Source: Nitrospira sp. MA-1
GTDB lineage: Bacteria > Nitrospirota > Nitrospiria > Nitrospirales > UBA8639
DNA length: 64,000 bases
Direction of reading: 5' to 3'
Assembly: GCA_032139905.1 (NCBI GenBank)
Contig: JAQJDB010000007.1
Span: 620,001 to 684,000 of the forward strand
Part shown: positions 1 through 64,000 of the stretch, one piece after another
How positions within the stretch are numbered: the stretch's first letter is position 1
Layout: each line of letters begins with the position of its first letter
Notes under the pieces: model-generated
What the model saw: the letters and a program-made list of their open reading frames with translations, nothing else
Database searches by the model: none
What the model was told of the DNA's origin: nothing
Made by a program: the position numbers and the translations under genes

Positions 1-103
1 CAAAAGTAGCCGTCCAAAGTCAACCTGGCAGGAGTCTGGAGAGCAAACAACGACGGAAACAATAAAAGATAAATATATTTTTCGTTCTTGGGAAGGTGCA
101 ATA

Positions 104-1252
104 ATGCTTGGTGAGTGGTTGTCTGATGTGAACGTATCTCTCAGCTTGTCGATTCTGATTGCAATCTTGTCTTCCCCTTTAATCCGCCTTCTTCAATGGT
201 TGGAGAAATTCGAGGACAAACTTAAGAAATCTGAATTCACACTTGCTGGGATGCGCATGGCATTCTACAAGAAGATGCTCTTTTACCCCATCATGATAGT
301 GTCGGGTTGGGCGTTTTTGGCCTACTTTTTTCTGCCTTTCGCCGTGTTCGCCACATGGGCGGAAGGTACATTCCAACGCGAAGTCACCTCTGATGACACG
401 AACTTAAAATTCAAAGGTATGGTCATTTTTGCCTGTTGGCTTGTGGTGTTCGCTAAGGTTGGATGGTTTCTGCTTAATGATTTTTTCGCTAAAAATCCGA
501 ACCGGGTACCCTCTACGGAGTATTATCAGTCCCCCACGAAAACAAAAATAGATGTTGAGGGAGAATACCCAAGTTATGAGAAAGATGAATTATGGAAATT
601 CAAAATTAAGGATCTATTTCCACATACTGATAATTTATCTAGATATGTCCTCATGGTACTAACAGCTAATGAAGATCTTTCAAATTTTGAGCGATTGAAA
701 TATTTATTGGAGAGTAAAAGCGCATCGTTAGGAAATGATGAAATTACACTGACTAAACAGGAAAGGAGTCAATTTTTTCTGTATAGGCTAAGGCTCGGAT
801 TCTTGCACAATGTTTGGAATGAGATCTTTGAGAAGGGACAAAATACTTCATCGTTTGCGGTTGCTATATCAGAACTTGATAGTGAGGTCTCGCAATCCTA
901 TGAAGAATTTCGCCGGACAATTTTTTCTTGTCGAAGGACCAAGGGAATCTTGGAAAAAATTCGGAACGAATCCTCCTTCCATTACGACCAGAAGAAATTC
1001 AATGAAGCTCTTGAAATTGGGGCAGAAAACCCAGGAGAAATTATTGTAGAAGAGGTAGATGCCCATTTTATTGTTGCCTACCACGTGCTCGATCTGGTTC
1101 AGACTGGACGCCTGTCTCCTGCGGAAATCGCAAAGGTTAGGGAGGAGATAGAATTAATTCAAAACAAATTCCATGCATTTGTGGCTGTGCTATTCCCTGC
1201 CTACCTTAGGAAGCGTTCATTAATGGGCAAGGTTGAGGTCACAAGAAGTTGA
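104..1252 (+). CDS. uncharacterised membrane protein, possibly 5'-incomplete
   Basis: I do not recognise this family. The 382-residue product has three hydrophobic segments near residues 11-31, 58-85 and 105-127, followed by a charged, largely soluble C-terminal part of about 250 residues, so it is probably an inner-membrane protein with a large cytoplasmic domain. An ATG with a GGAAGG-like ribosome site eight bases upstream is used as start. The same frame is open back to base 2 of the window, so the true start may lie outside. Base composition is more AT-rich than the downstream operons, which may indicate acquired DNA. Confidence 0.6.
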   Translation: MLGEWLSDVNVSLSLSILIAILSSPLIRLLQWLEKFEDKLKKSEFTLAGMRMAFYKKMLFYPIMIVSGWAFLAYFFLPFAVFATWAEGTFQREVTSDDTNLKFKGMVIFACWLVVFAKVGWFLLNDFFAKNPNRVPSTEYYQSPTKTKIDVEGEYPSYEKDELWKFKIKDLFPHTDNLSRYVLMVLTANEDLSNFERLKYLLESKSASLGNDEITLTKQERSQFFLYRLRLGFLHNVWNEIFEKGQNTSSFAVAISELDSEVSQSYEEFRRTIFSCRRTKGILEKIRNESSFHYDQKKFNEALEIGAENPGEIIVEEVDAHFIVAYHVLDLVQTGRLSPAEIAKVREEIELIQNKFHAFVAVLFPAYLRKRSLMGKVEVTRS

Positions 1253-1728
1253 AAGTAAAGTGGGAATTCTCTCTGTAGCGGCTTCTTTTATTTAAAAACT
1301 TCGAGTTCCAAATGAGCAAACTCGTTAGGGCATACTCAACTTGGTAAGTAGGCTTGGTTTGACATCATAAGCAAAAAAATACCCGTCGTTCTGACCAGCG
1401 TTGAAAAATATCCGAACTTGAATCGAGGGACAGGGTTGTGGTTGGGTGAGGCGATTCATTTCGTCAAAAAGTCGAAGGGTCGCGCCATGAAGTGGATTTT
1501 GTCAAGCCCCAAAGGGAGACTTTGGAGGCAAGAAAATAGCCTGTCCCTTTCTATTAAACGGAAAACGTGATCCGTATCAAGCTGTGATCACCAGTGGTTG
1601 CTCACTCTCCTCCTTCGCGACCACTCCGCGCAGTCGCCATCAATCGGGCATTGTAGCCACATGTTAGCATGATCCCGGCCAACGTCTGTGACTTGTTGGC
1701 TTCATACGTATTGGGGTATTCTTCGGTC
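1253..1728. other. intergenic stretch, no supported gene
   Basis: No RNA gene, terminator or clear promoter is visible. Only a 42-codon minus-strand frame (1602-1730) overlapping the start of the next gene could be seen, and it is not convincing. The stretch separates the membrane protein from a toxin-antitoxin pair and may be degenerate accessory DNA. Confidence 0.4.
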
Positions 1729-1962
1729 ATGGCTATAACTTGGGAACAATTGGCCGAGCAGGCCATGAGTCTACCGACGGAATCGCGGGCGCGGTTAGCG
1801 GACCTTCTTGTGGAAAGCTTAGATGCCGATGAACTAGGGCAGATTGATCGCCTGTGGGTTGCAGAGGCAACACGCAGGCGCGATGAAGTACGAAGCGGGC
1901 ACGTCGCGCCGATCCCTGGAGACGAAGCTCTTCAGAGGGTGCGAGACGACGTTCGCCGATGA
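1729..1962 (+). CDS. putative addiction-module antitoxin
   Basis: The 77-residue product begins MAITWEQLAEQAMSLP and contains the segment RARLADLLVESLD, typical of short antitoxins of the 'addiction module protein' family that neutralise RelE/ParE-type toxins. I take the internal ATG at 1729 because family similarity begins there; the frame extends 20 codons further upstream. Its last four bases overlap the start of the toxin gene (ATGA), the usual coupled arrangement. No separate DNA-binding domain is evident. Function follows from family and context. Confidence 0.75.
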   Translation: MAITWEQLAEQAMSLPTESRARLADLLVESLDADELGQIDRLWVAEATRRRDEVRSGHVAPIPGDEALQRVRDDVRR

Positions 1963-2258
1963 AATGGGATTTCCACCCGGAAGCTCTGGAGGAATATCGG
2001 GAGGCAGCTCTTTACTACGCCGAGCGTGATCCGACGCTTGCTCTGAAATTCCTCGACACTGTTGAGGATGCCATCCGACGAATTATCGAATCTCCAGAAC
2101 GGTATAGGATCCTCGATGAGGATGTCCGACGTTGTCTCACCCATGTCTTCCCCTATGGGGTTCTGTTTACCATAGAACCGGAGTCTATCCTCATTGTGGC
2201 TGTCATGCATTGTAGCCGCGAGCCGGGATACTGGAAGCGAAGAATCCCACCAGCCTAA
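1959..2258 (+). CDS. RelE/ParE-family toxin
   Basis: A 99-residue protein starting MKWDFHPEALEEYREAALYY. It has the ParE/RelE pattern: an N-terminal helical pair, a central P-x-RYR segment (ESPERYRI), a strand with R-R-x-L near DVRRCLTHVFPYGVLF, and a C-terminal VMHCSREPGYW. Such toxins inhibit gyrase (ParE) or cleave ribosome-bound mRNA (RelE); sequence alone does not decide which. It overlaps the antitoxin by four bases and is probably co-translated with it. The module stands alone with no other mobile-element gene nearby. Confidence 0.8.
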   Translation: MKWDFHPEALEEYREAALYYAERDPTLALKFLDTVEDAIRRIIESPERYRILDEDVRRCLTHVFPYGVLFTIEPESILIVAVMHCSREPGYWKRRIPPA

Positions 2259-2565
2259 CAAGCGACCGAGCACGTATAATGCCTCCCGAAGTTAAGGAAA
2301 GATTAAATGGGAAGGCGTGATTATCATTGGCAATTTTCATTTCAAAGCGTTGCGGTTTATCAGAAGGAGGACAAGCCGTAGGCTTCATTTGCTCTTGAAG
2401 ATGCCAGGCTTATCACAGGGCAGAACCCGGCATCCGGCGGTGCCGTTGCTGAATTCCTGATAGCGGTACTTCGAAAAGTGCCTGAGAGGGCATTCCATTG
2501 TACGCAACACTCGTTGCGGTGGTCTCGCGCCGGTTACCTTGTCACCCTGCTCGGAGGGAAATCCC
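2259..2565. other. intergenic, nothing recognised
   Basis: No gene, hairpin or repeat could be supported here. Only a short ribosome-binding site (GGAGG) just before the cupin gene is visible. Confidence 0.4.
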
Positions 2566-2868
2566 ATGCAATATGTCATACCTAAGAAATTTGCTATTCC
2601 TCTGAATCGCCAAGAGGTTTTTCAGTCATGGAGTCATCGGGGGTATTCGTGCGATCTGTTTGTTGATCCTCCCGGTCGGGAGTGGAATGATTTCGTTCAT
2701 TCGACCAACGAGCTGGTCACCGTTGTTGAAGGGAAATTGCGAATGACCATTGAGGGCGAAGAGATTATCGCGGAACCCGGAGATGAGGTATTCATTCCGA
2801 AAGAAGCCTGTCATTCGGTAAAAAATATTCATCATGCGACGACCACATGGTTGTATGGGTATGATTGA
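2566..2868 (+). CDS. small cupin-domain protein
   Basis: The 100-residue product is a single cupin beta-barrel. The first motif region includes DFVHSTNELVTVVEGKLRMTIEGEE and the second is PGDEVFIPKEACHSVKNI, with a conserved proline-glycine turn and metal-type histidine. The internal ATG at 2566 is preferred because a GGAGGG site precedes it; nine more codons are open upstream. Substrate cannot be told; such one-domain cupins are often sugar- or metal-binding regulators or small isomerases. It has no operon partner. Confidence 0.75.
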   Translation: MQYVIPKKFAIPLNRQEVFQSWSHRGYSCDLFVDPPGREWNDFVHSTNELVTVVEGKLRMTIEGEEIIAEPGDEVFIPKEACHSVKNIHHATTTWLYGYD

Positions 2869-3099
2869 AAGCATAAAGCTTGAGTGTCGTCGGTCAGATT
2901 CCGTCTGCTGAATGGTGAACGATAGATGAAAATCATACGTCCTGGGCGGCGAAGTCGTCCTGCTGGGCACAGATCCTTCGCCGTTGGCTCAGGATGACAA
3001 TGTGATTAATGCCTAACCGAATCAGAATGTGTTCGTTCAATTTCTAAATGGTGATATCGAAGGTTTTGCAAACAATCCGTTACGAACGATTTACGATCC

Positions 3100-3576
3100 A
3101 TGATGCGATTTATCCGTTTGTCCGACTACACCTGGTGGATCTGGTTGTGCCTCGCCTGTTGCTTACTGGCCGGCCTGCTCGTTGACCCGACTTACTTCTT
3201 TCTAGCTATTCTCATCTCAACCATTCAAGCCTTGGTTTTTTTTGCACGCGAAGAAAATGCCTCGTCTTTTCCAGCGCAACTTCGTCTCGCGTATCTGCTT
3301 CTCCTCGTCGTGCTGTATCTGCCGCCACTTCGATTCCTTTATTGGGTTCCGGCTATTGGTACATTGATCCTGTGTTTCACCGGGTACTGTCTGCTGGCAC
3401 GCGGGCTTTCCTTGCTCCCATGGAACCGGGATTCGCCTCTGACAGTTCAGGAAGTTGTCAGGACCTTCAGTGTTCCTCCTAATCTTGATGTCACTCTGCG
3501 AGGCAAACCTGCATCCGGGTGCCCGGGTGGAGTGTGTTCACTGGAAGTGCAAATCGGCAAGTCCGCAAAGGCCTGA
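3100..3576 (+). CDS. uncharacterised small membrane protein with Cys-rich tail
   Basis: The 158-residue product has about four hydrophobic segments (residues ~12-30, 31-47, 63-82 and 84-103) and a hydrophilic C-terminus containing GCPGGVC, a two-cysteine motif that could bind metal or form a disulfide. The tail starts with LTVQEVVRTF. I do not recognise the family. It is single and not obviously in an operon. The start is ATG-ATG; the ribosome site is weak. Confidence 0.6.
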   Translation: MMRFIRLSDYTWWIWLCLACCLLAGLLVDPTYFFLAILISTIQALVFFAREENASSFPAQLRLAYLLLLVVLYLPPLRFLYWVPAIGTLILCFTGYCLLARGLSLLPWNRDSPLTVQEVVRTFSVPPNLDVTLRGKPASGCPGGVCSLEVQIGKSAKA

Positions 3577-4076
3577 GGAGGCGATCACCGATTTGTTAGG
3601 GTACCGGGGAAATTTAAATGTGGATGGAGAAGCACATGGGATATCGTATTTCAAATTGGGGATTCTTTCTGAATTCATTGGTGTTGATTACGTTGGATGG
3701 AACGTAGCCATCCTGAAGGCTGCATGATCAATCTGTGATAATTGAGAAATCATGGTCCTCTCACAAATTCTGGTGCCTGGAATTCACATCATTGGACGTA
3801 GGTTCAAGTCCCGATTCCGATGGCTTATTTCGGTTAGAGGTTTCGTACGCAGGGAGTGTTGAATAATAATTTTCAAGGGCATATTAACCCACAGGCACGT
3901 TGCATATGAGGCCTCGGGGCTGTTCAAAAAAGTTGTCCAGCAAGGCCGCAATCATTTTTGCGCGCAGAGCGTACTTCTAGTACGTGAGCACGGAAAAATG
4001 GCGAGAACGCCGCTGGCGGCATTTTTCAACAGCCCCATGCAGTATTCATTCACTTTACACAACATAGGAGAAGACT
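3577..4076. other. intergenic region holding a palindromic repeat
   Basis: Apart from the repeat listed separately, no gene is supported. A tRNA-T-arm-like string (GGTTCAAGTCC, about 3790) is present, but the surrounding bases do not fold into a tRNA. The last bases before 4077 carry the GGAGAAG ribosome site of the ferritin-like gene. Confidence 0.4.
3917..4036. repeat. 120-bp palindromic intergenic repeat, copy 1 (MITE-like)
   Basis: The ends are inverted repeats: GGGGCTGTTCAAAAA at the left and the complement of GGGGCTGTTGAAAAA at the right. The inner part holds a TACTTCTAGTACGTGAGCA segment and a GC-rich CGCCGCTGGCGGC palindrome. A second copy lies at 6379-6517. Over a 40-base core (3981-4020 versus 6466-6505) the two differ at three positions. 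Such TIR-bounded, gene-free elements are consistent with a non-autonomous mobile element; I recall similar repeats from Nitrospira genomes but could not check. Confidence 0.75.
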
Positions 4077-4364
4077 ATGGCGAGTGTCGGCTATCACGAA
4101 CCCATTGAGGAATTGTCCGATGAAACACGCGACATGCACAGAGCGATTGTCTCGTTGATGGAAGAGCTAGAGGCCGTTGATTGGTATAACCAGCGCGCGG
4201 ATGCCTGCAATGATGCAGACCTCAAAGCCATTCTTCAGCACAATCGAGACGAGGAAAAGGAGCATGCTGCGATGGTGTTGGAATGGGTTCGCCGCAAGGA
4301 CCCTACATTCTCCAAGCATTTGAAGGACTTTCTGTTTACAGAGAAACCCATCGCACACAAGTAG
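4077..4364 (+). CDS. encapsulated-ferritin-type (EncFtn) protein without targeting tail
   Basis: The 95-residue product closely follows the encapsulated ferritin family: HRAIVSLMEELEAVDWYNQR, then HNRDEEKEHAAMVLEWVRR and DFLFTEKPI. Glu30, Glu60 and His63 correspond to the ferroxidase ligands known from the Rhodospirillum rubrum protein (E32, E62, H65). EncFtn proteins form annular decamers that oxidise Fe(II) and normally sit in an encapsulin shell. This protein ends directly after FTEKPIAHK, without the C-terminal extension carrying the encapsulin-targeting peptide, and no encapsulin gene is in the window. It may act as a free ferroxidase or load in trans. Confidence 0.85.
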   Translation: MASVGYHEPIEELSDETRDMHRAIVSLMEELEAVDWYNQRADACNDADLKAILQHNRDEEKEHAAMVLEWVRRKDPTFSKHLKDFLFTEKPIAHK

Positions 4365-4415
4365 CCAGGCAATGTCGATTGGACCGATCTAAGTCAGGAT
4401 TCACTGCATTTGGGG

Positions 4416-4478
4416 TTATTCGGGTGGCTGGCAGAGGGCATGGACTTCCTCGGTGAGGTCAATGCCTACCGGATACCA
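4416..4478 (-). pseudogene. remnant of the 3' end of an Fe-S protein gene
   Basis: On the minus strand this segment reads WYPVGIDLTEEVHALCQPPE-stop. It matches the last residues of the intact Fe-S protein gene that ends at 5167 (WCPVGIDLTEEVHALCQQPS-stop) at about 83% of bases; the cluster cysteine is replaced by tyrosine. It has no start and is only the tail of the gene. With the intact copy it brackets the toxin-antitoxin module at 4605-5088. Confidence 0.8.
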
Positions 4479-4604
4479 GTTGGTGGCCTTTTCAACATTG
4501 AAACCATGGAAGTTTTTGGGATAGAACCTCCATGATTTTGTAGGCGTTTTGGTGTTATGACGCTAAAGCGCCATCATGCCAGTATCATAAGGAGGTGAAA
4601 TTCC

Positions 4605-4838
4605 ATGGGGACAAGTTCTAAACGGTCGACAGTCTACTTTGATGAGAATCTCCATGCGGCTCTAAGACTAAAGGCCGCGCATACTCACCGATCCGTATCT
4701 GACATCGTCAATGATGCTGTGCGAGCAGCTCTCGCGGAGGACCAGGAAGACCTGGCCGCGTTCCAGCAGCGGGCTGGGGAGCCTACTCTCAGTTATGAAG
4801 AACTGCTGAATGATCTCAAGGCTCATGGCCAGTTATAG
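4605..4838 (+). CDS. ribbon-helix-helix antitoxin
   Basis: The 77-residue product starts MGTSSKRSTVYFDENLHAALRLKAAHTHRSVSDIVNDAVRAAL, a clear CopG/MetJ-type ribbon-helix-helix DNA-binding domain (beta strand STVYFDE, then two helices). The acidic C-terminus (residues ~45-77) would wrap the toxin. The start follows AAGGAGGTGAAATTCC, a strong ribosome site. It overlaps the toxin reading frame and is expected to repress its own operon. Confidence 0.85.
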   Translation: MGTSSKRSTVYFDENLHAALRLKAAHTHRSVSDIVNDAVRAALAEDQEDLAAFQQRAGEPTLSYEELLNDLKAHGQL

Positions 4839-5088
4839 GCTGACATTCAAAAAGTCGGTCACCAAAGATTTTCGTTCCACCCCTAACAACGATGTTTCTC
4901 GTATTCTCAAGCGTATTGAAGGTTTAGCGGATCACCCATGCCCGGTCGGTAGTGAGAAATTGTCGGGACAGGAAAAATTTCGAGTTCGCCAAGGAATATA
5001 TCGAATTATTTATGAGATCCGGGACGAGGAGCTCGTGGTTATCGTGATCAAAGTGCGGCATAGACGAGAGGTCTATCAGGACAAGTGA
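4825..5088 (+). CDS. RelE-family mRNA-interferase toxin
   Basis: The 87-residue product (MASYRLTFKKSVTKDFRS) has the RelE fold pattern: N-terminal helices, then LSGQEKFRVRQGIYRIIYEIRDEELVVIVIKVRHRREVY. The basic residues in FRVRQGIYRIIYEI and the C-terminal VRHRREVY are the ones used by RelE for mRNA cleavage in the ribosomal A site. The ATG at 4825 overlaps the antitoxin by 14 bases. The module lies between a 3' remnant and the intact 3' end of the neighbouring Fe-S gene, suggesting insertion by recombination. Confidence 0.85.
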   Translation: MASYRLTFKKSVTKDFRSTPNNDVSRILKRIEGLADHPCPVGSEKLSGQEKFRVRQGIYRIIYEIRDEELVVIVIKVRHRREVYQDK

Positions 5089-5166
5089 ATTTTGCTTCGT
5101 CTCGAATCAATTGGAAAGCGCAATCGGCTCACGTCAATCTCGTTTGTTTCGCCAGTGCGCAACTGG

Positions 5167-6288
5167 TTACGAGGGTTGCTGGCAGAGGGCGTGGACTTCT
5201 TCGGTAAGGTCGATGCCCACCGGGCACCAGGTCATACAGCGTCCGCATCCGACGCACCCCGACATGCCGAATTGGTCGATCCATGACCCTAATTTGTGAG
5301 TCAGCCACATGCGATACCGGTCTTTGGTGGTGGGCCGGAAGTTTTTCCCATGAATGTATCCGTGATCCGAGGTGAAACACGAATCCCAGACCCGAGCATG
5401 TTCCGACTGTTGGTGGTCCAGAGTTGGAGTTTCTTCCACCCCATGACAAAAGCAAGTAGGGCAGACCATCGTACAGTTGGTGCAGGCGAGGCATCGTGCG
5501 GCCACCTCGTCCCATCTGGAGTGATCGTGGGCCTCATATAAACTATGTGGTAGCGAAGCATGCGGAATGGTCCGCGTTTGACTGGCTGCGCAGGCGGCTA
5601 TCCGTTCATCGTCCTGCTGAATCCGGGCTTGAGATGCCACGGCGCAAGCCAGTTGATCCAATACTTCCAGTCCAACGATACTTCCTGCTTGAATTGCAAA
5701 GTCTTCATCGGCCTCCGTCAGGCTGAGATCGTACCCTCCTCGGGCTTTTGGCCCCGTGCCCATTGAGGCGCAAAAGCATGTCTCCAGTGCCCTTGTGCAG
5801 TTGACGGCGATGAGGAAAAGATTGTTCCGTCGCTGTTGATAGTAGGGATCAGGATAGGGACCTTTCAAAAAAATCTGATCTTGAATCCCGAGTCCTGCGA
5901 GATCGCATGCCCTCACTCCCAGCACGGCGGTTCGTGGTATGTCAGGAATGATCTCTTTGGCAGAAAACGTTTTTTCGTTGCGGTCCAGGACTAACAGGGT
6001 TTCTCGTGGCGAAAACACCAGCGGCTTGAGAGACTGTGGGCCGTGAACGATATTGAAATACCGGGCGCTGGGGTCTGGTTCCAGTCGATAGTTTCCTGGA
6101 TGTTGCTGGTCCTTCCATCCGATCGGGAGGTCTTCTTCCCGGGTAATTTCGTCCCATTGAATCGCGCCGTTAGAAAGGACCGGACCCAGGATCCGATAGC
6201 CAAGGTTCTGGAGAACCTGAATCAGTTGTGAAAAATCCTTGCGGAGTAGGAGCGCTGGCGGAGAAGGTTCAAAAGATTCGGTAGCCAT
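5167..6288 (-). CDS. sulfhydrogenase beta-subunit-like 4Fe-4S protein
   Basis: The 373-residue product resembles the HydB/HyhB (anaerobic sulfite reductase A-like) electron-transfer subunit family. The N-terminal two thirds include AVLGVRACDLAGLGIQD and FLIAVNC, typical of that family. The C-terminal third has two 4Fe-4S motifs: CLACTNCTMVCPTC followed by CHG, and CVGCGRCMTWCPVG. Such subunits pass electrons between a cofactor-binding partner and a hydrogenase or reductase, but no hydrogenase catalytic gene lies here, so the partner is unknown. The tail is duplicated as a remnant at 4416-4478. Confidence 0.8.
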   Translation of the reverse strand: MATESFEPSPPALLLRKDFSQLIQVLQNLGYRILGPVLSNGAIQWDEITREEDLPIGWKDQQHPGNYRLEPDPSARYFNIVHGPQSLKPLVFSPRETLLVLDRNEKTFSAKEIIPDIPRTAVLGVRACDLAGLGIQDQIFLKGPYPDPYYQQRRNNLFLIAVNCTRALETCFCASMGTGPKARGGYDLSLTEADEDFAIQAGSIVGLEVLDQLACAVASQARIQQDDERIAACAASQTRTIPHASLPHSLYEAHDHSRWDEVAARCLACTNCTMVCPTCFCHGVEETPTLDHQQSEHARVWDSCFTSDHGYIHGKNFRPTTKDRYRMWLTHKLGSWIDQFGMSGCVGCGRCMTWCPVGIDLTEEVHALCQQPS

Positions 6289-6378
6289 GATTGCCTTTTA
6301 AATTACTGTTGAATATTTAAAATTTTTTCCGTTTCCTCAACCTATGAGGGACCGAGGCTCCCAGAGAACCGTTATCGA

Positions 6379-6517
6379 GTTTTCAAAAATGCCCGTCTAC
6401 TCCTGTCATGAGGCTTCTCGCAGGGAAGGCCGCAGCCACTTGGGCGAGCGGAGCGTATGGAGAAGTACGTGAGCACGGCCAAATGGCGAAAACGCCGCTG
6501 GCGGCCTTTTTCAACAC
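6379..6517. repeat. palindromic intergenic repeat, copy 2 (MITE-like)
   Basis: This copy shares the TACGTGAGCACGG and CGCCGCTGGCGGC blocks with the copy at 3917-4036. Its ends pair imperfectly: GTTTTCAAAAATGCC at the left against the complement of GGCCTTTTTCAACAC at the right. It lies between the Fe-S protein gene and the 3' end of the gene at 6528-7895. Strong secondary structure could reduce read-through between the two. Confidence 0.7.
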
Positions 6518-6527
6518 TCCCTTTAAC

Positions 6528-7895
6528 TTACAGTCCAATGTAACCCCGGAGGATGTTGTAATCGTATGCGGGTTGGCCAGTGCGTCGCCGACCCGGATCA
6601 TGTTGTTCCATTTGGTCGATGATGGCCGCAACCTCTTTCGTGTCCTGTTGCGCAGAGCAGAAATGCCGGGGGCTTTGTCCTTTCAAAAGCGGGGAAGGTG
6701 TTTCGGCCCAATCCAAATAGACGGTTTCAAGCAACGACGCGAGGATCTGTTGCTCTTCTTCTTGGGAGACAATGGTGGGCGGAAGGATATAGGTGTCTGA
6801 TAAGAGATCAACTTCAGGAGTCCGATGCTGAGGGGAGGCAATGGTCTCCCCCAGGAAGTGGAGTGAGAAGCCAAATATTGCCGCCAGTTGATGCTTGACG
6901 ATATTCAGCCGGTCTGGAGCATCGGTTTCCACACATAATTGTGTGGGCGTCAAGGTGAGGCGGGCGACAGGGGATTCTGTGTCACCGGATGGGTTCTGTG
7001 GCGGGAGCCATACCCACGTTAAGGTGTCGGACCCTGAAGCGGATGGCACCGGCTTGCCGGCGTTTTCCTGCATGGGAGTGAATTGATCAAAGCCACGAAG
7101 CCCGTCAGCCAGTGCGCGGAAGTCCTGGTGTTCATACAGAGCGATGGCATAGAGAAAGGTTTCGCCTTGGGTATTTCGATAGTCCATCTGTGAGTCGACG
7201 ACTGTCCAGGCTCCTCGTCGCACCTTGGCGACACTCCACATCATTTCATACCCGTAGCTCTTGGCAAATTCTGCCCATTCTGAAAGGGCGAAATTACCTG
7301 TGCCAATCTCGATTTCCTGTCTTCTCTCATTGGTCAATTTAAAGACGGCTTTTCCCATGCTGGCCGAAAAAACGAGTGGGGGACCAGGTAAACGTATGTC
7401 GGCCAATCCCCGAAGGAGCCTGGTGAGCAGGATCTGTCCAATTTTGTATGGAACCGGTGTCGCGTGGGGGAGAACATCAAATATCTGTTTATCTCCCAAC
7501 GATTGCAGACGGGTCTGAGTCCCCTGCTTTCCGTAAGCCATCTCTTGCACCTCGAGCAGATCCATGTAGGAATGTCGCAAGGAATCCAGCCAGACCCGTT
7601 CCTCTTGCGGGACATGTTCCGTCACCAGGTCTCGCACTTGCTCGATGAGAGAAGCATGGCCGTCAGTCGGGAAATAATCAGCATAGAGGTACCACTTGGC
7701 CAGGTCCTCTTCTTCCGGCAAAGGAGCCAAGGGAGGAACCATGAGTGGATGGAAATAGGGCTGAAGGGCGTGGCTGAGGGCCAGTTGTCGCTGTATCTGA
7801 AAGTCCGGTTGGAGCGATTGATGCTCCAATCGGGTTAACAGACTTCGAAGGCCTTCTTCCGATCCGGCAATAGGGTGAGAGTGATGGTCTGCCAT
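6528..7895 (-). CDS. conserved protein of unknown function, uspA operon partner
   Basis: I do not recognise a catalytic family in this 455-residue soluble protein. No membrane segment or signal peptide is visible. The C-terminal 60 residues (YLDWAETPSPLLKGQSPRHF then NILRGYIGL) resemble the 'W-x-x-TP-x-x-L-x-G-x-TP' tail found in MbcA/ParS-type antitoxins and some SEC-C-type proteins, but the rest does not. It begins 17 bases after the stop of the upstream uspA gene on the same strand, so the two are probably co-transcribed. A GTG six bases upstream of the chosen ATG is an alternative start. Confidence 0.6.
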   Translation of the reverse strand: MADHHSHPIAGSEEGLRSLLTRLEHQSLQPDFQIQRQLALSHALQPYFHPLMVPPLAPLPEEEDLAKWYLYADYFPTDGHASLIEQVRDLVTEHVPQEERVWLDSLRHSYMDLLEVQEMAYGKQGTQTRLQSLGDKQIFDVLPHATPVPYKIGQILLTRLLRGLADIRLPGPPLVFSASMGKAVFKLTNERRQEIEIGTGNFALSEWAEFAKSYGYEMMWSVAKVRRGAWTVVDSQMDYRNTQGETFLYAIALYEHQDFRALADGLRGFDQFTPMQENAGKPVPSASGSDTLTWVWLPPQNPSGDTESPVARLTLTPTQLCVETDAPDRLNIVKHQLAAIFGFSLHFLGETIASPQHRTPEVDLLSDTYILPPTIVSQEEEQQILASLLETVYLDWAETPSPLLKGQSPRHFCSAQQDTKEVAAIIDQMEQHDPGRRRTGQPAYDYNILRGYIGL

Positions 7896-7912
7896 CGTCA
7901 CAGGTTCAGGGT

Positions 7913-8875
7913 TTATGTCGGAGAGGATGTGGTCTTGCCATTGGCGAGCGATGGATGATGCCCTCCCTCGAATTTCGGACTTTTAACTGTGAGGACAGGG
8001 TAGGGGCTTTGTTCAAGCACCTTATAGGCTGTGCTGCCCAGGATCATACGGGTCAGTCCTTTTCGACCATGGCTTCCCATGACAATAAGATCGGCTTGCT
8101 GGATGGCGCTGGTTTCCAGGATGCCGTCAACAGTTGGCTTATCGAGTAATTCATATCGTGCGGATAAGCCCTGTTCGGTCAGGACGGCGGTGAGATCAGC
8201 CAACCGTTTTTCGACCTTATCCCGATTGGTTTTTTCTTGAAGCGGATGAGTCAGAGTAAAGTCCAAACTATAGGACAAGGGTTCAATGGCATGGATCAGG
8301 GTCAGAGGCACATCAAACCATTTCGCAATTTGGATCGCATATTCATAGGCCTCCATGGAGCAATCGGAGAATTCTAAAGGCAGAACGACTTGTCGTGGGA
8401 GGATTTGTAGGGGATGCATCGCCGAGATATCTGCTGATTCCCGGTGCGGAATGGACAGAACCGGGCATGGGGCTCGTTGAATGACCCGTTCCGCCACGCT
8501 TCCGAATAACACGCGATTGATTCCGGTCCACCCGTGGGTTCCCATCATAATTAAATCGCATTTTTTCTCCCTGGCAACCTCGCAAATGCATTCAGACGGC
8601 AGACCGGCCATTAGTTCCATGGATGCCTTTGGAACCTGTTGCCGAGCCTCGGCCAGGAGTGTTTCCAACTCTTCCCGCGCCACCTTGCGTTGTTCATCCA
8701 GGAATTGTTGGGCGACTCCGGCGTCAATATCCAGCCCCGGTTGCAGGGAATGGACGTGGAGAATGGTCAGTTGGGCTTCAAAGACTTTTGCCCATTCCAC
8801 CGCATATCGAAAGGCAGGGGCGGAGCTTGGTGAAAAGTCGGTAGGAAACAATACATGGGTTACGATCTTGACCAT
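7913..8875 (-). CDS. tandem universal stress protein (two UspA domains)
   Basis: The 320-residue product has two UspA domains (about 1-150 and 160-305). Each carries the ATP-binding G-x2-G-x9-GS pattern: GTHGWTGINRVLFGS and GSHGRKGLTRMILGS. UspA proteins bind ATP and aid survival under starvation or oxidative stress; their direct targets are usually unknown. It is one of four tandem UspA genes in the window and heads a two-gene operon with the downstream unknown protein. Confidence 0.9.
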   Translation of the reverse strand: MVKIVTHVLFPTDFSPSSAPAFRYAVEWAKVFEAQLTILHVHSLQPGLDIDAGVAQQFLDEQRKVAREELETLLAEARQQVPKASMELMAGLPSECICEVAREKKCDLIMMGTHGWTGINRVLFGSVAERVIQRAPCPVLSIPHRESADISAMHPLQILPRQVVLPLEFSDCSMEAYEYAIQIAKWFDVPLTLIHAIEPLSYSLDFTLTHPLQEKTNRDKVEKRLADLTAVLTEQGLSARYELLDKPTVDGILETSAIQQADLIVMGSHGRKGLTRMILGSTAYKVLEQSPYPVLTVKSPKFEGGHHPSLANGKTTSSPT

Positions 8876-8982
8876 AACGGTATTAGCCTTTCGCCTTAGA
8901 GTGAAAGCCGGAGAGCACTCTCAGAAATTCTAATAGCTCGGGCACCCGACCACAACCCGTAGGTTAATGCAGAGGTTGCCGA

Positions 8983-9408
8983 TTATACGGCGTCCACGGT
9001 CAGGAGGAGAATTTCCCCTTTCATCTCCTTATGGATCGAACATTGAAATTGGAATCGACCCGAGTGATTAAGCATCAAATGGATTGATGCCGCCTGGCCG
9101 GGCTCAAGAAGGACGCCTTCCACCCCTTTCCCATAGGTTATGACGCCGTTGCTATCGACATGGGTCAGAGTATGTAGGAACATGTCTGATCCAAAATCAT
9201 GGCGTACCGTATCTTTGTTTGTGATGTAGATAATGGTCTCTGTGTCCAGTTGAAGAGGCATCTGGGTGGTTTGAAACGTGTATCCCTCTATGGTCACTTT
9301 CACTTCCTGTAGGGGTTGCGCGCTGGATCGAGGAATCCCTCCTATGAGAAAAAATCCAAGGAAAAGTATCCCAAACTTACGAAATAGATATTCTCCAAGA
9401 CTGTGCAT
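8983..9408 (-). CDS. secreted cupredoxin-like protein
   Basis: The 141-residue product has a signal peptide (FGILFLGFFLIGGIPRSSA, cleavage about residue 30) followed by a single cupredoxin-type beta-sandwich. Type-1 copper ligands can be assigned: His in TVRHDFGSDM, and Cys, His and Met in FQCSIHKEMKGE. It is therefore a likely periplasmic electron-transfer or copper-binding protein. It is monocistronic between a uspA gene and hsp20. Related single-domain cupredoxins serve oxidases or copper homeostasis; the partner is unknown. Confidence 0.8.
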   Translation of the reverse strand: MHSLGEYLFRKFGILFLGFFLIGGIPRSSAQPLQEVKVTIEGYTFQTTQMPLQLDTETIIYITNKDTVRHDFGSDMFLHTLTHVDSNGVITYGKGVEGVLLEPGQAASIHLMLNHSGRFQFQCSIHKEMKGEILLLTVDAV

Positions 9409-9490
9409 GTGTGGATTGTCTTCCTTCTTTTAGAGTGATCTTTTCCACTCACTTTGCGTTGATTGGTCTTATGCCCATCCCGGAAAACCA

Positions 9491-9521
9491 GGGCTCCCCT
9501 TCCAAAGCAGAAGGGGAGCCC
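9491..9521 (-). terminator. strong hairpin terminator after hsp20
   Basis: A perfect 12-bp stem (GGGCTCCCCTTC / GAAGGGGAGCCC) with a 7-base loop lies directly beyond the hsp20 stop. On the minus strand it is followed by a short T tract (GGTTTTCC), so it probably ends the hsp20 transcript. Confidence 0.75.
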
Positions 9522-9527
9522 GTTTAA

Positions 9528-9983
9528 TCATGAAACCTTCACGGCAATACTTTTTGGTTTTGCCCGGTCGCTTTTCGGTAAATGCACTTGCAAAATACCC
9601 TCCTTGAATTCGGCAGAGACTTTCTCCGGGTCCGCATCTTCAGGGATGGTGAAGCTTCGTGAAAAGCTTCCGTAGGCTCGCTCGATCCGATGGTACTTTT
9701 TCTCCTTCTCTTCCTTTTCATATTTTCGTTCACCGGAAATGACTAACACATCGTTTTGTACGCCGATTTTAATTTCATCTTTTTTGACCTCGGGAAGCTC
9801 GGCTTTCACCACATATTCTTTTTGATCTTCTGTGATATCTACCAGAGGAGCCCATTCGGCGACGCGCAATGCTTCTTGACGTTCCCCTTCTTTTCTGACC
9901 GGTGCTCGGCCGAACAAGGTTGAAAGCCGACCTTGTAATTCATCCATTTCCCGAAAAGGATCCCAACGTGTGATGGCACTCAT
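9528..9983 (-). CDS. hsp20: small heat-shock protein Hsp20
   Basis: The 151-residue product has a full alpha-crystallin domain (about residues 45-140: EWAPLVDITEDQKEYVVKAELP at its start and the ERAYGSFSRSF, IPEDADPEKV and EGILQVHLPK signatures) and a short N-terminal arm (ITRWDPFREMDELQGRL). It binds unfolding proteins without ATP. AAGGAGGTTACGAG precedes the ATG. Upstream lies a near-consensus sigma-54 promoter and downstream a strong terminator, so it is probably a single-gene unit activated by an NtrC-type protein, which is unusual for Hsp20 genes. Confidence 0.95.
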   Translation of the reverse strand: MSAITRWDPFREMDELQGRLSTLFGRAPVRKEGERQEALRVAEWAPLVDITEDQKEYVVKAELPEVKKDEIKIGVQNDVLVISGERKYEKEEKEKKYHRIERAYGSFSRSFTIPEDADPEKVSAEFKEGILQVHLPKSDRAKPKSIAVKVS

Positions 9984-10043
9984 CTCGTAACCTCCTTTTT
10001 TATCCTGGAAGAAAATTTTCGATCATACCTAAACCTGATATAA

Positions 10044-10059
10044 AGCAATGGATATGCCA
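10044..10059 (-). promoter_or_regulatory. sigma-54 (-24/-12) promoter of hsp20
   Basis: The minus strand reads TGGCATATCCATTGCT, matching 11 of 12 informative bases of TGGCACR-N4-TTGCW with exact GG-to-GC spacing. The inferred transcript start is about 50 bases before the Hsp20 ATG. Confidence 0.75.
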
Positions 10060-10159
10060 ACAGTTGTATGGGAGAAGCGACTACAGGTTTCCTGCAAAAT
10101 CCTTCCTTGAATATGCTCTGTCCCATTTCCTTGGTAGCAGTTCGCCTCATTCTGTCTGA

Positions 10160-10172
10160 ACAACCCTGTAGC
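10160..10172. promoter_or_regulatory. putative activator site (GCTACA-N-TGTAGC type) for hsp20
   Basis: The 13-mer ACAACCCTGTAGC carries one perfect half-site, CTGTAGC. It ends 100 bases upstream of the sigma-54 promoter, the same distance as similar sites at the N-ATPase operon (98) and at the next uspA gene (99). Confidence 0.45.
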
Positions 10173-10221
10173 AGATGGCATCAGTAGGAAAAAGGAAGCC
10201 GTTCTTCACGTTTCGGAAGGT

Positions 10222-11085
10222 CTACCGGACAATCAATACCGGGCATGGAGTCTGGTGTAACACGGCATTCGAAACGCTTCCCATCAAAAATCGCGAGAAC
10301 CCTTTCCGGTCATGCGTCCCCATCATGATCAAGTCGGATTGCGAAGCCTTGGCCTGTTCGAGGGTGGCATAGGCGGGATCGCCCATCCCGACATGGGCTT
10401 GAGAGGCATAGTTCATCCGGGTGAGCCGGTCAGTGATGGTTTTCATGCGTTCCTGGGCTTCTTCTATGGCTTGAGCTTCCAGGGCGTCTGATTGTCCCAC
10501 CGTGGTTGGCCAGGACAGCTGAGGTTGTGGCCAGACCGCGAACACCTCGACCTCAACCGGTTGTCGAAACGGTTGGAGTGCCAAAAATTGTAGGGCGAGG
10601 TCTGCATCCTCTTGACCTTTAATGGGGAGAAGAATTTTTTGTAAGCGAGTCATGGAGGTTTTCACGATCAAGGTTGGACACGGCGCATGCATCAGAACCC
10701 GATGAGACACGCTCCCGAGAATCAGCTTTTTGACGGGACCAAGACCCCTGGCTCCCAACAGGATCAGATTGGATTGTACTGACTGTGCTGTTTCAATAAT
10801 CACGTCGACCGGATGTCCGATTTGATGAAGCCGCTGCACATGGGAGAAATCGGCAGGAAGATGTGCTTGGGCCTCATCGAGAATTCCCTCTCCTTCTTTT
10901 CGCAATTGGGTTTTGATCTCTTCCTGGGCTTCAGTTCTGAGATCCGGCGTAATCATCGGGTAGTTGAAATCGGGAAGTTGTAGCGCATGGACCAGCGTCA
11001 ATTCTTCAGGCGGCTTAAAATGTGCAAGAGCTTCAACAGCAAAGGTGGAACAGGTTGAACCATCAATTGGAACGACAATTTTCAT
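10222..11085 (-). CDS. tandem universal stress protein
   Basis: The 287-residue product begins MKIVVPIDGSTCSTFAVEAL and contains two UspA domains. The first has a clear nucleotide loop (GARGLGPVKKLILGS). The second has GTHDRKGFSRFLMGS, where the usual second glycine of the loop is aspartate. It is divergently oriented to an NtrC-type regulator gene, with a 342-bp shared control region containing three GCTACA boxes. It is probably transcribed alone. Confidence 0.9.
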   Translation of the reverse strand: MKIVVPIDGSTCSTFAVEALAHFKPPEELTLVHALQLPDFNYPMITPDLRTEAQEEIKTQLRKEGEGILDEAQAHLPADFSHVQRLHQIGHPVDVIIETAQSVQSNLILLGARGLGPVKKLILGSVSHRVLMHAPCPTLIVKTSMTRLQKILLPIKGQEDADLALQFLALQPFRQPVEVEVFAVWPQPQLSWPTTVGQSDALEAQAIEEAQERMKTITDRLTRMNYASQAHVGMGDPAYATLEQAKASQSDLIMMGTHDRKGFSRFLMGSVSNAVLHQTPCPVLIVR

Positions 11086-11135
11086 GGGATCTCCCTTTTT
11101 AAAGTTGTACTCCTTGTCATACCTTGTTTAGAGGC

Positions 11136-11151
11136 AACAAGAGGAATGCCT
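11136..11151 (-). promoter_or_regulatory. degenerate sigma-54-like promoter of uspA
   Basis: The minus strand reads AGGCATTCCTCTTGTT. It keeps GGCA and TTG at correct spacing but has GT instead of GC at -12, so it would be weak or not sigma-54. Support comes from the GCTACA boxes that start 99 bp upstream. Confidence 0.35.
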
Positions 11152-11250
11152 CTGTGATATCACAAATTCTCCATAGCGGTGTAATTTTCCCTGAAGCTTT
11201 AGTGCGCAATCAAAATAGGATGAGACGTGTTGGATCATGTGGGGCAAATT

Positions 11251-11313
11251 GCTACAGTGGTGAAATTCCAAATTGGTGAAAAAGGCTACAGAGAGGAGTG
11301 GCTACATTGCCGC
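11251..11313. promoter_or_regulatory. cluster of three GCTACA boxes
   Basis: GCTACAGTGGTGA starts at 11251, GCTACAGAGAGGA at 11286 and GCTACATTGCCGC at 11301. The last matches GCTACA-N-TGTAGC at 10 of 12 bases. The 14-mer GAAAAAGGCTACAG at 11278 recurs exactly at 26782, between the N-ATPase operon and another uspA gene. The sites could bind the adjacent NtrC-type regulator. Confidence 0.5.
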
Positions 11314-11427
11314 CTCTGGTTACCACGAGAGTAGATAGAAGTGTCATCGAAGGGAAATATACCTTATCAGGGTGGACGGAGTCCGTTACCTTTATAAATA
11401 GTGGTTAGTTAAAGAAGGAATACCGCA

Positions 11428-12795
11428 ATGATCAACGATTCTCCTGCTATTTTAGTCGTGGATGATGAACCCGAAATGCAGCAATTACTTCGGGACATTC
11501 TCGAGGAAGAGCATTATCGAGTCATGGTGGCTTCAGATGGTCACGATGCGCTCAATCGGATGGAAACAGAGAAGTTTCCAGTGGTTTTAACGGATTTACG
11601 GATGAAAGGCATGGACGGGCTGGCGTTGCTGGATCATGTCCTGCGAAAGCATCCGGAATCCAATCTCATCATGATGACGGCATTTGGGACCGTGGAATCG
11701 GCCGTTGATGCGATGAAACTAGGCGCGTTTGACTATCTCACCAAGCCCATCAAGAGCAATGAATTATCGGTGACGGTGGCGAAGGCGATGCGAGAGGCGC
11801 TGCTTCGCCAAGAAGTGAAACAGTTACGACAGCAGGTCAGCCGGGAATTTGGGTTTGGGCAGATTCTCGGGAAAAGTAAACCGATGAAGGAAATTTTTGA
11901 TCTGATCCGGCGAGTGGCTGATTCACAGACGAATATTCTGATCACGGGAGAAAGCGGGACGGGAAAAGAACTTGTTGCCAAAGCCATTCATTATAATAGT
12001 CAGCGCAAGTCTGCTCCCTTTGTTCCGGTGAATTGTGCGGCGATTCCCGAGCTGTTGTTGGAAAGCGAGCTCTTTGGTCATGTGCGCGGAGCTTTTACGG
12101 ATGCCAAATCGGATAAACCCGGTTTGTTTGAAGAGGCTCACGATGGCACATTGTTTTTGGATGAAATTAGTGAAATGCCCATGATGCTTCAAGCCAAGTT
12201 ACTTCGTGCGGTACAAGAGCGGGAAATCCGGCGGGTAGGGGCGACTCGCTCCATGGCGATCAATGTCCGGTTAGTGGTCGCCACGAATGTGCAATTGGTT
12301 GAGGAGGTCAAGGCCAAGCGGTTCCGGGAGGATTTGTATTATCGTTTGAATGTGATTGAACTGCACTTGCCTCCCCTTCGTGACCGCAAGGAGGATCTAC
12401 CGATTCTGGTTCAGGGGTTGCTTCAAAAAAGTGTCACTGCGCAGCAAAAACACATTGAAAGTGTCGAAGAGCCGGCCATGGCCCGGCTCATGGATTATCA
12501 GTGGCCGGGTAATGTGAGAGAGTTAGAAAATATCCTTGAGCGCGCGGCGACCCTGACGCAAGGGAAAAAGATTTGTTTGGATGATCTTCCCTCCAATATT
12601 CGGAATATCCAAGGAGATGGACAACTCATTGGGGATGCCGCGGAGCGGCTACTGCCCCTGGAGCAGTTGGAAAAGTCCTACATTCGGCGGGTGTTAGAAA
12701 AAATGGGTGGAAATAAATATCAAACGGCGCATGTGCTAGGGATTGATCGAAAGACCTTATATCGCAAGCTGGCTGAAATGGAGGAAGTGGTGTGA
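11428..12795 (+). CDS. NtrC-family sigma-54-dependent response regulator (GAFTDA variant)
   Basis: The 455-residue product has a receiver domain (residues 1-120; Asp56 in VVLTDLRM; Lys in YLTKP), an AAA+ sigma-54-interaction domain (about 145-380; Walker A GESGTGKE; Walker B TLFLDEISEMP) and a C-terminal Fis-type helix-turn-helix (YQTAHVLGIDRKTLYRKL). The sigma-54-contact loop reads GAFTDA (221-226) instead of GAFTGA, a variant known in some family members. The cognate kinase gene follows about 160 bp downstream. Nearby sigma-54 promoters with GCTACA boxes are candidate targets. Confidence 0.93.
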   Translation: MINDSPAILVVDDEPEMQQLLRDILEEEHYRVMVASDGHDALNRMETEKFPVVLTDLRMKGMDGLALLDHVLRKHPESNLIMMTAFGTVESAVDAMKLGAFDYLTKPIKSNELSVTVAKAMREALLRQEVKQLRQQVSREFGFGQILGKSKPMKEIFDLIRRVADSQTNILITGESGTGKELVAKAIHYNSQRKSAPFVPVNCAAIPELLLESELFGHVRGAFTDAKSDKPGLFEEAHDGTLFLDEISEMPMMLQAKLLRAVQEREIRRVGATRSMAINVRLVVATNVQLVEEVKAKRFREDLYYRLNVIELHLPPLRDRKEDLPILVQGLLQKSVTAQQKHIESVEEPAMARLMDYQWPGNVRELENILERAATLTQGKKICLDDLPSNIRNIQGDGQLIGDAAERLLPLEQLEKSYIRRVLEKMGGNKYQTAHVLGIDRKTLYRKLAEMEEVV

Positions 12796-12952
12796 ACGCC
12801 CGAGCAGTCGGATGAATTGCGTTGAATCATGCTGCTATCGGAGTGATATGTGCGTATGGAGTCCGGCCCAGGGTGGTTCTTCATCGGTCCCTGTATCATC
12901 AATGCATTAAGTCTTAATTTCCTGTTTGTCAGATTCAACCCCAGGTGAATCC

Positions 12953-14908
12953 ATGAGTCACGAGCCTCCCCCTCAAGACCTTCAGATCGAAGTTCATCTA
13001 CTCCGACAGGAATTGGCAGAGTTGCGGGCCGTCCAGGCGATGCATCAGGAGGCCAGGAACGGGTTGGAGGCGATTGAGCAGCAACTGGCAGGCATCATCC
13101 ATTCGGCCATGGATGCCATTATTATCATTGATGACGATCAACGGATTGTCATCTTTAATGCCGCCGCAGAGGGAATTTTTCAGTGTTCGGCTCAAGAGGC
13201 ACTGGGACATACCCTCGACCAATTTATTCCGCTTCCTTTGCGGTCTGCCCATCGTGAACACATCCGCCGATTTGCCGAGACTGGAGAAACATCCAGACGA
13301 ATGGGCGCCGAAATGGAAATCTCCGGACTGCGAGGAAATGGCGAGATCTTTCCTTTGGAAGCCTCAATTTCTCAAACTGAACAATCGGGGAAGCGATGGT
13401 TGACAGTGATTCTTCGAGATATTTCTCAACGAAAGCAAAACGAAGAGCGGTTGTCCTACCTGGGGAGAATTCTTGAGGAGTCTGCCAATGAAATCTATGT
13501 GTTTGATGCCACGACCCTTCGATTTACTCAAGTCAACAAAGGCGCGAGGGAAAATGTCGGATACAGCATGGAAGAATTGAGCGTGATGACACCGCTGGAT
13601 TTGAAGCCGGACCACTCGAACGAAAAATTTCTGGAGCTGTTGACTCCTCTCCGGACGGGCCAACGGGAGCAAGTGAATTTTCGGACATCTCATCAGAGAA
13701 AAGATCGAACGACGTATCCGGTTGAAGTCCATCTTCAATATTTACAGGAGGAGGGCCGTCGCCTCTTCCTCGCGATTATCATGGATTTGACGGAACGGGT
13801 GGCGACCGAACACGAATTACAAGAAGCCCAACGGACCTTATCGACCCTTCTCACGAATCTTCCCGGGATGGTCTATCGATGTCAAAATGATCGAGATTGG
13901 ACCATGGAGTTCCTCAGTCCGAGTTGTCTAAACCTGACGGGATATTCACCTACTCAAATAATTGAGACTCGACAGGTATCGTATGGCCAACATGTCATGC
14001 TCCAAGAAGATCGCGAGCGGGTCTGGCAGCACGTACAGGAGGCTCTCAATGACCATAAGCCGTTTCAGTCCAGCTATCGGATTCGAACAATGGAGGGAAC
14101 TGTTAAATGGGTGTGGGAACAAGGATGTGGGATTTTTTCCGAAACAGGCGAGATTGTCGGGATTGAAGGGTATGTCGTGGATATTACCCAACAACGCGCA
14201 TTGGAGGAACAACTGCGAAAAACGGAACGATTGGCGGAGTTGGGCACGTTGGCATCGGGAATGGCACATGAAATCGGTACACCGATGAATGTGATATTAG
14301 GGAGAGCCGAATTGTTAATGCGTAAAGCTCCGGATGAGCCCACCAGGCGGGGTTTGGAAACCATTGTGAACCAGGTGGAACGCATTACAAAAATTATGAA
14401 TCAATTATTAAGTTTTGCCCGAAAACGTCCGGCTGAACGTCAGGGTGTCAACTTAGAGGCCGTGATGATCGATGTGCTGGATGTGCTGCAGGAGAGGTTG
14501 GGTACACAGCATATTCAGATCATCAAGACTGTGACACCTCAGTTGCCGAAGGTGTTGGCGGATCCCGATCACATGAACCAGGTGTTTTTAAATCTTATTT
14601 TAAATGCCTGCCAGGCGATGCCTGATGGAGGTACTCTGAGCCTGACTCTCCATTCTACCGGTGATACCGTGGAACTCACCGTGGAAGATACCGGGAGTGG
14701 GATTCCTCAGGAGCAACTCTCAAAGATTTTTGATCCGTTTTTTTCCACCAAGGCCGTGGGGGAGGGGACCGGCTTAGGGCTCACCGTGGTTCATGGCATT
14801 CTCCAGGAACATCAAGGTGCCATCCGTGTAACGAGTGTGCCCGGCCAGGGGACGACCTTTATCGTTTCCCTGCCCATTCATTCTCAAGAGGTAAGGCGTG
14901 AGGGGTAG
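12953..14908 (+). CDS. cytoplasmic multi-PAS sensor histidine kinase
   Basis: The 651-residue product has a coiled N-terminus, three PAS domains (about 35-165, 170-290 and 295-415), a HisKA domain with phospho-acceptor motif MAHEIGTPMNVILG and a HATPase domain (NLILNACQAMPDGG, EDTGSGIP, GTGLGLTVVHGI). No membrane segment is visible, so it probably senses a cytoplasmic redox or metabolic signal. The ATG at 12953 follows CAGGTGAATC; a TTG nine codons upstream is possible. It follows the NtrC-type regulator and is the likely partner. Confidence 0.9.
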   Translation: MSHEPPPQDLQIEVHLLRQELAELRAVQAMHQEARNGLEAIEQQLAGIIHSAMDAIIIIDDDQRIVIFNAAAEGIFQCSAQEALGHTLDQFIPLPLRSAHREHIRRFAETGETSRRMGAEMEISGLRGNGEIFPLEASISQTEQSGKRWLTVILRDISQRKQNEERLSYLGRILEESANEIYVFDATTLRFTQVNKGARENVGYSMEELSVMTPLDLKPDHSNEKFLELLTPLRTGQREQVNFRTSHQRKDRTTYPVEVHLQYLQEEGRRLFLAIIMDLTERVATEHELQEAQRTLSTLLTNLPGMVYRCQNDRDWTMEFLSPSCLNLTGYSPTQIIETRQVSYGQHVMLQEDRERVWQHVQEALNDHKPFQSSYRIRTMEGTVKWVWEQGCGIFSETGEIVGIEGYVVDITQQRALEEQLRKTERLAELGTLASGMAHEIGTPMNVILGRAELLMRKAPDEPTRRGLETIVNQVERITKIMNQLLSFARKRPAERQGVNLEAVMIDVLDVLQERLGTQHIQIIKTVTPQLPKVLADPDHMNQVFLNLILNACQAMPDGGTLSLTLHSTGDTVELTVEDTGSGIPQEQLSKIFDPFFSTKAVGEGTGLGLTVVHGILQEHQGAIRVTSVPGQGTTFIVSLPIHSQEVRREG

Positions 14909-15002
14909 GTCGAGCATGAGTCTAAGTTTAATCTGCTGAATGCTTCATTTTCCCTTTTTCTCCTTACTGCTTACTCCTCACAATTTCCCATCCCGATTCC
15001 AA

Positions 15003-15872
15003 TCACCTTCGTTCGTGTCCTTCCGGTTCGATGTGGACGACCACATCCTCCAGGGGTTCAAACATCTCAATGAGTTGCTCCTCAATTTGGGTTGCGAGCG
15101 AGTGCGATTTTTTGACGGTGAGATTGGCATCTACGTGAACCGAGAGATCCATGAACACATGGTGGGACAGTCCGCGTGTCCTAATATCATGACAGTCCCG
15201 GACGCCGGCGATTGACATCACCACTTTTCGAACTTCTTCAGGGTCCAAGCGATTGGCATCGGTTAAGGAAGACAAAACGTCCTTGAGTACGATAAATGCG
15301 GTCCAGGCGATCACGGCAGCAATCAGGACCGCTACCAACGGATCAACGAAGGCATATCCGACTTTCACAGCCAGGAGCCCTACGAGGACTGAACATGATG
15401 TGAGGACATCACTGGCCGTGTGATAGGAGTCGGCTGTGAGAATGTCGCTTTTCAGTTCGGTACCCTTTTGCCGTTCCCATCGAGTTACAAAGATATTGAC
15501 ACCCATGGTCATGATCATGATCAAGAAACTGAAGCCGGTGACCTGAGGGTGCAGGTCCAGTGTCCAAGACTGATAGGCTTTCCAAAGAAGATATACACAT
15601 GTCATGACCAGGAATCCTCCAATGGCCCCGGCGGTCAAGGCTTCAAATTTTTTATGACCATAGGGATGGTTGGCATCGGGAGGAGGGGCGGTCAGCCAGA
15701 GCCCGATCAATCCAATGACATTTGAGAAGCCATCGAATGTTGAATGAAAACCATCCGCCTGCATACCCAATGAGTCCGTCACAACGCCATAGCCCCACTT
15801 GGCTGCGGCGACAGCCAGGTTCAAAACCAGAATCCAACAGAGAATCCGGCGAATTTCTCGAAGACGGCTCAT
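15003..15872 (-). CDS. cation diffusion facilitator (CDF) metal exporter
   Basis: The product has about six hydrophobic segments and the CDF metal-site motifs ADGFHSTFDGFSN in helix 2 and ADSYHTASDVLTS in helix 5, followed by a cytoplasmic C-terminal domain (residues ~205-285) with HVDANLTV and DVVVHIEPEG. CDF proteins export Zn, Fe, Co or Mn in exchange for protons. The internal ATG at 15872 is preferred because it lies after the upstream VIT gene's stop; the frame is open 31 codons further upstream. It is probably co-transcribed with the VIT transporter 65 bp upstream. Confidence 0.88.
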   Translation of the reverse strand: MSRLREIRRILCWILVLNLAVAAAKWGYGVVTDSLGMQADGFHSTFDGFSNVIGLIGLWLTAPPPDANHPYGHKKFEALTAGAIGGFLVMTCVYLLWKAYQSWTLDLHPQVTGFSFLIMIMTMGVNIFVTRWERQKGTELKSDILTADSYHTASDVLTSCSVLVGLLAVKVGYAFVDPLVAVLIAAVIAWTAFIVLKDVLSSLTDANRLDPEEVRKVVMSIAGVRDCHDIRTRGLSHHVFMDLSVHVDANLTVKKSHSLATQIEEQLIEMFEPLEDVVVHIEPEGHERR

Positions 15873-15936
15873 GTTTGATGTCAAGGAATCAAGAAGAAGT
15901 ATGCCTGAGTCTTTGTTCGTGTTCGCGTGCTCTGAT

Positions 15937-16632
15937 TTACCCCGCTGTCCCGAATAGCATTCCAATCCCCGCAGTCAGTCCCATGGCCAGTGCACCCCAT
16001 AATGTGACGCGCATGGCGCCCGTCATCACCGAGGCACCGCCCGCCTGTGCCGCTAACCCTCCTAATCCCGCGAGAAACACCAGTGAGGTTCCGGAAACCA
16101 CGGGAATCAGGCTGGCCTCCGGGATGATGGTTGCGGTCACAAGAGGCAAGGCGGCTCCGATAGCGAAGCTACCGGCCGACGCCATGGCCGCCTGAATCGG
16201 ACGCGCACTGAGGTTCTCTGAAATGCCGAGCTCGTCACGTGCATGCGCCCCGATGGCGTCATGGGTCATGAGTTGTGTGGCGACTTGCTTCGCGAGTGTT
16301 GGATCGAGACCTCGCCCAACATAGAGAGCGGCGAGTTCCTTGTGCTCACCTGAAGGGTCCGATAGGAGTTCCGTGTGCTCAAGAGCAAGGTCGGCCTCTT
16401 CGGTATCTGCCTGTGATTGGACAGACACATACTCACCGGCAGCCATCGACAAAGCTCCGGCGACTAGGCCGGCTACTCCCGCGATCAAGACATCGCTGTG
16501 GTTCGTATTCGCGGCGGAGACACCGAGCAGTAGGCTCGCTGTCGAGACAATCCCGTCGTTGGCGCCCAAGACCGCTGCCCGGAGCCACCCAATGCGTTCT
16601 GTTCGGTGACGTTCCCTATGTCGTACTCGCAT
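15937..16632 (-). CDS. VIT1/CCC1-family iron or manganese transporter
   Basis: The 231-residue product follows the VIT1/CCC1 family: WLRAAVLGANDGIVSTASLLLGVSAA in helix 1, AGEYVSVQSQADTEEADL at the cytoplasmic metal-binding domain, and three C-terminal helices (SFAIGAALPLV, VSGTSLVFLAGLGG, VTLWGALAMGLTAGIG). These proteins move Fe(II) or Mn(II) out of the cytoplasm. Together with the downstream CDF exporter it forms a metal-detoxification pair. The start ATG begins a basic N-terminus (MRVRHRERHRTER). Confidence 0.9.
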   Translation of the reverse strand: MRVRHRERHRTERIGWLRAAVLGANDGIVSTASLLLGVSAANTNHSDVLIAGVAGLVAGALSMAAGEYVSVQSQADTEEADLALEHTELLSDPSGEHKELAALYVGRGLDPTLAKQVATQLMTHDAIGAHARDELGISENLSARPIQAAMASAGSFAIGAALPLVTATIIPEASLIPVVSGTSLVFLAGLGGLAAQAGGASVMTGAMRVTLWGALAMGLTAGIGMLFGTAG

Positions 16633-16924
16633 GTGTCCAGTTTCCGTTATCCGCAGGCGCTGACGGCTGAAAGGTTTCTTTTCAAAAGTTATTCATCGCG
16701 GGGAATGAAAAGCTATCGCTGCTCTTCTACTCTTGAGCTTCAGATCTTACTGGATCATACAAAAAATAGGGTTCTACGCTCCACAGCGCTCATCGTTCTG
16801 AACAGATGAATCCTGATGGGGTCCATACACGTTTGAGGATGACAAGCAGAGGCACGGAGCCTTCTAGAGCTTGTCCTGAGAGTAAGGTCGAAGGGCTTGA
16901 GTCATAATTTCCGTATGATCCATC

Positions 16925-17794
16925 TTACTTCGCCAGGCGTTTACGGATAGTCTGCAACTCCTTCTGACGCTCCTTGGTTGTTGTGGGATAACTCATGTTG
17001 AGACTTTTTAATGTTTCGACGATCACATTCGAAATAATGAGCCTGGCGTTCTTTTTATCATCGGCAGGCACAACATACCAGGGAGCAGTTTCTGTGCTTG
17101 TCGAACTTAAACATGCCTCATAGGCGTTCATATACTCTTTCCAATATTTTCTTTCTTTAATGTCGGCGAGGCTAAATTTCCAGTTCTTTTCCGGTTCGTC
17201 GATGCGTTGAAGGAATCGCTCTCGCTGCTCTTCCTCTGAAAGGTGAAGGAAAAACTTGATGATCCGTGTGCCATTGCGGTAGAGATGGCTCTCAAGGTCC
17301 ACGATAGAGCGGTACCGATCCTGCCAGAGAGATTTTTCATCAAGTAATTCGTCCGGCAGACCCTGGCTCAGCAGAATCTCTGGATGCACTCGCACGATGA
17401 GAACTTCCTCGTAATAGGAACGATTGAAAATGCCGATGCGGCCGCGTTCAGGCAGAGATTGTGTGGTGCGCCACAGAAAATCATGATCCAGTTCCGCTGC
17501 ACTGGGATGTTTGAAGCTGAACACCTGGCACCCTTGTGGATTCACTCCTGACATGACATGTCGGATGGCGCCGTCCTTGCCTGCGGCATCCATGGCCTGA
17601 AATATCAGCAGCAACGCATAACGGTTCGACGCATAGAGGAGACGTTGTAGGTCACTGAGTTCTTCGATATGTTTCTTGAGAACCTGCTTGTACTGTTTTT
17701 TCGAGTTATAGATATCCTTTACCCTGGTTGGCCTTTTGCTGAGATCGACCTTTGTGCCTTTATCTACTCGGAAACCGTTGGTCTGAATGTTCAT
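16925..17794 (-). CDS. ppk2: PPK2-family polyphosphate kinase
   Basis: The 289-residue product has the PPK2 P-loop ([11 protein letters not shown]), the following [21 protein letters not shown], the lid region [22 protein letters not shown] and [23 protein letters not shown]2 enzymes phosphorylate AMP or ADP/GDP using polyphosphate; the subclass is not certain, but the length fits single-domain class I/III enzymes. It begins 58 bases after atpG on the same strand, so it may be the last gene of the N-ATPase transcript, linking ion-driven ATP turnover with polyphosphate. Confidence 0.92.
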
Positions 17795-17852
17795 CGTCGT
17801 CCCTTTTTCATGAATTGATGTCTGGGTTGCTCACCTGGCGTTTGGAGATTTT

Positions 17853-18740
17853 TTATTCTTTGGCCAGCGCTTCAAAGCCGGAGATGACGTCGAACAGTTC
17901 CTCGTCGATGCCGCTTTGGCGCAACTGGTGAAAGTGTTTATTGAGGTCCTCCAGCAGTTCGTCGATGTTTTTCTCAGCGCGTTGCATCGCTGTCAGACGG
18001 CTGGCGTTTTCGCTGGCAAGAGATTCGGCGCATGCCCGGAAGAGCGAAACGAAGAGGTACTCATGAATGAGCGCCTTTAGGGTCGTCGTAGTACTTCCGA
18101 TGACCTCCGGCAAATTCCCTGTCGGCCACGGGAGTATGGCCAACTCGCTTCGCCAGGTTTCGTTCAGCGGCAACAAACGCTGATTGATCGGCGCATAGAC
18201 CGCTCTGGATGTGGGACGATTGTAAAAGAGGTGGAGTTCCGAGATTTCTCCGCGGCTGCGGCGCGTTTCGCTTTCCAGGAGAATCTGTCCGACCAGCGGA
18301 GTGATGGCCTTGACGGAATTCGGGACGGAAAAGAATCCTAGCAACGGAAGTCCTGCGTCTGCCAGGCGCGTCTGCACGCGCTCACCGACGGCCCATACCC
18401 GGTGTTGGCCGGGCAGCGCGGCCAGTGTCTTGACCGCATAATCGGCGACTACCTCATTAAACTGGCCCACCAGTCCTTGGTCGGAACCGAACACGACCGC
18501 CCCAATCGTCCCAGTAGGGGGGTGTATTTTCTGTTCTCCCATTATCGCCATCGGCGAGTCATCCCGGAAACAAACGCTTAATCCCAGCTCCACGGTGCGA
18601 GCGTAGTCGGCCAAGGCGCTCACCGATTGCTCGTATTGTCCGATGCTCGAGGCGGCCAAGGCTTTCATTGTGCGCACGACGGATTGGAGATCCCCGGCTC
18701 CGCCGATCTTTCGGCGCAGACTCACCATGGTGTCGCTCAT
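17853..18740 (-). CDS. atpG: N-ATPase gamma subunit
   Basis: The 295-residue product begins [30 protein letters not shown], the coiled N-terminal helix of the F1 gamma subunit, and ends with the matching C-terminal helix (MQRAEKNIDELLEDLNKHFHQLRQSGIDEELFDVISGFEAL). It is the central rotor shaft. In N-ATPase operons atpG normally follows atpA directly. Here baeRF and HPF genes intervene, and the start of atpG overlaps the HPF stop by four bases. A broken copy of its first 30 codons remains directly after atpA. Confidence 0.92.
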   Translation of the reverse strand: MSDTMVSLRRKIGGAGDLQSVVRTMKALAASSIGQYEQSVSALADYARTVELGLSVCFRDDSPMAIMGEQKIHPPTGTIGAVVFGSDQGLVGQFNEVVADYAVKTLAALPGQHRVWAVGERVQTRLADAGLPLLGFFSVPNSVKAITPLVGQILLESETRRSRGEISELHLFYNRPTSRAVYAPINQRLLPLNETWRSELAILPWPTGNLPEVIGSTTTTLKALIHEYLFVSLFRACAESLASENASRLTAMQRAEKNIDELLEDLNKHFHQLRQSGIDEELFDVISGFEALAKE

Positions 18741-18761
18741 GAGTCTTCCGGGAGTTCCGCT
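18649..18761. repeat. 113-bp direct repeat, copy A (intact atpG head)
   Basis: This segment covers the last codons of the HPF gene (GAELPEDS) and the first 31 codons of atpG. It matches 20409-20521 at 98 of 113 bases, including 39 consecutive identical bases, with an offset of 1760 bp. The HPF C-terminal tail thus derives from an atpA-like 3' end. Confidence 0.9.
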
Positions 18762-19108
18762 CCAGGTGGGGGAGGGTCAGTCCTGCGCCTCTTTTCATCG
18801 TGCAGTTGCCCGAGGGTGCTGTCCATCATTCTTGTCAACTTGTCTGCAGCGCCGTCGACGGCTTGGTCCACGGTCGCAGCTTGATGCGTGACCACAACGG
18901 GCTGTCGGCCTTCAAGGCGGGCTTCCATCACACAACGTATGTCGTCATTGCCCCCCTTCTTGTCGCTATTCTCATCGCTCAGATGGACCTCTACTCGCGT
19001 GATGGAGTCGCTGAATCGGCTCAGTGCACTCTCCACGACGCCACTGACCTGAGCGGCCAATGCCTCGTGGCCTTCAATGTTCCGATCAGTATTGATTTGG
19101 ATCTGCAT
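18737..19108 (-). CDS. HPF/RaiA-like ribosome hibernation protein
   Basis: The 123-residue product (MQIQINTDRNIEGHEALAAQVSGVV, then ITRVEVHLSDENSDKKGG, CVMEARLEGRQPVVVTHQAATVDQAVDGAADKL) has the beta-alpha-beta-beta-beta-alpha fold of the HPF/YfiA family that blocks the decoding centre of idle 70S ribosomes. AAGGAGAACACC precedes the ATG. The last residues GAELPEDS match the C-terminus of AtpA (EAELPEES) and are probably a recombination scar rather than part of the family. Its position inside an ATP synthase operon is unusual. Confidence 0.85.
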   Translation of the reverse strand: MQIQINTDRNIEGHEALAAQVSGVVESALSRFSDSITRVEVHLSDENSDKKGGNDDIRCVMEARLEGRQPVVVTHQAATVDQAVDGAADKLTRMMDSTLGQLHDEKRRRTDPPPPGAELPEDS

Positions 19109-19136
19109 GGTGTTCTCCTTTGTGAGTGTGGATGGT

Positions 19137-20300
19137 TCAATGTCGGTAAGTGGCAGCCAGTCCCGTCCGTCCCGGCATACGCTCGGCCGGAATGACCAGG
19201 ACCCGGCCGCCCATCTTTTCGACCAGCTCACCCAGGTCATCGAGGAGGTCGTCGACTTGCGGATGACTCAGGTCAGCACGTTCAACCTGACCCGTCGCAT
19301 AGTCCAGCCGGCCGGCAATCTGGCGGTCGGCCTCAATCAGCAGCGTGGCGACCCTCCCGGTGGTGGCCGCCTGGGCGATCTCCCCCAGGTCGTCACAGCC
19401 AAGCCCCTTGGATTTTGCCACTGCAAACTCGTCGGCCAATGTAGCCAGTTGGGCCTGATATTGCGGGTCGACAACCTGCCAGGCGCGTTTCCGAAGGTCA
19501 TCGATCGGCAGGGCATCAGGATTGATTGTGAGTCCCTCCGCCATCAAAAACGGGTTGTGGCTGACCTGGTGAAAGCGATGATGATGCTCCGGCAACGCTG
19601 CCAGGATCAAAGGCAGGCCTGATGGCCGGGAATGGTGCTCTAACACCGCGCGGTCGACAGCGCGAAAAAACCGGTCCGCGTCGGTGTCTACCCCGTCCTT
19701 TTTTCCGCCGTGGCCGTGGTGCATAGCCCCGCTCGCCTGACCGACCCCACCATAAGAAGCGACGGTTGAATGGGGTTCGGTCAGCTCATCCCCCAGCGCC
19801 TCGGTGATCGTCCGTGGAACGTCCGGAGCCAGATCGATCTCGTCAAGCGTATGGCGGTTCCCCTCGAAGAGCCGGATCGTGTGAAGGCTCAGTCCGAGGA
19901 CCTGATAGCGATCAACCGATTGCAGAAAACGCCGCAAGGGCTTGGTGTGAAAGCTGTCGGCCACGACGACCAATTCGGTGACCGGGCGCTGAAGCCGGAA
20001 CACATGAAAGAAGCCTTGCGCGGCCAGCACGGCCAGTCCATCGTGTGTGTGGGTCCAGAAGTCATGATCGTTGGCCAGGGCTTCAAACGGTTCCAGAAGG
20101 AGGCGCGTTTCGACGGCCGGATACTTTTGCCGGAGCGATGTCTCCAGCTCCTTGACAAGATTACGAAACCGGATCGGGTCCTGCTGATTCTCGGGATGGC
20201 ACCGATGGGTCGGCTGATAAAGCGAGAGACATGGCGGCTGGCGATCAGACACCAACGCGGCTATGAATTCACTCGCGAGCATAGTGTTCTTCTGTGTCAT
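19137..20300 (-). CDS. baeRF-family (bacterial eRF1-like) protein
   Basis: The 387-residue product starts with LASEFIAALVSDRQPPCLSLYQPTHR and contains DPIRFRNLVKELE, DHDFWTHTHDGLAVLAAQGFF, VADSFHTKPLRRFLQS and GGRVLVIPAERMPGRTGLAA, all typical of the bacterial-archaeal eRF1-related (baeRF) family. The loop AMHHGHGGKKDGVD sits where eRF1 has its GGQ-bearing loop but lacks a clear GGQ. Family members are predicted to act in ribosome rescue or stress; none is well characterised. The ATG at 20300 follows GGGAG; five codons upstream remain open. It is followed by the HPF gene 28 bp downstream. Confidence 0.75.
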   Translation of the reverse strand: MTQKNTMLASEFIAALVSDRQPPCLSLYQPTHRCHPENQQDPIRFRNLVKELETSLRQKYPAVETRLLLEPFEALANDHDFWTHTHDGLAVLAAQGFFHVFRLQRPVTELVVVADSFHTKPLRRFLQSVDRYQVLGLSLHTIRLFEGNRHTLDEIDLAPDVPRTITEALGDELTEPHSTVASYGGVGQASGAMHHGHGGKKDGVDTDADRFFRAVDRAVLEHHSRPSGLPLILAALPEHHHRFHQVSHNPFLMAEGLTINPDALPIDDLRKRAWQVVDPQYQAQLATLADEFAVAKSKGLGCDDLGEIAQAATTGRVATLLIEADRQIAGRLDYATGQVERADLSHPQVDDLLDDLGELVEKMGGRVLVIPAERMPGRTGLAATYRH

Positions 20301-20408
20301 TCGTGTCTCCCTCATTTGTGTTCAATCACTGTGAAACTTCAATAATATCCTAACAAAATGGCTTAACCAGTGGCTTTTTCGCTCGTATGAAGTGACTTTT
20401 TGTCACTT

Positions 20409-20488
20409 GAGGCGGCCAGGGCATTTATGGTGCGGACGACGGATTGGAGATCCCCGGCTCCGCCGATCTTTCGGCGCAGGCTTACCAT
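20409..20488 (-). pseudogene. truncated atpG 5' remnant
   Basis: Directly after atpA the minus strand reads MVSLRRKIGGAGDLQSVVRTINALAAS before losing homology to atpG. It keeps the native position of atpG in an N-ATPase operon but lacks the rest of the gene. The base string at the expected upstream start is CTAAGC instead of ATGAGC, so only the internal ATG at 20488 remains. Confidence 0.85.
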
Positions 20489-20521
20489 AGTGTCGCTTAG
20501 GACTCCTCTGGAAGTTCCGCC
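20409..20521. repeat. 113-bp direct repeat, copy B (atpA tail and broken atpG head)
   Basis: This is the second copy of the repeat at 18649-18761. It covers the last codons of atpA and the first 30 codons of an atpG. Together the copies bracket the baeRF-HPF cassette. About 13% divergence means it is not a recent target-site duplication. Confidence 0.9.
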
Positions 20522-22140
20522 TCGGGCTTGGGTCTGGCCTCTGTTTGCGACCCCGGCTTTGACTCGGTCTTCGGCTTGGGCTCAGCTTTGACTTCGGGCT
20601 TACGATTAGGCTTGGGCTGATACCGTGCAAGTGCTTTGCGGGCGATGTCAATAATCGTTTGACGATCATCGTCATTGAGTTTGGCTGCGCCTTCCAATCG
20701 CGTGCATATTTCCAACGGAATGACCAGGGCTGCCTTGTGCAACGCCTGTTCCGCAGGCGTCATCTGGTTAAGCGGGACAGGGTCGAAGAGCTTTTCGGTT
20801 AACGCCAGGAGCAGGGTGATTTGAGCGGGCACGGAGACCGGGGCGAATTCCGGCTGTTTGAGACAGGCACGAATTCTCCGTCCGTGTTCGATAATGGCGC
20901 GAGTGTCGTCATCCAGTCTGGCGCCGAACCTGGCGAAGGTTTCCAGTTCTTCAAACTGGGCATAGGCCAGTTTGAGATTTCCCGCTACGGCCCGGTAGGC
21001 CGCCCGTTGTGCCTTGCCTCCAACCCGGGAAACGGATCGACCGACATCGATCGCAGGCAGCACCCCTAATTCGAACAGGGAAGGCGAAAGGTAGATCTGC
21101 CCATCCGTGATGGAAATCAGGTTAGTCGGAATGTAGGCCGAAATGTTCTGTGCTTCGGTTTCAATGATGGGAAGCGCGGTCAGGGACCCACCACCCAGGT
21201 CTTGGCGCAGATGTGTGGCGCGCTCCAGAAGTCTCGAGTGGATGTAAAAGATGTCGCCGGGAAAGGCTTCGCGACCGGGCGGGCGGCGCAAGAGCAGGGA
21301 CAGCTCACGATAGGCGCGAGCGTGATGCGTGAGATCGTCATAGACAATGAGCACATCGCGACCATGTTCCATGAAATGCTCCGCAATGCTGGTTGCGGCA
21401 TACGGCGCGATATACGCCAGCCCTGGTGGGTCGTTGCCTTCGGTGACGACGACGATGGTGTATTCCATCGCGCCTTGTTCGCGGAGGGTGGCCACGACTT
21501 TCGCCATGCCGGACGCGCGCTGGCCAATGGCGCAATACACGCACAGGACATTCTGGTCCCGCTGGTTGAGAATCGTGTCGACGGCAATGGCAGTTTTACC
21601 CGTCTGCCGATCGCCAAGAATCAACTCGCGCTGGCCGCGTCCGATGGGAATGAGTGCATCAATGACCTTGATGCCGGTTTGCAACGGCACCGTGACGGGT
21701 GCACGATTCATGATGGGCGGTGCTGGACGTTCGATAGGCAGGCGCTCGCTGGAGGCCACCGGTCCGCGGCCATCCAGGGTCCGACCTAATGGATTGATGA
21801 CTCTCCCGATCAAGCCGTCGCCTACCGGCACGTCCATAACGTGTCCCCTGCGCTCGACTTCGTCCCCTGCCTGTAACTGCCAGTAGTCGCCAAGGAGTAC
21901 GACGCCGATTTCGTCTTCATCGACGTTGAAGGCGATGCCGTACACTTCACCGGGAAACTTCAGCACCTCCTCAAACCCCACGCGGGGAAGGCCGGAAACC
22001 CTGGCGATCCCGGTGGAGACGTTCGTGATCCTGCCCACCTCGTGTGGCGTCAGCTGAGGCGAGAAGCTTTCGCGCGCCTGGCTTATTCCAGAAAACGCAC
22101 GGTCGAAAACCTTTTGGAGACTCTCAGGTTCCATGTTCAT
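20497..22140 (-). CDS. atpA: N-ATPase alpha subunit
   Basis: The 547-residue product has the F1 alpha fold: the beta barrel ([16 protein letters not shown]), the P-loop ([13 protein letters not shown]), and [35 protein letters not shown]. It carries an unusual low-complexity tail of about 40 residues rich in Pro, Lys and Glu. The start overlaps atpF by 17 bases (ATGAACATGGAACC); the second ATG two codons later is equally possible. It is the last gene before the repeat and cassette. Confidence 0.95.
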
Positions 22141-22942
22141 CGGCTGGTTGTTCGGGAGGTGCGTCGGCCTTGGCTTCAGGTTTGGTTTTCTCTTTTAGGA
22201 GTTCGCCGACCTCCTTTTCCAGCGACCCGAGATAATCCGCGATGCTCCACGCCACTTTTTGTCCATTTGTGGTGAGTTCGATCCCGCTGACCAGGTCCGG
22301 CGCGGTCTCGAACCGGACGTGGATTTCAGCCGAGAACGTTTCGTTGAGGGCATGTTGTATCGCCGCGCGTTGCTCCACAGGCAGGTCGAACGCGCTGCGC
22401 ACAATCGCGGGGTCAGACGAGGTTTTCAGAGCCTCGGCGAGTCCCTCTTTCGCCTGGCCGTCCATTTCTCGCAAACGGCGAATGAACACCTCGCCCAGGC
22501 GTTCTTCCAGGCTCGTCGTGGCGAGGTCTGCCAACGTCTTTCGCGCAATCGCAAAGATTTCCTCCCGTGTTCGACGAGTGAGTTCCTTATTCAGGCTTTG
22601 GTGCTCGCTTCTCAATGCTTCCTGCCACTTGGTGCGCAAGCCGTCCGACTCCTTCCGCGCGTCGTCGAGGAGGTGCTGACGTTCAGCCGTGGCCTCATCC
22701 TCCGCCTTGGTTAACAGAGCCGCGCGTTGCTGGTCGAACTCCTCGTTTTTACGCTGGAACTCGTCGCGTTCCTGTCCGGCTTCGGCCATTCTTGAATCGG
22801 CGTTGGCGAGTTCGGTGGCGATCCGTTTCTCCCTTGCGTCAAGAGCATTGAGAATGGGTTTGTACAGGAAACGCTTTAATAACCATACCAGGATAAGAAA
22901 GTTGAGTGCCTGCGCGACAACGGTAAACCAGTCGATTAACAT
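22124..22942 (-). CDS. atpF: N-ATPase b subunit with delta-like C-terminus
   Basis: The 272-residue product has an N-terminal membrane helix ([27 protein letters not shown]), a long charged coiled coil (about 35-150), and a C-terminal domain ([52 protein letters not shown]) resembling the F1 delta subunit. This fusion explains the lack of a separate atpH and is characteristic of N-ATPases. It ends with an acidic Pro/Glu-rich tail. It starts four bases after atpE. Confidence 0.92.
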
Positions 22943-22946
22943 CGTT

Positions 22947-23228
22947 TCATTTTCCTGTGGCCTGGGAGAGCACGTGGTTCCAGAACGGGTTGGCGAAGAT
23001 CAGAATCATCGAGACCACGAAACAGTAAATGGCCGTAGATTCGATCATCGCCAGGCCCACAAAGAGCGTCCGGGTAATCGTGTTTGCGGCATCGGGCTGC
23101 TGGGCCAGAGAAGACAAGGCGGTTGATACCGCCCTTCCTTCCCCCAGGGCCGGCCCAAGGCAGCCGAACCCGGTGGTGAGGCCAGCCGTGACAATTGATG
23201 CCACCGCGATAAGAGTCATGCTGTCCAT
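22947..23228 (-). CDS. atpE: N-ATPase c subunit (Na+-type signature)
   Basis: The 93-residue product (MDSMTLIAVASIVTAG) has two membrane helices. The first holds GPALGEGRAV with Glu30 and the second GLAMIESTAIYCFVVS with Glu63-Ser64-Thr65. This pair of carboxylates plus Ser/Thr fits the Na+-coordinating set described for N-ATPase c rings. The ATG at 23228 follows AAAGGAGATACT. The ring carries the ions that drive rotation or are pumped by ATP hydrolysis. Confidence 0.93.
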   Translation of the reverse strand: MDSMTLIAVASIVTAGLTTGFGCLGPALGEGRAVSTALSSLAQQPDAANTITRTLFVGLAMIESTAIYCFVVSMILIFANPFWNHVLSQATGK

Positions 23229-23262
23229 AGTATCTCCTTTGGTTGTTGTGGCGTGTGTGTCA

Positions 23263-23961
23263 CTATTTCCCTCCAGATTCGGGTTGGGGGTCCCGCTGAC
23301 GTGTTCGTGTTGCGGCCGCAATGTAGACCGTGGCCAGGATACTGAAGATATAGGCCTGGACCATTCCGGTGAGCAGACCGAGCAGGCTCATGACGATCGG
23401 GAAGATGAAGGGCGTGATGGTCAGTAGCATGGCGACGATCATGGCTCCGCTCATCATGTTGCCGAACAGGCGGACCGCCAGGGCCAGCGTGCGGGAGAAT
23501 TCGCTGATCAGGTTAAACGGCAGCATGATGACGGTCGGTTTCAGGTAGGACTTGAGATACCCGCCGACTCCTTGCTCCTCAATCCCGAAAAGCGGGACGG
23601 CAACAAAGACACACAGCGCAAGCGCCACTGTGGTCGAAAGGGATCCTGTCGGCGGCTCGTAACCGGGAATAATCGTACAGAGGCTGGCAAGGGCAATGAA
23701 CAGAAAGATTGTTCCCAGAAAGCTGAGATACTTCCGTGGCTGGCTCAGGCCCACCTCTTCAATTTGTTTCTCGATGGCCGTGACGACGATTTCCAGAAGA
23801 TTCTGCCAGCGAGAACGTTGCAGACCGGTGGACAGGTGCCGCGTAATGACTGTTGATCCAATAGCTAACAGGAGCATCAATCCCCAAGTGAACGCAATTG
23901 TGGCATTCAGCTTGATGAACCCGTATTGCCAGAAAATGATGTCGTCCGGGCTAAGGCGCAT
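23263..23961 (-). CDS. atpB: N-ATPase a subunit
   Basis: The 232-residue product has five to six membrane helices and the essential arginine in EFSRTLALAVRLFGNMMSG. It forms the ion half-channels facing the c ring. It overlaps atpR by 11 bases, indicating translational coupling. Confidence 0.93.
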   Translation of the reverse strand: MRLSPDDIIFWQYGFIKLNATIAFTWGLMLLLAIGSTVITRHLSTGLQRSRWQNLLEIVVTAIEKQIEEVGLSQPRKYLSFLGTIFLFIALASLCTIIPGYEPPTGSLSTTVALALCVFVAVPLFGIEEQGVGGYLKSYLKPTVIMLPFNLISEFSRTLALAVRLFGNMMSGAMIVAMLLTITPFIFPIVMSLLGLLTGMVQAYIFSILATVYIAAATRTRQRDPQPESGGK

Positions 23962-24262
23962 GGCTGGGCTCCTGTGCCGGGCTGTTTGGGTTTTCGGCTA
24001 AGCCGGTGACTCGCATCACGATCGGACGGGCAATGGTAAATCCAACGAGGCACACCAGCAGCCTCTCCCATTGGCCGTCCGAAACCATATAGAAACCGAC
24101 CAAGGTCATGCTCGTTCGTAGCAGCAGGCTGCCGAGGAACCAAAAGGCCGGTTGTGTGGAGGACAGGCCTTTCCGAATCGTCCACCATAGGCCACCAAAA
24201 AACATCGCTCCGAGCAACATTCCCGTTACCAGCGCAGGCACCATCATAAAGATGTCATCCAT
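23951..24262 (-). CDS. atpR: N-ATPase subunit AtpR
   Basis: The 103-residue product has three hydrophobic segments (MVPALVTGMLLGAMFFGGLWWTI, AFWFLGSLLLRTSMTLVGFYMV, LLVCLVGFTIARPIVMRV). AtpR is a small membrane protein specific to N-ATPase operons and thought to assist assembly of the c ring together with AtpQ. The arginine inside helix 2 and the one in helix 3 are typical. It overlaps atpQ by eight bases. Confidence 0.88.
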   Translation of the reverse strand: MDDIFMMVPALVTGMLLGAMFFGGLWWTIRKGLSSTQPAFWFLGSLLLRTSMTLVGFYMVSDGQWERLLVCLVGFTIARPIVMRVTGLAENPNSPAQEPSHAP

Positions 24263-24593
24263 CGTGATTCTCCTGTTCGGCTCGTATTTCCTGGTCTTCC
24301 CTGGTCACCCAATGCCAGGCATTCACACAGCCGATGATCAAGCCGATGAAGAGCAAGGTGAGCGTCCAGGAATGGGGTCCGGAATAATGTTTGTCCAGCC
24401 AGAGACCGAGCGACGCACCAAGTAGCGTTGGAATCGCCACCGACCAACCGACCAGACCCATCATTCCCAACCCAAACCAGATGGTCCGCGTCGTGTGACG
24501 TTGCGCCTTGAGTTTGCGCGCAGCCTTCATGCCGACCTGTCGGGCTAAGGTCGTCTCTCCCCTGAGAGGCTTCTCTTCCGGATCCTCAGTCAT
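24255..24593 (-). CDS. atpQ: N-ATPase subunit AtpQ (AtpZ/AtpI-like)
   Basis: The 112-residue product (MTEDPEEKPLRGETTLARQVGMKAARKLKAQRH) has a charged N-terminus and two membrane helices (FGLGMMGLVGWSVAIPTLLGASLGLWLD, WTLTLLFIGLIIGCVNAWHWV), as in the AtpQ/AtpZ family. It probably works with AtpR. The ATG at 24593 overlaps the end of atpC by eight bases. Confidence 0.88.
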   Translation of the reverse strand: MTEDPEEKPLRGETTLARQVGMKAARKLKAQRHTTRTIWFGLGMMGLVGWSVAIPTLLGASLGLWLDKHYSGPHSWTLTLLFIGLIIGCVNAWHWVTREDQEIRAEQENHDG

Positions 24594-24975
24594 GGTGAAA
24601 ATCCGCGAAGCGGCGCACAAAGCTACTTTCAAGCTTGGCCATCACCGAGCGGAGGCTCTGTTCCTGTTCGTCCAGAGTCAGAAATTCACGTTCCACGGCC
24701 TCGCGCAATTGGGGGAGGTCAGTCCCGGCAATGGCGTTGCGCACGGAGACCAGAACGTTGGGGCCGCTTTTGACCAGCACCCCTTCATCGAGTGCCACGT
24801 ACATCTCTTCTTCCCCTTTTTTTTCGTAGATCAGAATTCCCGGCTCGAGTGCCGCGACGCAGTCAAGCCGTTGGGGCAGAAGTCCAAACGCGCCCTGGCG
24901 AGTCTCCGCGACGATACGCGTGACCGCGTTCTGCTCGGCAAAGATTCTGAACGGCAGAAGAATTTTCAGGGTCAT
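24586..24975 (-). CDS. atpC: N-ATPase epsilon subunit
   Basis: The product of about 129 residues (MTLKILLPFRIFAEQNAVTRIVAETRQGAFGLLPQRLDCVAAL) has the F1 epsilon beta-sandwich followed by a short C-terminal helix pair (LDEQEQSLRSVMAKLESSFVRRFADF). The ATG at 24975 has AAAGG six bases upstream; an ATG six bases earlier lies too close to it. Upstream in-frame sequence overlaps atpD and is not coding. Confidence 0.9.
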   Translation of the reverse strand: MTLKILLPFRIFAEQNAVTRIVAETRQGAFGLLPQRLDCVAALEPGILIYEKKGEEEMYVALDEGVLVKSGPNVLVSVRNAIAGTDLPQLREAVEREFLTLDEQEQSLRSVMAKLESSFVRRFADFHHD

Positions 24976-25015
24976 GAGCATCCTTTGTACGTTCGACCTC
25001 CGGTTGCGACTTTGA

Positions 25016-26542
<1,527 letters not shown>

Positions 26543-26674
26543 TCATGACGCGTGGCAGTTTAAAGTCCAACCCACCATAATCTGCCGTCCTGAAAATTTT
26601 GGGATACGGGTTCCGGCAATGCCAACAATCTGTGAGGAAAGAAACGGCGACCATACATCCTCATCAGAGAACTC

Positions 26675-26690
26675 AGCAAAGACAGTGCCA
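26675..26690 (-). promoter_or_regulatory. sigma-54 promoter of the N-ATPase operon
   Basis: The minus strand reads TGGCACTGTCTTTGCT, matching 11 of 12 informative bases of TGGCACR-N4-TTGCW with correct spacing. The untranslated leader to atpD would be about 170 bases. Confidence 0.7.
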
Positions 26691-26788
26691 GACCATGTAT
26701 CTCCCGTGAGAGGCAGATTGGAGTGAGACCTGGACCAGATAATGTGTTGGCCCGTGATCAATTGTCCTCGGGGAAAAAGAGGAAAAAG

Positions 26789-26801
26789 GCTACAGTGTGG
26801 T
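26789..26801. promoter_or_regulatory. putative activator site shared by N-ATPase and uspA promoters
   Basis: GCTACAGTGTGGT fits GCTACA-N-TGTAGC at 10 of 12 bases. It starts 98 bp upstream of the atpD sigma-54 element and ends 117 bp upstream of the uspA element. The 14-mer GAAAAAGGCTACAG also occurs at 11278. Confidence 0.5.
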
Positions 26802-26918
26802 GAGGGGTAATAGTCCCAAAAAAGGGCATGTGGGGATGGAGTGAACGGGCTCTATGATTTCTTTTCATGAAAATTCATAATTCTGGACACAAAAATTTTT
26901 GTTGGAAAATATTCAACT

Positions 26919-26933
26919 TGGCAGGATTCCTGC
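26919..26933 (+). promoter_or_regulatory. candidate sigma-54 promoter of uspA
   Basis: TGGCAGGATTCCTGC keeps the invariant GG and GC at exact spacing and matches about 9 of 12 informative bases. It lies 76 bases before the ATG. Confidence 0.5.
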
Positions 26934-27009
26934 GAGTGAAGTGTATGTCGTCATGAACAATGGAATTGTGTGATGTGTTCTGTGTAAATGGGATTGAGGA
27001 GATGTACCA

Positions 27010-27918
27010 ATGAAAATTCTGTGTGCCGTTGATGGGTCGGAGTTTTCTCTCTGGGCTCTTGAATGTGTGGGGAAATTGTTTCGCCATTCGGTAAAAGAAT
27101 TGATCCTGTTGCATGCGGTTGATCCACGGATATTGAGAGGTGGTGGGGGAAAGCGACCTAAAATGGATGAGCCAGGCACCAAAGATATTTCCCAAAAGCT
27201 GGAGGCAGCGGGTCAGAAGGTCTTGACTGATTGTGCCCATCGAATGGAAATGGTGTTAAGCCAAGCTACCACCAAGCCGTTTGCGGCGATTAAGACGGCC
27301 TTGGTGAAAGGCCATGCGGCTGATTCCATTATTTCCTATGCCGAGCGAAGCCTCCCTGATTTGGTGGTTGTGGGATCACGCGGAATGAACGATCTCCCGG
27401 GATATTTACTTGGGAGTATTTCGAGAACGGTTTTGACCCACGGCCCCTGCTCGGTCTTGACGGTCAAGAGTCCACTCGACGTGCCGGCTTCCGTCTTACT
27501 CGCCCTGGATGGGTCCAAGCCATCAAAGTTTGCGGCGAACCGGGTGAAAGAATGGCTGTCTCCTGAAGAGGTGACCCTTCACCTGGTGTCGGTTGTGCCC
27601 GATATTCTGACGAATGCGTCCAAGAAGATGTTTCCGAAATCACGACTCAAATCCCTGGTGGCTCCCCTTCGACAGCATGCTCAGGAATGCCTTGAGGAGT
27701 ATCGAAAATTGTTTCTCAAGGAAGGGTTTCAAGTGGTGGGAGAACGTCTTCAGGGGAATCCACGGGAGAAAATCGTCGAATCGGTTCCAAAATGTCATAC
27801 GCAATTGGTGGTCATGGGATCCAAGGGGCTCACTGGTGTTGAACGGTTTACCATGGGAAGTGTTTCGGAATGGGTGAGCGCCTATGCGCCCTCCTCCGTG
27901 CTGGTCGTTCGGCATTAG
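27010..27918 (+). CDS. tandem universal stress protein
   Basis: The 302-residue product starts MKILCAVDGSEFSLWALECV and has two UspA domains, with loops GSRGMNDLPGYLLGS and GSKGLTGVERFTMGS. The first loop departs from the usual spacing glycine. It is transcribed divergently from the N-ATPase operon, with which it may share an activator site. The pentapeptide protein gene follows 88 bp downstream. Confidence 0.9.
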   Translation: MKILCAVDGSEFSLWALECVGKLFRHSVKELILLHAVDPRILRGGGGKRPKMDEPGTKDISQKLEAAGQKVLTDCAHRMEMVLSQATTKPFAAIKTALVKGHAADSIISYAERSLPDLVVVGSRGMNDLPGYLLGSISRTVLTHGPCSVLTVKSPLDVPASVLLALDGSKPSKFAANRVKEWLSPEEVTLHLVSVVPDILTNASKKMFPKSRLKSLVAPLRQHAQECLEEYRKLFLKEGFQVVGERLQGNPREKIVESVPKCHTQLVVMGSKGLTGVERFTMGSVSEWVSAYAPSSVLVVRH

Positions 27919-28006
27919 AACACATTGTAAAAGGCGAAGGCTTTGCCTGCTGTTATGCGTAATCTTTATATGAAGATCGGGCACTACACGACTTAAAGGA
28001 GGGGAA

Positions 28007-29326
28007 TTGTTGAACACAAGTAAGACAGGACGATCGCAGGGAAAGTCTATGAAGCTGGGCGGGTCATGGCTTGGAAGGGTGATGGCATTCGTATTGGTCG
28101 GGAGTCTGATGTCCACGGGAGCTTATGGGGAGCATCTGGATGTATCCGGTGGTCTCACAGACACCTCCTCGGACTGTCATGGGGTATTCCTCGGAAAACA
28201 AATTCCGGGAGAAACACTGACCCGGATGTTAGCTGCACATGCCCGATGGCTCGCCGATCATCAAGACCCGAAAGGGGTGCAGGCCAATTTATGCGGGGCC
28301 GATTTGTCCGAAGTCGATTTTCGGGAGGAAGATTTGAGCGGTGCCAACTTTCAGGGGGCCAACCTGACTCGTGCCGTGTTCACTACGGCTAGGTTAATCC
28401 ATGTGAACTTTCAAAACGCGAACCTCACCGAAGCCTCTTTCTATTCGGTTGATATGCGCGGAGCCAACGTCTCAGGTGCCAGTGCCCGGTTGGCGGATTT
28501 TCGAAAAGCCGATTTGACCCAGACCAATTTCACGGGAGCTGATTTGCGAGAAGCGAATCTTGCCGAGTCTGCTTTCCGCCTAGGCGTCTTGCGAGGAGCA
28601 GATCTAGAGGAAGCCTATCTGGTGAGAGCGAATTTTGAAATGGCCAATCTCGCGGAAGCTTCCCTCATTCGAGTGGATGGTCGAGAGGCAAATTTTCGCC
28701 GGGCCTTACTCGTCAATGCCAAACTACTCGAAGCGGATTTCAATCGAAGCGACTTCCAAGAAGCAGATCTTCGTTCGGCTGATATTTCCGGGGCCGATTT
28801 TGGATCAGCGAATCTGAGTGAGGCCGTACTGAACCATGCCAATCTCCGTGAAGTGAATTTGGACAGGGCCGTGCTGTTTCAAGCGAATCTCGAAGACGCG
28901 AATTGTGCCGGCGCGAGTTTTCAGAATGCCGATTTGCTTGAGGCTAATTTGATGAACAGCAACCTCATGCGGGCGACATTGGACGAAGCCTATCTCGCCA
29001 AAGCGAATTTGCTGGGGGCAAACCTGGAAGGGTCGGACTTCTCATGGGCGAACCTGGCTGAAGCCGATCTTTCACAGAGCATTCTAGAGTTTGCCGTGAT
29101 GTTCCGAACCAATCTACACGAGGCCAAACTTGATGGAGCAAGGTTTTACGGGGCGGATCTTCGAGGAGCGAATGTCGAGAAAGCCTCTTTTCAGGGCACG
29201 CGTTTGGAGGGGGTAGCCATCCGGTATGCCCAAGGCTTAAACCAGACACAACTGAATCAGGCCTGTGTCGATGCACGAACCCGCTTGCCGGAAGGATTGG
29301 TGGGACCATCTCAATGCCTGCGCTGA
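28007..29326 (+). CDS. secreted pentapeptide-repeat protein
   Basis: The product has a signal peptide (GRVMAFVLVGSLMSTGAYG) and then, from about residue 90 to 420, near-continuous A(D/N)LxX pentapeptides (GADLSEVDF, GANFQGANL and similar), predicting a long right-handed quadrilateral beta helix. Such helices serve as structural or DNA-mimic proteins; a periplasmic one most likely has a structural or protective role. A TTG at 28007 or 28010 follows a strong AAAGGAGGGG; the ATG at 28049 is an alternative with a weaker site. Confidence 0.8.
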   Translation: MLNTSKTGRSQGKSMKLGGSWLGRVMAFVLVGSLMSTGAYGEHLDVSGGLTDTSSDCHGVFLGKQIPGETLTRMLAAHARWLADHQDPKGVQANLCGADLSEVDFREEDLSGANFQGANLTRAVFTTARLIHVNFQNANLTEASFYSVDMRGANVSGASARLADFRKADLTQTNFTGADLREANLAESAFRLGVLRGADLEEAYLVRANFEMANLAEASLIRVDGREANFRRALLVNAKLLEADFNRSDFQEADLRSADISGADFGSANLSEAVLNHANLREVNLDRAVLFQANLEDANCAGASFQNADLLEANLMNSNLMRATLDEAYLAKANLLGANLEGSDFSWANLAEADLSQSILEFAVMFRTNLHEAKLDGARFYGADLRGANVEKASFQGTRLEGVAIRYAQGLNQTQLNQACVDARTRLPEGLVGPSQCLR

Positions 29327-29436
29327 GCGATAACAGTGCGACCTCGCAAAAGGGTTTAGGGGCTTCAACGAACATGCCAACATCTTATTGATACGAATGT
29401 ACCTTGAATCCACACAACAAGCCCCGGAGTGCCGGA

Positions 29437-30081
29437 ATGTTCATCGTATTTGAGCCAGGAGGCATGCGGGCCCCTTATGTGCCGGGTTCGTTCCGGCAGA
29501 GAAATGTTGAGAAAATCTTGAAGGCCTCTGCCACAGGCCAGGTGAAGGTTGAGCAGGACAATCTTCTTTCGGTTTCTCAGAAAAATGCCGGACCAACTTC
29601 TTTGCAGGCCCGCCTGTATAAACAGGTTGAATCGTTCACGCAATCCTCTCGCGCAAAAATTTGTGCCAGGGATATCATGTCCTCCCCGGTGGTCACGCTT
29701 CCTGTCATGTCCTCGCTTTCCCAAGCCTGGGATGTTGTGCATTCCACTCGATACCGACATATCCCTATCATCGGAGTGGATAATGCCGTGATTGGAATAT
29801 TGTCTGATCGTGATCTGTTCCGGGGAACAGTGAAGTCGGCTCTTTCACGGACAGAGAGGGCCGTTAAGCAGGCGGAGGGTTCTATCCAACATCTGGTCAG
29901 TCACCCGGTCTTGGTTGCGTCCCCGGAGGCCGAGCTTCGCGCCATTGCGAGGGTGTTATTGGAGGAAAGGATTGGTGCTTTGCCGATTGTGTCGGAAGCG
30001 GGGGGCTTAATGGGTATGATTACCAGAAGTGATATTCTGCGTGCTCTGGTCGCACATTCTGACTTTGATCAATGGGTATAA
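29437..30081 (+). CDS. CBS-pair protein with N-terminal extension
   Basis: The product of about 214 residues has an unrecognised basic N-terminal 75 residues (MFIVFEPGGMRAPYV) and then two CBS domains: ARDIMSSPVVTLPVMSSLSQAW with PIIGVDNAVIGILSDRDLF, and VSHPVLVASPEAELRAI with LPIVSEAGGLMGMITRSDIL. CBS pairs bind adenosine nucleotides and sense energy status. The ATG at 29437 is chosen; a TTG 33 bases upstream is possible. Confidence 0.85.
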   Translation: MFIVFEPGGMRAPYVPGSFRQRNVEKILKASATGQVKVEQDNLLSVSQKNAGPTSLQARLYKQVESFTQSSRAKICARDIMSSPVVTLPVMSSLSQAWDVVHSTRYRHIPIIGVDNAVIGILSDRDLFRGTVKSALSRTERAVKQAEGSIQHLVSHPVLVASPEAELRAIARVLLEERIGALPIVSEAGGLMGMITRSDILRALVAHSDFDQWV

Positions 30082-30161
30082 GCGAAAGAGATTCTCGGCC
30101 CTACGGTGAGGAAGCGGACAATTCCTCTCGTATCCTTTTGCCGATTTAAAGGAGGAAACCC

Positions 30162-30515
30162 ATGCTAAACCAAGGAGAGAAACTGTTAATCGTCCATCGC
30201 CGACTATTTGAAAAAGATACGCCCCGGTTTTTTGTGGGAGAAGTGCTGGTCTACGAATCCGGGATCGTCAAGGTGAAAGGGTATACGTTTGTCAAAGATA
30301 TGTTTAGCGGAAACATGCAAAAGAAGTCCGATCTACGCACAAAGGTCATGTCGATTGTCTCAGGGACCCTTATTGTGTATCAATTGCCGGTGACGGCTCT
30401 CTTGGATTCGATGGGATTTAGTCTGGATCAGGATGGAGAGTTGGTGCTCACGGATGAAGGTGGATTTTCGATGGATGTGTCGGAATCCCTCTATAAACAC
30501 GAAACCCATCAATAA
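30162..30515 (+). CDS. conserved protein of unknown function
   Basis: I do not recognise this 117-residue soluble protein (MLNQGEKLLIVHRRLFEKDTPRFFVGEVLVYE). It looks mostly beta-stranded with a central SGIVKVKGYTFVKDMFSGN, and has no signal peptide or membrane segment. A perfect AAAGGAGGAAACCC ribosome site precedes the ATG, supporting a real, well-translated gene. It follows the CBS gene by 80 bp and may belong to the same stress cluster. Confidence 0.7.
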   Translation: MLNQGEKLLIVHRRLFEKDTPRFFVGEVLVYESGIVKVKGYTFVKDMFSGNMQKKSDLRTKVMSIVSGTLIVYQLPVTALLDSMGFSLDQDGELVLTDEGGFSMDVSESLYKHETHQ

Positions 30516-30698
30516 CAACACGTCCTTGTTTTTTCTTTCCCAAGGCTTGCCACTTTCTTTCTTTTTTTGTCTAAGCGTTCAGTCTCCTATGGCCAACCCC
30601 TGGTCAATGCAAGGATTTGCATGGGTGCGAGTTTCTGGCCTTTAGCGAGAGAATGGCCATTTCAAAAAGAGTCAGCGGGAGGAACATATCGTGAATAT

Positions 30699-31955
30699 TC
30701 AGGTTGGATTAGCGACCGTGGCAAAAGTACTACGGAATTGGTCGGGAGTCATATTCAAAATTTCGGCATACTGCGAAACGTTCTCCATGTTTGCCAAATC
30801 TTCCGCTTCTAATCGGGCCATATAGGCACGGGCAATTTTGTAAGATTCTGATTCAATATCGACCATTCGCACCCGGGTACGGCCCGTAGCGGAGTCCACA
30901 ATGTCTTCAAAAGGCAGCGGGGTGAAGCGTCCGTTCACGATGGACACCATGGCCCCATTCCCTCCATCCAAAAGGAATTGGGCGGCACAATACCCCAAAT
31001 CCCGGGTGTATTCCATGTCGAACGGAATGGGGTCGGCGCAACGAAGTTCATAGCCGATGTTTTTGTATACTATGGTAATCTTGATCTCAGAGTGTTTCAG
31101 CTTTTGAGTGACGGTTTCCTTCAGGACCTTTCCGATATCCAGTTCCGCCAGTCGGATATTGCCATGTTCATCTCGTTCAACCCCGCCTAGGAGGGCGAGG
31201 TCGTCCTGATCCAAAAACTCCGAAAGTCCTTCAGCCAACACCGCCACACCATCCGAACGGCCCTGGGTTAGACGTTTGGTCATGGCTCCAACCAGTATAT
31301 TGGTTAAGTGGCCAAGCTTGAGCGTGGCCCCCTTGAATTCCTCAGGAATCAGGGTAAGGGTCGCTCCCGCCGCCTTACCAATGCCGAGAGCCAGGTGTCC
31401 GGCCTTACGTCCCATGGTGACCACGAAATACCATCGGGAGGTGGTATGGGCGTCAATCATGAGATTTTTGACTAGCTCGACTCCCATGTGCCGGGCCGTT
31501 TGAAACCCGAAGGTCGGCATGCCATGGGGAAGGCATAAATCGTTATCAATCGTTTTGGGCACGTGAACAACGTGCAATCGCCCATTGGCCAGTTCCGCCA
31601 GTTTTAATGCGGAAAAGGCCGTATCATCCCCGCCAATGGTGATGAGGCCGGTCACATTCAATTTTTGAAGGGAGGTTAACGTGGTTGATAAATCTTGGGG
31701 ACGTTTAGTGGGATTGGCTCGAGATGTGCGCAATAAGGAGCCACCACGAAAGTGCAAGTGGCTGACCGTTTCACGGGTGAGAGGTTGAGTATGGGAAAGG
31801 TCGCTTTTCATCAACCACTGAAATCCATCTTCAATCCCAAGCACCTCCACCCCACAAAGACGACTTCGAATCGTGGCGGCTTCAATGACGCTATTGATGC
31901 CGGGGGCAGGTCCGCCTCCGACCAAAATGGCGAATTTCATAGATGGGGAATCCAT
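30699..31955 (-). CDS. 6-phosphofructokinase, pyrophosphate-type
   Basis: The 418-residue product (MDSPSMKFAILVGGGPAPGINSVIEAA) is a phosphofructokinase. It reads GGDDTAFSA where ATP enzymes have GGDGS, and PKTIDND where ATP enzymes have PGTIDND; both changes are the established marks of PPi-dependent enzymes. It would interconvert fructose-6-P and fructose-1,6-bisP using PPi, reversibly. It is the last gene of a probable four-gene operon with a uspA, a DUF2892-type protein and a pseudo-receiver. The start may instead be the ATG at 31940. Confidence 0.85.
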   Translation of the reverse strand: MDSPSMKFAILVGGGPAPGINSVIEAATIRSRLCGVEVLGIEDGFQWLMKSDLSHTQPLTRETVSHLHFRGGSLLRTSRANPTKRPQDLSTTLTSLQKLNVTGLITIGGDDTAFSALKLAELANGRLHVVHVPKTIDNDLCLPHGMPTFGFQTARHMGVELVKNLMIDAHTTSRWYFVVTMGRKAGHLALGIGKAAGATLTLIPEEFKGATLKLGHLTNILVGAMTKRLTQGRSDGVAVLAEGLSEFLDQDDLALLGGVERDEHGNIRLAELDIGKVLKETVTQKLKHSEIKITIVYKNIGYELRCADPIPFDMEYTRDLGYCAAQFLLDGGNGAMVSIVNGRFTPLPFEDIVDSATGRTRVRMVDIESESYKIARAYMARLEAEDLANMENVSQYAEILNMTPDQFRSTFATVANPT

Positions 31956-32016
31956 AATGTCGTTTCTCACGTGAATTATTAATGGGAACCATAATAGAAA
32001 GAGGGCGTATGAGTAA

Positions 32017-32934
32017 TCAAGCGGTAGCTTGTGGAGAGGGCTCACGAATCAAGAGCACGGAACAGGGAGAATGGTGAATGGTCGCATGAGACACACTCCC
32101 GTGTGTCAGTCGTTGAAAGGGTGAATGACCGGGGATACCCATGAGGACTAATTGGGGTTGCAGATTTGAGATCTGTCTTTGAATGACTGAGGAAGGAGCC
32201 CCTGTTTGAACAAGACTCTCTACGGAATATCCCAGGTTTGAGAGTTTGTCCGTGACGTTTTTCGTTAAATGGACGCCTCCGTTTTGGAGTTCCTTCTTCC
32301 AGGTGTCCGGTAACAGTGCGCCAACCGGGAGAATAGGCTGAGCAAAGGGTATGACATGCAGCACCGTAATATGCGGAATGCCTCGAAAAGGCTTGTGTGA
32401 CAAGAACTCAACGGCCCATTCAGCATCTAGAAGTTGTTCGATGGGAAGAAGGATGCTGTTGAACGGGACAACGGGAGCCTTGACGAGAAGTACGTGACAA
32501 GATGCATGGGTCGCGACCCTATGCGAGACGCTCCCGATCAGGTGTTCCTTAATGGTTCCTAACCCACGCGAACCCATAATGATGAGGTCCACCGATTCGT
32601 CCTGTGCCAATGTTAGAATGACCGAGGCGGGAATTCCAATTTCGAGGCGTTGGGAGACCTCCTTGCACTCCGGTGATAAAAGGGAGGCGGCCTTTTTGAG
32701 GATTCGAACACCTTCTTCCCGCAACGCCTTTTCTGCGGCCTCGGAAAAATGGTGCCCGACACTCATGCCTGTTCCTGGATAGGCGAGTTGGGGAATGGAA
32801 ATGGTGTGGAGCAGCAGTACGCGTTCTGGAAGAGACATAGCCTGTACGCTTCGAACGGCCTCCTCCGCCTGTGAGGAATTATCCACAGGAATTAAAATGG
32901 TTTTGGATTTTAATGGCGCGGTTGGTGTCTTCAC
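32017..32934 (-). CDS. tandem universal stress protein
   Basis: The 305-residue product has two UspA domains. The first carries GSRGLGTIKEHLIGS; the second GIPGHSPFQRLTHGS, a weaker nucleotide loop that may not bind ATP. It lies 61 bp upstream of the PFK gene and 46 bp downstream of the DUF2892-type gene, all on the same strand. Confidence 0.88.
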   Translation of the reverse strand: MKTPTAPLKSKTILIPVDNSSQAEEAVRSVQAMSLPERVLLLHTISIPQLAYPGTGMSVGHHFSEAAEKALREEGVRILKKAASLLSPECKEVSQRLEIGIPASVILTLAQDESVDLIIMGSRGLGTIKEHLIGSVSHRVATHASCHVLLVKAPVVPFNSILLPIEQLLDAEWAVEFLSHKPFRGIPHITVLHVIPFAQPILPVGALLPDTWKKELQNGGVHLTKNVTDKLSNLGYSVESLVQTGAPSSVIQRQISNLQPQLVLMGIPGHSPFQRLTHGSVSHATIHHSPCSVLLIREPSPQATA

Positions 32935-32980
32935 GTGTCCTCGAATTTAGTGATACTCCATCAAAATGAAACCTGCCTCT

Positions 32981-33262
32981 TTACGTTCTGTGAGACGAGG
33001 GATCCGGGTTTTCGTGAGCTGATGGATGGGTATGGGAAGGTGCATGCTCCGGTTTGTGAAGTGGGCACGTATTGATTCCCAAAGCTTGCCACGCCGGACA
33101 GTATCCAATAATTCCCGTTAACAACGCGATAAGGCCGACAATCAGGAGGACAAGATCTCCCCAACCCGGTAACAGTGAAAATCCTGATAAGGCAAGAAGG
33201 AGAAACCCTACACCGACCCGTATCATTCGTTCATGGTGTCCGATGTTACGATACTTTTTCAT
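32981..33262 (-). CDS. DUF2892/YgaP-like small membrane protein
   Basis: The 93-residue product begins MKKYRNIGHHERMIRVGVGFLLLALSGFSLL and has a second hydrophobic segment (DLVLLIVGLIALLTGIIGYCPAWQALGINTC), the typical layout of the YgaP transmembrane family with the conserved YCPAWxxLGINTC. The C-terminus is His/Pro-rich (HKPEHAPSHTHPSAHE) and could bind metal. Function of the family is unclear. Confidence 0.8.
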   Translation of the reverse strand: MKKYRNIGHHERMIRVGVGFLLLALSGFSLLPGWGDLVLLIVGLIALLTGIIGYCPAWQALGINTCPLHKPEHAPSHTHPSAHENPDPSSHRT

Positions 33263-33303
33263 ATCACACCTCTTTTGATGGTGAGGATAAGGTATTCAGC
33301 CAT

Positions 33304-33663
33304 TTAGTCTAGGTCGCCACTGGCAACCCGAACCGCGCCCAGTACCTGATTGGCATTGAAAGGGCATCCGATAATTTGAACTGCACCCAGGTGACTGGGT
33401 TCCGGAGTAAGGCTTTGGTTAGATTGCCCTCCCAAAGCCACCACTTTCCCTGAGAATCCTTTTTCGCGGAGTTGACGCAATATTTCCAGACCGCTCGGAC
33501 GGACCAGATATAAATCAACCACGACCAGGGAGGGGTTATGCCGTAATACGGATTCGATAATATTTTCTCCCTCATCCAGTAAAAGGAATGGGTCGCCTTT
33601 TTTCGTTAAGGCCTGTTGCAAATTTTTTCGTAAGATGGGGTCGATGGTCGCAATGAGTAACAT
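33304..33663 (-). CDS. degenerate response-regulator receiver domain
   Basis: The 119-residue product has the receiver layout with the phospho-site Asp50 (LVVVDLYLVRPSGLEIL). The N-terminal acidic pair is reduced to one Asp (ATIDP) and the C-terminal conserved Lys-Pro is replaced (IIGCPF). It may therefore be a phosphorylation-independent pseudo-receiver. An in-frame TTG at 33696 is possible. It is the first gene of the operon leading to DUF2892, uspA and PFK. Confidence 0.75.
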   Translation of the reverse strand: MLLIATIDPILRKNLQQALTKKGDPFLLLDEGENIIESVLRHNPSLVVVDLYLVRPSGLEILRQLREKGFSGKVVALGGQSNQSLTPEPSHLGAVQIIGCPFNANQVLGAVRVASGDLD

Positions 33664-34019
33664 ACAAGAGATATCCGTATTTGAAATATTGTACAATCTA
33701 TACCCATCAAAACCTGTGCCAAAATGTCAAAGATAGATGCCCTTGATTTATCAGGAACAAAGATTTCAGCCATGAAGAAATGGGGCAAAGAATCTCAATT
33801 GAGTGGAGGAGGAGTGTAGCGCTTGGCCCCACTCCGGGAATCTGAGAGCATTGCACTCATGAATTTTTTCAATTAATTTTTCTAGGATTTGTAATACTCC
33901 TTCTTCTTCAATGACGAGTATTCATGCCGGACATCCGGCTGGGGTATGGGGGTCTGTTGGTGTGAAATGAAGTCAGTGTTAATTGCATTCTGAAATTCTT
34001 TAAAAGGAGTGGTAACTCA
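33664..34019. other. divergent control region
   Basis: It holds the sigma-54-like element for the pseudo-receiver operon and a single TGTAGC half-site at 33815-33820. The end carries AAAAGGAGTGGTAACTCA, the ribosome site of the PagL-like gene. No gene is visible. Confidence 0.5.
33706..33721 (-). promoter_or_regulatory. sigma-54-like promoter of the pseudo-receiver/uspA/PFK operon
   Basis: The minus strand reads TGGCACAGGTTTTGAT. The -24 half is perfect, but the -12 half has GA instead of GC. It matches 11 of 12 informative bases; loss of the invariant C makes activity uncertain. Confidence 0.45.
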
Positions 34020-34562
34020 ATGAGGGCGTTATTGGTGTTCGTTTTTATCCTGGGATGTTCGGCAACCGGATGGGCAAAAGATATTGAATTAGTCGCTCTT
34101 GGGGTGAGAGCCGGGATGAATTTTAAGGATGCTGGTTTGCAGCCTGGCGAAAAGGAGGATTTCGAACAATTTGATGTTTTTGGGATCATGGGACTTCCAT
34201 GGCGGTGGGAAGGGACGTCCGGGTGGGAGGTACGTTCGCAAGTCTGGGGTTCCGCTGGTGCGTTGAGAGGAGCTGGGGATCTTGGTTTTATTACAACTCT
34301 TACCCCTGGATTGGCTTTAAAACTTCCGAGTTGGCATTTGATTATTGATGGCGGAGTCGGAGGAGCACTTATCAGCAAGTGGGAGTTCGGCCGACAAGAT
34401 ATCGGTGGGCCCTTTCAATTTATTGCCCACGTGGGCCTGGGTGTTCAGCTCCCAGGGAACATGGTTGTGGGCTGGCGATTTCACCATATGTCTGATGCCA
34501 CGATGTATGGAGACAGTCGTGGTGTGGACTTCCATATGCTTGAGGTGGCCTACTACTTCTGA
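34020..34562 (+). CDS. PagL-like outer-membrane lipid A deacylase
   Basis: The 180-residue product has a signal peptide (MRALLVFVFILGCSATGWA) and an eight-strand beta-barrel pattern ending in an aromatic residue (VAYYF). The catalytic signature is WRFHHMSDATMYGDSRGVDFHMLEV, with the His-x-Ser pair and the later acidic region as in PagL/acyloxyacyl hydrolase proteins, which remove a 3-O-acyl chain from lipid A. Assignment rests on this motif and on barrel layout. Confidence 0.75.
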   Translation: MRALLVFVFILGCSATGWAKDIELVALGVRAGMNFKDAGLQPGEKEDFEQFDVFGIMGLPWRWEGTSGWEVRSQVWGSAGALRGAGDLGFITTLTPGLALKLPSWHLIIDGGVGGALISKWEFGRQDIGGPFQFIAHVGLGVQLPGNMVVGWRFHHMSDATMYGDSRGVDFHMLEVAYYF

Positions 34563-34701
34563 CGGTCTTCATGTCTTTAGGATTGTTCTGTTTTCGCATG
34601 AGTGGAGGGATGGCTCTCTGTCCCATCCTTTCATAACGTCCTCTCTGGCTTTCGGGTCTTTTCCTAGGGGTGTAAGAAACAGGTGGATCAGAATGCGAGA
34701 A

Positions 34702-34731
34702 AGACGGTGCCCCCAATGAGAAGCACCGTCT
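34702..34731 (-). terminator. candidate hairpin terminator after CBS gene
   Basis: A 9-bp perfect stem (AGACGGTGC / GCACCGTCT) encloses a 12-base loop and is followed on the minus strand by TTTCTC. It lies between the convergent PagL-like and CBS genes. Confidence 0.45.
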
Positions 34732-34792
34732 ATGCAACCTCTGTTGGGGGATATGGTCTCTTGAGGGCATTCAGAATTAAATACCCTCCCGG

Positions 34793-35212
34793 TTAAGCTC
34801 CGTAGACGTTAATCAGGTGGTCGTCAATCAATTGATTCAATAAGTCAGTGCGGGAGATCATTCCCAGTAGCTTGCCTTCACGCACGACGGGAATCCGGAT
34901 AATCTGATGCTTGATCATATTATTGACAATGTCCTCTGCCGTTGCGGCTTCGTCAACTGTCACCGGGTTCGGGGTCATGACGTCTTCGGCCTTTAGTGTG
35001 TGCAAATCTTTCCCGTCGACCAGGGCTTTCAAGACATCAAATTCCGTGACCATTCCTACCAAATGATTGCCTGGTTCAATAACAGGCACTCCGCTAAACG
35101 TGCCGGAATGGATCAGGATCGAGAGATCACGAGCACTATACTGACGGGTCACCGCGACCATGCGGGTTTGCATGAGATCACGCGCTTTCATCTGCAGATT
35201 CGGTGTAGCCAT
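34793..35212 (-). CDS. CBS-pair protein
   Basis: The 139-residue product consists of two CBS domains: ARDLMQTRMVAVTRQYSARDLSILI with GVPVIEPGNHLVGMVTEFDVLKAL, and AEDVMTPNPVTVDEAATAEDI with RIPVVREGKLLGMISRTDLLNQL. It is a free-standing nucleotide-sensing regulator with no effector domain. Stress clusters of this type often carry several. Confidence 0.88.
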   Translation of the reverse strand: MATPNLQMKARDLMQTRMVAVTRQYSARDLSILIHSGTFSGVPVIEPGNHLVGMVTEFDVLKALVDGKDLHTLKAEDVMTPNPVTVDEAATAEDIVNNMIKHQIIRIPVVREGKLLGMISRTDLLNQLIDDHLINVYGA

Positions 35213-35626
35213 GAAACCTCCTGATAGAAAATTCCCTTTGGGGGCAATCTCTGTTTGGGATCGTGTGGACGTGTATATTCAATCTCGCACAGTGGTTCTA
35301 GCAAAGCATAGGGCAGTTGATTGTCCAGGTTCTTCTCGCTTTTCTTTACTTCACCATCTTTTCTCTGCCATTTTGGAAGGGATCGGATGCAAACGATGAC
35401 TATACAAAAAGGCATTCTGCAGGGCCACCCCTATAATCCCTGACCTAATCATGTAATTCATGGTTCTGCTGTGTTAAGAGTTGGTCAAATCTGGCAGAAT
35501 AGAGAAGTCCTGATTGAAAACCTTCACCCATTGGAAAAACGGAGGTTACTCTATCAAGATGATGCCCGGTTGAGCGAGGTGTCAGCTTTTTAAGGGATGA
35601 CATTCTCTTGAGATGAGGGAATAATC
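35213..35626. other. intergenic, nothing recognised
   Basis: This region lies between divergent CBS and Ap4A phosphorylase-like genes. No gene, good promoter or repeat could be supported; a GCAA/GGGCA string near 35300 fails the sigma-54 consensus. Confidence 0.4.
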
Positions 35627-36544
35627 ATGTCGGTTGTCATTCGGCGATTCGAATCCGGGACCTTGCAAGCAACGGTGCAAGCCAGAACCGCTCATGCCAT
35701 TTATCGAGGGGCGATTCATACGATTCCCACATGCTTCGAGTTGGTGGAACAAGGCGGGGTGAATTTTCTTATTCGAATTGTCTCCAACCTGGCCAGGAAG
35801 GTTCAGTCCAACGCTGAGCAACGGCCACCCTCCAGGGCTGTCAACATAAAGCAGGACCCCTTTCTGCCTTACGAACAAGACCTGTTTGTGGCGGATATTT
35901 CCGATACCCATGTGTGTTTGTTAAATAAATTTAACGTCCTGGATCATCACATACTCATGGTGACCCGTTCTTTTCAGGAACAGGACTCCTTCCTCACGCT
36001 GAGTGATATCGAGGCCGTGTTGTTGTGTCTGGCCGAATTCGAAGGATTGGCCTTCTATAACGCGGGGGAAGCTGCCGGGGCTAGTCAACGGCATAAGCAT
36101 GTGCAAATGATCCCTCTTCCTTTGACGGCTGAAGTGTCTCATCTTCCCATTGAACCCCTATTAAATGCAGCCAGGTTTGAGGAGCAGATTGGGCGGATTC
36201 CCGGTCTTCCTTTTTCCCATGTGCTGGTCCGGATGAATCCCGAATGGATCGCTTGTCCGGTAGAAGGGGCACAAGAGTTGCTGGAGCAATATCTGTATAT
36301 GTTGCGGACTGTCGGATTGTCGGGTGGTGACGTAGGAGGGGAAACCACGAGTCCTGGTCCGTATAATTTTCTTGTCACACGACAGTGGATGTTATTGGTT
36401 CCACGGTCCAGGGAGTGCTTTGAAGGGATTTCCGTGAATGCCTTGGGATTTGCCGGAGGCTTGTTGGTGAGGGATCAGTCGCAGCTTGATCGGTTGAAAG
36501 CGTGTGGGCCAATGAGTGTACTTCGTCGAGTGGCCATGTGTTAA
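35627..36544 (+). CDS. ATP adenylyltransferase (Ap4A phosphorylase-like)
   Basis: The 305-residue product belongs to the HIT-superfamily Apa1/2-type enzymes. It contains NKFNVLDHHILMVTRSF and the catalytic GASQRHKHVQMIPLP (H-x-H-x-Q), with GGETTSPGPYNFLVTRQWMLLVPRS in the C-terminal domain. These enzymes phosphorolyse diadenosine tetraphosphate to ATP and ADP, controlling a stress alarmone. It is followed 112 bp downstream by the HPF-cold-shock gene. Confidence 0.87.
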   Translation: MSVVIRRFESGTLQATVQARTAHAIYRGAIHTIPTCFELVEQGGVNFLIRIVSNLARKVQSNAEQRPPSRAVNIKQDPFLPYEQDLFVADISDTHVCLLNKFNVLDHHILMVTRSFQEQDSFLTLSDIEAVLLCLAEFEGLAFYNAGEAAGASQRHKHVQMIPLPLTAEVSHLPIEPLLNAARFEEQIGRIPGLPFSHVLVRMNPEWIACPVEGAQELLEQYLYMLRTVGLSGGDVGGETTSPGPYNFLVTRQWMLLVPRSRECFEGISVNALGFAGGLLVRDQSQLDRLKACGPMSVLRRVAMC

Positions 36545-36656
36545 GGGAATTTTCCCATGTTTTTCTCTGGCACTTCTATGAGTATACTTAACGTGTACGT
36601 GGTGGTGATGTGTGTCTGTTATTTCTAATACTTAAATTGAGAGGGAAGAAAACACT

Positions 36657-37223
36657 ATGGATCTTCAGATTGACAGTCGAAATGTGACGATGACCCCACG
36701 ATGGAAAACGGAGATTGAAACTCGGATGGCCGATCTGCAGGTAGGCCATGAGGATTTGATCCACGGGCGGGTGACGCTTACAAAAAATGCCCATCACAAA
36801 AAATCCGAAAATGTGGCGGAAGCCCTGGTGGTCGTCACGATGCCCGGTCGTCATACCCTGACAGCCAGAAAAGAGGAAAAAACGTTCGAAGAGGCTATCC
36901 GTGCGGCGTTCTTTGCCGTGGAAATTGAAGTGAAGAAGTTTCGGGACAAACGGGCCTCCAAAGAAATTCGGGTCCCCCCTATTCCGTTACGTGGAGTGAT
37001 TACGAAGTTATTTCCTCAGGAAGGGTACGGTTTTCTTCTCCAGGACGGCGGAGGTGAGGTTTATTTTCACAAGAATGCGGTACACGGGATGAGATTTGAG
37101 GAACTTGAGGACGGGGTGGAGGTCTTGTTTAATGTGGAGGACGGGGAGAAGGGTCCCCAGGCCACCACGGTCAATCCGCTTCCCATTCTACCGGGTGCCG
37201 TCGAAAAAGCTGCGTTTTCCTGA
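36657..37223 (+). CDS. HPF-domain/cold-shock-domain fusion protein
   Basis: The 188-residue product has an N-terminal HPF/RaiA-like domain (residues 1-105: MDLQIDSRNVTMTPRWKTEIETRMADL, TLTARKEEKTFEEAIRAAFFAVE) and a C-terminal cold-shock domain (about 115-170: GVITKLFPQEGYGFLLQDG with EVYFHKNAV). It would bind idle ribosomes and RNA. The window therefore has two hibernation-type genes, this one and that in the N-ATPase operon. Confidence 0.88.
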   Translation: MDLQIDSRNVTMTPRWKTEIETRMADLQVGHEDLIHGRVTLTKNAHHKKSENVAEALVVVTMPGRHTLTARKEEKTFEEAIRAAFFAVEIEVKKFRDKRASKEIRVPPIPLRGVITKLFPQEGYGFLLQDGGGEVYFHKNAVHGMRFEELEDGVEVLFNVEDGEKGPQATTVNPLPILPGAVEKAAFS

Positions 37224-37827
37224 CGAGGCTTGATTTAAAAAGTCAGGGATTCCCGCAGAATGGTTTCCCATGAGGAGCAGATTCTGGGTGTTGGGCACCG
37301 CGCAAATTATGCAGAGGAATTTTTGGCAAAGAAAACGAACCGGCCTGTAGATGTGGAGGACCTTGGTCTCTGAACGCACGATTTCGGCAGTTCAGGTGAT
37401 CACATGTACGCGGGCTTTCCACACATAGGTGGTAGTTCTTAATCTGTCCAAATCGCCCATGCCGTTCAATTGCCAACACTTGGCTCTGTTCTTCAATTGC
37501 CATGGTCGGGTCCACGGGGGGGTCTCTTCATCAATGCACCGCAATGTGGACATGAATGGACCAAACCGGGTCACCTGCCTGAAATCTCCGCAACCCAGAA
37601 GTCGCCCCGAATTCTCATTTCTTCGTAAGGAAGTCAGTTCATCCCGATCATAAGCTTCCTTAATGGCAGGGCTATCTGTCTGAGGGTTTCGAATGAGGGC
37701 ACCCATATGCTCACGACGTCAGAACGATTGTCCTGGCTCGATGCAGCCCTTAGATGGCCGGACGACACCAAAGCCCGACAGCCGTGTTGCATCGTCGGGC
37801 TTTGGATGTTTATATGTCCCGTGCGGC
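37224..37827. other. gene-poor stretch, possible degraded DNA
   Basis: Overlapping minus-strand frames (37243-37515 and 37392-37706) have no recognisable domain and no ribosome site. An 11-bp hairpin is listed separately. The stretch may be a decayed gene, but I cannot show which. Confidence 0.35.
37768..37805. terminator. GC-rich hairpin, possible terminator
   Basis: CCAAAGCCCGA pairs perfectly with TCGGGCTTTGG across a 16-base loop. It lies just beyond the stop of the minus-strand secreted-protein gene. No good T tract follows on either strand. Confidence 0.35.
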
Positions 37828-38367
37828 TTAAGGGGTACGCCTTTGTATTATCGGGGTTCGAGGACTTTGTAATATCGGGCTCAGGGGCTCCTGTCTATTC
37901 ACGGTGGGACTGAGTGTGTCGCGCCTTTCAATATTCGTGGGGCATCCCGGTGAGTTTTGCCCAACAATACAATCCCGCGAGGGGTTTAAAGTCGAAGTGT
38001 CGATCCTTCGCTCAAGCAAATCATTGGGGTTCAGGAGGAATAACATCAAGAAATGATCCAGGGAATTTGCATCACCCGAGGTTACACCTCCGGCTCCAGG
38101 CCCCAAGACATACCCTTTGACAAATAGCTTTTGTACCGCTGCTGCACAATCCAGTCCTCTATTGATTTCCACATCGACGGTCGAAGACATATTTTCAACC
38201 ACAAAGGTATTGGTTGCGCTCTCAACGCAATCCAAAAGAACAACATTCCGATCGAAAAATGGGAGCTTTTGCGCCTCAGCTTTCTCCCCGGTTAGAAAGC
38301 CTCCCGCCAGACCTCCAATTAACAGCGCTATTCCAAAGACATTCCTGTGTTGTGAAAAGTTTCTCAT
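37828..38367 (-). CDS. secreted protein of unknown function
   Basis: The 179-residue product has a signal peptide (NVFGIALLIGGLAGGFLTGEKAEA) and then VVLLDCVESATNTFVVENMSSTVDVEINRGLDCAAAVQKLFVKGY. The C-terminus is Arg/Pro/Ser-rich and probably disordered. Four cysteines after the signal could form disulfides. GGAGG eight bases upstream supports the ATG at 38367. I do not recognise the family. Confidence 0.65.
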   Translation of the reverse strand: MRNFSQHRNVFGIALLIGGLAGGFLTGEKAEAQKLPFFDRNVVLLDCVESATNTFVVENMSSTVDVEINRGLDCAAAVQKLFVKGYVLGPGAGGVTSGDANSLDHFLMLFLLNPNDLLERRIDTSTLNPSRDCIVGQNSPGCPTNIERRDTLSPTVNRQEPLSPILQSPRTPIIQRRTP

Positions 38368-38971
38368 TGGGTCCTCCGTAGGTGTAATTGTAAGAACCAT
38401 GCTCAGACCACTTTTGAAGCATGTTGACTCAGCTAACCGTGATTGACGGTTGTTCTTCTTGGCCTTTCAGCTCTCGCTCCGGCTGGTGGATGTAGTGTGG
38501 AAACCAGATCCGGTTCAATCCTGGGTGATGCATGGATAAAAACGAGGAATTCCTCCTTTGCTGAAGTAGAACGAAAAAAGGGCCTTTGAGGCTTACATAT
38601 TCCTCAAAGGCCCTCCATTGCCTTGCCCTATGTGCTCAACCCACCCATGAACTGGTTCTAGGATGGTTGAATGGGATTTCTACCACAATCTGAATAAGAA
38701 TGTCCCGCCTTGTTTGGACCGGCGGGTTGGATTCAAAGAGAACGCCGTTTCTTGTGTCCGGATATCGTATGGTAACTTTCTCTTGATGATTTCCCTCGCC
38801 GGCACCCTTGTCCCAATAGGGGCGAGCGACCCTTCAAGACTTATCGTTCAAAATTGCAATTCTCTAGTTCCTTAGACAGGTTGGTGGGATGAGGGCCGAT
38901 GGGTAACAACGTCGATGGGAGCCCATTCGGCTTCAGCCAGGGCAGACTTTCAAAAAAGCCATAGCATTGCT
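38368..38971. other. intergenic region with strong minus-strand terminator
   Basis: Apart from the terminator at 38580-38613, no gene is supported; the plus-strand frame at 38663-38875 has no recognisable domain. The stretch separates the NfeD/FloA operon from the secreted-protein gene. Confidence 0.45.
38580..38613 (-). terminator. intrinsic terminator of the NfeD/FloA operon
   Basis: A perfect 12-bp stem (GGGCCTTTGAGG / CCTCAAAGGCCC) with a 10-base loop is followed on the minus strand by a TTTTTT run (38574-38579). This is a textbook rho-independent terminator. It lies about 360 bp beyond the last gene of the operon. Confidence 0.85.
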
Positions 38972-39328
38972 CTAATCATCGGGGTGTTGCAGCGCCCGGC
39001 AGGGGCCAAGAACGGTCATGATAACAATTCCCTGTCGGAGATCGGCCCGATTGCGTAAACGGAGTTGGCTGGCGGTCCGCCGTTTCGGAGAGGTGATTGG
39101 TCGGAATTGCTGTACGGCTTGTTGGGGTATTGTCGGGGACGTTTTCGTGGTGGCAGCCGCCTTACGGTCGCCCTGTTCATGGGAATCATTGGATGGAAGA
39201 AAAAGATCCTTAAGATTTTTGAAGGCGATGTCCCGCCGTATTCGCTCATTCAGCCATCGAATGGCCAAGGCGAGCCCGGATAAAAAAAGCAGGACAGCGA
39301 AAAACACCAAAGATTCCATGCTCATCAT
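38972..39328 (-). CDS. small membrane-anchored protein of the FloA operon
   Basis: The 118-residue product has one N-terminal membrane helix (SLVFFAVLLFLSGLALAIRWL) followed by a basic, probably cytoplasmic part ending LRNRADLRQGIVIMTVLGPCRALQ. It starts four bases after the floA stop, so it is translationally linked. I do not recognise the family. Three clustered ATGs (39328, 39325, 39319) compete for one GAGAGG site. Confidence 0.65.
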   Translation of the reverse strand: MMSMESLVFFAVLLFLSGLALAIRWLNERIRRDIAFKNLKDLFLPSNDSHEQGDRKAAATTKTSPTIPQQAVQQFRPITSPKRRTASQLRLRNRADLRQGIVIMTVLGPCRALQHPDD

Positions 39329-39332
39329 CCTC

Positions 39333-40310
39333 TCACTTTCTTGCTGGGCCGGAAGATTCTTCATCCGTCCCGGCAATGGCGTCCCGCATGGACGTATCGG
39401 CTTGCACATTTTTCATCCGGTAATAATCCATGATGCCTAAGTTTCCCTGACGAAATGCTTCGGCCATGGCCCTGGGAACCTCTGCCTCGGCTTCGACGAC
39501 ACGGGCCCGCATTTCCTGTTCCAAGGCGACCGCCATCGCCCGCCGTTCTTCCGCTTTGGCCTGGGCAATTTGTTTGTCCGCATTGGCCTGATCGATTTGC
39601 AATTTTGCGCCAATATTTTCACCGACATCCACATCCGCAATATCAATGGACAAGATTTCGAATGCTGTGCCGGCATCGAGTCCTTTCCCTAAAATATTCT
39701 TTGAAATGTAATCCGGGTTTTCCAGAACATCCTTGTGAGAGGCGGAAGATCCGATCGTGCTGACCATGCCTTCTCCCACGCGGGCAATGATCGTCTCTTC
39801 ACCCGCTCCGCCGACCAGGCGGTCAATATTGGCTCGAACGGTTACCCGGGACACGGCAATGAGCTGAATGCCATCTTTTGCGACAGCCGTCACCCGAGGT
39901 GTTTCGATAACTTTAGGCAGGACGGACATTTTGACGGCTTCCAGCACATCACGACCGGCCAGGTCGATGGCGGCCGCGCGTTTAAACGTCATGGGGATAT
40001 TGGCTTTGTCGGCCGAGATCATGGCATTGACCACTTTGACCACATTTCCTCCTGCCAGAAAATGGGCTTCCAAATCGTTCACGGGAATTTCGAGTCCGGC
40101 CTTCACCGCGCTGATTCTGGCATTGATCACGGTGACCGGAGGAACCCGGCGCAATCGCATGCCTACGAGTGTAAAGAGTCCGACATAGGCATTCGAGGCC
40201 CAGGCGGCGATCCACAGTGGGATCGGAATGACATAGAGAAGGCCAAACAAGAGCGCCAGGACCATGACCAGGAGTCCAAGGGAACCGAATGCCTGGGTTT
40301 CAATTTCCAT
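39333..40310 (-). CDS. floA: flotillin-like membrane-scaffold protein FloA
   Basis: The 325-residue product matches the FloA/YqfA (SPFH-like) family: an N-terminal membrane hairpin ([23 protein letters not shown]), [54 protein letters not shown] and a C-terminal Ala/Glu-rich coiled coil ([19 protein letters not shown]). It forms membrane microdomains. Its ATG overlaps the NfeD stop (TAATG), the conserved nfeD-floA gene pair. Confidence 0.93.
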
Positions 40311-41698
40311 TATGCGGGGTTCCTTTCTGATGGGGGTGGCGCGAGTCGAACCACTACCCGATTCCCATCGATTTGTATGGCTTCAATAGCTTGACCGGCA
40401 TCAATAAAGGTTCCGTCGGATACGACATCCACTCGTTCTCCATCAAAACGGGCAATGCCGGAAGGGCGGAGGTCTGAAATGGCTACACCCTGTTTTCCCA
40501 GCCAACGATGATCTTCCGCCGGGCTCGATTCGTAGCCCTCTTGAGCCTGAAGGTTGGTTTCCAGAATCAGGCGTTTCCCGAATGGAAGGCGTGGAAAATA
40601 ACGGACCAACATGAGGGTGGCGATGATGGCCACAAGGATTGAGAGGGCCACTTGACCAAGGGCGGACAGCATGGAATCCCATGAGGCTCCGGTCCCGATA
40701 AGACTCAGTCCAAGTCCTCCCATAAGTGACAAAATTCCTAGAATTCCTGCCATTCCAAAGCCGGGGATGGCAAAAATTTCCAGCCCAACTAAAATCAGCC
40801 CGAGTCCGACGAGTAGGAATTCTTCCAATCCGGCTAATTGAACAAGCCCATGCCCCCAAAAAAACAGGGCAAGGCCCATAAGCCCGAGGGCGCCGGGTAC
40901 CCCGAATCCGGGTACCCGCATTTCTAACATGATTCCGAGAATGCCGACTGTCATCAACAACGAGCTGACCACTGGATGGGTGAGGAACCGCACCAGTGAC
41001 TCCGCCCACGTTTCGGATGCGTATGAAATCTCGGCGTCAGCGAGGTTCAAAGACTGTAGCACAGCCTCCAGCGAATTGGCTTGAAAGTCTGCGATGTTGA
41101 CCTGTAAGGCTTCTTTGGTGGTGAGAGTCAGCAATTTACTTTTTGCAATGAGGTCGGGAATTTCAACATCCGCATCCACCATGGCTTCGGCGATGAGCGG
41201 TGGGCGATTTCGTTGTTCAGCGGTAGCCCTAAATTCCTTTCGCATGTAGGACACCGTCTTTTCTTCGACCGGTTGGGCGGGGGTGCCGGGAAGACCGATC
41301 TGTACCGGCGTGGCGGCACCGATCGTACTGCCTTCTGCCATGACGATTTTTCCCGAGGCCAGGCTAATGAGCGCGCCGGCGGAGATGGCTCGTTTGTTGA
41401 TGAAGGCGACGGTGGGAGTTTGAGATTCCAGGAGAGCATCCCGAATCAGCACGGCGGCATCGACCCGGCCGCCAAATGTATTAATTTCTAATATGACGGC
41501 TTTGGCTCCGGCGGCGGTGGCTTCGTCTAATACCCGCTGCACAAATGGCGCGAGGCCTAAATCGATGACCCCCTCAATGGGAGCCACAAATACGATAGGC
41601 TTCGGCGTGACGGCCTGGCTTACGCCGACCATCATGAAGACAGACAGATAAATCACCAGCGCAGATAGAAAATGGTGTAATCGTGTTTGTGTCAACAT
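40310..41698 (-). CDS. nfeD: NfeD membrane serine protease (long NfeD1b type)
   Basis: The 462-residue product has a signal segment, a ClpP-like protease domain ([23 protein letters not shown]; catalytic Ser in [31 protein letters not shown]; later Lys), four to five membrane helices (about 230-370) and a C-terminal OB-fold NfeD domain ([31 protein letters not shown]). It cleaves membrane partners and works with FloA. Confidence 0.93.
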
Positions 41699-42034
41699 TA
41701 TTCGGTATCCTTTTGCCTTATCCTACCTTGTTTGGCCGGAATCAAGCGATGGCATGTCTAGGGAGTGAGTGAGTCGCCGAAATGTTGATTCCGGCTCATT
41801 AGACATCTCTGACCTTCTCAAGTCGTTAAAATCCAATGTGAAAGACTATAAGTGAAGGGTAGTATGAGCCATAACATCCTTCAGGAGATTGTCAGTTTAT
41901 GGAAAGGAGGTTGAGCGTTCGAGAGATCGAAAGGAGAAGAAGGTTTATTGGGAGATATATTCACCACGGCAATGGCGTCGGCAGGCATCAATTCATTTTC
42001 TAATTGAACTTATAATTTAATACGGAGGTGTCAA
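41699..42034. other. divergent intergenic region
   Basis: No gene is visible between nfeD (minus) and the crystallin-like gene (plus). The plus end has TACGGAGGTGTCAA, a good ribosome site. No supported promoter consensus was seen. Confidence 0.4.
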
Positions 42035-42445
42035 ATGAAATTTACAAACATGCTTAACGGGGCATTGGCTCTGACCTTCATCGCGGGAGTGGCCTACGGT
42101 CAAGAAAACATGGTTGCCGCTGCAAGTGATATGGAAATGCAAGTTGTTGATAAAAATTGTTGGGTGGAGTTATTTGAGGATACTGATTTTGATGTTGACG
42201 ATCCCCATGTACGTGTAGCAGGACCTTTTCAGTCAGCCACGTTAGAGGATGTGGCTGGTCAGAATTGGAATAATGAAATCGAGAGTCTGATTGTAGGACC
42301 CAATGCCATGGTTTACGCCTATAAGGATCCGGATTTTTCCGGCACCGAAGCCGTGTTTGTCGCAAATCAACGAAACAGTGATTTAGCAGGATTAGACATG
42401 TCTGACGATATCGAATCATTAAAAATCAAATGTGGAAAAGAATAA
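42035..42445 (+). CDS. secreted beta-gamma-crystallin-like protein
   Basis: The 136-residue product has a signal peptide (MLNGALALTFIAGVAYG) and then a Greek-key-type domain: CWVELFEDTDFDVDDPHVRVAGPFQSATLEDV and MVYAYKDPDFSGTEAVFVANQRNSDL, with the F-x-G turn and the double repeat seen in microbial beta-gamma-crystallins, which often bind calcium. I infer a stable periplasmic or extracellular protein; the specific role is unknown. Confidence 0.7.
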   Translation: MKFTNMLNGALALTFIAGVAYGQENMVAAASDMEMQVVDKNCWVELFEDTDFDVDDPHVRVAGPFQSATLEDVAGQNWNNEIESLIVGPNAMVYAYKDPDFSGTEAVFVANQRNSDLAGLDMSDDIESLKIKCGKE

Positions 42446-42538
42446 GTGGGTGTTGTAACCTTTTTGCGATCCGTCCCCGCAGGAGGGGGTTTCTTCATAA
42501 ACTCAATTGCTGTTTTTGGAGTACCAACCAGTATCCCG

Positions 42539-44707
42539 TTATCGGACTGAAACAATGTTGAGTTGGTCATCTTTTCGGGTGACGTTGATCATGACATCTG
42601 ATTCGGTTCGTGTGAATTCCAGATCTGCCGAAAGGTTACCTATGCGAAGGTTTTTAATTTGGATAGCCGGCAAAAACTCGGGAAGAGAGGGATGCGTGAA
42701 TCGGATTTCACGTTCGGCACCATGGAAAGAGATTCCCAGACAGGACTGTAAGAGTAAAAACACCGCACCTGCTGCCCATGCCTGGGGGGCGCAGGCGACC
42801 GGATAAAGAATCGGACCTTCTCCAGGTTTTCGGGGAAATCCGCAAATCAGCTCAGGGAGGCGATGGAGGTCAACATGAATGCTCAAATCAAAGAGTCCAC
42901 CTATGAGTCGTTCCACGCTTTGTGTTAATCCATAACGACTCATCCCCATGGCAATGAGGGCGTTGTCATGGGGCCAGATGGATCCATTATGGTAGGCCAT
43001 GGGGTTGTATCGTATTTCATTTGTCGGAATTGTCCGGATTCCCCAGCCGGAAAAAAAATCCTCCTCAAGTAATCCCTTCGCGATGCGTTCGGCCCGATCC
43101 TGTGTGGCAATTTCAGTGAAGAGCGTATGCCCGGCGTTGGTGGATCGAATTGTACAGGGCTGTTTTTTTCCGTCAAGCGCGACGATGTACGTATCTAATT
43201 TCTCCGACCAAAATTGACGATTGAATTGATGCCGGAGTGTCTGGGCTTCACGCAAAAGAGATTGTGCTCGCTTGGGGTATTCAAGAAGTCTCGCTAAATG
43301 AGAGGCCGCCCGTTTTGCCGCATACACATATCCTTGAACCTCACAGAGAGCGATCGGTCCTTCGGCGATGGTGCCGTCCGCGTGGAACACCGAATCATAG
43401 GAATCCTTCCAGCCCTGTTGAGCGAGGCCGGTGGGGGTTTGCCGGAAATATTCCACGAATCCATCTTTGTCTTTATCCCCGTAAAGATCGATCCACATCA
43501 GGGCACGTTCCAGATGAGGCCAGAGCGAAACGATAAAGTCCTTGTCTCCCGTTCGATCGTAATAGGCACCAGCCAGGAGGACAAATAATGGGGTCGAATC
43601 AACACTCCCGTAATATCGCCCGAATGGAATTTCTTTGAGGGTGGCCATTTCACCCTTACGGGTTTCATGTAAAATTTTCCCAGGTTCCGCATCTTGATCA
43701 GGAATAATCTCCGTCGCTTGTGTGGAAGCCAAATAACTCAAGACCCCGCGTGCAAGACTTGGATTAATCCATAAACATTCCAAGGCGGTAATAATTCCGT
43801 CCCTCCCGAACGCCGTGCTGTACCATGGCACGCCCGCATAGGGATAAGGCCCTTCAGGAAGGTCGGTCGTCATCATGCAGATGTCATCAAGGGACCGATT
43901 GAGCCAGTCGTTGAATTGTTCATTTCCGGTATAAATTGTGCAGAACTGGGACTTAGTTGTTTGAAGGTTATGAGCCGCATGGGATTGGGACGTGGAAAAA
44001 TTTTTAGGTTCTAATGCGTTGCCATTTATTGAACAGGCAATTGAGAGGTGACAGATTTTTTCCTCTTGGGGTTTTAACGATAAATGAAACGTCATTGAAC
44101 TTGTCGTGATTTGTTGGGGAGCCAGATCGGTGGTCAGATGGGTCGTCCGTTGTACATGGTCTAACCCCTGATATTCCCAAAAAACAGTGTGGTCGTTCGG
44201 GAGGGAAATATTGATGATCCCTCGTTGAGATCGTTGTTCCCCTCGTACTTCGAAGAGATCAGCGAAGTCTGCCTGATAGTAGAGAGAAAATCCGAAGTTT
44301 AGGGCATGTAACGAATAGTTGGTGAACCGGAGTTCTTCTAAGCACTGGGACTGATAGAGAAACTTTGTCCGTGAAATATGAAGAGTGCCTCTAGGAAGGA
44401 ATGGAAACCCAGTTCTATCCAGGTCAGGATTGGTCAGGTCGACTGCGAGTAAGGCATTGTCTCCCTTAATCGCGGAACTGAGCAGAAAGGGGTGGGTTTC
44501 CTCCAAGTGGAATTCCAATCCTGAAAGAAAACGGGTTCCTTCATGATAAAGGCCTTGCTCACCTAGACCCACGTGTTGAATGTCACCGTATGGATTAAAA
44601 ATGCCAAATGTCTCTCCATCCTTTAAGACATGTGTTCGGGAATCGGCAAGCGCAGAAGTCGCTAGAATATAATGCTCATCTCCTATCCGGACAATTTTTT
44701 TATCCAT
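42539..44707 (-). CDS. glycogen-debranching-type glucosidase
   Basis: The 722-residue product has the N-terminal 'glycogen debranching enzyme, N-terminal' beta domain (residues ~15-220: KDGETFGIFNPYGDIQHVGLGEQGLYHEGTRFLSGLEF) and an alpha/alpha-toroid catalytic domain (about 270-650) with GVPWYSTAFGRDGIITALECLW, RYYGSVDSTPLFVLLAG and YNPMAYHNGSIWPHDNALIAMGM. Such enzymes hydrolyse alpha-1,6 branches or related oligosaccharides. It is monocistronic. With the GT4 gene and PPi-PFK it points to storage-carbohydrate turnover. Confidence 0.88.
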   Translation of the reverse strand: MDKKIVRIGDEHYILATSALADSRTHVLKDGETFGIFNPYGDIQHVGLGEQGLYHEGTRFLSGLEFHLEETHPFLLSSAIKGDNALLAVDLTNPDLDRTGFPFLPRGTLHISRTKFLYQSQCLEELRFTNYSLHALNFGFSLYYQADFADLFEVRGEQRSQRGIINISLPNDHTVFWEYQGLDHVQRTTHLTTDLAPQQITTSSMTFHLSLKPQEEKICHLSIACSINGNALEPKNFSTSQSHAAHNLQTTKSQFCTIYTGNEQFNDWLNRSLDDICMMTTDLPEGPYPYAGVPWYSTAFGRDGIITALECLWINPSLARGVLSYLASTQATEIIPDQDAEPGKILHETRKGEMATLKEIPFGRYYGSVDSTPLFVLLAGAYYDRTGDKDFIVSLWPHLERALMWIDLYGDKDKDGFVEYFRQTPTGLAQQGWKDSYDSVFHADGTIAEGPIALCEVQGYVYAAKRAASHLARLLEYPKRAQSLLREAQTLRHQFNRQFWSEKLDTYIVALDGKKQPCTIRSTNAGHTLFTEIATQDRAERIAKGLLEEDFFSGWGIRTIPTNEIRYNPMAYHNGSIWPHDNALIAMGMSRYGLTQSVERLIGGLFDLSIHVDLHRLPELICGFPRKPGEGPILYPVACAPQAWAAGAVFLLLQSCLGISFHGAEREIRFTHPSLPEFLPAIQIKNLRIGNLSADLEFTRTESDVMINVTRKDDQLNIVSVR

Positions 44708-44906
44708 TTTGTAACCTTTGATTAGCGAAAAGTGATTGTATTACTCATTTTATTAGTCCGGAGGGACATTTTCAAAACCAGAGGAAATAACATCTGAAAA
44801 TCTCCTGCAAATCTTCGGATGCGTGATTCACCGGAATTTTATATCGAGTGGGATAGGAATTCCTTCAGGAAGCCTTTGTTTATCTTCGAGAAGGGATTAG
44901 GAACGC
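44708..44906. other. start of a gene-poor stretch before the second regulator
   Basis: This is the first part of a 613-bp stretch with no confident gene; the rest holds one doubtful frame. No sigma-54 element or GTAA-N3-TTAC pair was found for the debranching gene or the regulator. Confidence 0.4.
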
Positions 44907-45317
44907 TTGCGATCTCTTTTTTTCTTCCGTAGCTGGGGCAGGAATTCAAGGATTTCATGGCTGATCTTCCCCAAAAAACCGCATCGATTCATAAAGTTTC
45001 TATGTACTATTTTGAGGGCAGAATCCTGGGAGGAAATCGAACAAGCCGAATCCATGATGCCTTACCTGGTTTCCGGACTCCTACGGGATGCGGTAATGAT
45101 CTGGAATTTTTCTCCATCCAAAGTCAAGTTAATTCCATTTTTTCTTACCAAGGGAATCTTTACAATTGTGGGAAAGGGGCCACGCTCATTTGTGGTGAAG
45201 ATTCTCCTGCTAAAGGATATAATTTTAAAATCAATTAAATTGCCTTCTTTAGGAGGTCATGCCTTTTGGTTGGAGAATGATCAAGAATTACAAGTAACTG
45301 ATTCCACTGCGAGATGA
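44907..45317 (+). CDS. doubtful reading frame before the regulator
   Basis: The 136-residue frame (TTG start; MRSLFFFRSWGRNSRISWLIF, then SWEEIEQAESMMPYLVSGLLRDAVMIWNFSP) shows no recognised domain. Its stop lies three bases before the regulator ATG, which would allow coupling. An overlapping frame (44957-45238) is equally long-lived. I keep it as a possibility only. Confidence 0.25.
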   Translation: MRSLFFFRSWGRNSRISWLIFPKKPHRFIKFLCTILRAESWEEIEQAESMMPYLVSGLLRDAVMIWNFSPSKVKLIPFFLTKGIFTIVGKGPRSFVVKILLLKDIILKSIKLPSLGGHAFWLENDQELQVTDSTAR

Positions 45318-45320
45318 ATA

Positions 45321-46700
45321 ATGGCGAAAAAACTATTTGTTGTTGATGATGAAAAGGCTTCTCGTGAAGGGTTGGCTATCCTTTTGGCCAAATGGGGCTA
45401 TGAAGTCGAACAGGCTGGGGATGGAAAGGAAGCTCTGACTAAAATCCCTCACTTTCATCCTGATGTAGTCATTACGGATTTGGTGATGCCTGGATTCAAT
45501 GGACTCGAACTCATTCAGTTTCTTCAGAAGGAATTAATATTCAGTCCGGTCATCGTCCTGACTGGCCATGGGAGCATTGAGACGGCCGTTTCGGCTATCA
45601 AACAGGGTGCCTACGATTATCTAACTAAGCCGCTGGATGTGCCCAGGCTTCGCATCATGGTGGAAAAAGCCTTGGAAAAGGGAGAGACCCAGAGAGAAAT
45701 GGTTTTGCTGCGGAAAAGGCTCAAAGGTTTGTGGGGACTTGGAAAATTGGTGGGCAAGAGTAAACCCATGCAGGAAATCTATAGTCTCATTGAGCTGGCG
45801 GCTCCGACGCCGGCGAGGGTCCTCATTCTCGGTGAAAGTGGCACAGGAAAAGAATTGGTTGCCCAGAGTCTCCATGATTTGTCTGAAAGAAACAAGGGAC
45901 CGTTTATACCGGTGAATTGTTCAGCCATCCCGGAAACCCTTTTGGAGAGTGAAATATTTGGGCATGAAAAAGGTGCATTTACAGGAGCCTTGGATAGAAA
46001 GCCCGGGTGTTTCGAGTTGGCACATGGAGGTACCCTCTTTCTGGATGAAGTGGCCGAAATGAGTCCAAGCATTCAAGCCAAGTTTCTGAGAATTCTTCAA
46101 GATTCCTCAGTCAAACGGATTGGCGGTACCGTTCCAATCCAGGTCGACGTTCGTGTCGTGGCGGCCACGAATAAGGATCCATTGAAGGCCATACAGGATG
46201 GATCATTGCGCGAAGATCTGTACTATCGTTTGAATGTGTGTATCATCCACCTCCCGCCCCTACGAGACAGAACGGACGATATTCCTTTATTGGTGAAGGC
46301 CTTAATTGAAGAATTTAATGGCAATTATACGAGAACCGTCCAGTCAATTAATGATGAAGCGTTAGAGCGTTTGATGAAGCATACCTGGCCAGGAAATGTC
46401 CGTGAATTGCGAAATGCCGTTGAACGGGCCGTAATGACCTGTACCGCTGATGTGATAACGATCGCGCATCTTCCTGAATTTGCCAAAGCAGCGGACAGTG
46501 AAAATCCGGAGGCAAATGGAGAGATGGTGCGACTGCCTATGGGAGCGACGATCGAAGATGCTGAACGCCAACTCATTGTTCAGACTCTTAAGCATAATCA
46601 AAATAATAAGACACGAACCGCGGAGATTCTTGGGGTCAGTCTGAAAACGCTTCACAATAAGCTTCACCGGTACGGGTTACATGATGCGATTGAACGTTAA
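45321..46700 (+). CDS. NtrC-family sigma-54-dependent response regulator
   Basis: The 459-residue product has a receiver domain (Asp53 in VVITDLVMP; Lys in YLTKP), an AAA+ domain with Walker A GESGTGKE, an intact GAFTGA loop (218-223), Walker B TLFLDEVAEM, and a C-terminal Fis-type HTH (KTRTAEILGVSLKTLHNKL). It should activate sigma-54 promoters. Its last 20 bases overlap the start of its kinase gene. The GTAA-N3-TTAC sites near 49.7 and 57.1-57.6 kb are candidate targets. Confidence 0.94.
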   Translation: MAKKLFVVDDEKASREGLAILLAKWGYEVEQAGDGKEALTKIPHFHPDVVITDLVMPGFNGLELIQFLQKELIFSPVIVLTGHGSIETAVSAIKQGAYDYLTKPLDVPRLRIMVEKALEKGETQREMVLLRKRLKGLWGLGKLVGKSKPMQEIYSLIELAAPTPARVLILGESGTGKELVAQSLHDLSERNKGPFIPVNCSAIPETLLESEIFGHEKGAFTGALDRKPGCFELAHGGTLFLDEVAEMSPSIQAKFLRILQDSSVKRIGGTVPIQVDVRVVAATNKDPLKAIQDGSLREDLYYRLNVCIIHLPPLRDRTDDIPLLVKALIEEFNGNYTRTVQSINDEALERLMKHTWPGNVRELRNAVERAVMTCTADVITIAHLPEFAKAADSENPEANGEMVRLPMGATIEDAERQLIVQTLKHNQNNKTRTAEILGVSLKTLHNKLHRYGLHDAIER

Positions 46701-48495
46701 GGGAAAGGAAGCATTAGGGGTTACAGTCCTTACACTGGTGGTGGTGGTTGGCAGCACGTTTCTTAATCTTTCTCAGTTAAGTCGTGTCATCGTTCAGGAA
46801 ACCTCGGAGCAGGTTTCTCTCATAAAACGACAAATTTTTGAGTATAGTAAGCGCGTGGTACTGAATGCTCAGTCACCCGATACCCATCCTGTTGTCTTTC
46901 TGGCCACCAATCAGGAACTCAAGAAATTTCTTGAAGCCAGCGTGGGATACTCCCCGCATCTCCTCTATGCCCTCATTGTTGATCCTCAAGGAAAAACCCT
47001 TTTGCACTCCGAAGGCGCGAAAACTGAGCGCCCGCATCCGATCAGGCCCAGACTCGAAGACCTTCTTTCCATGGGACCCATTGACCGTTTTACTGTGCTG
47101 TATCAAGAGGGATCCATTTTTGACAGCACGCTACCAATGACCTGGGAGAATGTTCCAATCGGCGAAGTCATTGTGGGGATCCATACCAGTCTGCTCCGTG
47201 AAAGAATGACGTCTTCCCTGAAAACCAGTGTTGTATTTGCCCTGGTGGCCTTGCCGATTGCGTGGTTGTTAACAATGGGCCTGGCGACGTTGACCTTGCG
47301 TCCTATCCATGCCTTGGCTGATCAAATGGAGCAACTTCGCCAGGGACGTTTTGATGTGTTAACGGATCTAAGTCGGACGGATGAATTTCGGGAACTGGCG
47401 TCGCAACTCCAGTTGTTGGGGCAACAATTGAAATCTGATCGTCTCAAAACCCTAAGTGAAGAGACGCATCTTCAAGGAGTCATTGAACATTTGGAGGATG
47501 GAATCATCCTTATTGATGCAGAAGGCCAAATCCTCTTTCTGAACCAGGCGATGGAAACGATGGTGGATATGCCGATTTCTCCTCCCCCTGGTCGCCTAGA
47601 CGTGCTGGGAGAATCTTTTTCTCCCCTCATTCAATTGGTGGAACAGGCATTGACGGAGAAAAAGAATTTCAAAGCCGTGTCCTGTTTCTTACCCAGAAGG
47701 GGGGAACGTAAGTCATTTTATATCTCCATCGTGTGTTTGGGGCCATTTTCACAGCTTCACGGAGCCATGATTTTATGCAGAGATATAGAATCCATGAAAA
47801 CTCTCCAATCGTTGGTTCGATATGCAGCCCAGCTCACGACTTTGGGACAACTGACCTCAGGGCTTGCCCACGAGGTCAAAAATCCTCTGAACTCAATGGT
47901 TATTCATCTTGAAATTTTAAAAGAGGAAACCAAAGGCCTCAATGGAGACTTCCAGAAAAGTTTGGAGGTCTTGGAAGGGGAAGTACATCGTTTGGATCGT
48001 GTCGTACTTGGTTTTTTGAAATTCATGCGTCCCCAAGAGCTGGAGCTTTCCTCCGTGAATGTCGATCAGTTGCTCAAGAGGGAGTTGAGTCTATTAGAAA
48101 GGGAATGGGGAAATAAGGGCATTCGCTTTGTCCTGGATTGTGAGTCAGATCTGCCAGTCATTTCAGCAGATCCCGATCTCCTAAGTCAGGTTTTTCTTAA
48201 TATTATCCTTAATGCCTGTCAAGCCATGGAAGAACAAGGCGGGGACATTCTAATTGCCACTTCAACCCATCAAGATAATGAAATACGGATTTCCATCAGC
48301 GATCAGGGTCCTGGTATTCCTCCTGAAATACAAGAAAAAATTTTCCAATTATATTACACTACCAAACATCATGGAAGCGGTCTGGGTCTTTCGTTAGTCT
48401 ATCGGTTTATTCAATTGCATGAAGGGATAATTGATGTTCAAACGGAAATGGGAAAAGGCACTACCTTTATTGTCCGACTGCCAAGAAAGGTTTGA
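46681..48495 (+). CDS. membrane sensor histidine kinase
   Basis: The 604-residue product has a membrane helix (about 11-32), a periplasmic sensor region (about 33-175), a second helix (SVVFALVALPIAWLLTMGLATL), HAMP, PAS (VIEHLEDGIILIDAEGQILFLNQAME), HisKA with phospho-acceptor LAHEVKNPLNSMVIH and HATPase (NIILNACQAMEE, DQGPGIP, GSGLGLSLVYRF). It pairs with the upstream regulator. The envelope sensor suggests it detects periplasmic or membrane stress. Confidence 0.92.
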   Translation: MMRLNVKGKEALGVTVLTLVVVVGSTFLNLSQLSRVIVQETSEQVSLIKRQIFEYSKRVVLNAQSPDTHPVVFLATNQELKKFLEASVGYSPHLLYALIVDPQGKTLLHSEGAKTERPHPIRPRLEDLLSMGPIDRFTVLYQEGSIFDSTLPMTWENVPIGEVIVGIHTSLLRERMTSSLKTSVVFALVALPIAWLLTMGLATLTLRPIHALADQMEQLRQGRFDVLTDLSRTDEFRELASQLQLLGQQLKSDRLKTLSEETHLQGVIEHLEDGIILIDAEGQILFLNQAMETMVDMPISPPPGRLDVLGESFSPLIQLVEQALTEKKNFKAVSCFLPRRGERKSFYISIVCLGPFSQLHGAMILCRDIESMKTLQSLVRYAAQLTTLGQLTSGLAHEVKNPLNSMVIHLEILKEETKGLNGDFQKSLEVLEGEVHRLDRVVLGFLKFMRPQELELSSVNVDQLLKRELSLLEREWGNKGIRFVLDCESDLPVISADPDLLSQVFLNIILNACQAMEEQGGDILIATSTHQDNEIRISISDQGPGIPPEIQEKIFQLYYTTKHHGSGLGLSLVYRFIQLHEGIIDVQTEMGKGTTFIVRLPRKV

Positions 48496-48496
48496 G

Positions 48497-49084
48497 GTGA
48501 CGTTTTTGTGGTCATGTCTTCAACGGAGGATCTTCAAGGGTGGAGGTCAATTTCTGATATGCGGAATGACTGTGTTTCTTAGTGGATGCTCATTAGACAG
48601 TGTTGTCTCACGAACGGACCTTTGGTATCCCCGTCAGATCACACCAGGGATAGAGGCCCTTCGTCCGTCATTCCTTCATCTTTTCTCCAATTCATCTCCT
48701 ATCAGGCCAGTTTCTGTAGATGACCGCATGTCTTCCGAGCCTATCCCCGGGAAAAATGAAATCCCATCCGATAAACCGCAACAACACGTCCCGGAATCCC
48801 AAGAACAAAAACCGGCAATTCTTGTCCCCGAGATTCCTAATAAGGATAATCGTCAGGAAATTGTGACCTACAAGTCAAAAATAGATGAGACGCAAAATTT
48901 GTTGCGTACCATTAATGAAAGCCAACTGTCCAAGGAACAGCACGATACCTACATTTCTATTAATAGTTTTCTGGAAAAAGCCCAAGAGGCTTTTTCACAA
49001 AATGATCTGTCCATGGCATTGAATCTATCCGAGAAAGCCCATACTTTGACTAAAGAAATTGTCAATAATTCCACAAAACCGTAG
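48497..49084 (+). CDS. lipoprotein with helical C-terminus
   Basis: The product of about 195 residues has a lipoprotein signal (LICGMTVFLSGC with cleavage before the Cys), a Pro/Gln-rich linker (EQKPAILVPEIP) and a C-terminal helical region (YKSKIDETQNLLRTINESQLSKEQHDTYISINSFLEKAQEAFS) like a two-helix coil. The chosen start is GTG at 48497, which follows AAAGG and comes right after the kinase stop. It may be the envelope partner of the kinase; this is inference from position. Confidence 0.6.
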   Translation: MTFLWSCLQRRIFKGGGQFLICGMTVFLSGCSLDSVVSRTDLWYPRQITPGIEALRPSFLHLFSNSSPIRPVSVDDRMSSEPIPGKNEIPSDKPQQHVPESQEQKPAILVPEIPNKDNRQEIVTYKSKIDETQNLLRTINESQLSKEQHDTYISINSFLEKAQEAFSQNDLSMALNLSEKAHTLTKEIVNNSTKP

Positions 49085-49123
49085 CAAGAAATGGGTTTGA
49101 AGAATTATCGGGAGAGAAGTCCA

Positions 49124-49204
49124 ATGTTGGAAGAGGAATATTGGCAATTAACAGGAAATTCCTTTCTTGCTGGTGAGGATGCCTCCCAAATTGGTGTCGA
49201 ATGA
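49124..49204 (+). CDS. 26-codon leader ORF overlapping a response regulator
   Basis: MLEEEYWQLTGNSFLAGEDASQIGVE ends in an ATGA overlap with the following response regulator start and has GGGAGAG nine bases upstream. It may be a small translated leader that couples ribosomes into the regulator. It has no recognised domain. Confidence 0.35.
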   Translation: MLEEEYWQLTGNSFLAGEDASQIGVE

Positions 49205-49572
49205 CAAAAAAAAACGTGTTAATCGTAGAGGATGATCTGAATAGCCGTGAGGGCCTCCAGTCTATGCTCAGAATGTATGGATATCATGCGGATACTTCCC
49301 AAGACGGCTTGCAGGCTATTAAGAAAATCAAAGAGAATTTCTTTGAAGTGGCCGTCATCGATATCAACCTTCCTCCTGTCATGAATGTGGAAATTAATGG
49401 CTGGGATTTGATCCGGATTTTCAGATCATTTAACCCAAGCATAGACATCATTGTCGTCAGTGGAGAAAAAGGGATTAAGGCTCGCGCTCAACAATTCAAT
49501 TTGGCTGGATGCTTGGAAAAACCCATTCGCCCTGCCCATCTTAAATCTCTGATGGAAACTCTCGGGGGCTGA
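49201..49572 (+). CDS. single-domain response regulator
   Basis: The 123-residue product is a receiver domain alone: acidic pocket EDD, phospho-site Asp54 (EVAVIDINLPP), Thr/Ser in VVVSGEKG, and Lys in LEKP. It lacks an output domain and is probably a phosphorelay intermediate or regulates a partner by contact. It follows the kinase, lipoprotein and a 26-codon frame on the same strand. Confidence 0.88.
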   Translation: MTKKNVLIVEDDLNSREGLQSMLRMYGYHADTSQDGLQAIKKIKENFFEVAVIDINLPPVMNVEINGWDLIRIFRSFNPSIDIIVVSGEKGIKARAQQFNLAGCLEKPIRPAHLKSLMETLGG

Positions 49573-49697
49573 ATAGTCAGTTCCAGGCCATTGACACTCT
49601 TCCTTCCGGTTGTCCCCCTTCCTCCTTTTGGTTAGTTCAATATTTCTTTTCTTCTAAAACCGTATCTGCGGCATCAGAGGTTTTTTCTCATTGCTTT

Positions 49698-49727
49698 GTA
49701 AAAATTTCAACTTTTTGTAATTTTTAC
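49698..49727. promoter_or_regulatory. tandem activator sites, GTAA-N3-TTAC type
   Basis: GTAAAAATTTC (one mismatch) and GTAATTTTTAC (perfect) have centres 19 bp apart. The proximal site ends 106 bp before the sigma-54-like element at 49834. Confidence 0.55.
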
Positions 49728-49833
49728 CGGTTCGAGGACTTTTTACATGGTCCTCTCTGATGCGGCCGATATCCCCACCCCAAAATTCGTGATTTCTCAA
49801 GGGTTTTTCTTGAATAAGTCCACAGGACTGTTC

Positions 49834-49849
49834 TGGCGTCAAAGTTGCG
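49834..49849 (+). promoter_or_regulatory. candidate sigma-54 promoter
   Basis: TGGCGTCAAAGTTGCG has TGGC and TTGC at exact spacing; 8 of 12 informative bases match. It lies about 97 bp before the ATG of the small secreted protein. Confidence 0.5.
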
Positions 49850-49945
49850 GTATAGCTTTTTTAGATTGAGGACCCTCTTTCCCGAAAAAACTGGGCAGGG
49901 TTGGGAGGGAATTCAAATTACGCCCTATAACCGAAGGAGGATCTC

Positions 49946-50269
49946 ATGAAAATCTTTTCGTATTTCGTCATAGGGTTTTTCATTTCCATTTGGGCCAGTC
50001 CGATTGCAGAGGCATCCGAAGTACGGGGAACGACCAATGACTTGACCGAACAAGCGAATCAGAAAGAACTTTTGACCATGGTAAGCGGGACTGTTCAAGA
50101 CCTACAGTGGGATTGGTGTGTTGTGGAAGATTTTGAAGGGACTGAATGGAAGATTCAAGTGGATAAGTATACCGACACCATCGGTCGTGTTCTGCCAGGG
50201 GTAACGATTATCGCTATGGTAGAGGGAGATGGTCATGCCAAGAAAGTGAAAGTGCTCATGAATGAGTAA
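49946..50269 (+). CDS. small secreted OB-like protein
   Basis: The 107-residue product has a signal peptide (FSYFVIGFFISIWASPIAEA) and a single domain: VSGTVQDLQWDWCVVEDFEGTEWKIQVDKYTDTIGRVLPGVTIIAMVEGDGHAKKVKVL. The strand pattern and the G-x-x-x-PG-x-x-I-x-A segment suggest a small OB or similar barrel. The neighbouring gene at 50362 carries two copies of a related domain. Function is unknown. Confidence 0.7.
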   Translation: MKIFSYFVIGFFISIWASPIAEASEVRGTTNDLTEQANQKELLTMVSGTVQDLQWDWCVVEDFEGTEWKIQVDKYTDTIGRVLPGVTIIAMVEGDGHAKKVKVLMNE

Positions 50270-50361
50270 GGGTTCTAGGGAAGGGGGAAAGATCGCATAG
50301 AAGTTTTCTCCGATTCTCGGCCGAATGAAGGTTGAGTGGGACGAAGAAGAGAGGGAGGGCC

Positions 50362-50832
50362 ATGAAGAGACAAAATTCCAATCATTTTCATATTGCGATA
50401 GGTGTTTCCGTGATTGTCATGGTCGGAGTGTTGGGTTTGGATCCTTCAACGGATATGGCGATGTTTTCCGATGCTCCAAGGAAAGATGTGATTCAAGGAC
50501 AAGGAGACATCGGGCAAATCACCATTGAAGGAGAGGTTACAAGGGTCCAAGGGGAATTTGTGGGAAAAGATTTTTCTCAAATGAAGGATCGTCGATACAA
50601 AGTGGAAACCCCGTTAGGGAAAGTATGGGATCTCCACCTTGGAGAAAAAACACAGAAAATTGGAGAGATTTTTTTAGGGGATCGTGTGAAGGCAATTATT
50701 GAAAGGAATGGAATGATTCAAACCGTTCAGAAAATTGAGCAGAATAATGCGTATTCAAATAATTCTGTTTTGCCGCGTCAGATTAGCGGAAGAGTCGAAC
50801 GAATGGATGGAAACTTTCTTATTGTAAATTAG
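50362..50832 (+). CDS. secreted two-domain OB-like protein with in-frame TAG
   Basis: The product up to the TAG (156 residues from MKRQNSNHFHIAIGVSVIVMVGVLGLDPS) has an N-terminal anchor or signal and a full OB-like domain (ITIEGEVTRVQGEFVGKDF through FLGDRVKAIIERNGMIQTVQKI). A second domain of the same type starts at ISGRVERMDGNFLIVN and is cut by the TAG at 50830. The frame then continues 50 codons with a matching remainder (GENTEILHLDDRSTLEG, STIIAQLGNAGYAIKIQEF) to a TGA at 50985. Confidence 0.65.
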   Translation: MKRQNSNHFHIAIGVSVIVMVGVLGLDPSTDMAMFSDAPRKDVIQGQGDIGQITIEGEVTRVQGEFVGKDFSQMKDRRYKVETPLGKVWDLHLGEKTQKIGEIFLGDRVKAIIERNGMIQTVQKIEQNNAYSNNSVLPRQISGRVERMDGNFLIVN

Positions 50833-50985
50833 GGTGAGAATACTGAAATTTTACATCTTGATGATCGGAGCACTCTTGAAGGGAACATTTATGAAGGGAG
50901 CACCATTATCGCTCAATTAGGAAACGCCGGATATGCTATTAAGATCCAAGAATTTCAGGATGAACCAGGGACAACCCTTCACTGA
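50833..50985 (+). pseudogene. in-frame 3' continuation after the TAG
   Basis: This stretch completes the second OB-like domain of the upstream gene in the same frame. It could be expressed only by stop-codon read-through or suppression. It is otherwise a decayed tail, or the TAG is a recent mutation or an assembly error. Confidence 0.6.
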
Positions 50986-51253
50986 TGCGTCAAAATGTTG
51001 CCTCAAATATTTATTAGTAAAAGTTCAAAGCGGTGTCTGGGTATCTGATAGGAATAAACCCCCTTTGGTGCAAAAATTCGGAGGATGTGCGTCGAGGTTC
51101 CGGAAGCGAAATCCATGTAAATGGCGATATTTAAAGAATATTATTTAAATGGAAGGGTTATTCGAGATACAAAAAGCAAATTTTGTATTCCTGAATGGAG
51201 TTCTTTTATGGAAGAGGTATGTAGGGGAATTGAAATAATGAAGGAGGCTCACG

Positions 51254-51700
51254 ATGACCACACAATTACTTGGGAACATATTCAATCGGTATGATTTTGT
51301 GACGATAAGGGAACCATTCCCTCAGAAAGGATCAACAGGGAAAACTGTCATGATTGTTGATGATGAAGAAGACTTTCGATTGCTTTTACGTGACAGGTTG
51401 GTGCGATTGGGACTGACATGTGTAGAAGCAGGCAATGGGGAAGAGGCCAAAGTACAACTCAAAAAAAATCATGTTGATATGGTGGTGACTGATTTTCGCA
51501 TGCCTAAAATGGATGGACTAGAGTTAATCGAATGGCTCCAGAAAAATCACAGAGATTTACCCATAATTTTTGTGTCAGGAGATATCAGTGTGCCCATTCG
51601 ACAAAAAGCTGAACAGGCAGGGGTTTATGCCATTCTGGAAAAACCCTGCTCTCTCTCTGATTTATCGTTAAAAGTTGTAGAAGTGTTTAGTGAATTATGA
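51254..51700 (+). CDS. single-domain response regulator with N-terminal extension
   Basis: The 148-residue product has a 30-residue unrecognised extension, then a receiver: IVDDEEDF, phospho-site Asp80 (MVVTDFRMPKMDG), VSGDIS and LEKP. GAAGGAGGCTCACG supports the first ATG. No output domain. It sits alone between small secreted-protein genes and MFS exporter genes. Confidence 0.88.
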   Translation: MTTQLLGNIFNRYDFVTIREPFPQKGSTGKTVMIVDDEEDFRLLLRDRLVRLGLTCVEAGNGEEAKVQLKKNHVDMVVTDFRMPKMDGLELIEWLQKNHRDLPIIFVSGDISVPIRQKAEQAGVYAILEKPCSLSDLSLKVVEVFSEL

Positions 51701-52054
51701 AAATTTTATGGTTAGACATACATTTGATTTACTGGGGATCAGAGTAATTCCAACGCCAAGAATGCGGGTTTTCAGAATTAATTATATCCCATGAAGGATC
51801 ATTTCTTGGGGGAAAAGTTAGGATTGAATATGATGAATTTTCCGAATGTTTTGGTAAGGATCACAAGCTCCTTAATCTCTTTCTGCTCTTCTTCTCTTCG
51901 ATAAAAAAACATTTATAATTCTATCCTCCTCAGTTCATCGTGGAAACTCACCTCTCCTATTAAGTGAAGGCGTTTCCCGGTTGTCGTTGGGACATGGGAA
52001 GGAGATCTCTTTGGGATACAGGAATGAACAGGAGGAAGGGATTTTACTCAACTA
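51701..52054. other. intergenic, nothing recognised
   Basis: This is the space between the convergent response regulator and MFS genes. It is AT-rich; no gene, clear terminator or repeat could be supported. Confidence 0.4.
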
Positions 52055-53344
52055 CTAATCTAAATTGGAGTGGGATCGGACTCTACGTGAAAGTTTGAAT
52101 GCGACCTGGGACGTGATGAGTAGGACCGCCCCCATACCCAGAAGCGTCCAGATTTCCCCGAACTGTTCCATAATCCACCCAAACATCGTCATTCCTCCGA
52201 TGGCCGCGAGCATGGCCAAGGTTCCATATAAGGCCAAAACCCGTCCTATAAGTTGTGGAGGAGAGATTTCCTGGATAATTCCCCACTCAATTGGGGTCAA
52301 AACGCCGCTTCCTATGCCAATAACAACAACGATTACCAGGCTAAGAGGCAACCCAATGGCTCCTGTGAGAGCCCATAAAGCGAAAGCGGCCATAAGACTG
52401 GTTGTGGCTAATAGACGAATGCGTCGCCACTGTGCTCCTAGATTGACCTTGGCAAGGAATAGGGATGCCAAAAATAGGCCCACTCCCACCCCTGATGTGA
52501 CATAACCGACTTCCACTGGCCCAAATTTCAACATGTTCCTGCCAAAGACCGGCAATAAAGTATGAAAGGCGCTCATCACAAAACTGTACAGTCCCGCCGT
52601 AAGCATAAGGGGAACAATAACTGGCTGCTGGAAAAAGGTAAATTGGATGCCCTCTTGTAAATCTTTCACATAATTGATGAGAGAGTTTTGGAAGGTTTTA
52701 GCCCGGTGAGTCACCTCGGGAATTGAAACAAATATCAAAAGCAGGGCCGATCCAATATAGGTCAAGACATTAATGCAGAGCACCTCCTGTGAACTTAAAA
52801 GGGCGATCCCTAATCCGCTCAACAACGGGCCGAATATTACTCCCAGACTCATTGTGCTTTGCAGGAGTGCATTTGCGGCTGTTAAGGCGGATTTCGCCAC
52901 GATAAACGGAATGGAGGCGAATAAGGCCGGAGCGAATAAGGAGGTGGCTACGGCATTGCAAAATACCAACACATATAGGAATTCAACCGTGAATGCTTCA
53001 TGTGAGACCAGGCAGGGAATGACTCCAATAACGAGTGCTCGTATAAGATCCGTCCCGATGAGAATGATTTTTTTGGGGAAACGGTCAATGAAGACTCCGA
53101 TGAATGGGCCCAACACAATAGGAGGGAGTGTTTGCAGGATTCCAATGATCGTTGTTTGGAGCGCGGAGCCGGTGACCGCATAGACAAACCATAATAGTGC
53201 CAGTTTGGTTACTCCATCTCCGATTTGAGAGATAAGCTGACTCCACCAAATAATTCCAAAATTTCTTTGCAACAAGAGCGGAGGATTGGTTGCAATAGAC
53301 ACCGATTGAAGAAGGGTGGGAGAAGATAGAGAAAGTTTGGCCAT
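52055..53344 (-). CDS. MFS exporter (EntS-like), paralogue 1
   Basis: The 429-residue product has twelve hydrophobic segments and MFS_3-type motifs: NFGIIWWSQLISQIGDGVTKLALLWFVYAVTGSAL in helix 1, GPFIGVFIDRFPKKIILIGTDLIRAL around loop 2-3, and STMSLGVIFGPLLSG. Such proteins export siderophores or other small molecules; the substrate is unknown. A second, closely related gene lies at 54278-55807. It starts 20 bp after the BON gene's stop. Confidence 0.88.
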   Translation of the reverse strand: MAKLSLSSPTLLQSVSIATNPPLLLQRNFGIIWWSQLISQIGDGVTKLALLWFVYAVTGSALQTTIIGILQTLPPIVLGPFIGVFIDRFPKKIILIGTDLIRALVIGVIPCLVSHEAFTVEFLYVLVFCNAVATSLFAPALFASIPFIVAKSALTAANALLQSTMSLGVIFGPLLSGLGIALLSSQEVLCINVLTYIGSALLLIFVSIPEVTHRAKTFQNSLINYVKDLQEGIQFTFFQQPVIVPLMLTAGLYSFVMSAFHTLLPVFGRNMLKFGPVEVGYVTSGVGVGLFLASLFLAKVNLGAQWRRIRLLATTSLMAAFALWALTGAIGLPLSLVIVVVIGIGSGVLTPIEWGIIQEISPPQLIGRVLALYGTLAMLAAIGGMTMFGWIMEQFGEIWTLLGMGAVLLITSQVAFKLSRRVRSHSNLD

Positions 53345-53364
53345 AACTTTCTACATGAGTTCCT

Positions 53365-54009
53365 TCACTCATTCCCTGCCTCAAGACGAATGTTTTGGGT
53401 AAGAACAGCAATAACGCCGGGAATTTCCCGGGCGGCTTGTGCGGCCTCCAAGGCAATCACCTGAAATCGGGTTTGGCCCTTTAGAGACACCATCCCTCGA
53501 ATTGTGATTATTTCGAAGTTGGCGTCCCGCAAGGTTTGGCTTTTGGCAAAACGCTGTTTAACTAGTTCCGTCAGTCTAGTGTCCATGCCGGCTTGCAAGG
53601 TTGCGCTCAAGGAGGGACGGACCTCGATGAGATTGACAATTTCTTTTTCCTTTATCAGGTGTGAAGCCAGGAGCGTAGCCAAAGTCTTTTCTTCTTCAAG
53701 GGTTACCGAGCCAGTCAATTTGACTGTCTTTTCTTGGATCTGGCAATCGATATCAAAAGGAAAGAGACGGGGATCTCCCATAAACACCAGTTTTAATTCC
53801 AAATTCCGGGATTCTATGATGTTGGCTGATGTTTTTCGCTGATCTTCGCCAGAAAATTCTTTTTTCGGGGATGGGTTAGTTTGATGATTCTGGACACGAA
53901 GAATATGAGTTCCGCCTGGCACTGAAATGGGCACATCATAGCCATGAGTCACATTTATGGCCCATATATGCCCCCATATAATACAACTAATTGTAAAAGT
54001 CGATTTCAT
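53365..54009 (-). CDS. secreted BON-domain protein
   Basis: The product of about 214 residues has a signal peptide (FTISCIIWGHIWAINVTHG) and two BON-like domains, the first at DCQIQEKTVKLTGSVTLEEEKTLATLLASHL and the second at NFEIITIRGMVSLKGQTRFQVIALEAAQAAREIPGVIAV. BON proteins stabilise the envelope or bind membranes. It lies between two MFS paralogues on the same strand. Starts at 54048 or 54033 are alternatives to the ATG at 54009. Confidence 0.78.
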   Translation of the reverse strand: MKSTFTISCIIWGHIWAINVTHGYDVPISVPGGTHILRVQNHQTNPSPKKEFSGEDQRKTSANIIESRNLELKLVFMGDPRLFPFDIDCQIQEKTVKLTGSVTLEEEKTLATLLASHLIKEKEIVNLIEVRPSLSATLQAGMDTRLTELVKQRFAKSQTLRDANFEIITIRGMVSLKGQTRFQVIALEAAQAAREIPGVIAVLTQNIRLEAGNE

Positions 54010-54277
54010 TAAGATTTTATTGATAATTTGCATGTCGAAATTTGTCATGATTCATCCCAATTCCATTCAAGCTGCATATTTCTTCAGAAATCATTCAGGT
54101 TGGACTCCGGTAGAAAATGGATTCATGAAATACGACAAATCTTTGACCCAGATTGTCTGGTTTTTAACAAACCTTTTCTGATTGAGATGTCTGTCGAAAC
54201 GATGGAACCCTCTGAGACTAATTGGACTCGAAAAGTTTCTCCTAAGTGTAAATTGTTCTAGGAATGTGAAAAGTGGT

Positions 54278-55807
54278 CTAAGGCGGAATCGCTTCATATC
54301 CTTCATTCTTATAGATGAGCGTCTGAGGACTCATGCGAAACTTTTGCTGGTCCGGCGGTGCGCGCGAGCCAGATGCTGGGCGGACAGACGGTATTTGCCT
54401 AAATGGATATGGAGACTTAATTGAGATCCATTGAAGGTTCCTTGTCCATGGTCTATCGAGGGGAGAAGTGGAATTTCCCATTCTGACTGGATGCCAAGCC
54501 CTTTTGAAATCAGAATGGTCAGGAGATTCAGTTGCCTTCCACGGGAGAGGCTTTTCCGCCTGAATGGGGGAACGATTCGAAAAAATCACGATTATGCCTG
54601 TGATCAAAAATACGAAACCAATCATCGAGATGCCGGCCATTGATCCGAAGTTATCAGCCACCCCTCCAAAGGCCACCATGCCCCCGCTGGCCATGGCCAT
54701 ACTCGCAGTATTGATTAAGGTAAACACTCGTCCCATTAAATGGTTGGGAGTTGTTTCCTGAATGATAGACCAGGCAATGGGAGTGAAGGCAGCCGTACTG
54801 GCCCCAATAAGGGTCACAAGGATAAAGCCCCACATGACCGATTGTGAATGAGCAAGGAATTGCAGCGCACTTCCGCCCACGACCATTGAAAAAGCCATGA
54901 GGAAGGTCCGACTCTTCTGTTCCAGCTTCTTCACGCAACCCAAACCAAAAGAGGTCGCAAGCATCCCTGCCCCCATGGCAGACCACAGCCACCCCAACCA
55001 TCTCGGATCGGCTTCAATGTGATCGTTGACGAAAAGTGGAAGCACATAGATAAAGGCGCTGGCTCCCAAGGTATAAAAGACCGTTGTAATGAGAAGGGCG
55101 CGAAGCACGGGTTTTTCTCTAAACACAAATCGCATTCCGACAGCCAGGTCCTGACTGATATTCGAAGTCGCATTGGCGATCCTGGGAGCGGTCGTCAATA
55201 AATGACCTTTGATCGGCAATAGGCACAAGGCGGATAGCAGAAAGGTTGCCGCATCTACATAAAGAACATTCTGGGTGCCCAGCCATGCAATCAAGACTCC
55301 GCATATAGCCGGCCCGATCAATATGCCCATATTTGTTGTGGATTGAAGAAGAGAGTTGGCGGACATGAGTTCAGAGGGCTTGACAAGAAGAGGAAGGGAT
55401 GCGGCCAATGCCGGACCAAAAGCCGTAGAGAAGATAGCTGTGAAAAACACCAAAATAAACAACACTTCCAGGGTCAGGGCATCAAAAACATACAGGACAG
55501 GAATAAGAGCAATTAAAAAAGCTCGAATGACATCAAGGATTACCATCACAGGTTTTTTAGGCAATCGATCTAAATACACACCGATGACCGGGCTCAGAAC
55601 CAGCGGGGGAATTGTTTGCAATAGACCGATGATCGTCATTTTCAAGGCTGATCCCGTCAGTTGGTACACAAACCATAAAAGAGCCACTTTGGTTAACCCG
55701 TCCCCAATTTGTGAAACGGCCTGAGAGGCCAACAGCATGCGGAAGTTTCGATTTCCAAACAGATCCCATCTATTGGGTGAGGTGTCCAAATGATTAGAAG
55801 TAGCCAT
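54278..55807 (-). CDS. MFS exporter (EntS-like), paralogue 2
   Basis: The 509-residue product is similar to the exporter ending at 52055: NFRMLLASQAVSQIGDGLTKVALLWFVYQLTGSAL, GVYLDRLPKKPVMVILDVIRAFLIAL, STTNMGILIGPAICGVLI. It has twelve membrane segments and an extra 90-residue basic, Pro/Ser-rich C-terminal tail (from about residue 420). A tandem duplication separated by the BON gene is likely; the tail is unique to this copy. Confidence 0.87.
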   Translation of the reverse strand: MATSNHLDTSPNRWDLFGNRNFRMLLASQAVSQIGDGLTKVALLWFVYQLTGSALKMTIIGLLQTIPPLVLSPVIGVYLDRLPKKPVMVILDVIRAFLIALIPVLYVFDALTLEVLFILVFFTAIFSTAFGPALAASLPLLVKPSELMSANSLLQSTTNMGILIGPAICGVLIAWLGTQNVLYVDAATFLLSALCLLPIKGHLLTTAPRIANATSNISQDLAVGMRFVFREKPVLRALLITTVFYTLGASAFIYVLPLFVNDHIEADPRWLGWLWSAMGAGMLATSFGLGCVKKLEQKSRTFLMAFSMVVGGSALQFLAHSQSVMWGFILVTLIGASTAAFTPIAWSIIQETTPNHLMGRVFTLINTASMAMASGGMVAFGGVADNFGSMAGISMIGFVFLITGIIVIFSNRSPIQAEKPLPWKATESPDHSDFKRAWHPVRMGNSTSPLDRPWTRNLQWISIKSPYPFRQIPSVRPASGSRAPPDQQKFRMSPQTLIYKNEGYEAIPP

Positions 55808-55859
55808 GATGTTCCTGGTTCTACACGAAATGGTTCCTATATGCTCAAAGCAACGGAGG

Positions 55860-56939
55860 TTAGAAATTCACAGCCGTTTCACGACCGTTTAATGAAGGTT
55901 GGTAGCTCTCCTCCTGGACGTTCAATAGATTTTCATAGGCTCTTAGGTAGTCTTGAACCATTCGTGTAACGGTAAACCGTTGTTCAAAGGCCAAACGGCA
56001 TGGTTGACGGTCAAGAGAAGCGATGCAGGGCACGGCTTTAATCATGTGTTCGATGGAGTCACAAATGAATCCGGTATGCCCGTCATCAATTATTTCGGGA
56101 ACGGAACCTCGACGATATGCTAATACCGGTGTGCCACAAGCCAATGCCTCAATAAAGACCAAACCGAAAGGTTCTGGCCAATCAAAGGGTGCGACCAAAG
56201 CAAAGGCATTGCCGATTAAGTCATTTTTTTCGGCATCCGTGACTTCACCCACGTATTCCACTAAGGGATCCGATAAGAGGGGTTTAATGACTGTATGAAA
56301 ATATTCCTGGTCAACAGGATCGACTTTCGCAGCTATTTTTAAAGGCATGCCCACGCGTTTGGCAATTTCAATGGCATGATCGGGTCGTTTCTCCGGTGTT
56401 AATCGCCCGACAAATACGAGGTAGGAACCTGAATCAGGATGAAAGCTGTACAGATTTTCGGGTAATCCATGGTAGATGGTTTGTTTCCAGTTTGCCCAAG
56501 CCAGAGGGTTCCGTTGGGCATTGGAAATGGAAATAAGCGGGCAATCTAAAAATTCTGCAAAAATGGGTTTCAGTTCGGGAAGGTCCAGGCGGCCATGAAG
56601 TGTGGTGAGGACGGGAGTCCCACAACGCCGGGCTAAGGGAAAGGCTAAAAAATCCAGATGAGAATGAAAAAGGTCAAATTGATCTGCGGAGCAGAATGTC
56701 TTCTCCAACATCATGGTAAAGGGAGCCTGAGGATTGGAGACCCCATTAGTTTTTCGAAGGCCTTCCCGACACATGGATTTCAGATGAGCATTCGTCTGAG
56801 AATCACCGGAAGCGAACAGAGTGACATCATGCCCCTGACGAACAAGTTCTTCGGTTAAATAGGAAACAATCCGTTCGGTTCCTCCATATTGTTTTGGTGG
56901 AACGCTTTCAGCCAAGGGAGCCAGTTGGGCGATTCTCAT
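55860..56939 (-). CDS. family-4 glycosyltransferase (GT-B)
   Basis: The 359-residue product begins MRIAQLAPLAESVPPKQYGGTERIVSYLTEELVRQGHDVTLFASGDS, the typical GT4 N-domain, and has the sugar-nucleotide-binding C-domain (YLVFVGRLTPEKRPDHAIEIAKRVGMPLKIAAKV, APFDWPEPFGLVFIEALACGTPVLAYRRGSVPEII). The conserved E-x7-E motif is in EPFGLVFIEALA. AAAGGAGTTTCCC supports the internal ATG at 56939. A sigma-54-like promoter with paired palindromes lies upstream. Confidence 0.9.
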   Translation of the reverse strand: MRIAQLAPLAESVPPKQYGGTERIVSYLTEELVRQGHDVTLFASGDSQTNAHLKSMCREGLRKTNGVSNPQAPFTMMLEKTFCSADQFDLFHSHLDFLAFPLARRCGTPVLTTLHGRLDLPELKPIFAEFLDCPLISISNAQRNPLAWANWKQTIYHGLPENLYSFHPDSGSYLVFVGRLTPEKRPDHAIEIAKRVGMPLKIAAKVDPVDQEYFHTVIKPLLSDPLVEYVGEVTDAEKNDLIGNAFALVAPFDWPEPFGLVFIEALACGTPVLAYRRGSVPEIIDDGHTGFICDSIEHMIKAVPCIASLDRQPCRLAFEQRFTVTRMVQDYLRAYENLLNVQEESYQPSLNGRETAVNF

Positions 56940-57017
56940 GGGAAACTCCTTTCTAGGAAATGAAAAAAAATTAAAAGAACCTCCGGGGGAAACTAATCTT
57001 TGTTGTATTCGCTTTTT

Positions 57018-57033
57018 AGCAAACTCGATGCCG
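57018..57033 (-). promoter_or_regulatory. candidate sigma-54 promoter of the GT4 gene
   Basis: The minus strand reads CGGCATCGAGTTTGCT: GGCA and TTGCT at correct spacing, 9 of 12 informative bases. It lies 78 bp upstream of the ATG. Confidence 0.55.
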
Positions 57034-57140
57034 ACAAAATTTTTTATTGAGAGCAGAGCTAAGTGATTGAGCGAATGAAACTTTTGTTGGAATGAAATGG
57101 AAATTTCAAACAACAGTGAGTTCTAAGCAGAAATAAAAAT

Positions 57141-57171
57141 GTAAAAACTACAAAGCCCGTGTAAGGGTTAC
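57141..57171. promoter_or_regulatory. tandem activator sites, GTAA-N3-TTAC type
   Basis: GTAAAAACTAC (one mismatch) and GTAAGGGTTAC have centres 20 bp apart. The second extends to the perfect palindrome CGTGTAAGGGTTACACG. The proximal site is 107 bp from the sigma-54-like element of the GT4 gene. Confidence 0.6.
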
Positions 57172-57572
57172 ACGAACGAGATAAAAGAAATTATTTTGTG
57201 AAAATTGCAGGAAAAAGGTTTTCGCTAATGGAGGTAATTTGTTGTGTTTCGTTAAGGCGTGCTAGGAAGCGTTGGAAATGAATGATCATAGAGGGGGCAT
57301 TCGGTCCGCCCTACAAGCAAGGAATTCAAAACAGACAAGATGTCCATTTTTGTTAAAGAAATGAAAAATTAACGAGAAATGGATGACAATCCTTGCTCAA
57401 AATACTCATCAGACCTAAAGAGAGTTATTAAGGTTTTCTTCCCCTGTGACCCTTCAAATGGTCGCTATCTCCCATCCCTAGCCCGTTTCGCAAAAAAACA
57501 TGTGAATTAATGATGATACATTCCGGTAAATGTGATGCTCCATGCATGATTTTCATTCCAGTATTCACGTCT

Positions 57573-57604
57573 GTAGGTATTACTCGAATTTCTGTAAATT
57601 TTAC
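57573..57604. promoter_or_regulatory. tandem activator sites, GTAA-N3-TTAC type
   Basis: GTAGGTATTAC (one mismatch) and GTAAATTTTAC (perfect) have centres 21 bp apart. The proximal site ends 108 bp before the sigma-54-like element at 57713. Confidence 0.55.
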
Positions 57605-57712
57605 TTCAATGTGGTTCTCTTGAAAATTTTCAAATTAGATTCCGTCTCGCCAGATTTTTTTAATATTTTGAAAAGTAAGAGAAAATTCATTGTGGCTCAA
57701 GGAATATGTTTT

Positions 57713-57728
57713 GGGTCCACCTTTTGCT
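57713..57728 (+). promoter_or_regulatory. candidate sigma-54 promoter of the CBS gene
   Basis: GGGTCCACCTTTTGCT has GG and TTGCT at correct spacing; about 9 of 12 informative bases match. It lies 80 bp before the CBS ATG. Confidence 0.45.
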
Positions 57729-57808
57729 TGGAAAATAAATAGGATGGGTCAGAACGACAAAGGTGGATCAACAAAACTTTTAGAATAAATCAGAGAAGGG
57801 GGGGCGTG

Positions 57809-58240
57809 ATGACGACTATAGCGGGAATGTCTGCAACCGGTTATTCAACAGTTGGCGATATCGTACCAACTCATATGACGATCTATCTGGCTCAATCAGA
57901 GGGAAATTCCGCCATTATGGATATTTTATCCAGTCATCTGGTGGTGGCTCCTGTGGTCGACGACGAAGGGCACTTAGCGGGATTCCTTGGAGAGTCAGAA
58001 ATCCTTAATGCCTTGTATTCGGGGAAGGATATTAGGCAGGTAAAAGTTGAGGACATCATGACAGAAGATAGGACTTCCACGGTAACGGAAATGACACCCA
58101 TCTCTGCGGTCGTCACATTATTTCAGGACGAAGAATTACAAATAATACCAATAACAAGAGAAGGACGAGTCATCGGCTCCCTGACCCGACATGATCTTAT
58201 TCGAGCCCTAACCGGAGCCGGGTTGGGGATAGAAAATTAA
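57809..58240 (+). CDS. CBS-pair protein
   Basis: The 143-residue product has two CBS domains (VGDIVPTHMTIYLAQSEGNSAIMDIL with APVVDDEGHLAGFLGESEILNAL, and VEDIMTEDRTSTVTEMTPISAVV with QIIPITREGRVIGSLTRHDLI). It may sense adenine nucleotides. A GTG three bases upstream is possible. Two further secreted-protein genes follow on the same strand with gaps of about 90 bp, so it may head a small operon. Confidence 0.87.
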   Translation: MTTIAGMSATGYSTVGDIVPTHMTIYLAQSEGNSAIMDILSSHLVVAPVVDDEGHLAGFLGESEILNALYSGKDIRQVKVEDIMTEDRTSTVTEMTPISAVVTLFQDEELQIIPITREGRVIGSLTRHDLIRALTGAGLGIEN

Positions 58241-58332
58241 GAAAGAGTGCTTTACCGAAAAGGAATGTATGTTTGAAAGCGGTATTCAAAATTTTTACAC
58301 CTATGATGAACCAATCCTACAAGGAGAAGATT

Positions 58333-58716
58333 ATGAAATCCCAACAATCGAACCTTAAAAATTTTGGTATTGTGGCTTGTTTCGCCTTTGTCTGTTTATT
58401 GATGCCAGCGGCCGTTCTACCTGCCGCCGATGGTTCCTCTCAATCTGCACCAGAGGAAATGGTTCGAAAAAATCTTGAACCTTTTGCCGGAGCTTACAAA
58501 GAAGTGTCGGAGCTCAGTGAAATATATGCCCAGCGGATTCTTCAATCCGAGCCGGGTCAAAGTGATGCGTTGCAGGAAGAAGCAAACCAAAAAATGACCC
58601 AGGCTGTCGCGAAGCATGGGCTTTCGGTTGAAGAATACAATTTAATATTTCACACGATCCAAAGTGAACCGGGTCTTCAGGATGAATTTATGATTGCACT
58701 ACAACGAGGGCATTAA
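58333..58716 (+). CDS. secreted DUF4168-like protein
   Basis: The 127-residue product has a signal peptide (FGIVACFAFVCLLMPAAVLPAADG) and a helical domain LEPFAGAYKEVSELSEIYAQRIL then EEANQKMTQAVAKHGLSVEEYNLIFHTIQ, the pattern of DUF4168-type periplasmic proteins. AAGGAGAAGATT supports the ATG at 58333. Function of the family is unknown. Confidence 0.75.
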   Translation: MKSQQSNLKNFGIVACFAFVCLLMPAAVLPAADGSSQSAPEEMVRKNLEPFAGAYKEVSELSEIYAQRILQSEPGQSDALQEEANQKMTQAVAKHGLSVEEYNLIFHTIQSEPGLQDEFMIALQRGH

Positions 58717-58808
58717 ACAATCATTCACCTATCAATTCCCTAATCATCGGAAATTATAGGGGTGTAAGTAGCTGCATCCTAGGAAAAACCCGAAGAAGGG
58801 GAAAAGTC

Positions 58809-59420
58809 ATGATAGTAAAATTTTCAAGGTTTATCATATTAAGTTTTATCTTCACGACAGGTTTCATCGGCGGGTGTTCTGAATCATCCACCGATAAGAG
58901 TACTCCCGAGCCCAGGAGCGAACATTCCGCATTCATTGCAAATGTAGACAACGCGGTTCATGCAGACATATGGGGAGATGGAATTGTGACATATCTGCCT
59001 CCAAAGGAAGGTACGGTTTCCGGAAATCGCCCAGGGTATTATATGCTCGTGAACAATCTACCTAGGGATGACATGAAAGGGAGAGAATTCTTTATTATAT
59101 TCCGGATCCCGGATGGAGCCCAGCCTGGACACTATAACCTGATGGCCCCCGATCCACTAAAGGTAGGTCAGAATTTTGATGTCCAGATAGAAGCGGTTGA
59201 AAAAGGACAATCCATTGCGTACCAAAACAATACGGAGGGCACAATGACGTTGGATAGCTTTTCACCTGACCGATTATCTCCAGAAGCCAGTACGATTAAA
59301 GGCACCTTTCAATTTGTCACAGAGAACAATGCTGGCGAAAGGGTTTCGGTAGAAGGAACTTTCGATTTTCCCTCGGAAAAGAATGTGTTTTCTCTAACCG
59401 CGGCTTGGTTTATGGCCTGA
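58809..59420 (+). CDS. lipoprotein of unknown function
   Basis: The 203-residue product has a lipoprotein signal ending IGGC (residues ~1-23) and a beta-rich body (HADIWGDGIVTYLPPKEGTVSGNRPGYYMLVNN, GHYNLMAPDPLKVGQNFDVQIEAVEKG, IKGTFQFVTENNAGERVSVEGTFDFP). It lies downstream of the DUF4168-like gene on the same strand. I do not recognise the family. Confidence 0.68.
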   Translation: MIVKFSRFIILSFIFTTGFIGGCSESSTDKSTPEPRSEHSAFIANVDNAVHADIWGDGIVTYLPPKEGTVSGNRPGYYMLVNNLPRDDMKGREFFIIFRIPDGAQPGHYNLMAPDPLKVGQNFDVQIEAVEKGQSIAYQNNTEGTMTLDSFSPDRLSPEASTIKGTFQFVTENNAGERVSVEGTFDFPSEKNVFSLTAAWFMA

Positions 59421-59713
59421 AGAAAAGGTTGAAATAGCCATTCGGTGGGAATGAATAAGTTTTTAGTCCGCGTTTCCTCTTTACCTGCCGTGAAAAAATT
59501 GGTGTGGCAATTCACTTTCCATGGGGTTCTTTTTTTTCTTGCGCACAAGAATCAATGGGACCCGAATCCTTCTAGGAGCACAGAGCGCAACTCTTTGTGG
59601 CTGACGTCCCTCTCAATTTTCACCCGCACGCATCAATACTCCTTCTCATCCCGGTCTCTTTGTCACTGGGCTTTTATGCTGTGCTCCACCCCTTTTCTGT
59701 CGAACATTTTTAT

Positions 59714-59950
59714 TTAATGAACGTGCCCTGAGGAAAACTGGAGTTCCATTCTTCCCCGCTTCCCATTTTTAATTCCTCGGGCTTTGAGAATGGTCGGATC
59801 TACCGTATCTCCGCAATTGAGACATCTCAAGACCTCAAGATGATGAAACTGACCATCGAGATTATAAATGCAATCCCGCACTAACAGTCCTGCGCACCGG
59901 TGGCATTTCATCGTCCTCTCTGCACTCATCTGATCAGTCGTCATGAACAT
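59714..59950 (-). CDS. small zinc-ribbon protein, paralogue 1
   Basis: The 78-residue product (MKCHRCAGLLVRDCIYNLDGQFHHLEVLRCLNCGDTVD) has two CxxC knuckles, as a small zinc ribbon. AAGGAGG precedes the ATG. Paralogue 2 lies at 61716-61904. Both are preceded by nearly the same promoter-operator block with a GTAACTAGTTAC palindrome, so both are probably controlled by the divergent HxlR-type regulator. No function is known. Confidence 0.75.
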   Translation of the reverse strand: MFMTTDQMSAERTMKCHRCAGLLVRDCIYNLDGQFHHLEVLRCLNCGDTVDPTILKARGIKNGKRGRMELQFSSGHVH

Positions 59951-59997
59951 ATTTCCTCCTTTTGGATACGTTGACTTGCATCTGAGATTTCCTGCTG

Positions 59998-60053
59998 GTT
60001 AAGATAAGTAACTAGTTACAAAAGTAAAGTAGATACTGTTAAGTAACCATGAA
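59998..60053. repeat. promoter-operator repeat, copy 1
   Basis: About 51 of 57 aligned bases match 61957-62013. The block contains GTTAAGATAAGTAACTAGTTAC, AAAGTAAAGTAG and AGTAACC, and ends in the HxlR start codon in this copy. It lies between zinc-ribbon paralogue 1 and the HxlR gene. Confidence 0.85.
60008..60019. promoter_or_regulatory. putative HxlR operator, copy 1
   Basis: The perfect 12-base palindrome GTAACTAGTTAC lies in the divergent promoter between the HxlR and zinc-ribbon genes. A GTAAC half-site recurs just before the HxlR ATG. Confidence 0.6.
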
Positions 60054-60486
60054 GTTGCCACCAAGTTCTTTCGGTTGTCCGTTGGACTCTCTCCTTCGCA
60101 TTCTTGCCGGGCCGTGGACGATTTACATTCTTTGCCGCTTGCATACCAATGGAGAAACCCGTTTTGGCCAGCTCAAGCGTCAAATGCCGGGCATTTCATC
60201 GAAAATGTTGACGGAGCGATTGCGATCGTTGGAGAAGGCTGAAATTATCTTCCGTCGCCAAGCATCGACAATTCCCCTCCAGGTGACCTATGGACTCACG
60301 ACGGAAGGTCGTGAACTCACCACCATTCTGGATCAAATCAATACTTTGGCTGACCGATGGCAGGATCAGGAGACAAAGACGGCGAACTCCAGCGTTCAGG
60401 TGAAAGAAGCAAAAAGGAGAAAGGCGGTATCTAACGATTCCGTGATGCCTCCTCTGAAAAAGGGAAGAACTACACCTAAAAATTAG
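60049..60486 (+). CDS. HxlR-family transcription regulator
   Basis: The 145-residue product has the HxlR winged helix (CPLDSLLRILAGPWTIYILCRL, GETRFGQLKRQMPGISSKMLTERLRSLEKAEIIFRR, VTYGLTTEGREL). Cys10 in FGCPLDS is the position of the redox-sensing cysteine in many HxlR proteins (HypR/QorR-like). A basic C-terminal tail (KRRKAVSNDSVMPPLKKGR) extends beyond the fold. It is divergent to zinc-ribbon paralogue 1 and probably regulates it. Confidence 0.88.
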   Translation: MKLPPSSFGCPLDSLLRILAGPWTIYILCRLHTNGETRFGQLKRQMPGISSKMLTERLRSLEKAEIIFRRQASTIPLQVTYGLTTEGRELTTILDQINTLADRWQDQETKTANSSVQVKEAKRRKAVSNDSVMPPLKKGRTTPKN

Positions 60487-60900
60487 GCGATCGTTGCTAC
60501 CGCCAAAGATTGGTTGGACGAGGAAATTCCCCGGATATGGAGGGATGTGAGACATTCCCTCTTTCAATCGGCTCGGAAAGTCGCCTGATGGGAATTTCTC
60601 CTCGACCAAACGCTTTCTCGAAAGTGTGTTTACCGTCGCCAGGCCCTACATGTCGTGAGAAGAGAATCCAACACGGGTGGAAAGACATCTGTGTCTGGTG
60701 TAGCCTGAACGGCTTTTCCTGAAATTTAATCCAAGATGAGTAGTTTCCTGCGGGAAAGGACTCCACCCGATTAGATCGAGAGGTCGAGAAATTCATGAAT
60801 GCGAAAAGGAATGTGTTTCTCCCTTCTTGGAGGTCCTGGCATCATCAGGCCTTTGACGCGGCAATTCCGCTCACGATTTCAAGAAGGACCGGAAGCTGGT
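60487..60900. other. intergenic, nothing recognised
   Basis: This is the space between the convergent HxlR and PDZ genes. No gene or repeat could be supported. Confidence 0.4.
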
Positions 60901-61395
60901 TTAGCTTTTTTCAACTCGAACAAAGTGAAAGTTAATTCCGCCACTGATGCCCTGATTGTCGGGGTCAGATGGTTCATACGTTGCCACGGAAAAATTTTCT
61001 GTGGGCAACGCGTCCTGGAGAGCCAGTCCGAAATCCAACAGGGTAGTTACCTCGACGGAATTGATTTCCTTGATGAGGGCCCGGGGTTTTATTCCAGCAA
61101 GAGCCGCTGGTTTTCCCCCGATTACCTCAAAGACTACCACGCCTTTTGCGCGCTCTAAGCCCAAATAATCTCGTATCTCTTCGTCCACTTCTCCGACGAT
61201 GATGCCGAAGTCTTCTCCCAGCTTTATGGCCTTTTCCTTGGTCATAGCCTGGGAAGCCGGTTCGGCCTGAAGCAGATAGGGGGTCCCCAACGAAAAAGCC
61301 AGGATCATGCTCACAATCGCGGCCTGGCCAACGTGAGCAATCATTCCGGCAAGCTGGTGGATCCTCTGTTGGATCGTCGGACGAATCATATTCAT
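60901..61395 (-). CDS. secreted PDZ-domain protein
   Basis: The product of about 164 residues has a signal or anchor (IVSMILAFSLGTPYLLQAEPA) and one PDZ domain (DYLGLERAKGVVVFEVIGGKPAALAGIKPRALIKEINSVEVTTLLDFGLALQDA), with no protease domain. It probably binds a peptide partner in the periplasm. The ATG at 61395 (or 61398) follows GGGAGG. It is the last gene of a three-gene operon with zinc-ribbon paralogue 2. Confidence 0.78.
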   Translation of the reverse strand: MNMIRPTIQQRIHQLAGMIAHVGQAAIVSMILAFSLGTPYLLQAEPASQAMTKEKAIKLGEDFGIIVGEVDEEIRDYLGLERAKGVVVFEVIGGKPAALAGIKPRALIKEINSVEVTTLLDFGLALQDALPTENFSVATYEPSDPDNQGISGGINFHFVRVEKS

Positions 61396-61489
61396 CATTA
61401 CCTCCCTGGTATCGCACAGACTCTTGAAATATTTAATTTCCCCGAGGAAACCAACGTTGCTTTTTCCGTCGCATTCATGAAGTGCGTTG

Positions 61490-61657
61490 TTAGGGAACAT
61501 CCTTCACGCCGGGTATATTCCTGGAATGTCGCGTGAGGCTTCGTGTGAATAGCGGGATCATTCTGGCGGTCGAGAACAATCCCCACAGGGAACCGGCCAT
61601 GATCATGACCGACCCTATATACTGATAGGCAGCACTCCCTCCGATGATTTCTGTCAT
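61490..61657 (-). CDS. 55-residue membrane protein
   Basis: MTEIIGGSAAYQYIGSVMIM then AGSLWGLFSTARMIPLF forms one membrane helix, followed by a basic tail (TRSLTRHSRNIPG). AAAGGAGTTGCCA precedes the ATG. It lies between the zinc-ribbon and PDZ genes. Unknown family. Confidence 0.55.
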   Translation of the reverse strand: MTEIIGGSAAYQYIGSVMIMAGSLWGLFSTARMIPLFTRSLTRHSRNIPGVKDVP

Positions 61658-61715
61658 TGGCAACTCCTTTTCGCGTTCTTCACGCAATGCACTTGGAATG
61701 ACAAAGATGTGGCGC

Positions 61716-61904
61716 TCAGACAAGCACCCCTTCCTGCTTTGCTGGAATTCTACCGTTTGGTATTTGACGGGTTTTCAGGAAATCGAGATCGACGACATGA
61801 CCGCAATTGAGGCATCTCCCCATTTCAATTTCTAAAAACTGTCCGTCCACGTTAAAAATACTGTCTCTCACCATGAATCCTCTGCAGCGTTCGCATTCTC
61901 CCAT
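61716..61904 (-). CDS. small zinc-ribbon protein, paralogue 2
   Basis: The 62-residue product (MGECERCRGFMVRDSIFNVDGQFLEIEMGRCLNCGHVVDLDFLKT) shares the two CxxC knuckles and the MVRDSIFNVDGQF core with paralogue 1. It lies downstream of the second promoter-operator block and heads an operon with the small membrane and PDZ proteins. Confidence 0.75.
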   Translation of the reverse strand: MGECERCRGFMVRDSIFNVDGQFLEIEMGRCLNCGHVVDLDFLKTRQIPNGRIPAKQEGVLV

Positions 61905-61956
61905 TGTGCACCTTCCTTAAGATTATAACCATTTTTGTCTTTGGCCGGTTTTATAA

Positions 61957-62013
61957 GTTAAGATAAGTAACTAGTTACTAAAGTAAAGTAGGTTCTATAA
62001 AGTAACCAATGAA
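61957..62013. repeat. promoter-operator repeat, copy 2
   Basis: This copy of the block at 59998-60053 keeps the palindrome and half-site spacing. It even retains AGTAACCAATGAA, matching AGTAACCATGAA at the HxlR start, but has no HxlR gene behind it. Confidence 0.85.
61967..61978. promoter_or_regulatory. putative HxlR operator, copy 2
   Basis: GTAACTAGTTAC is identical to the operator at 60008-60019. It lies upstream of zinc-ribbon paralogue 2, so one HxlR protein may control both units. Confidence 0.6.
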
Positions 62014-62292
62014 TTGCTTGAAAAATTATTCGAATGCCAACTGGTTCCCTTCCTGTTGCGCGGGGAAACTTCTCCATTGAGATTCCGGACTGATGGCAAA
62101 AGGAACCGGAAAGGTTAGTTTTGAACCGCTCACATGACAAATGTCCCGTATGTTCCCGGAATGTTGACGGACCGGTCAGATGAATGCGCTGGCCGGTCTG
62201 GGGAAGGGAGGGCAGACCAGGGTGACCAACAACAACCTTTGAGGGCGATGTGACGATCCTGATGTTGTATGATTCAAAAAGGAAATAATCTG

Positions 62293-62676
62293 ATGAGATT
62301 GATTAAAGATGGAGGGATGAAGCAAAGCTTTTATGGAGGAACCCTAGCCTTTGTGATGATTATGTGCCTCTCAGTGGTTGAACCCGGTCATCCTGGGACC
62401 ATTCTGAATGGTGATCAACCCGACGCCCTGCCACCCTCCGAAGAACGACTTCAACAGGGCAAAGCCTTATATGAGGGGGTTGCCAGGTGTATGCATTGTC
62501 ATGGCCAGACCGCCGTGCGACGACCTCTAACCAAACAAGAACTTTTTTCTATTATTCAATTGGGGGTACCGGGGACATCTCATATGCCTTTTAAGCATCT
62601 GCTTTCCGATGAGGAGATTTGGTCTATCGTTTATTATCAACTCCATGGCATTTGCAAACACGGATGCACTGACTAA
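62293..62676 (+). CDS. small c-type cytochrome
   Basis: The 127-residue product has a signal or anchor (YGGTLAFVMIMCLSVVEP) and one haem site: YEGVARCMHCHGQTAVRRPL, with a likely Met ligand in PGTSHMPFKHLLSDEEIWSIVYYQLHGI, the class-I cytochrome c pattern. A CKHGC segment near the C-terminus is unusual. The ATG at 62293 follows AAAGGAAATAATCTG; an ATG at 62269 is possible. No oxidase or other partner is adjacent. Confidence 0.85.
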   Translation: MRLIKDGGMKQSFYGGTLAFVMIMCLSVVEPGHPGTILNGDQPDALPPSEERLQQGKALYEGVARCMHCHGQTAVRRPLTKQELFSIIQLGVPGTSHMPFKHLLSDEEIWSIVYYQLHGICKHGCTD

Positions 62677-62853
62677 AAAGACTGAAGGCCAGACTGGTAA
62701 ATGAAACGTGTATTCATTTGGATGAGACCAACACACCTTGAATGAGGAAAAAATGGGAATGAACAATAATGCCCAAAGCCGGTTCACGTGATTCCTCAAA
62801 GAACCCGTTTGGTAGTGGGGCCGGGAAACGTCCGGGACATCAGGAGGTTGAAT

Positions 62854-64000
62854 TTACTGACCCAAGGGCTCTTCCATTTCCAGGATCTTGACCGTGGTTT
62901 TCAGGACAGCATCGGGATTCAGGGAGATACTGTCGATGCCCTGCTCCACGAGAAACTGGGCAAACTCGGGATAGTCACTGGGAGCCTGGCCGCAGATGCC
63001 GATCTTCCGCCCTTTGGCCTTCGCCGCTTTGATGACCTGGGTGATGAATGTTTTGACTGCGGGATTACGCTCATTAAACACGTGGGCCACGATTTCTGAG
63101 TCCCGGTCCACACCCAGTACTAACTGGGTTAGATCATTTGAGCCGATGGAAAATCCATCAAAGATTTCGGCAAATTCTTCTGCCAGAATGACATTACTCG
63201 GAATTTCACACATCACATAAATTTCCAAACCTTTATCGCCACGTTTCAGTCCGTGCTTGGCCATCTCTTCGAGAACCTTTTTGCCTTCCTCAACTGTCCG
63301 GCAAAAGGGAATCATGAGTTTCACGTTGGTGAGTCCCATCTCCTCCCTGACTTGTTTCATGGCCTGACATTCCAAGGCAAAGCCGTCCCGGTAGCGGGGA
63401 TCGTAGTAGCGGGATGCGCCACGAAATCCGAGCATGGGATTCTCTTCTGTCGGTTCATACGCTCTGCCGCCAATTAAATTCGCGTATTCGTTCGACTTAA
63501 AGTCGCTCATGCGGACAATCACATCTTTGGGGTAGAAGGCTGCCCCAATCATGCCGACCCCTTGGGCGAGTTTGTCGATGAAGTATTGTGTTTTGTCGGG
63601 ATAGGCGGTCGTGAGACGATCAATCTCCGCTTTCACGTCCGCATCCTTCAGGTTTCCATACTCCAGCAATGCCAAGGGATGGATTTTAATAAAGGTGCTG
63701 ATAATGAATTCTTCCCTGGCCAGCCCAACGCCTTCATTGGGAATGAAGGAAAGAGAAAAGGCTTCCTCCGGGTTTCCGACATTCATCATGATTTTGGTAC
63801 GAGAATGCGTCAAATTTTTCAGGGAAACCCGTTCCACGTCAAACGGAAGCCGACCTTCATAGACAAAACCCGTATCACCTTCGGCACAGGAGACCGTCAC
63901 CGATTGCTCGTCCTTGAGGGCTTCGGTCGCTCGCTCTGCCCCCACGATAGCGGGAAGACCGAGTTCCCGACTGACGATCGCCGCATGGCAGGTCCGACCT
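62854..64000 (-). CDS. ppsA: phosphoenolpyruvate synthase, C-terminal part
   Basis: The frame runs off the window end. It contains the phospho-histidine site ([13 protein letters not shown]), then the PEP-utilising barrel ([88 protein letters not shown]) and the catalytic Cys region [14 protein letters not shown] synthase converts pyruvate and ATP to PEP, AMP and phosphate, a gluconeogenic step. The N-terminal ATP-grasp part lies outside the window. Confidence 0.93.

Follow-up and report, generated by a model that had tools for sequence, protein, structure and literature searches.

Why should genes whose products silence ribosomes lie inside the operon of an ion-pumping ATPase, and does their placement there tie the two functions together? 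The question is raised by a 64,000-nt stretch of Nitrospira sp. MA-1 DNA (hereafter the window; its genome, G000, measures 4.76 Mb), in which an earlier note had placed a baeRF gene and an HPF gene between atpA and atpG of an N-type ATPase (N-ATPase), with the HPF stop codon lying over the atpG start. All of this was confirmed: a baeRF–HPF cassette sits in a complete N-ATPase operon on the minus strand (order atpDCQRBEFA-G), where the gap between atpA and atpG is 1756 nt. The features that concern us are, in the direction of transcription:

22124..26494, minus strand: the remaining N-ATPase genes atpD, atpC, atpQ, atpR, atpB, atpE and atpF (ORFs, Pfam, NCBIfam)
20497..22140, minus strand: atpA, N-ATPase alpha subunit (TIGR03324 alt_F1F0_F1_al, 937 bits, cut-off 750; Pfam)
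20406..20500, minus strand: scar, a partial, decaying duplicate of the first ~32 atpG codons (matches the intact start at 84 of 95 nt)
19137..20300, minus strand: baeRF family 3, Balon homologue, 387 aa (Pfam PF18845, 3e-53; Balon chain 8rd8_B, E 7.7e-45)
18737..19108, minus strand: short HPF/RaiA-type protein, 123 aa, whose last ~18 aa form a tail rich in proline and glutamate (PF02482; 7m4z_v, E 4e-28)
18737..18740, minus strand: ATGA in which the HPF stop overlaps the start of atpG (sequence; overlap conserved in 14 of 14)
17853..18740, minus strand: atpG, N-ATPase gamma subunit, the central rotor stalk (TIGR03323 alt_F1F0_F1_gam, 426 bits, cut-off 282; ATP-synt gamma, 2.4e-54)
16925..17794, minus strand: PPK2, ADP-polyphosphate phosphotransferase (NF042973, 521.7 bits, cut-off 450; PF03976)

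The operon carries an AtpR gene (Pfam match 7.8e-29), has the gene order D-C-Q-R-B-E-F-A-G and lacks a delta gene, features that define N-ATPases in the sections of PMC4154653 on which we relied, and NCBIfam labels its alpha, gamma and c subunits 'alternate F1F0 ATPase', i.e. N-ATPase. Both inserted genes are preceded by SD sequences (GGGAGA before the baeRF ATG, AAAGGAG for HPF), and PPK2 starts 58 nt downstream of atpG. Neither this PPK2 nor the scar had been picked up in the earlier note. The atpA C-terminal tail (window 20500-20580) is long, K/P/E-rich and different among species, being extended in the window genome and in G043, and at the far end a 515-nt intergenic region (window 26495-27009) separates the operon from a divergently oriented gene for a universal stress protein.

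What the two inserted genes encode bears directly on the question. A profile of 21 baeRF relatives, compared with all PDB chains, matched 8rd8_B over its full length (profile 9-384 against residues 2-369, E 7.7e-45), the next matches being the mycobacterial Balons MSMEG_1130 (1e-5) and Rv2629 (0.54). The depositors' molecule name for this chain is 'Methyl-accepting chemotaxis protein'; we take 8rd8 to be the Psychrobacter Balon–RaiA ribosome, an identity that fits the match of the HPF profile to chain D of the same entry (2e-5). The window baeRF keeps an HP motif (HPEN at residue 35, THRCHPEN aligned with Balon THREHPAN), which on our reading of the alignment would be the pair meant in the Balon paper, and GGQ and NIKS are both absent from its sequence. 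Its sole NCBIfam match, to the 'AOC03_06830 family ribosome hibernation factor' (NF052287), scores 181.9 bits, below the equivalog cut-off of 330; the protein is a homologue of Balon that falls short of the NCBIfam equivalog class. Its predicted structure was too poor to use (pLDDT 40). Because Balon homology is full length, the HP pair is kept and GGQ and NIKS are missing, the cassette points to hibernation rather than rescue, and a Balon-type hibernation factor is the best interpretation of baeRF. This corrects the earlier note, in which baeRF proteins were predicted rescue or stress factors. A second, distant baeRF (~32% identity), split over two frames, occurs elsewhere in the genome (L073:5822-6969; G000:C7:385821-386944).

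The HPF matches Ribosomal_S30AE at 7.2e-9 (36.7 bits, Pfam cut-off 23.7), scores below the NCBIfam yfiA equivalog cut-off (25.5 versus 40.9 bits), and as a profile finds 7m4z_v ('Ribosomal subunit interface protein', 4e-28); judged by its sequence, it is a divergent short member of the S30AE family. The available text of Helena-Bueno et al. (2024, PMC10901736) describes Balon and RaiA as able to occupy one ribosome together, and Balon genes as frequent in stress operons, some of them alongside RaiA.

We then ask whether this placement is peculiar to one genus. An alignment of the genus's N-type atpB was scanned against one genome per species (84,980 species), HPF playing no part in the choice, and the best 80 of 375 relatives formed the survey set. 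Three of the genomes surveyed also stand under a second locus label (L031/L078, L030/L080 and L033/L081), and such duplicate rows were dropped before counting. The atpA–atpG junction was readable, with both the atpA end and the atpG start present, in 65 of these best 80 of 375 loci, and an HPF occupies the slot in 12 of the 65 (L078, of the same genus, and L084, L086, L088, L094, L100, L101, L113, L117, L145, L151 and L153), or 11 of 62 when the window's genus (L078, L080, L081) is excluded. A full baeRF accompanies it in three loci (L078, L088, L101) and a baeRF remnant in L094, while remnants alone lie at the junction in L103 and L146. The taxa include Contendobacter, Competibacteraceae, Thiobacillus, Gallionellaceae, Burkholderiales, Formivibrio, Deltaproteobacteria, Pirellulales and Lacunisphaera. 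HPF or baeRF–HPF also flanks the operon outside the slot (L085, L119, L139, L092, L181), and in L180 baeRF–HPF stands upstream of a broken atpG. The survey of other N-ATPase operons that the earlier note had called for was thus positive, and the idea of a one-genus oddity is rejected by the recurrence of slot HPFs in other lineages.

The same survey argues against a strict requirement, as the slot lacks HPF in 53 of the 65 readable junctions (best 80 of 375), and close relatives have either lost it or never had it. AtpR exceeded the cut-off in 11 of 369 genomes of the gammaproteobacterial class, one of them the already known genome of L086; none of the other 10 operons, found via AtpR alone, carries a slot HPF. 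Among plasmids, none of the six records with an HPF match was among the 25 listed of the 67 with an atpG match. Counted over 15 loci (11 with a slot HPF, one with a remnant), genomes hold one to five S30AE matches.

The overlap with atpG proved to be real and general. In all 14 operons examined with an HPF in the slot (the 12 surveyed loci, the window and L027) the HPF stop overlaps the atpG start, by 4 nt in 11 and by 1 nt in three, a recurrence that places it beyond chance. In our preferred reading the HPF frame runs into this overlap, so that ribosomes would arrive at gamma from the end of HPF and no longer from that of atpA. The overlap is open to a plainer account, which we regard as possible but on balance doubt: the pair may simply borrow the promoter of a stress-induced operon, its overlap being without effect on gamma, a view compatible with part of the preferred reading. 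HPF-free operons have the same atpA/atpG overlap (44 operons, at -4 or -1 spacing, used in the tail comparison below), so that the HPF/atpG overlap could simply be inherited; yet an insert would have needed the atpG ribosome-binding site alone, and the overlap was kept every time.

The earlier note had argued that this arrangement forces co-expression with the rotor subunit, unless a separate promoter or a terminator isolates the cassette. Between positions 17500 and 21000 a scan for sigma-70-like promoters, other types lying outside it, found none (1.1 in shuffles), and none of the four terminator-like sites (3.7 in shuffles) is on the transcribed strand, all being on the opposite one. The hibernation-type genes share one directon with the N-ATPase, and we infer that cassette and pump are co-transcribed, translationally coupled and co-expressed. 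The 196 nt upstream of baeRF, which include an AT-rich stretch of 105 nt (38% GC), could house a non-consensus promoter.

How the cassette came to be there is recorded in part within the genus. AtpR occurs in 11 of 48 genomes of the family, and once atpG matches are added, nine genomes of the genus have readable junctions, those of G033, G036, G039, G044 and G045 being cut by contig ends. Three carry the cassette (G000, G035, G043) and six do not (G029, G037, G038, G046 with two copies, G047 and the divergent G040). The cassette-free relatives have a clean atpA–atpG junction; all three carriers have a scar in the same place between atpA and baeRF, in which atpG runs for its first 31-33 codons before giving way to foreign sequence. 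Its presence in every carrier, with an ATG over the atpA stop in two of them, might speak for a small functional gene whose product, an N-terminal piece of gamma, would act as a pump inhibitor. We consider this very improbable and reject it, since in the window the start codon of the copy is gone and nonsynonymous to synonymous changes between scars (7:4, 8:9, 8:5) show no bias towards synonymous sites, unlike those of the intact atpG start (1:4, 2:4, 1:8); by this measure the scar substitutions are those of a functionless sequence in decay.

The three carriers do not form one clade in the genus, a topology rejected by the AU test for atpA (p 7e-72) and atpG (p 5e-4); the other seven subunits do not unite them either, G035 grouping with the empty G038 (92/93). 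Loss or exchange must therefore be invoked, and either one insertion with several precise losses or exchange between species would do. We suggest that the pair came once into the window's genus from another N-ATPase operon and was later lost by some species. A donor fragment ending in baeRF-HPF-atpG could have recombined through homology at the atpG start, its other end joining without homology inside the resident atpG and so leaving the scar; such a scheme is known as homology-facilitated illegitimate recombination. The two atpG starts, being direct repeats, would offer a ready path to precise loss. Two further rearrangements were seen among relatives: in G030 the N-ATPase operon is reduced to an atpD start fused to the atpG end (L072:1242-1779), and in G035 the end of atpG is repeated downstream of the gene as a 21-aa copy (L027:14276-14338), a second small duplication at the locus.

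The HPF tail preserves a further trace of residence in this slot. HPFs outside N-ATPase loci mostly end at about 104-106 aa, without a tail, whereas those at N-ATPase loci have about 15-20 extra residues reaching into the atpG overlap. The DNA of this tail upstream of atpG looks like the 3' end of atpA in operons that have no HPF: at positions -30 to -15 the score is 4.4 bits for the tails, 6.8 for genuine atpA ends and -1.1 for tails with shuffled codons, a signal that descent and shared selection for the atpG ribosome-binding site would give alike, from rows that are non-independent. L027, L139 and L181 were left out of one tail comparison. The tail is still present on HPFs that now lie outside the slot (L180, L181, L198), which would fit an earlier residence before atpG. 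We also considered that the window tail had been built from the atpA end by the duplication that formed the scar, and reject this: slot HPFs of other phyla have similar tails, so the tail predates insertion in the window's genus. Gene conversion may account for the strong resemblance between the atpA and HPF ends, which is seen in the window alone.

The module is not confined to N-ATPases. About 20 Nitrospirota genomes from a different family hold a solitary HPF of the same subfamily, and in the class of L086 such HPFs, some beside a baeRF and some not, lie away from N-ATPases; there baeRF adjoins five of the ten best gammaproteobacterial HPF matches after the N-ATPase one; 12 free-HPF neighbourhoods of 9.6-18 kb contained no N-ATPase genes. 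An HPF tree built without 15 duplicate rows, from sequences trimmed to 112 residues, unites the N-ATPase HPFs in one 22-row cluster (80/92) of 14 slot, five flanking and three members away from any N-ATPase. On an atpG tree of 81 rows, from which L031, L072, L080 and L081 were left out, slot HPF requires at least 11 changes; starred inner branches are a minority in both trees. Such a distribution implies transfer of the pair between N-ATPase operons, many separate losses, or a combination of the two. Neighbourhoods of baeRF-1 and HPF have been published, with joint action on the ribosome proposed, in the material available from Burroughs and Aravind (2019, PMC6514570).

Could the pair then be a mere passenger, carried by travelling operons in a slot that tolerates inserts, expressed from a weak promoter of its own and unconnected with the pump? 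The patchy spread on the atpG tree, the free modules, the absence of the cassette from most of the genus and the AT-rich stretch upstream of baeRF are all consistent with this. We nevertheless hold it to be rather unlikely, as the overlap is kept in all 14 operons, HPF or baeRF–HPF also occurs beside N-ATPase operons outside the slot, and the scan found no consensus promoter. We favour instead an older free-standing HPF–baeRF pair that would have entered N-ATPase operons at the atpA/atpG slot and become tied to the pump there.

The gene that follows atpG suggests what such a tie might serve. The window PPK2 exceeds its NF042973 cut-off and so would make ATP from polyphosphate. In 10 of 47 readable loci (best 80 of 375) a PPK2 gene follows atpG in the same orientation at no more than 3 kb; in four more (L087, L109, L119, L143) it lies immediately upstream of atpD, the order in L119 being baeRF-HPF-PPK2-atpD...G. 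Around the window operon lie two universal stress proteins, two CBS proteins, a phosphofructokinase, an Ap4A phosphorylase and an HPF–cold-shock fusion. USP or CBS genes are found near one of 12 N-ATPase loci with HPF and three of 68 others, and PPK2 alone of the window's stress genes recurs near other N-ATPases (both best 80 of 375), with such same-strand neighbours in many lineages. The fusion, a second HPF domain in the window joined to a cold-shock domain (36657-37223), adjoins the Ap4A phosphorylase gene (35627-36544).

Taken together, we put at roughly 60% the reading that the operon houses an energy-starvation module of PPK2, ion pump and parked ribosomes, assembled by entry of HPF–baeRF and coupled through the overlap. 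The physiology that we infer runs as follows: PPK2 would convert polyphosphate to ATP, the N-ATPase would use that ATP to sustain an ion gradient once respiration has failed, and the Balon-type baeRF with HPF would occupy the ribosome so that translation stops. The earlier note had named Na+ as the ion; in the parts of Schulz (2017, PMC5376962) available to us, the c-ring of an N-ATPase in another species mainly binds H+, so Na+ should not be assumed here, and what we say of the ion and function of the window pump is conditional. The same arrangement in unrelated bacteria suggests that some cells turn the pump on and protein synthesis off together at energy exhaustion. A bolder form strikes us as unlikely: gamma, needed once per pump, would be reached solely by HPF-finishing ribosomes, the pump would be completed only in cells making HPF, a mobile hibernation module would have repeatedly taken this control point in distant phyla, and the N-ATPase would be the polyphosphate-fuelled ion pump of dormant cells. 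N-type ATPases are described in the sections of PMC5376962 at hand as largely unexplored in their cellular functions, and the recurrent, overlap-coupled link to hibernation and to polyphosphate-driven ATP points to one role, that of holding the membrane gradient while translation is parked. It would also be a hibernation module seen moving between ion-pump operons.

Among known systems, the mycobacterial DosR-type dormancy regulon brings together a baeRF/Balon protein, an HPF, universal stress proteins, a CBS protein and a phosphofructokinase; relatives of all these are present in the window, and to our knowledge the regulon includes no N-ATPase. A literature search joining N-ATPase with ribosome hibernation returned no paper, and an earlier mention may stand in the 2010 work of Dibrova, in which the N-ATPase operon is reportedly given as atpDCQRBEFAG. 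The baeRF–HPF pairing is known; its embedding in N-ATPase operons we have not found in print. The published baeRF-1/HPF neighbourhoods join the same two families as the window, where the pair lies inside an ATPase operon with HPF over atpG; the material seen of PMC6514570 does not mention N-ATPase. With Balon, as far as PMC10901736 could be drawn on, the window baeRF shares full-length homology, the absence of GGQ and NIKS and, on our alignment, the HP motif; it differs in scoring under the equivalog cut-off and in its ion-pump operon, a context outside those listed for Balon there. Such neighbours of N-ATPase operons go unmentioned in the sections available of PMC5376962, PMC4154653 and PMC7784846. 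With the N-ATPase operons described in such sections of Koumandou and Kossida (2014, PMC4154653) and Schulz (2017, PMC5376962), the window shares the subunits and their order, AtpR and the absence of a delta gene, to which it adds baeRF and HPF in the atpA–atpG slot and PPK2 after atpG.

Follow-up and report, generated by a model that had tools for sequence, protein, structure and literature searches.

The window analysed is a 64,000-nucleotide stretch of the genome of Nitrospira sp. MA-1, a member of the Nitrospirales. Within it, two copies of a short block, termed op1 and op2, rank first among the direct repeats, at 59998-60058 and 61957-62017, with 85% identity over 61 ungapped nucleotides and a distance of 1,959 bp from one copy to the other. 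Over the 51 nucleotides from GTTAAG to GTAACC, 5 positions differ between op1 and op2 (90%), in agreement with the first-pass annotation, which had described two blocks about 90% identical, each with a palindrome. Op1 lies between the gene for the regulator HxlR1 and the divergent zinc-ribbon gene ZnR1, and op2 precedes an operon of a second zinc ribbon (ZnR2), a small membrane (TM) ORF and a PDZ protein gene. This layout is also as first described, with the starts of the TM and PDZ genes now revised by conservation to 61657 and 61398 (Table 1).

Table 1. Features of the locus, with positions in the window, strand and basis of the assignment.
Feature	Position	Strand	Basis
ZnR1, zinc-ribbon protein of 78 aa (CxxC...CxNC), transcribed divergently from HxlR	59714..59950	-	ORF; orthologues adjoin HxlR in genus and family
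Control block 1 (op1), predicted shared ZnR1/HxlR promoter/operator	59998..60048		Direct repeat; kept in 13 genus genomes
Possible ZnR1 promoter: -35 TTTACT (60028-60023), 16-bp spacer, -10 TATCTT (60006-60001)	60001..60028	-	By eye, 8/12 consensus
Op1 palindrome GTAACTAGTTAC, genus-specific part	60008..60019		Exact search and alignment
Op1 core AAAGTAAAGTAG-N7-AAAGTAAC, 1 mismatch, proposed main HxlR operator	60021..60047	+	Search of 48 family genomes
HxlR1, HxlR/DUF24 regulator, 145 aa, Cys10	60049..60486	+	PF01638 E=6.5e-25; orthologue alignment
PDZ protein, 165 aa, conserved start MMNMIRP	60901..61398	-	DegP/HtrA PDZ matches; dN/dS median 0.13
55-aa ORF with one TM segment (MTEIIGG...), conservation weak	61490..61657	-	Start set by conservation; dN/dS median 0.585
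ZnR2, 62-aa zinc-ribbon paralogue, heads ZnR2-TM-PDZ operon	61716..61904	-	ORF; ZnR2 clade support 99/98
Control block 2 (op2)	61957..62007		Direct repeat
Op2 palindrome GTAACTAGTTAC	61967..61978		Exact search
Op2 core, 0 mismatches to pattern	61980..62006	+	Search of 48 family genomes
HxlR2 pseudogene remnant, CDS positions 6-170 and weakly 285-342, middle deleted	62013..62233	+	nhmmer E=1e-5, second piece 0.04
Cytochrome c gene, downstream of HxlR2 pseudogene; first intact gene rightward of op2	62269..62676	+	PF13442 E=4.7e-8

HxlR1 scores 87.2 bits with the PF01638 model over residues 19-108, well above the cut-off of 20.8. Its Cys10 is invariant in 9 aligned HxlR orthologues and also in the intact genus copies, and it is the generic cysteine of the DUF24/HxlR family, not one special to HxlR1. 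Apart from HxlR1, the genome has a single further HxlR gene (L005, G000:C7:71329-71577). It is divergent from an ORF that by eye is redoxin/thioredoxin-like, and its product is without the CPLD-type N-terminal Cys. Purifying selection is clear for HxlR (median dN/dS 0.18), ZnR1 (0.23), ZnR2 (0.29) and the PDZ protein, and weak for the membrane ORF.

The two zinc ribbons, both of the CxxC/CxNC type, are members of a small family that is matched 12 times in this genome and occurs in 58 of the 59 genomes searched. Among the curated models, no NCBIfam model matches ZnR1 and its Pfam matches are all below threshold. For the PDZ protein, the Pfam PDZ models fall below their cut-off and DegP/HtrA-type models match. 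This protein is probably periplasmic because its hydrophobic N-terminus, judged by eye, resembles a Sec signal. PDZ relatives occur in almost all genomes of the family, hence the copy in this operon is taken to be the extra one. A second PDZ paralogue is present at G000:C6:671894-672394, 52% identical and with one stop within the match.

Both blocks contain a perfect copy of the palindrome GTAACTAGTTAC, the count of which at up to 2 mismatches was reached by none of 100 shuffles. The first-pass annotation had proposed a genome search for more such sites; in the whole 4.76-Mb genome, exact copies are found in op1 and op2 only, and the longer block pattern, at up to 3 mismatches, likewise finds nothing beyond these two. 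One near-palindrome, at G000:C7:1494990, was rejected as a site, being upstream of an unrelated XRE/LexA-like gene with the core described below missing. Exact palindromes were found in 13 of 59 genomes, all of the same genus. Nine species have both blocks, 1.9-2.3 kb apart and in the order ZnR1, block, HxlR, PDZ, TM, ZnR2, block; orthologous loci are found in the Nitrospirales bacterium NPIRA03 and NPIRA06 and Nitrospiraceae bacterium UBA8639 records. An identity of the repeat as mobile element or structured RNA instead of operator, raised by the frequent mobility of intergenic repeats, is extremely improbable given that there are two copies only, at a fixed syntenic place across the genus, and that an Rfam search for structured RNA gave no match up to E=1.

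Five species have the same sequence throughout the 30 bp of op2 that run from -10 to +20 relative to its palindrome, and identity drops to 42-79% in the DNA behind the block, where the pseudogene lies. The palindrome is retained in 8 of 9 op2 copies, with a slightly degenerate right half of op2 in G010, G016 and G004, which suggests that the half-sites on the HxlR side of op2 may be dispensable in these three. In G003 (NPIRA06, L058) it is the op1 palindrome that has mutated, to GTAACCAGTTAC; there ZnR1 is frameshifted, op2 is perfect and HxlR is intact.

It had been stated that the second block keeps the surroundings of the HxlR start codon, which is correct, and that the regulator itself is absent. 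An intact gene is indeed missing after op2, but a decayed remnant of it, HxlR2, is present. This was identified with a DNA profile built from 14 HxlR genes and run over the sequence that follows op2, the block being left out, and matches were obtained in G012 (E=1.7e-13), G003 (8e-6), this genome (1e-5) and G017 (2e-4). Among 900 dinucleotide shuffles the best match had E=10, and bit scores of 39.0 and 13.4 compare with 0.2 or less in the shuffles, the target sets differing in size. A naive pairwise DNA alignment of HxlR2 was weak, with 14 of 500 shuffles as good, and is superseded by the profile search. In G010, G016 and G004 the DNA profile recognised no remnant. Other relatives show the gene at different stages. 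The HxlR2 of G019 has almost its full length, with 77% identity across residues 1-66, and is broken by a TAA and a frameshift. G013 has an intact 123-aa HxlR whose neighbouring ribbon clusters with ZnR2 (support 96/90; ZnR2 group 99/98), although the G013 contig stops inside the ribbon gene and unit 1 may lie beyond. In the outgroup genus G024 there is one undivided unit of HxlR, operator, ZnR and PDZ.

From these comparisons it is concluded that the divergent ZnR/operator/HxlR unit was duplicated in the genus and that the second HxlR was then lost by pseudogenisation. Duplication followed by complementary loss accounts for the remnants, the broken HxlR2 of G019, the intact HxlR of G013 and the single unit of G024. 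The ancestral unit would have been a self-regulating HxlR gene divergent from a small zinc-ribbon gene, with a PDZ gene following in some lineages and with the two promoters and the operator for HxlR combined in one compact block. After the duplication, copy 1 would have retained HxlR and ZnR1, and copy 2 the ZnR2-TM-PDZ operon and its operator while its HxlR decayed. No TM or PDZ relics were seen behind ZnR1, where a ZnR2-TM-PDZ operon profile matched the ZnR part only. The HxlR DNA tree is too weak to date the duplication.

Similarity of the two blocks could in principle be maintained by gene conversion instead of by selection on each. In G019 (L064, oriented positions 213 and 2507) the two blocks, and likewise the HxlR start regions, hardly differ from each other, which suggests recent local gene conversion in this species, followed by HxlR2 decay. 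The other eight two-block species, however, share an op2 signature, a T after TTAC where op1 has A or C, and in these op1 and op2 vary independently of each other, so that conversion is a very unlikely explanation for the blocks as a whole.

The palindrome had been put forward as the operator. It is present in both blocks, but it is specific to the genus, and the more widely conserved part is a core of about 27 bp, AAAGTAAAGTAG-N7-AAAGTAAC, that abuts the HxlR ATG. In an alignment of 30 sites, in which a 12-bp anchor is fixed by construction, the palindrome is replaced in other genera by TAACTAATTAC, TATCTAATTAC or ACAATAGTTAA and the core stays. A search of 48 family genomes found the core in 20 of the 20 that have an HxlR orthologue and in 0 of the 28 that do not, and its positions are at HxlR starts or op2 and nowhere else. 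In G020 (L086/L109) the HxlR orthologue retains the operator core, and a zinc ribbon was not found on the divergent side. The centre of the core, AGTAGGTACT, is found at up to 2 mismatches upstream of 25 of 45 HxlR genes, as against 7.4% of shuffles; most of these genes are only 31-55% identical. Among the 45, however, two are closely related orthologues, and genes that share ancestry do not count independently. Since the core tracks the HxlR orthologue and AGTAGGTACT recurs before distant HxlR genes, the block is read as an HxlR-type operator, and the palindrome as a genus-specific extension of it within the proposed ZnR promoter spacer. Additional sites, at up to 3 mismatches, were found neither in this genome nor in 47 relatives, and the predicted regulon is therefore local, comprising HxlR, ZnR1 and ZnR2-TM-PDZ. 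The literature consulted contains no published operator sequence of the core type.

Promoter-like elements can be seen by eye in both directions of the blocks. The ATA of the candidate ZnR1 -10 is invariant over all aligned sites, and a sigma-70 scan called neither divergent promoter, the ZnR1 candidate being below the scan threshold. Between the block and the HxlR ATG no Shine-Dalgarno sequence is apparent by eye, which suggests that the HxlR mRNA is possibly leaderless. Promoter elements alone could account for part of the block conservation, and op2 might have been retained merely as the promoter of ZnR2-TM-PDZ, perhaps also of the cytochrome c gene, with HxlR inactive there. Conservation is among the highest at the -10-like ATA columns, and the right half of op2 drifts in G010, G016 and G004, as would be expected on such an account. 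Yet the palindrome, kept in all but one of the op2 copies, sits in the ZnR promoter spacer, where no fixed sequence is needed; the core resembles DNA before distant HxlR genes; and nothing similar is present in the family genomes without an HxlR orthologue. A purely promoter role for op2 is accordingly thought unlikely.

Control of op2 in trans by HxlR1 appears to be the best explanation of what can be read from the sequence, namely the repeat, the pseudogene, the duplicated unit, the persistence of op2 without its own regulator and the lack of further sites. It is favoured because op2 has been kept beside a dead HxlR2 with an intact HxlR1 2 kb away. The remaining HxlR dimer would most likely bind both blocks and cover their back-to-back promoters, and HxlR1 would in this way repress ZnR1, itself and ZnR2-TM-PDZ together until an electrophile or oxidant modified Cys10 and so released it. 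This reading, in which a single surviving HxlR represses both halves of a duplicated unit and is released through Cys10, is considered reasonably probable. The first-pass proposal of one HxlR protein for both units remains in this form the best reading, with op1 and op2 unique in the genome and op2 persisting in nine species, although the palindrome is not the essential operator.

The direction of control is inferred to be repression rather than activation because the operator overlaps the promoters. However, the HxlR of B. subtilis activates and does not repress (PMC7835342), so that either direction is possible for HxlR1. A thiol or electrophile signal, proposed from the invariant Cys10, and a role of the outputs in envelope or thiol stress are likewise putative, and that the zinc-ribbon and PDZ products serve envelope or redox stress is only a guess.

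Since HxlR2 was lost, the rightward side of op2 (62007-62676) has faced the cytochrome c gene, and promoter capture is possible. The cytochrome c gene is behind op2 in 5 of the 9 two-block species, and a different gene is found there in G010, G016 and G004. A further reading, in which the HxlR2 promoter of op2 has been captured by downstream genes such as cytochrome c and the zinc ribbons are more than outputs, feeding back as redox or zinc co-regulators on HxlR itself or on transcription, is decidedly doubtful. If true, capture and ribbon feedback would make an undescribed HxlR-zinc-ribbon circuit specific to the Nitrospirales.

The locus is a clean natural example in which the two copies of a duplicated regulatory unit have lost opposite parts, one keeping the regulator and the other an operator-driven operon, with relatives in which HxlR2 is intact, freshly broken or heavily decayed. 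A precise candidate operator is now available, and zinc ribbons of an unstudied family, present in many copies in the Nitrospirales, have become linked to a probable thiol-based regulator.

Solved relatives of HxlR1 include HxlR, HypR (YybR), YodB and QsrR. Sensing in the HxlR/DUF24 family is Cys-based, with the N-terminal Cys as the sensing residue (PMC7835342, PMC8063818). The thiol switches YodB, QsrR and HypR (PMC8063818; PDB 5hs7, 4a5m, 4hqm) have the family and the N-terminal Cys in common with HxlR1, but no equivalent of YodB Cys101 is established in HxlR1 and the target genes also differ. The formaldehyde sensor HxlR of B. subtilis shares the family and the helix-1 Cys. It crosslinks this Cys with a Lys two residues on (PMC7835342), where HxlR1 has Leu12, and a Cys-Lys formaldehyde bridge would therefore be unavailable in the B. 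subtilis manner. On the zinc-ribbon side, the ZnR1 model weakly resembles the zinc domain of MqsA/YgiT (Foldseek E=0.07; low-confidence model, pLDDT 64.6), and two CxxC-type knuckles are common to ZnR1 and this N-terminal domain. The ZnR proteins are without MqsA's HTH antitoxin domain, and an MqsR-like toxin was not recognised alongside.

Divergent autoregulated units are known in the HxlR/DUF24 family, for example rrpA-mdaB and rrpB-nfrA of Campylobacter (PMC8765430). As is predicted for the HxlR1 unit, a small winged-helix regulator is there divergent from its target and binds in the intergenic region between them as well as at its own promoter. The rrp targets are quinone/flavin reductases, whereas those predicted for HxlR1 are zinc ribbons, and the rrp inverted repeats TATCAT and TTATAA differ from the HxlR1 block sequence (PMC8765430). 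HxlR1 also stays below the RrpA and RrpB NCBIfam cut-offs of 175 and 185 bits (NF047364/NF047367), with scores of 50.5 and 49.1. Unlike the Campylobacter units, the HxlR1 unit has been duplicated with one regulator lost. The locus should be seen as an autoregulated HxlR unit of a known kind, in which the new elements are this evolutionary twist and the local two-promoter regulon.
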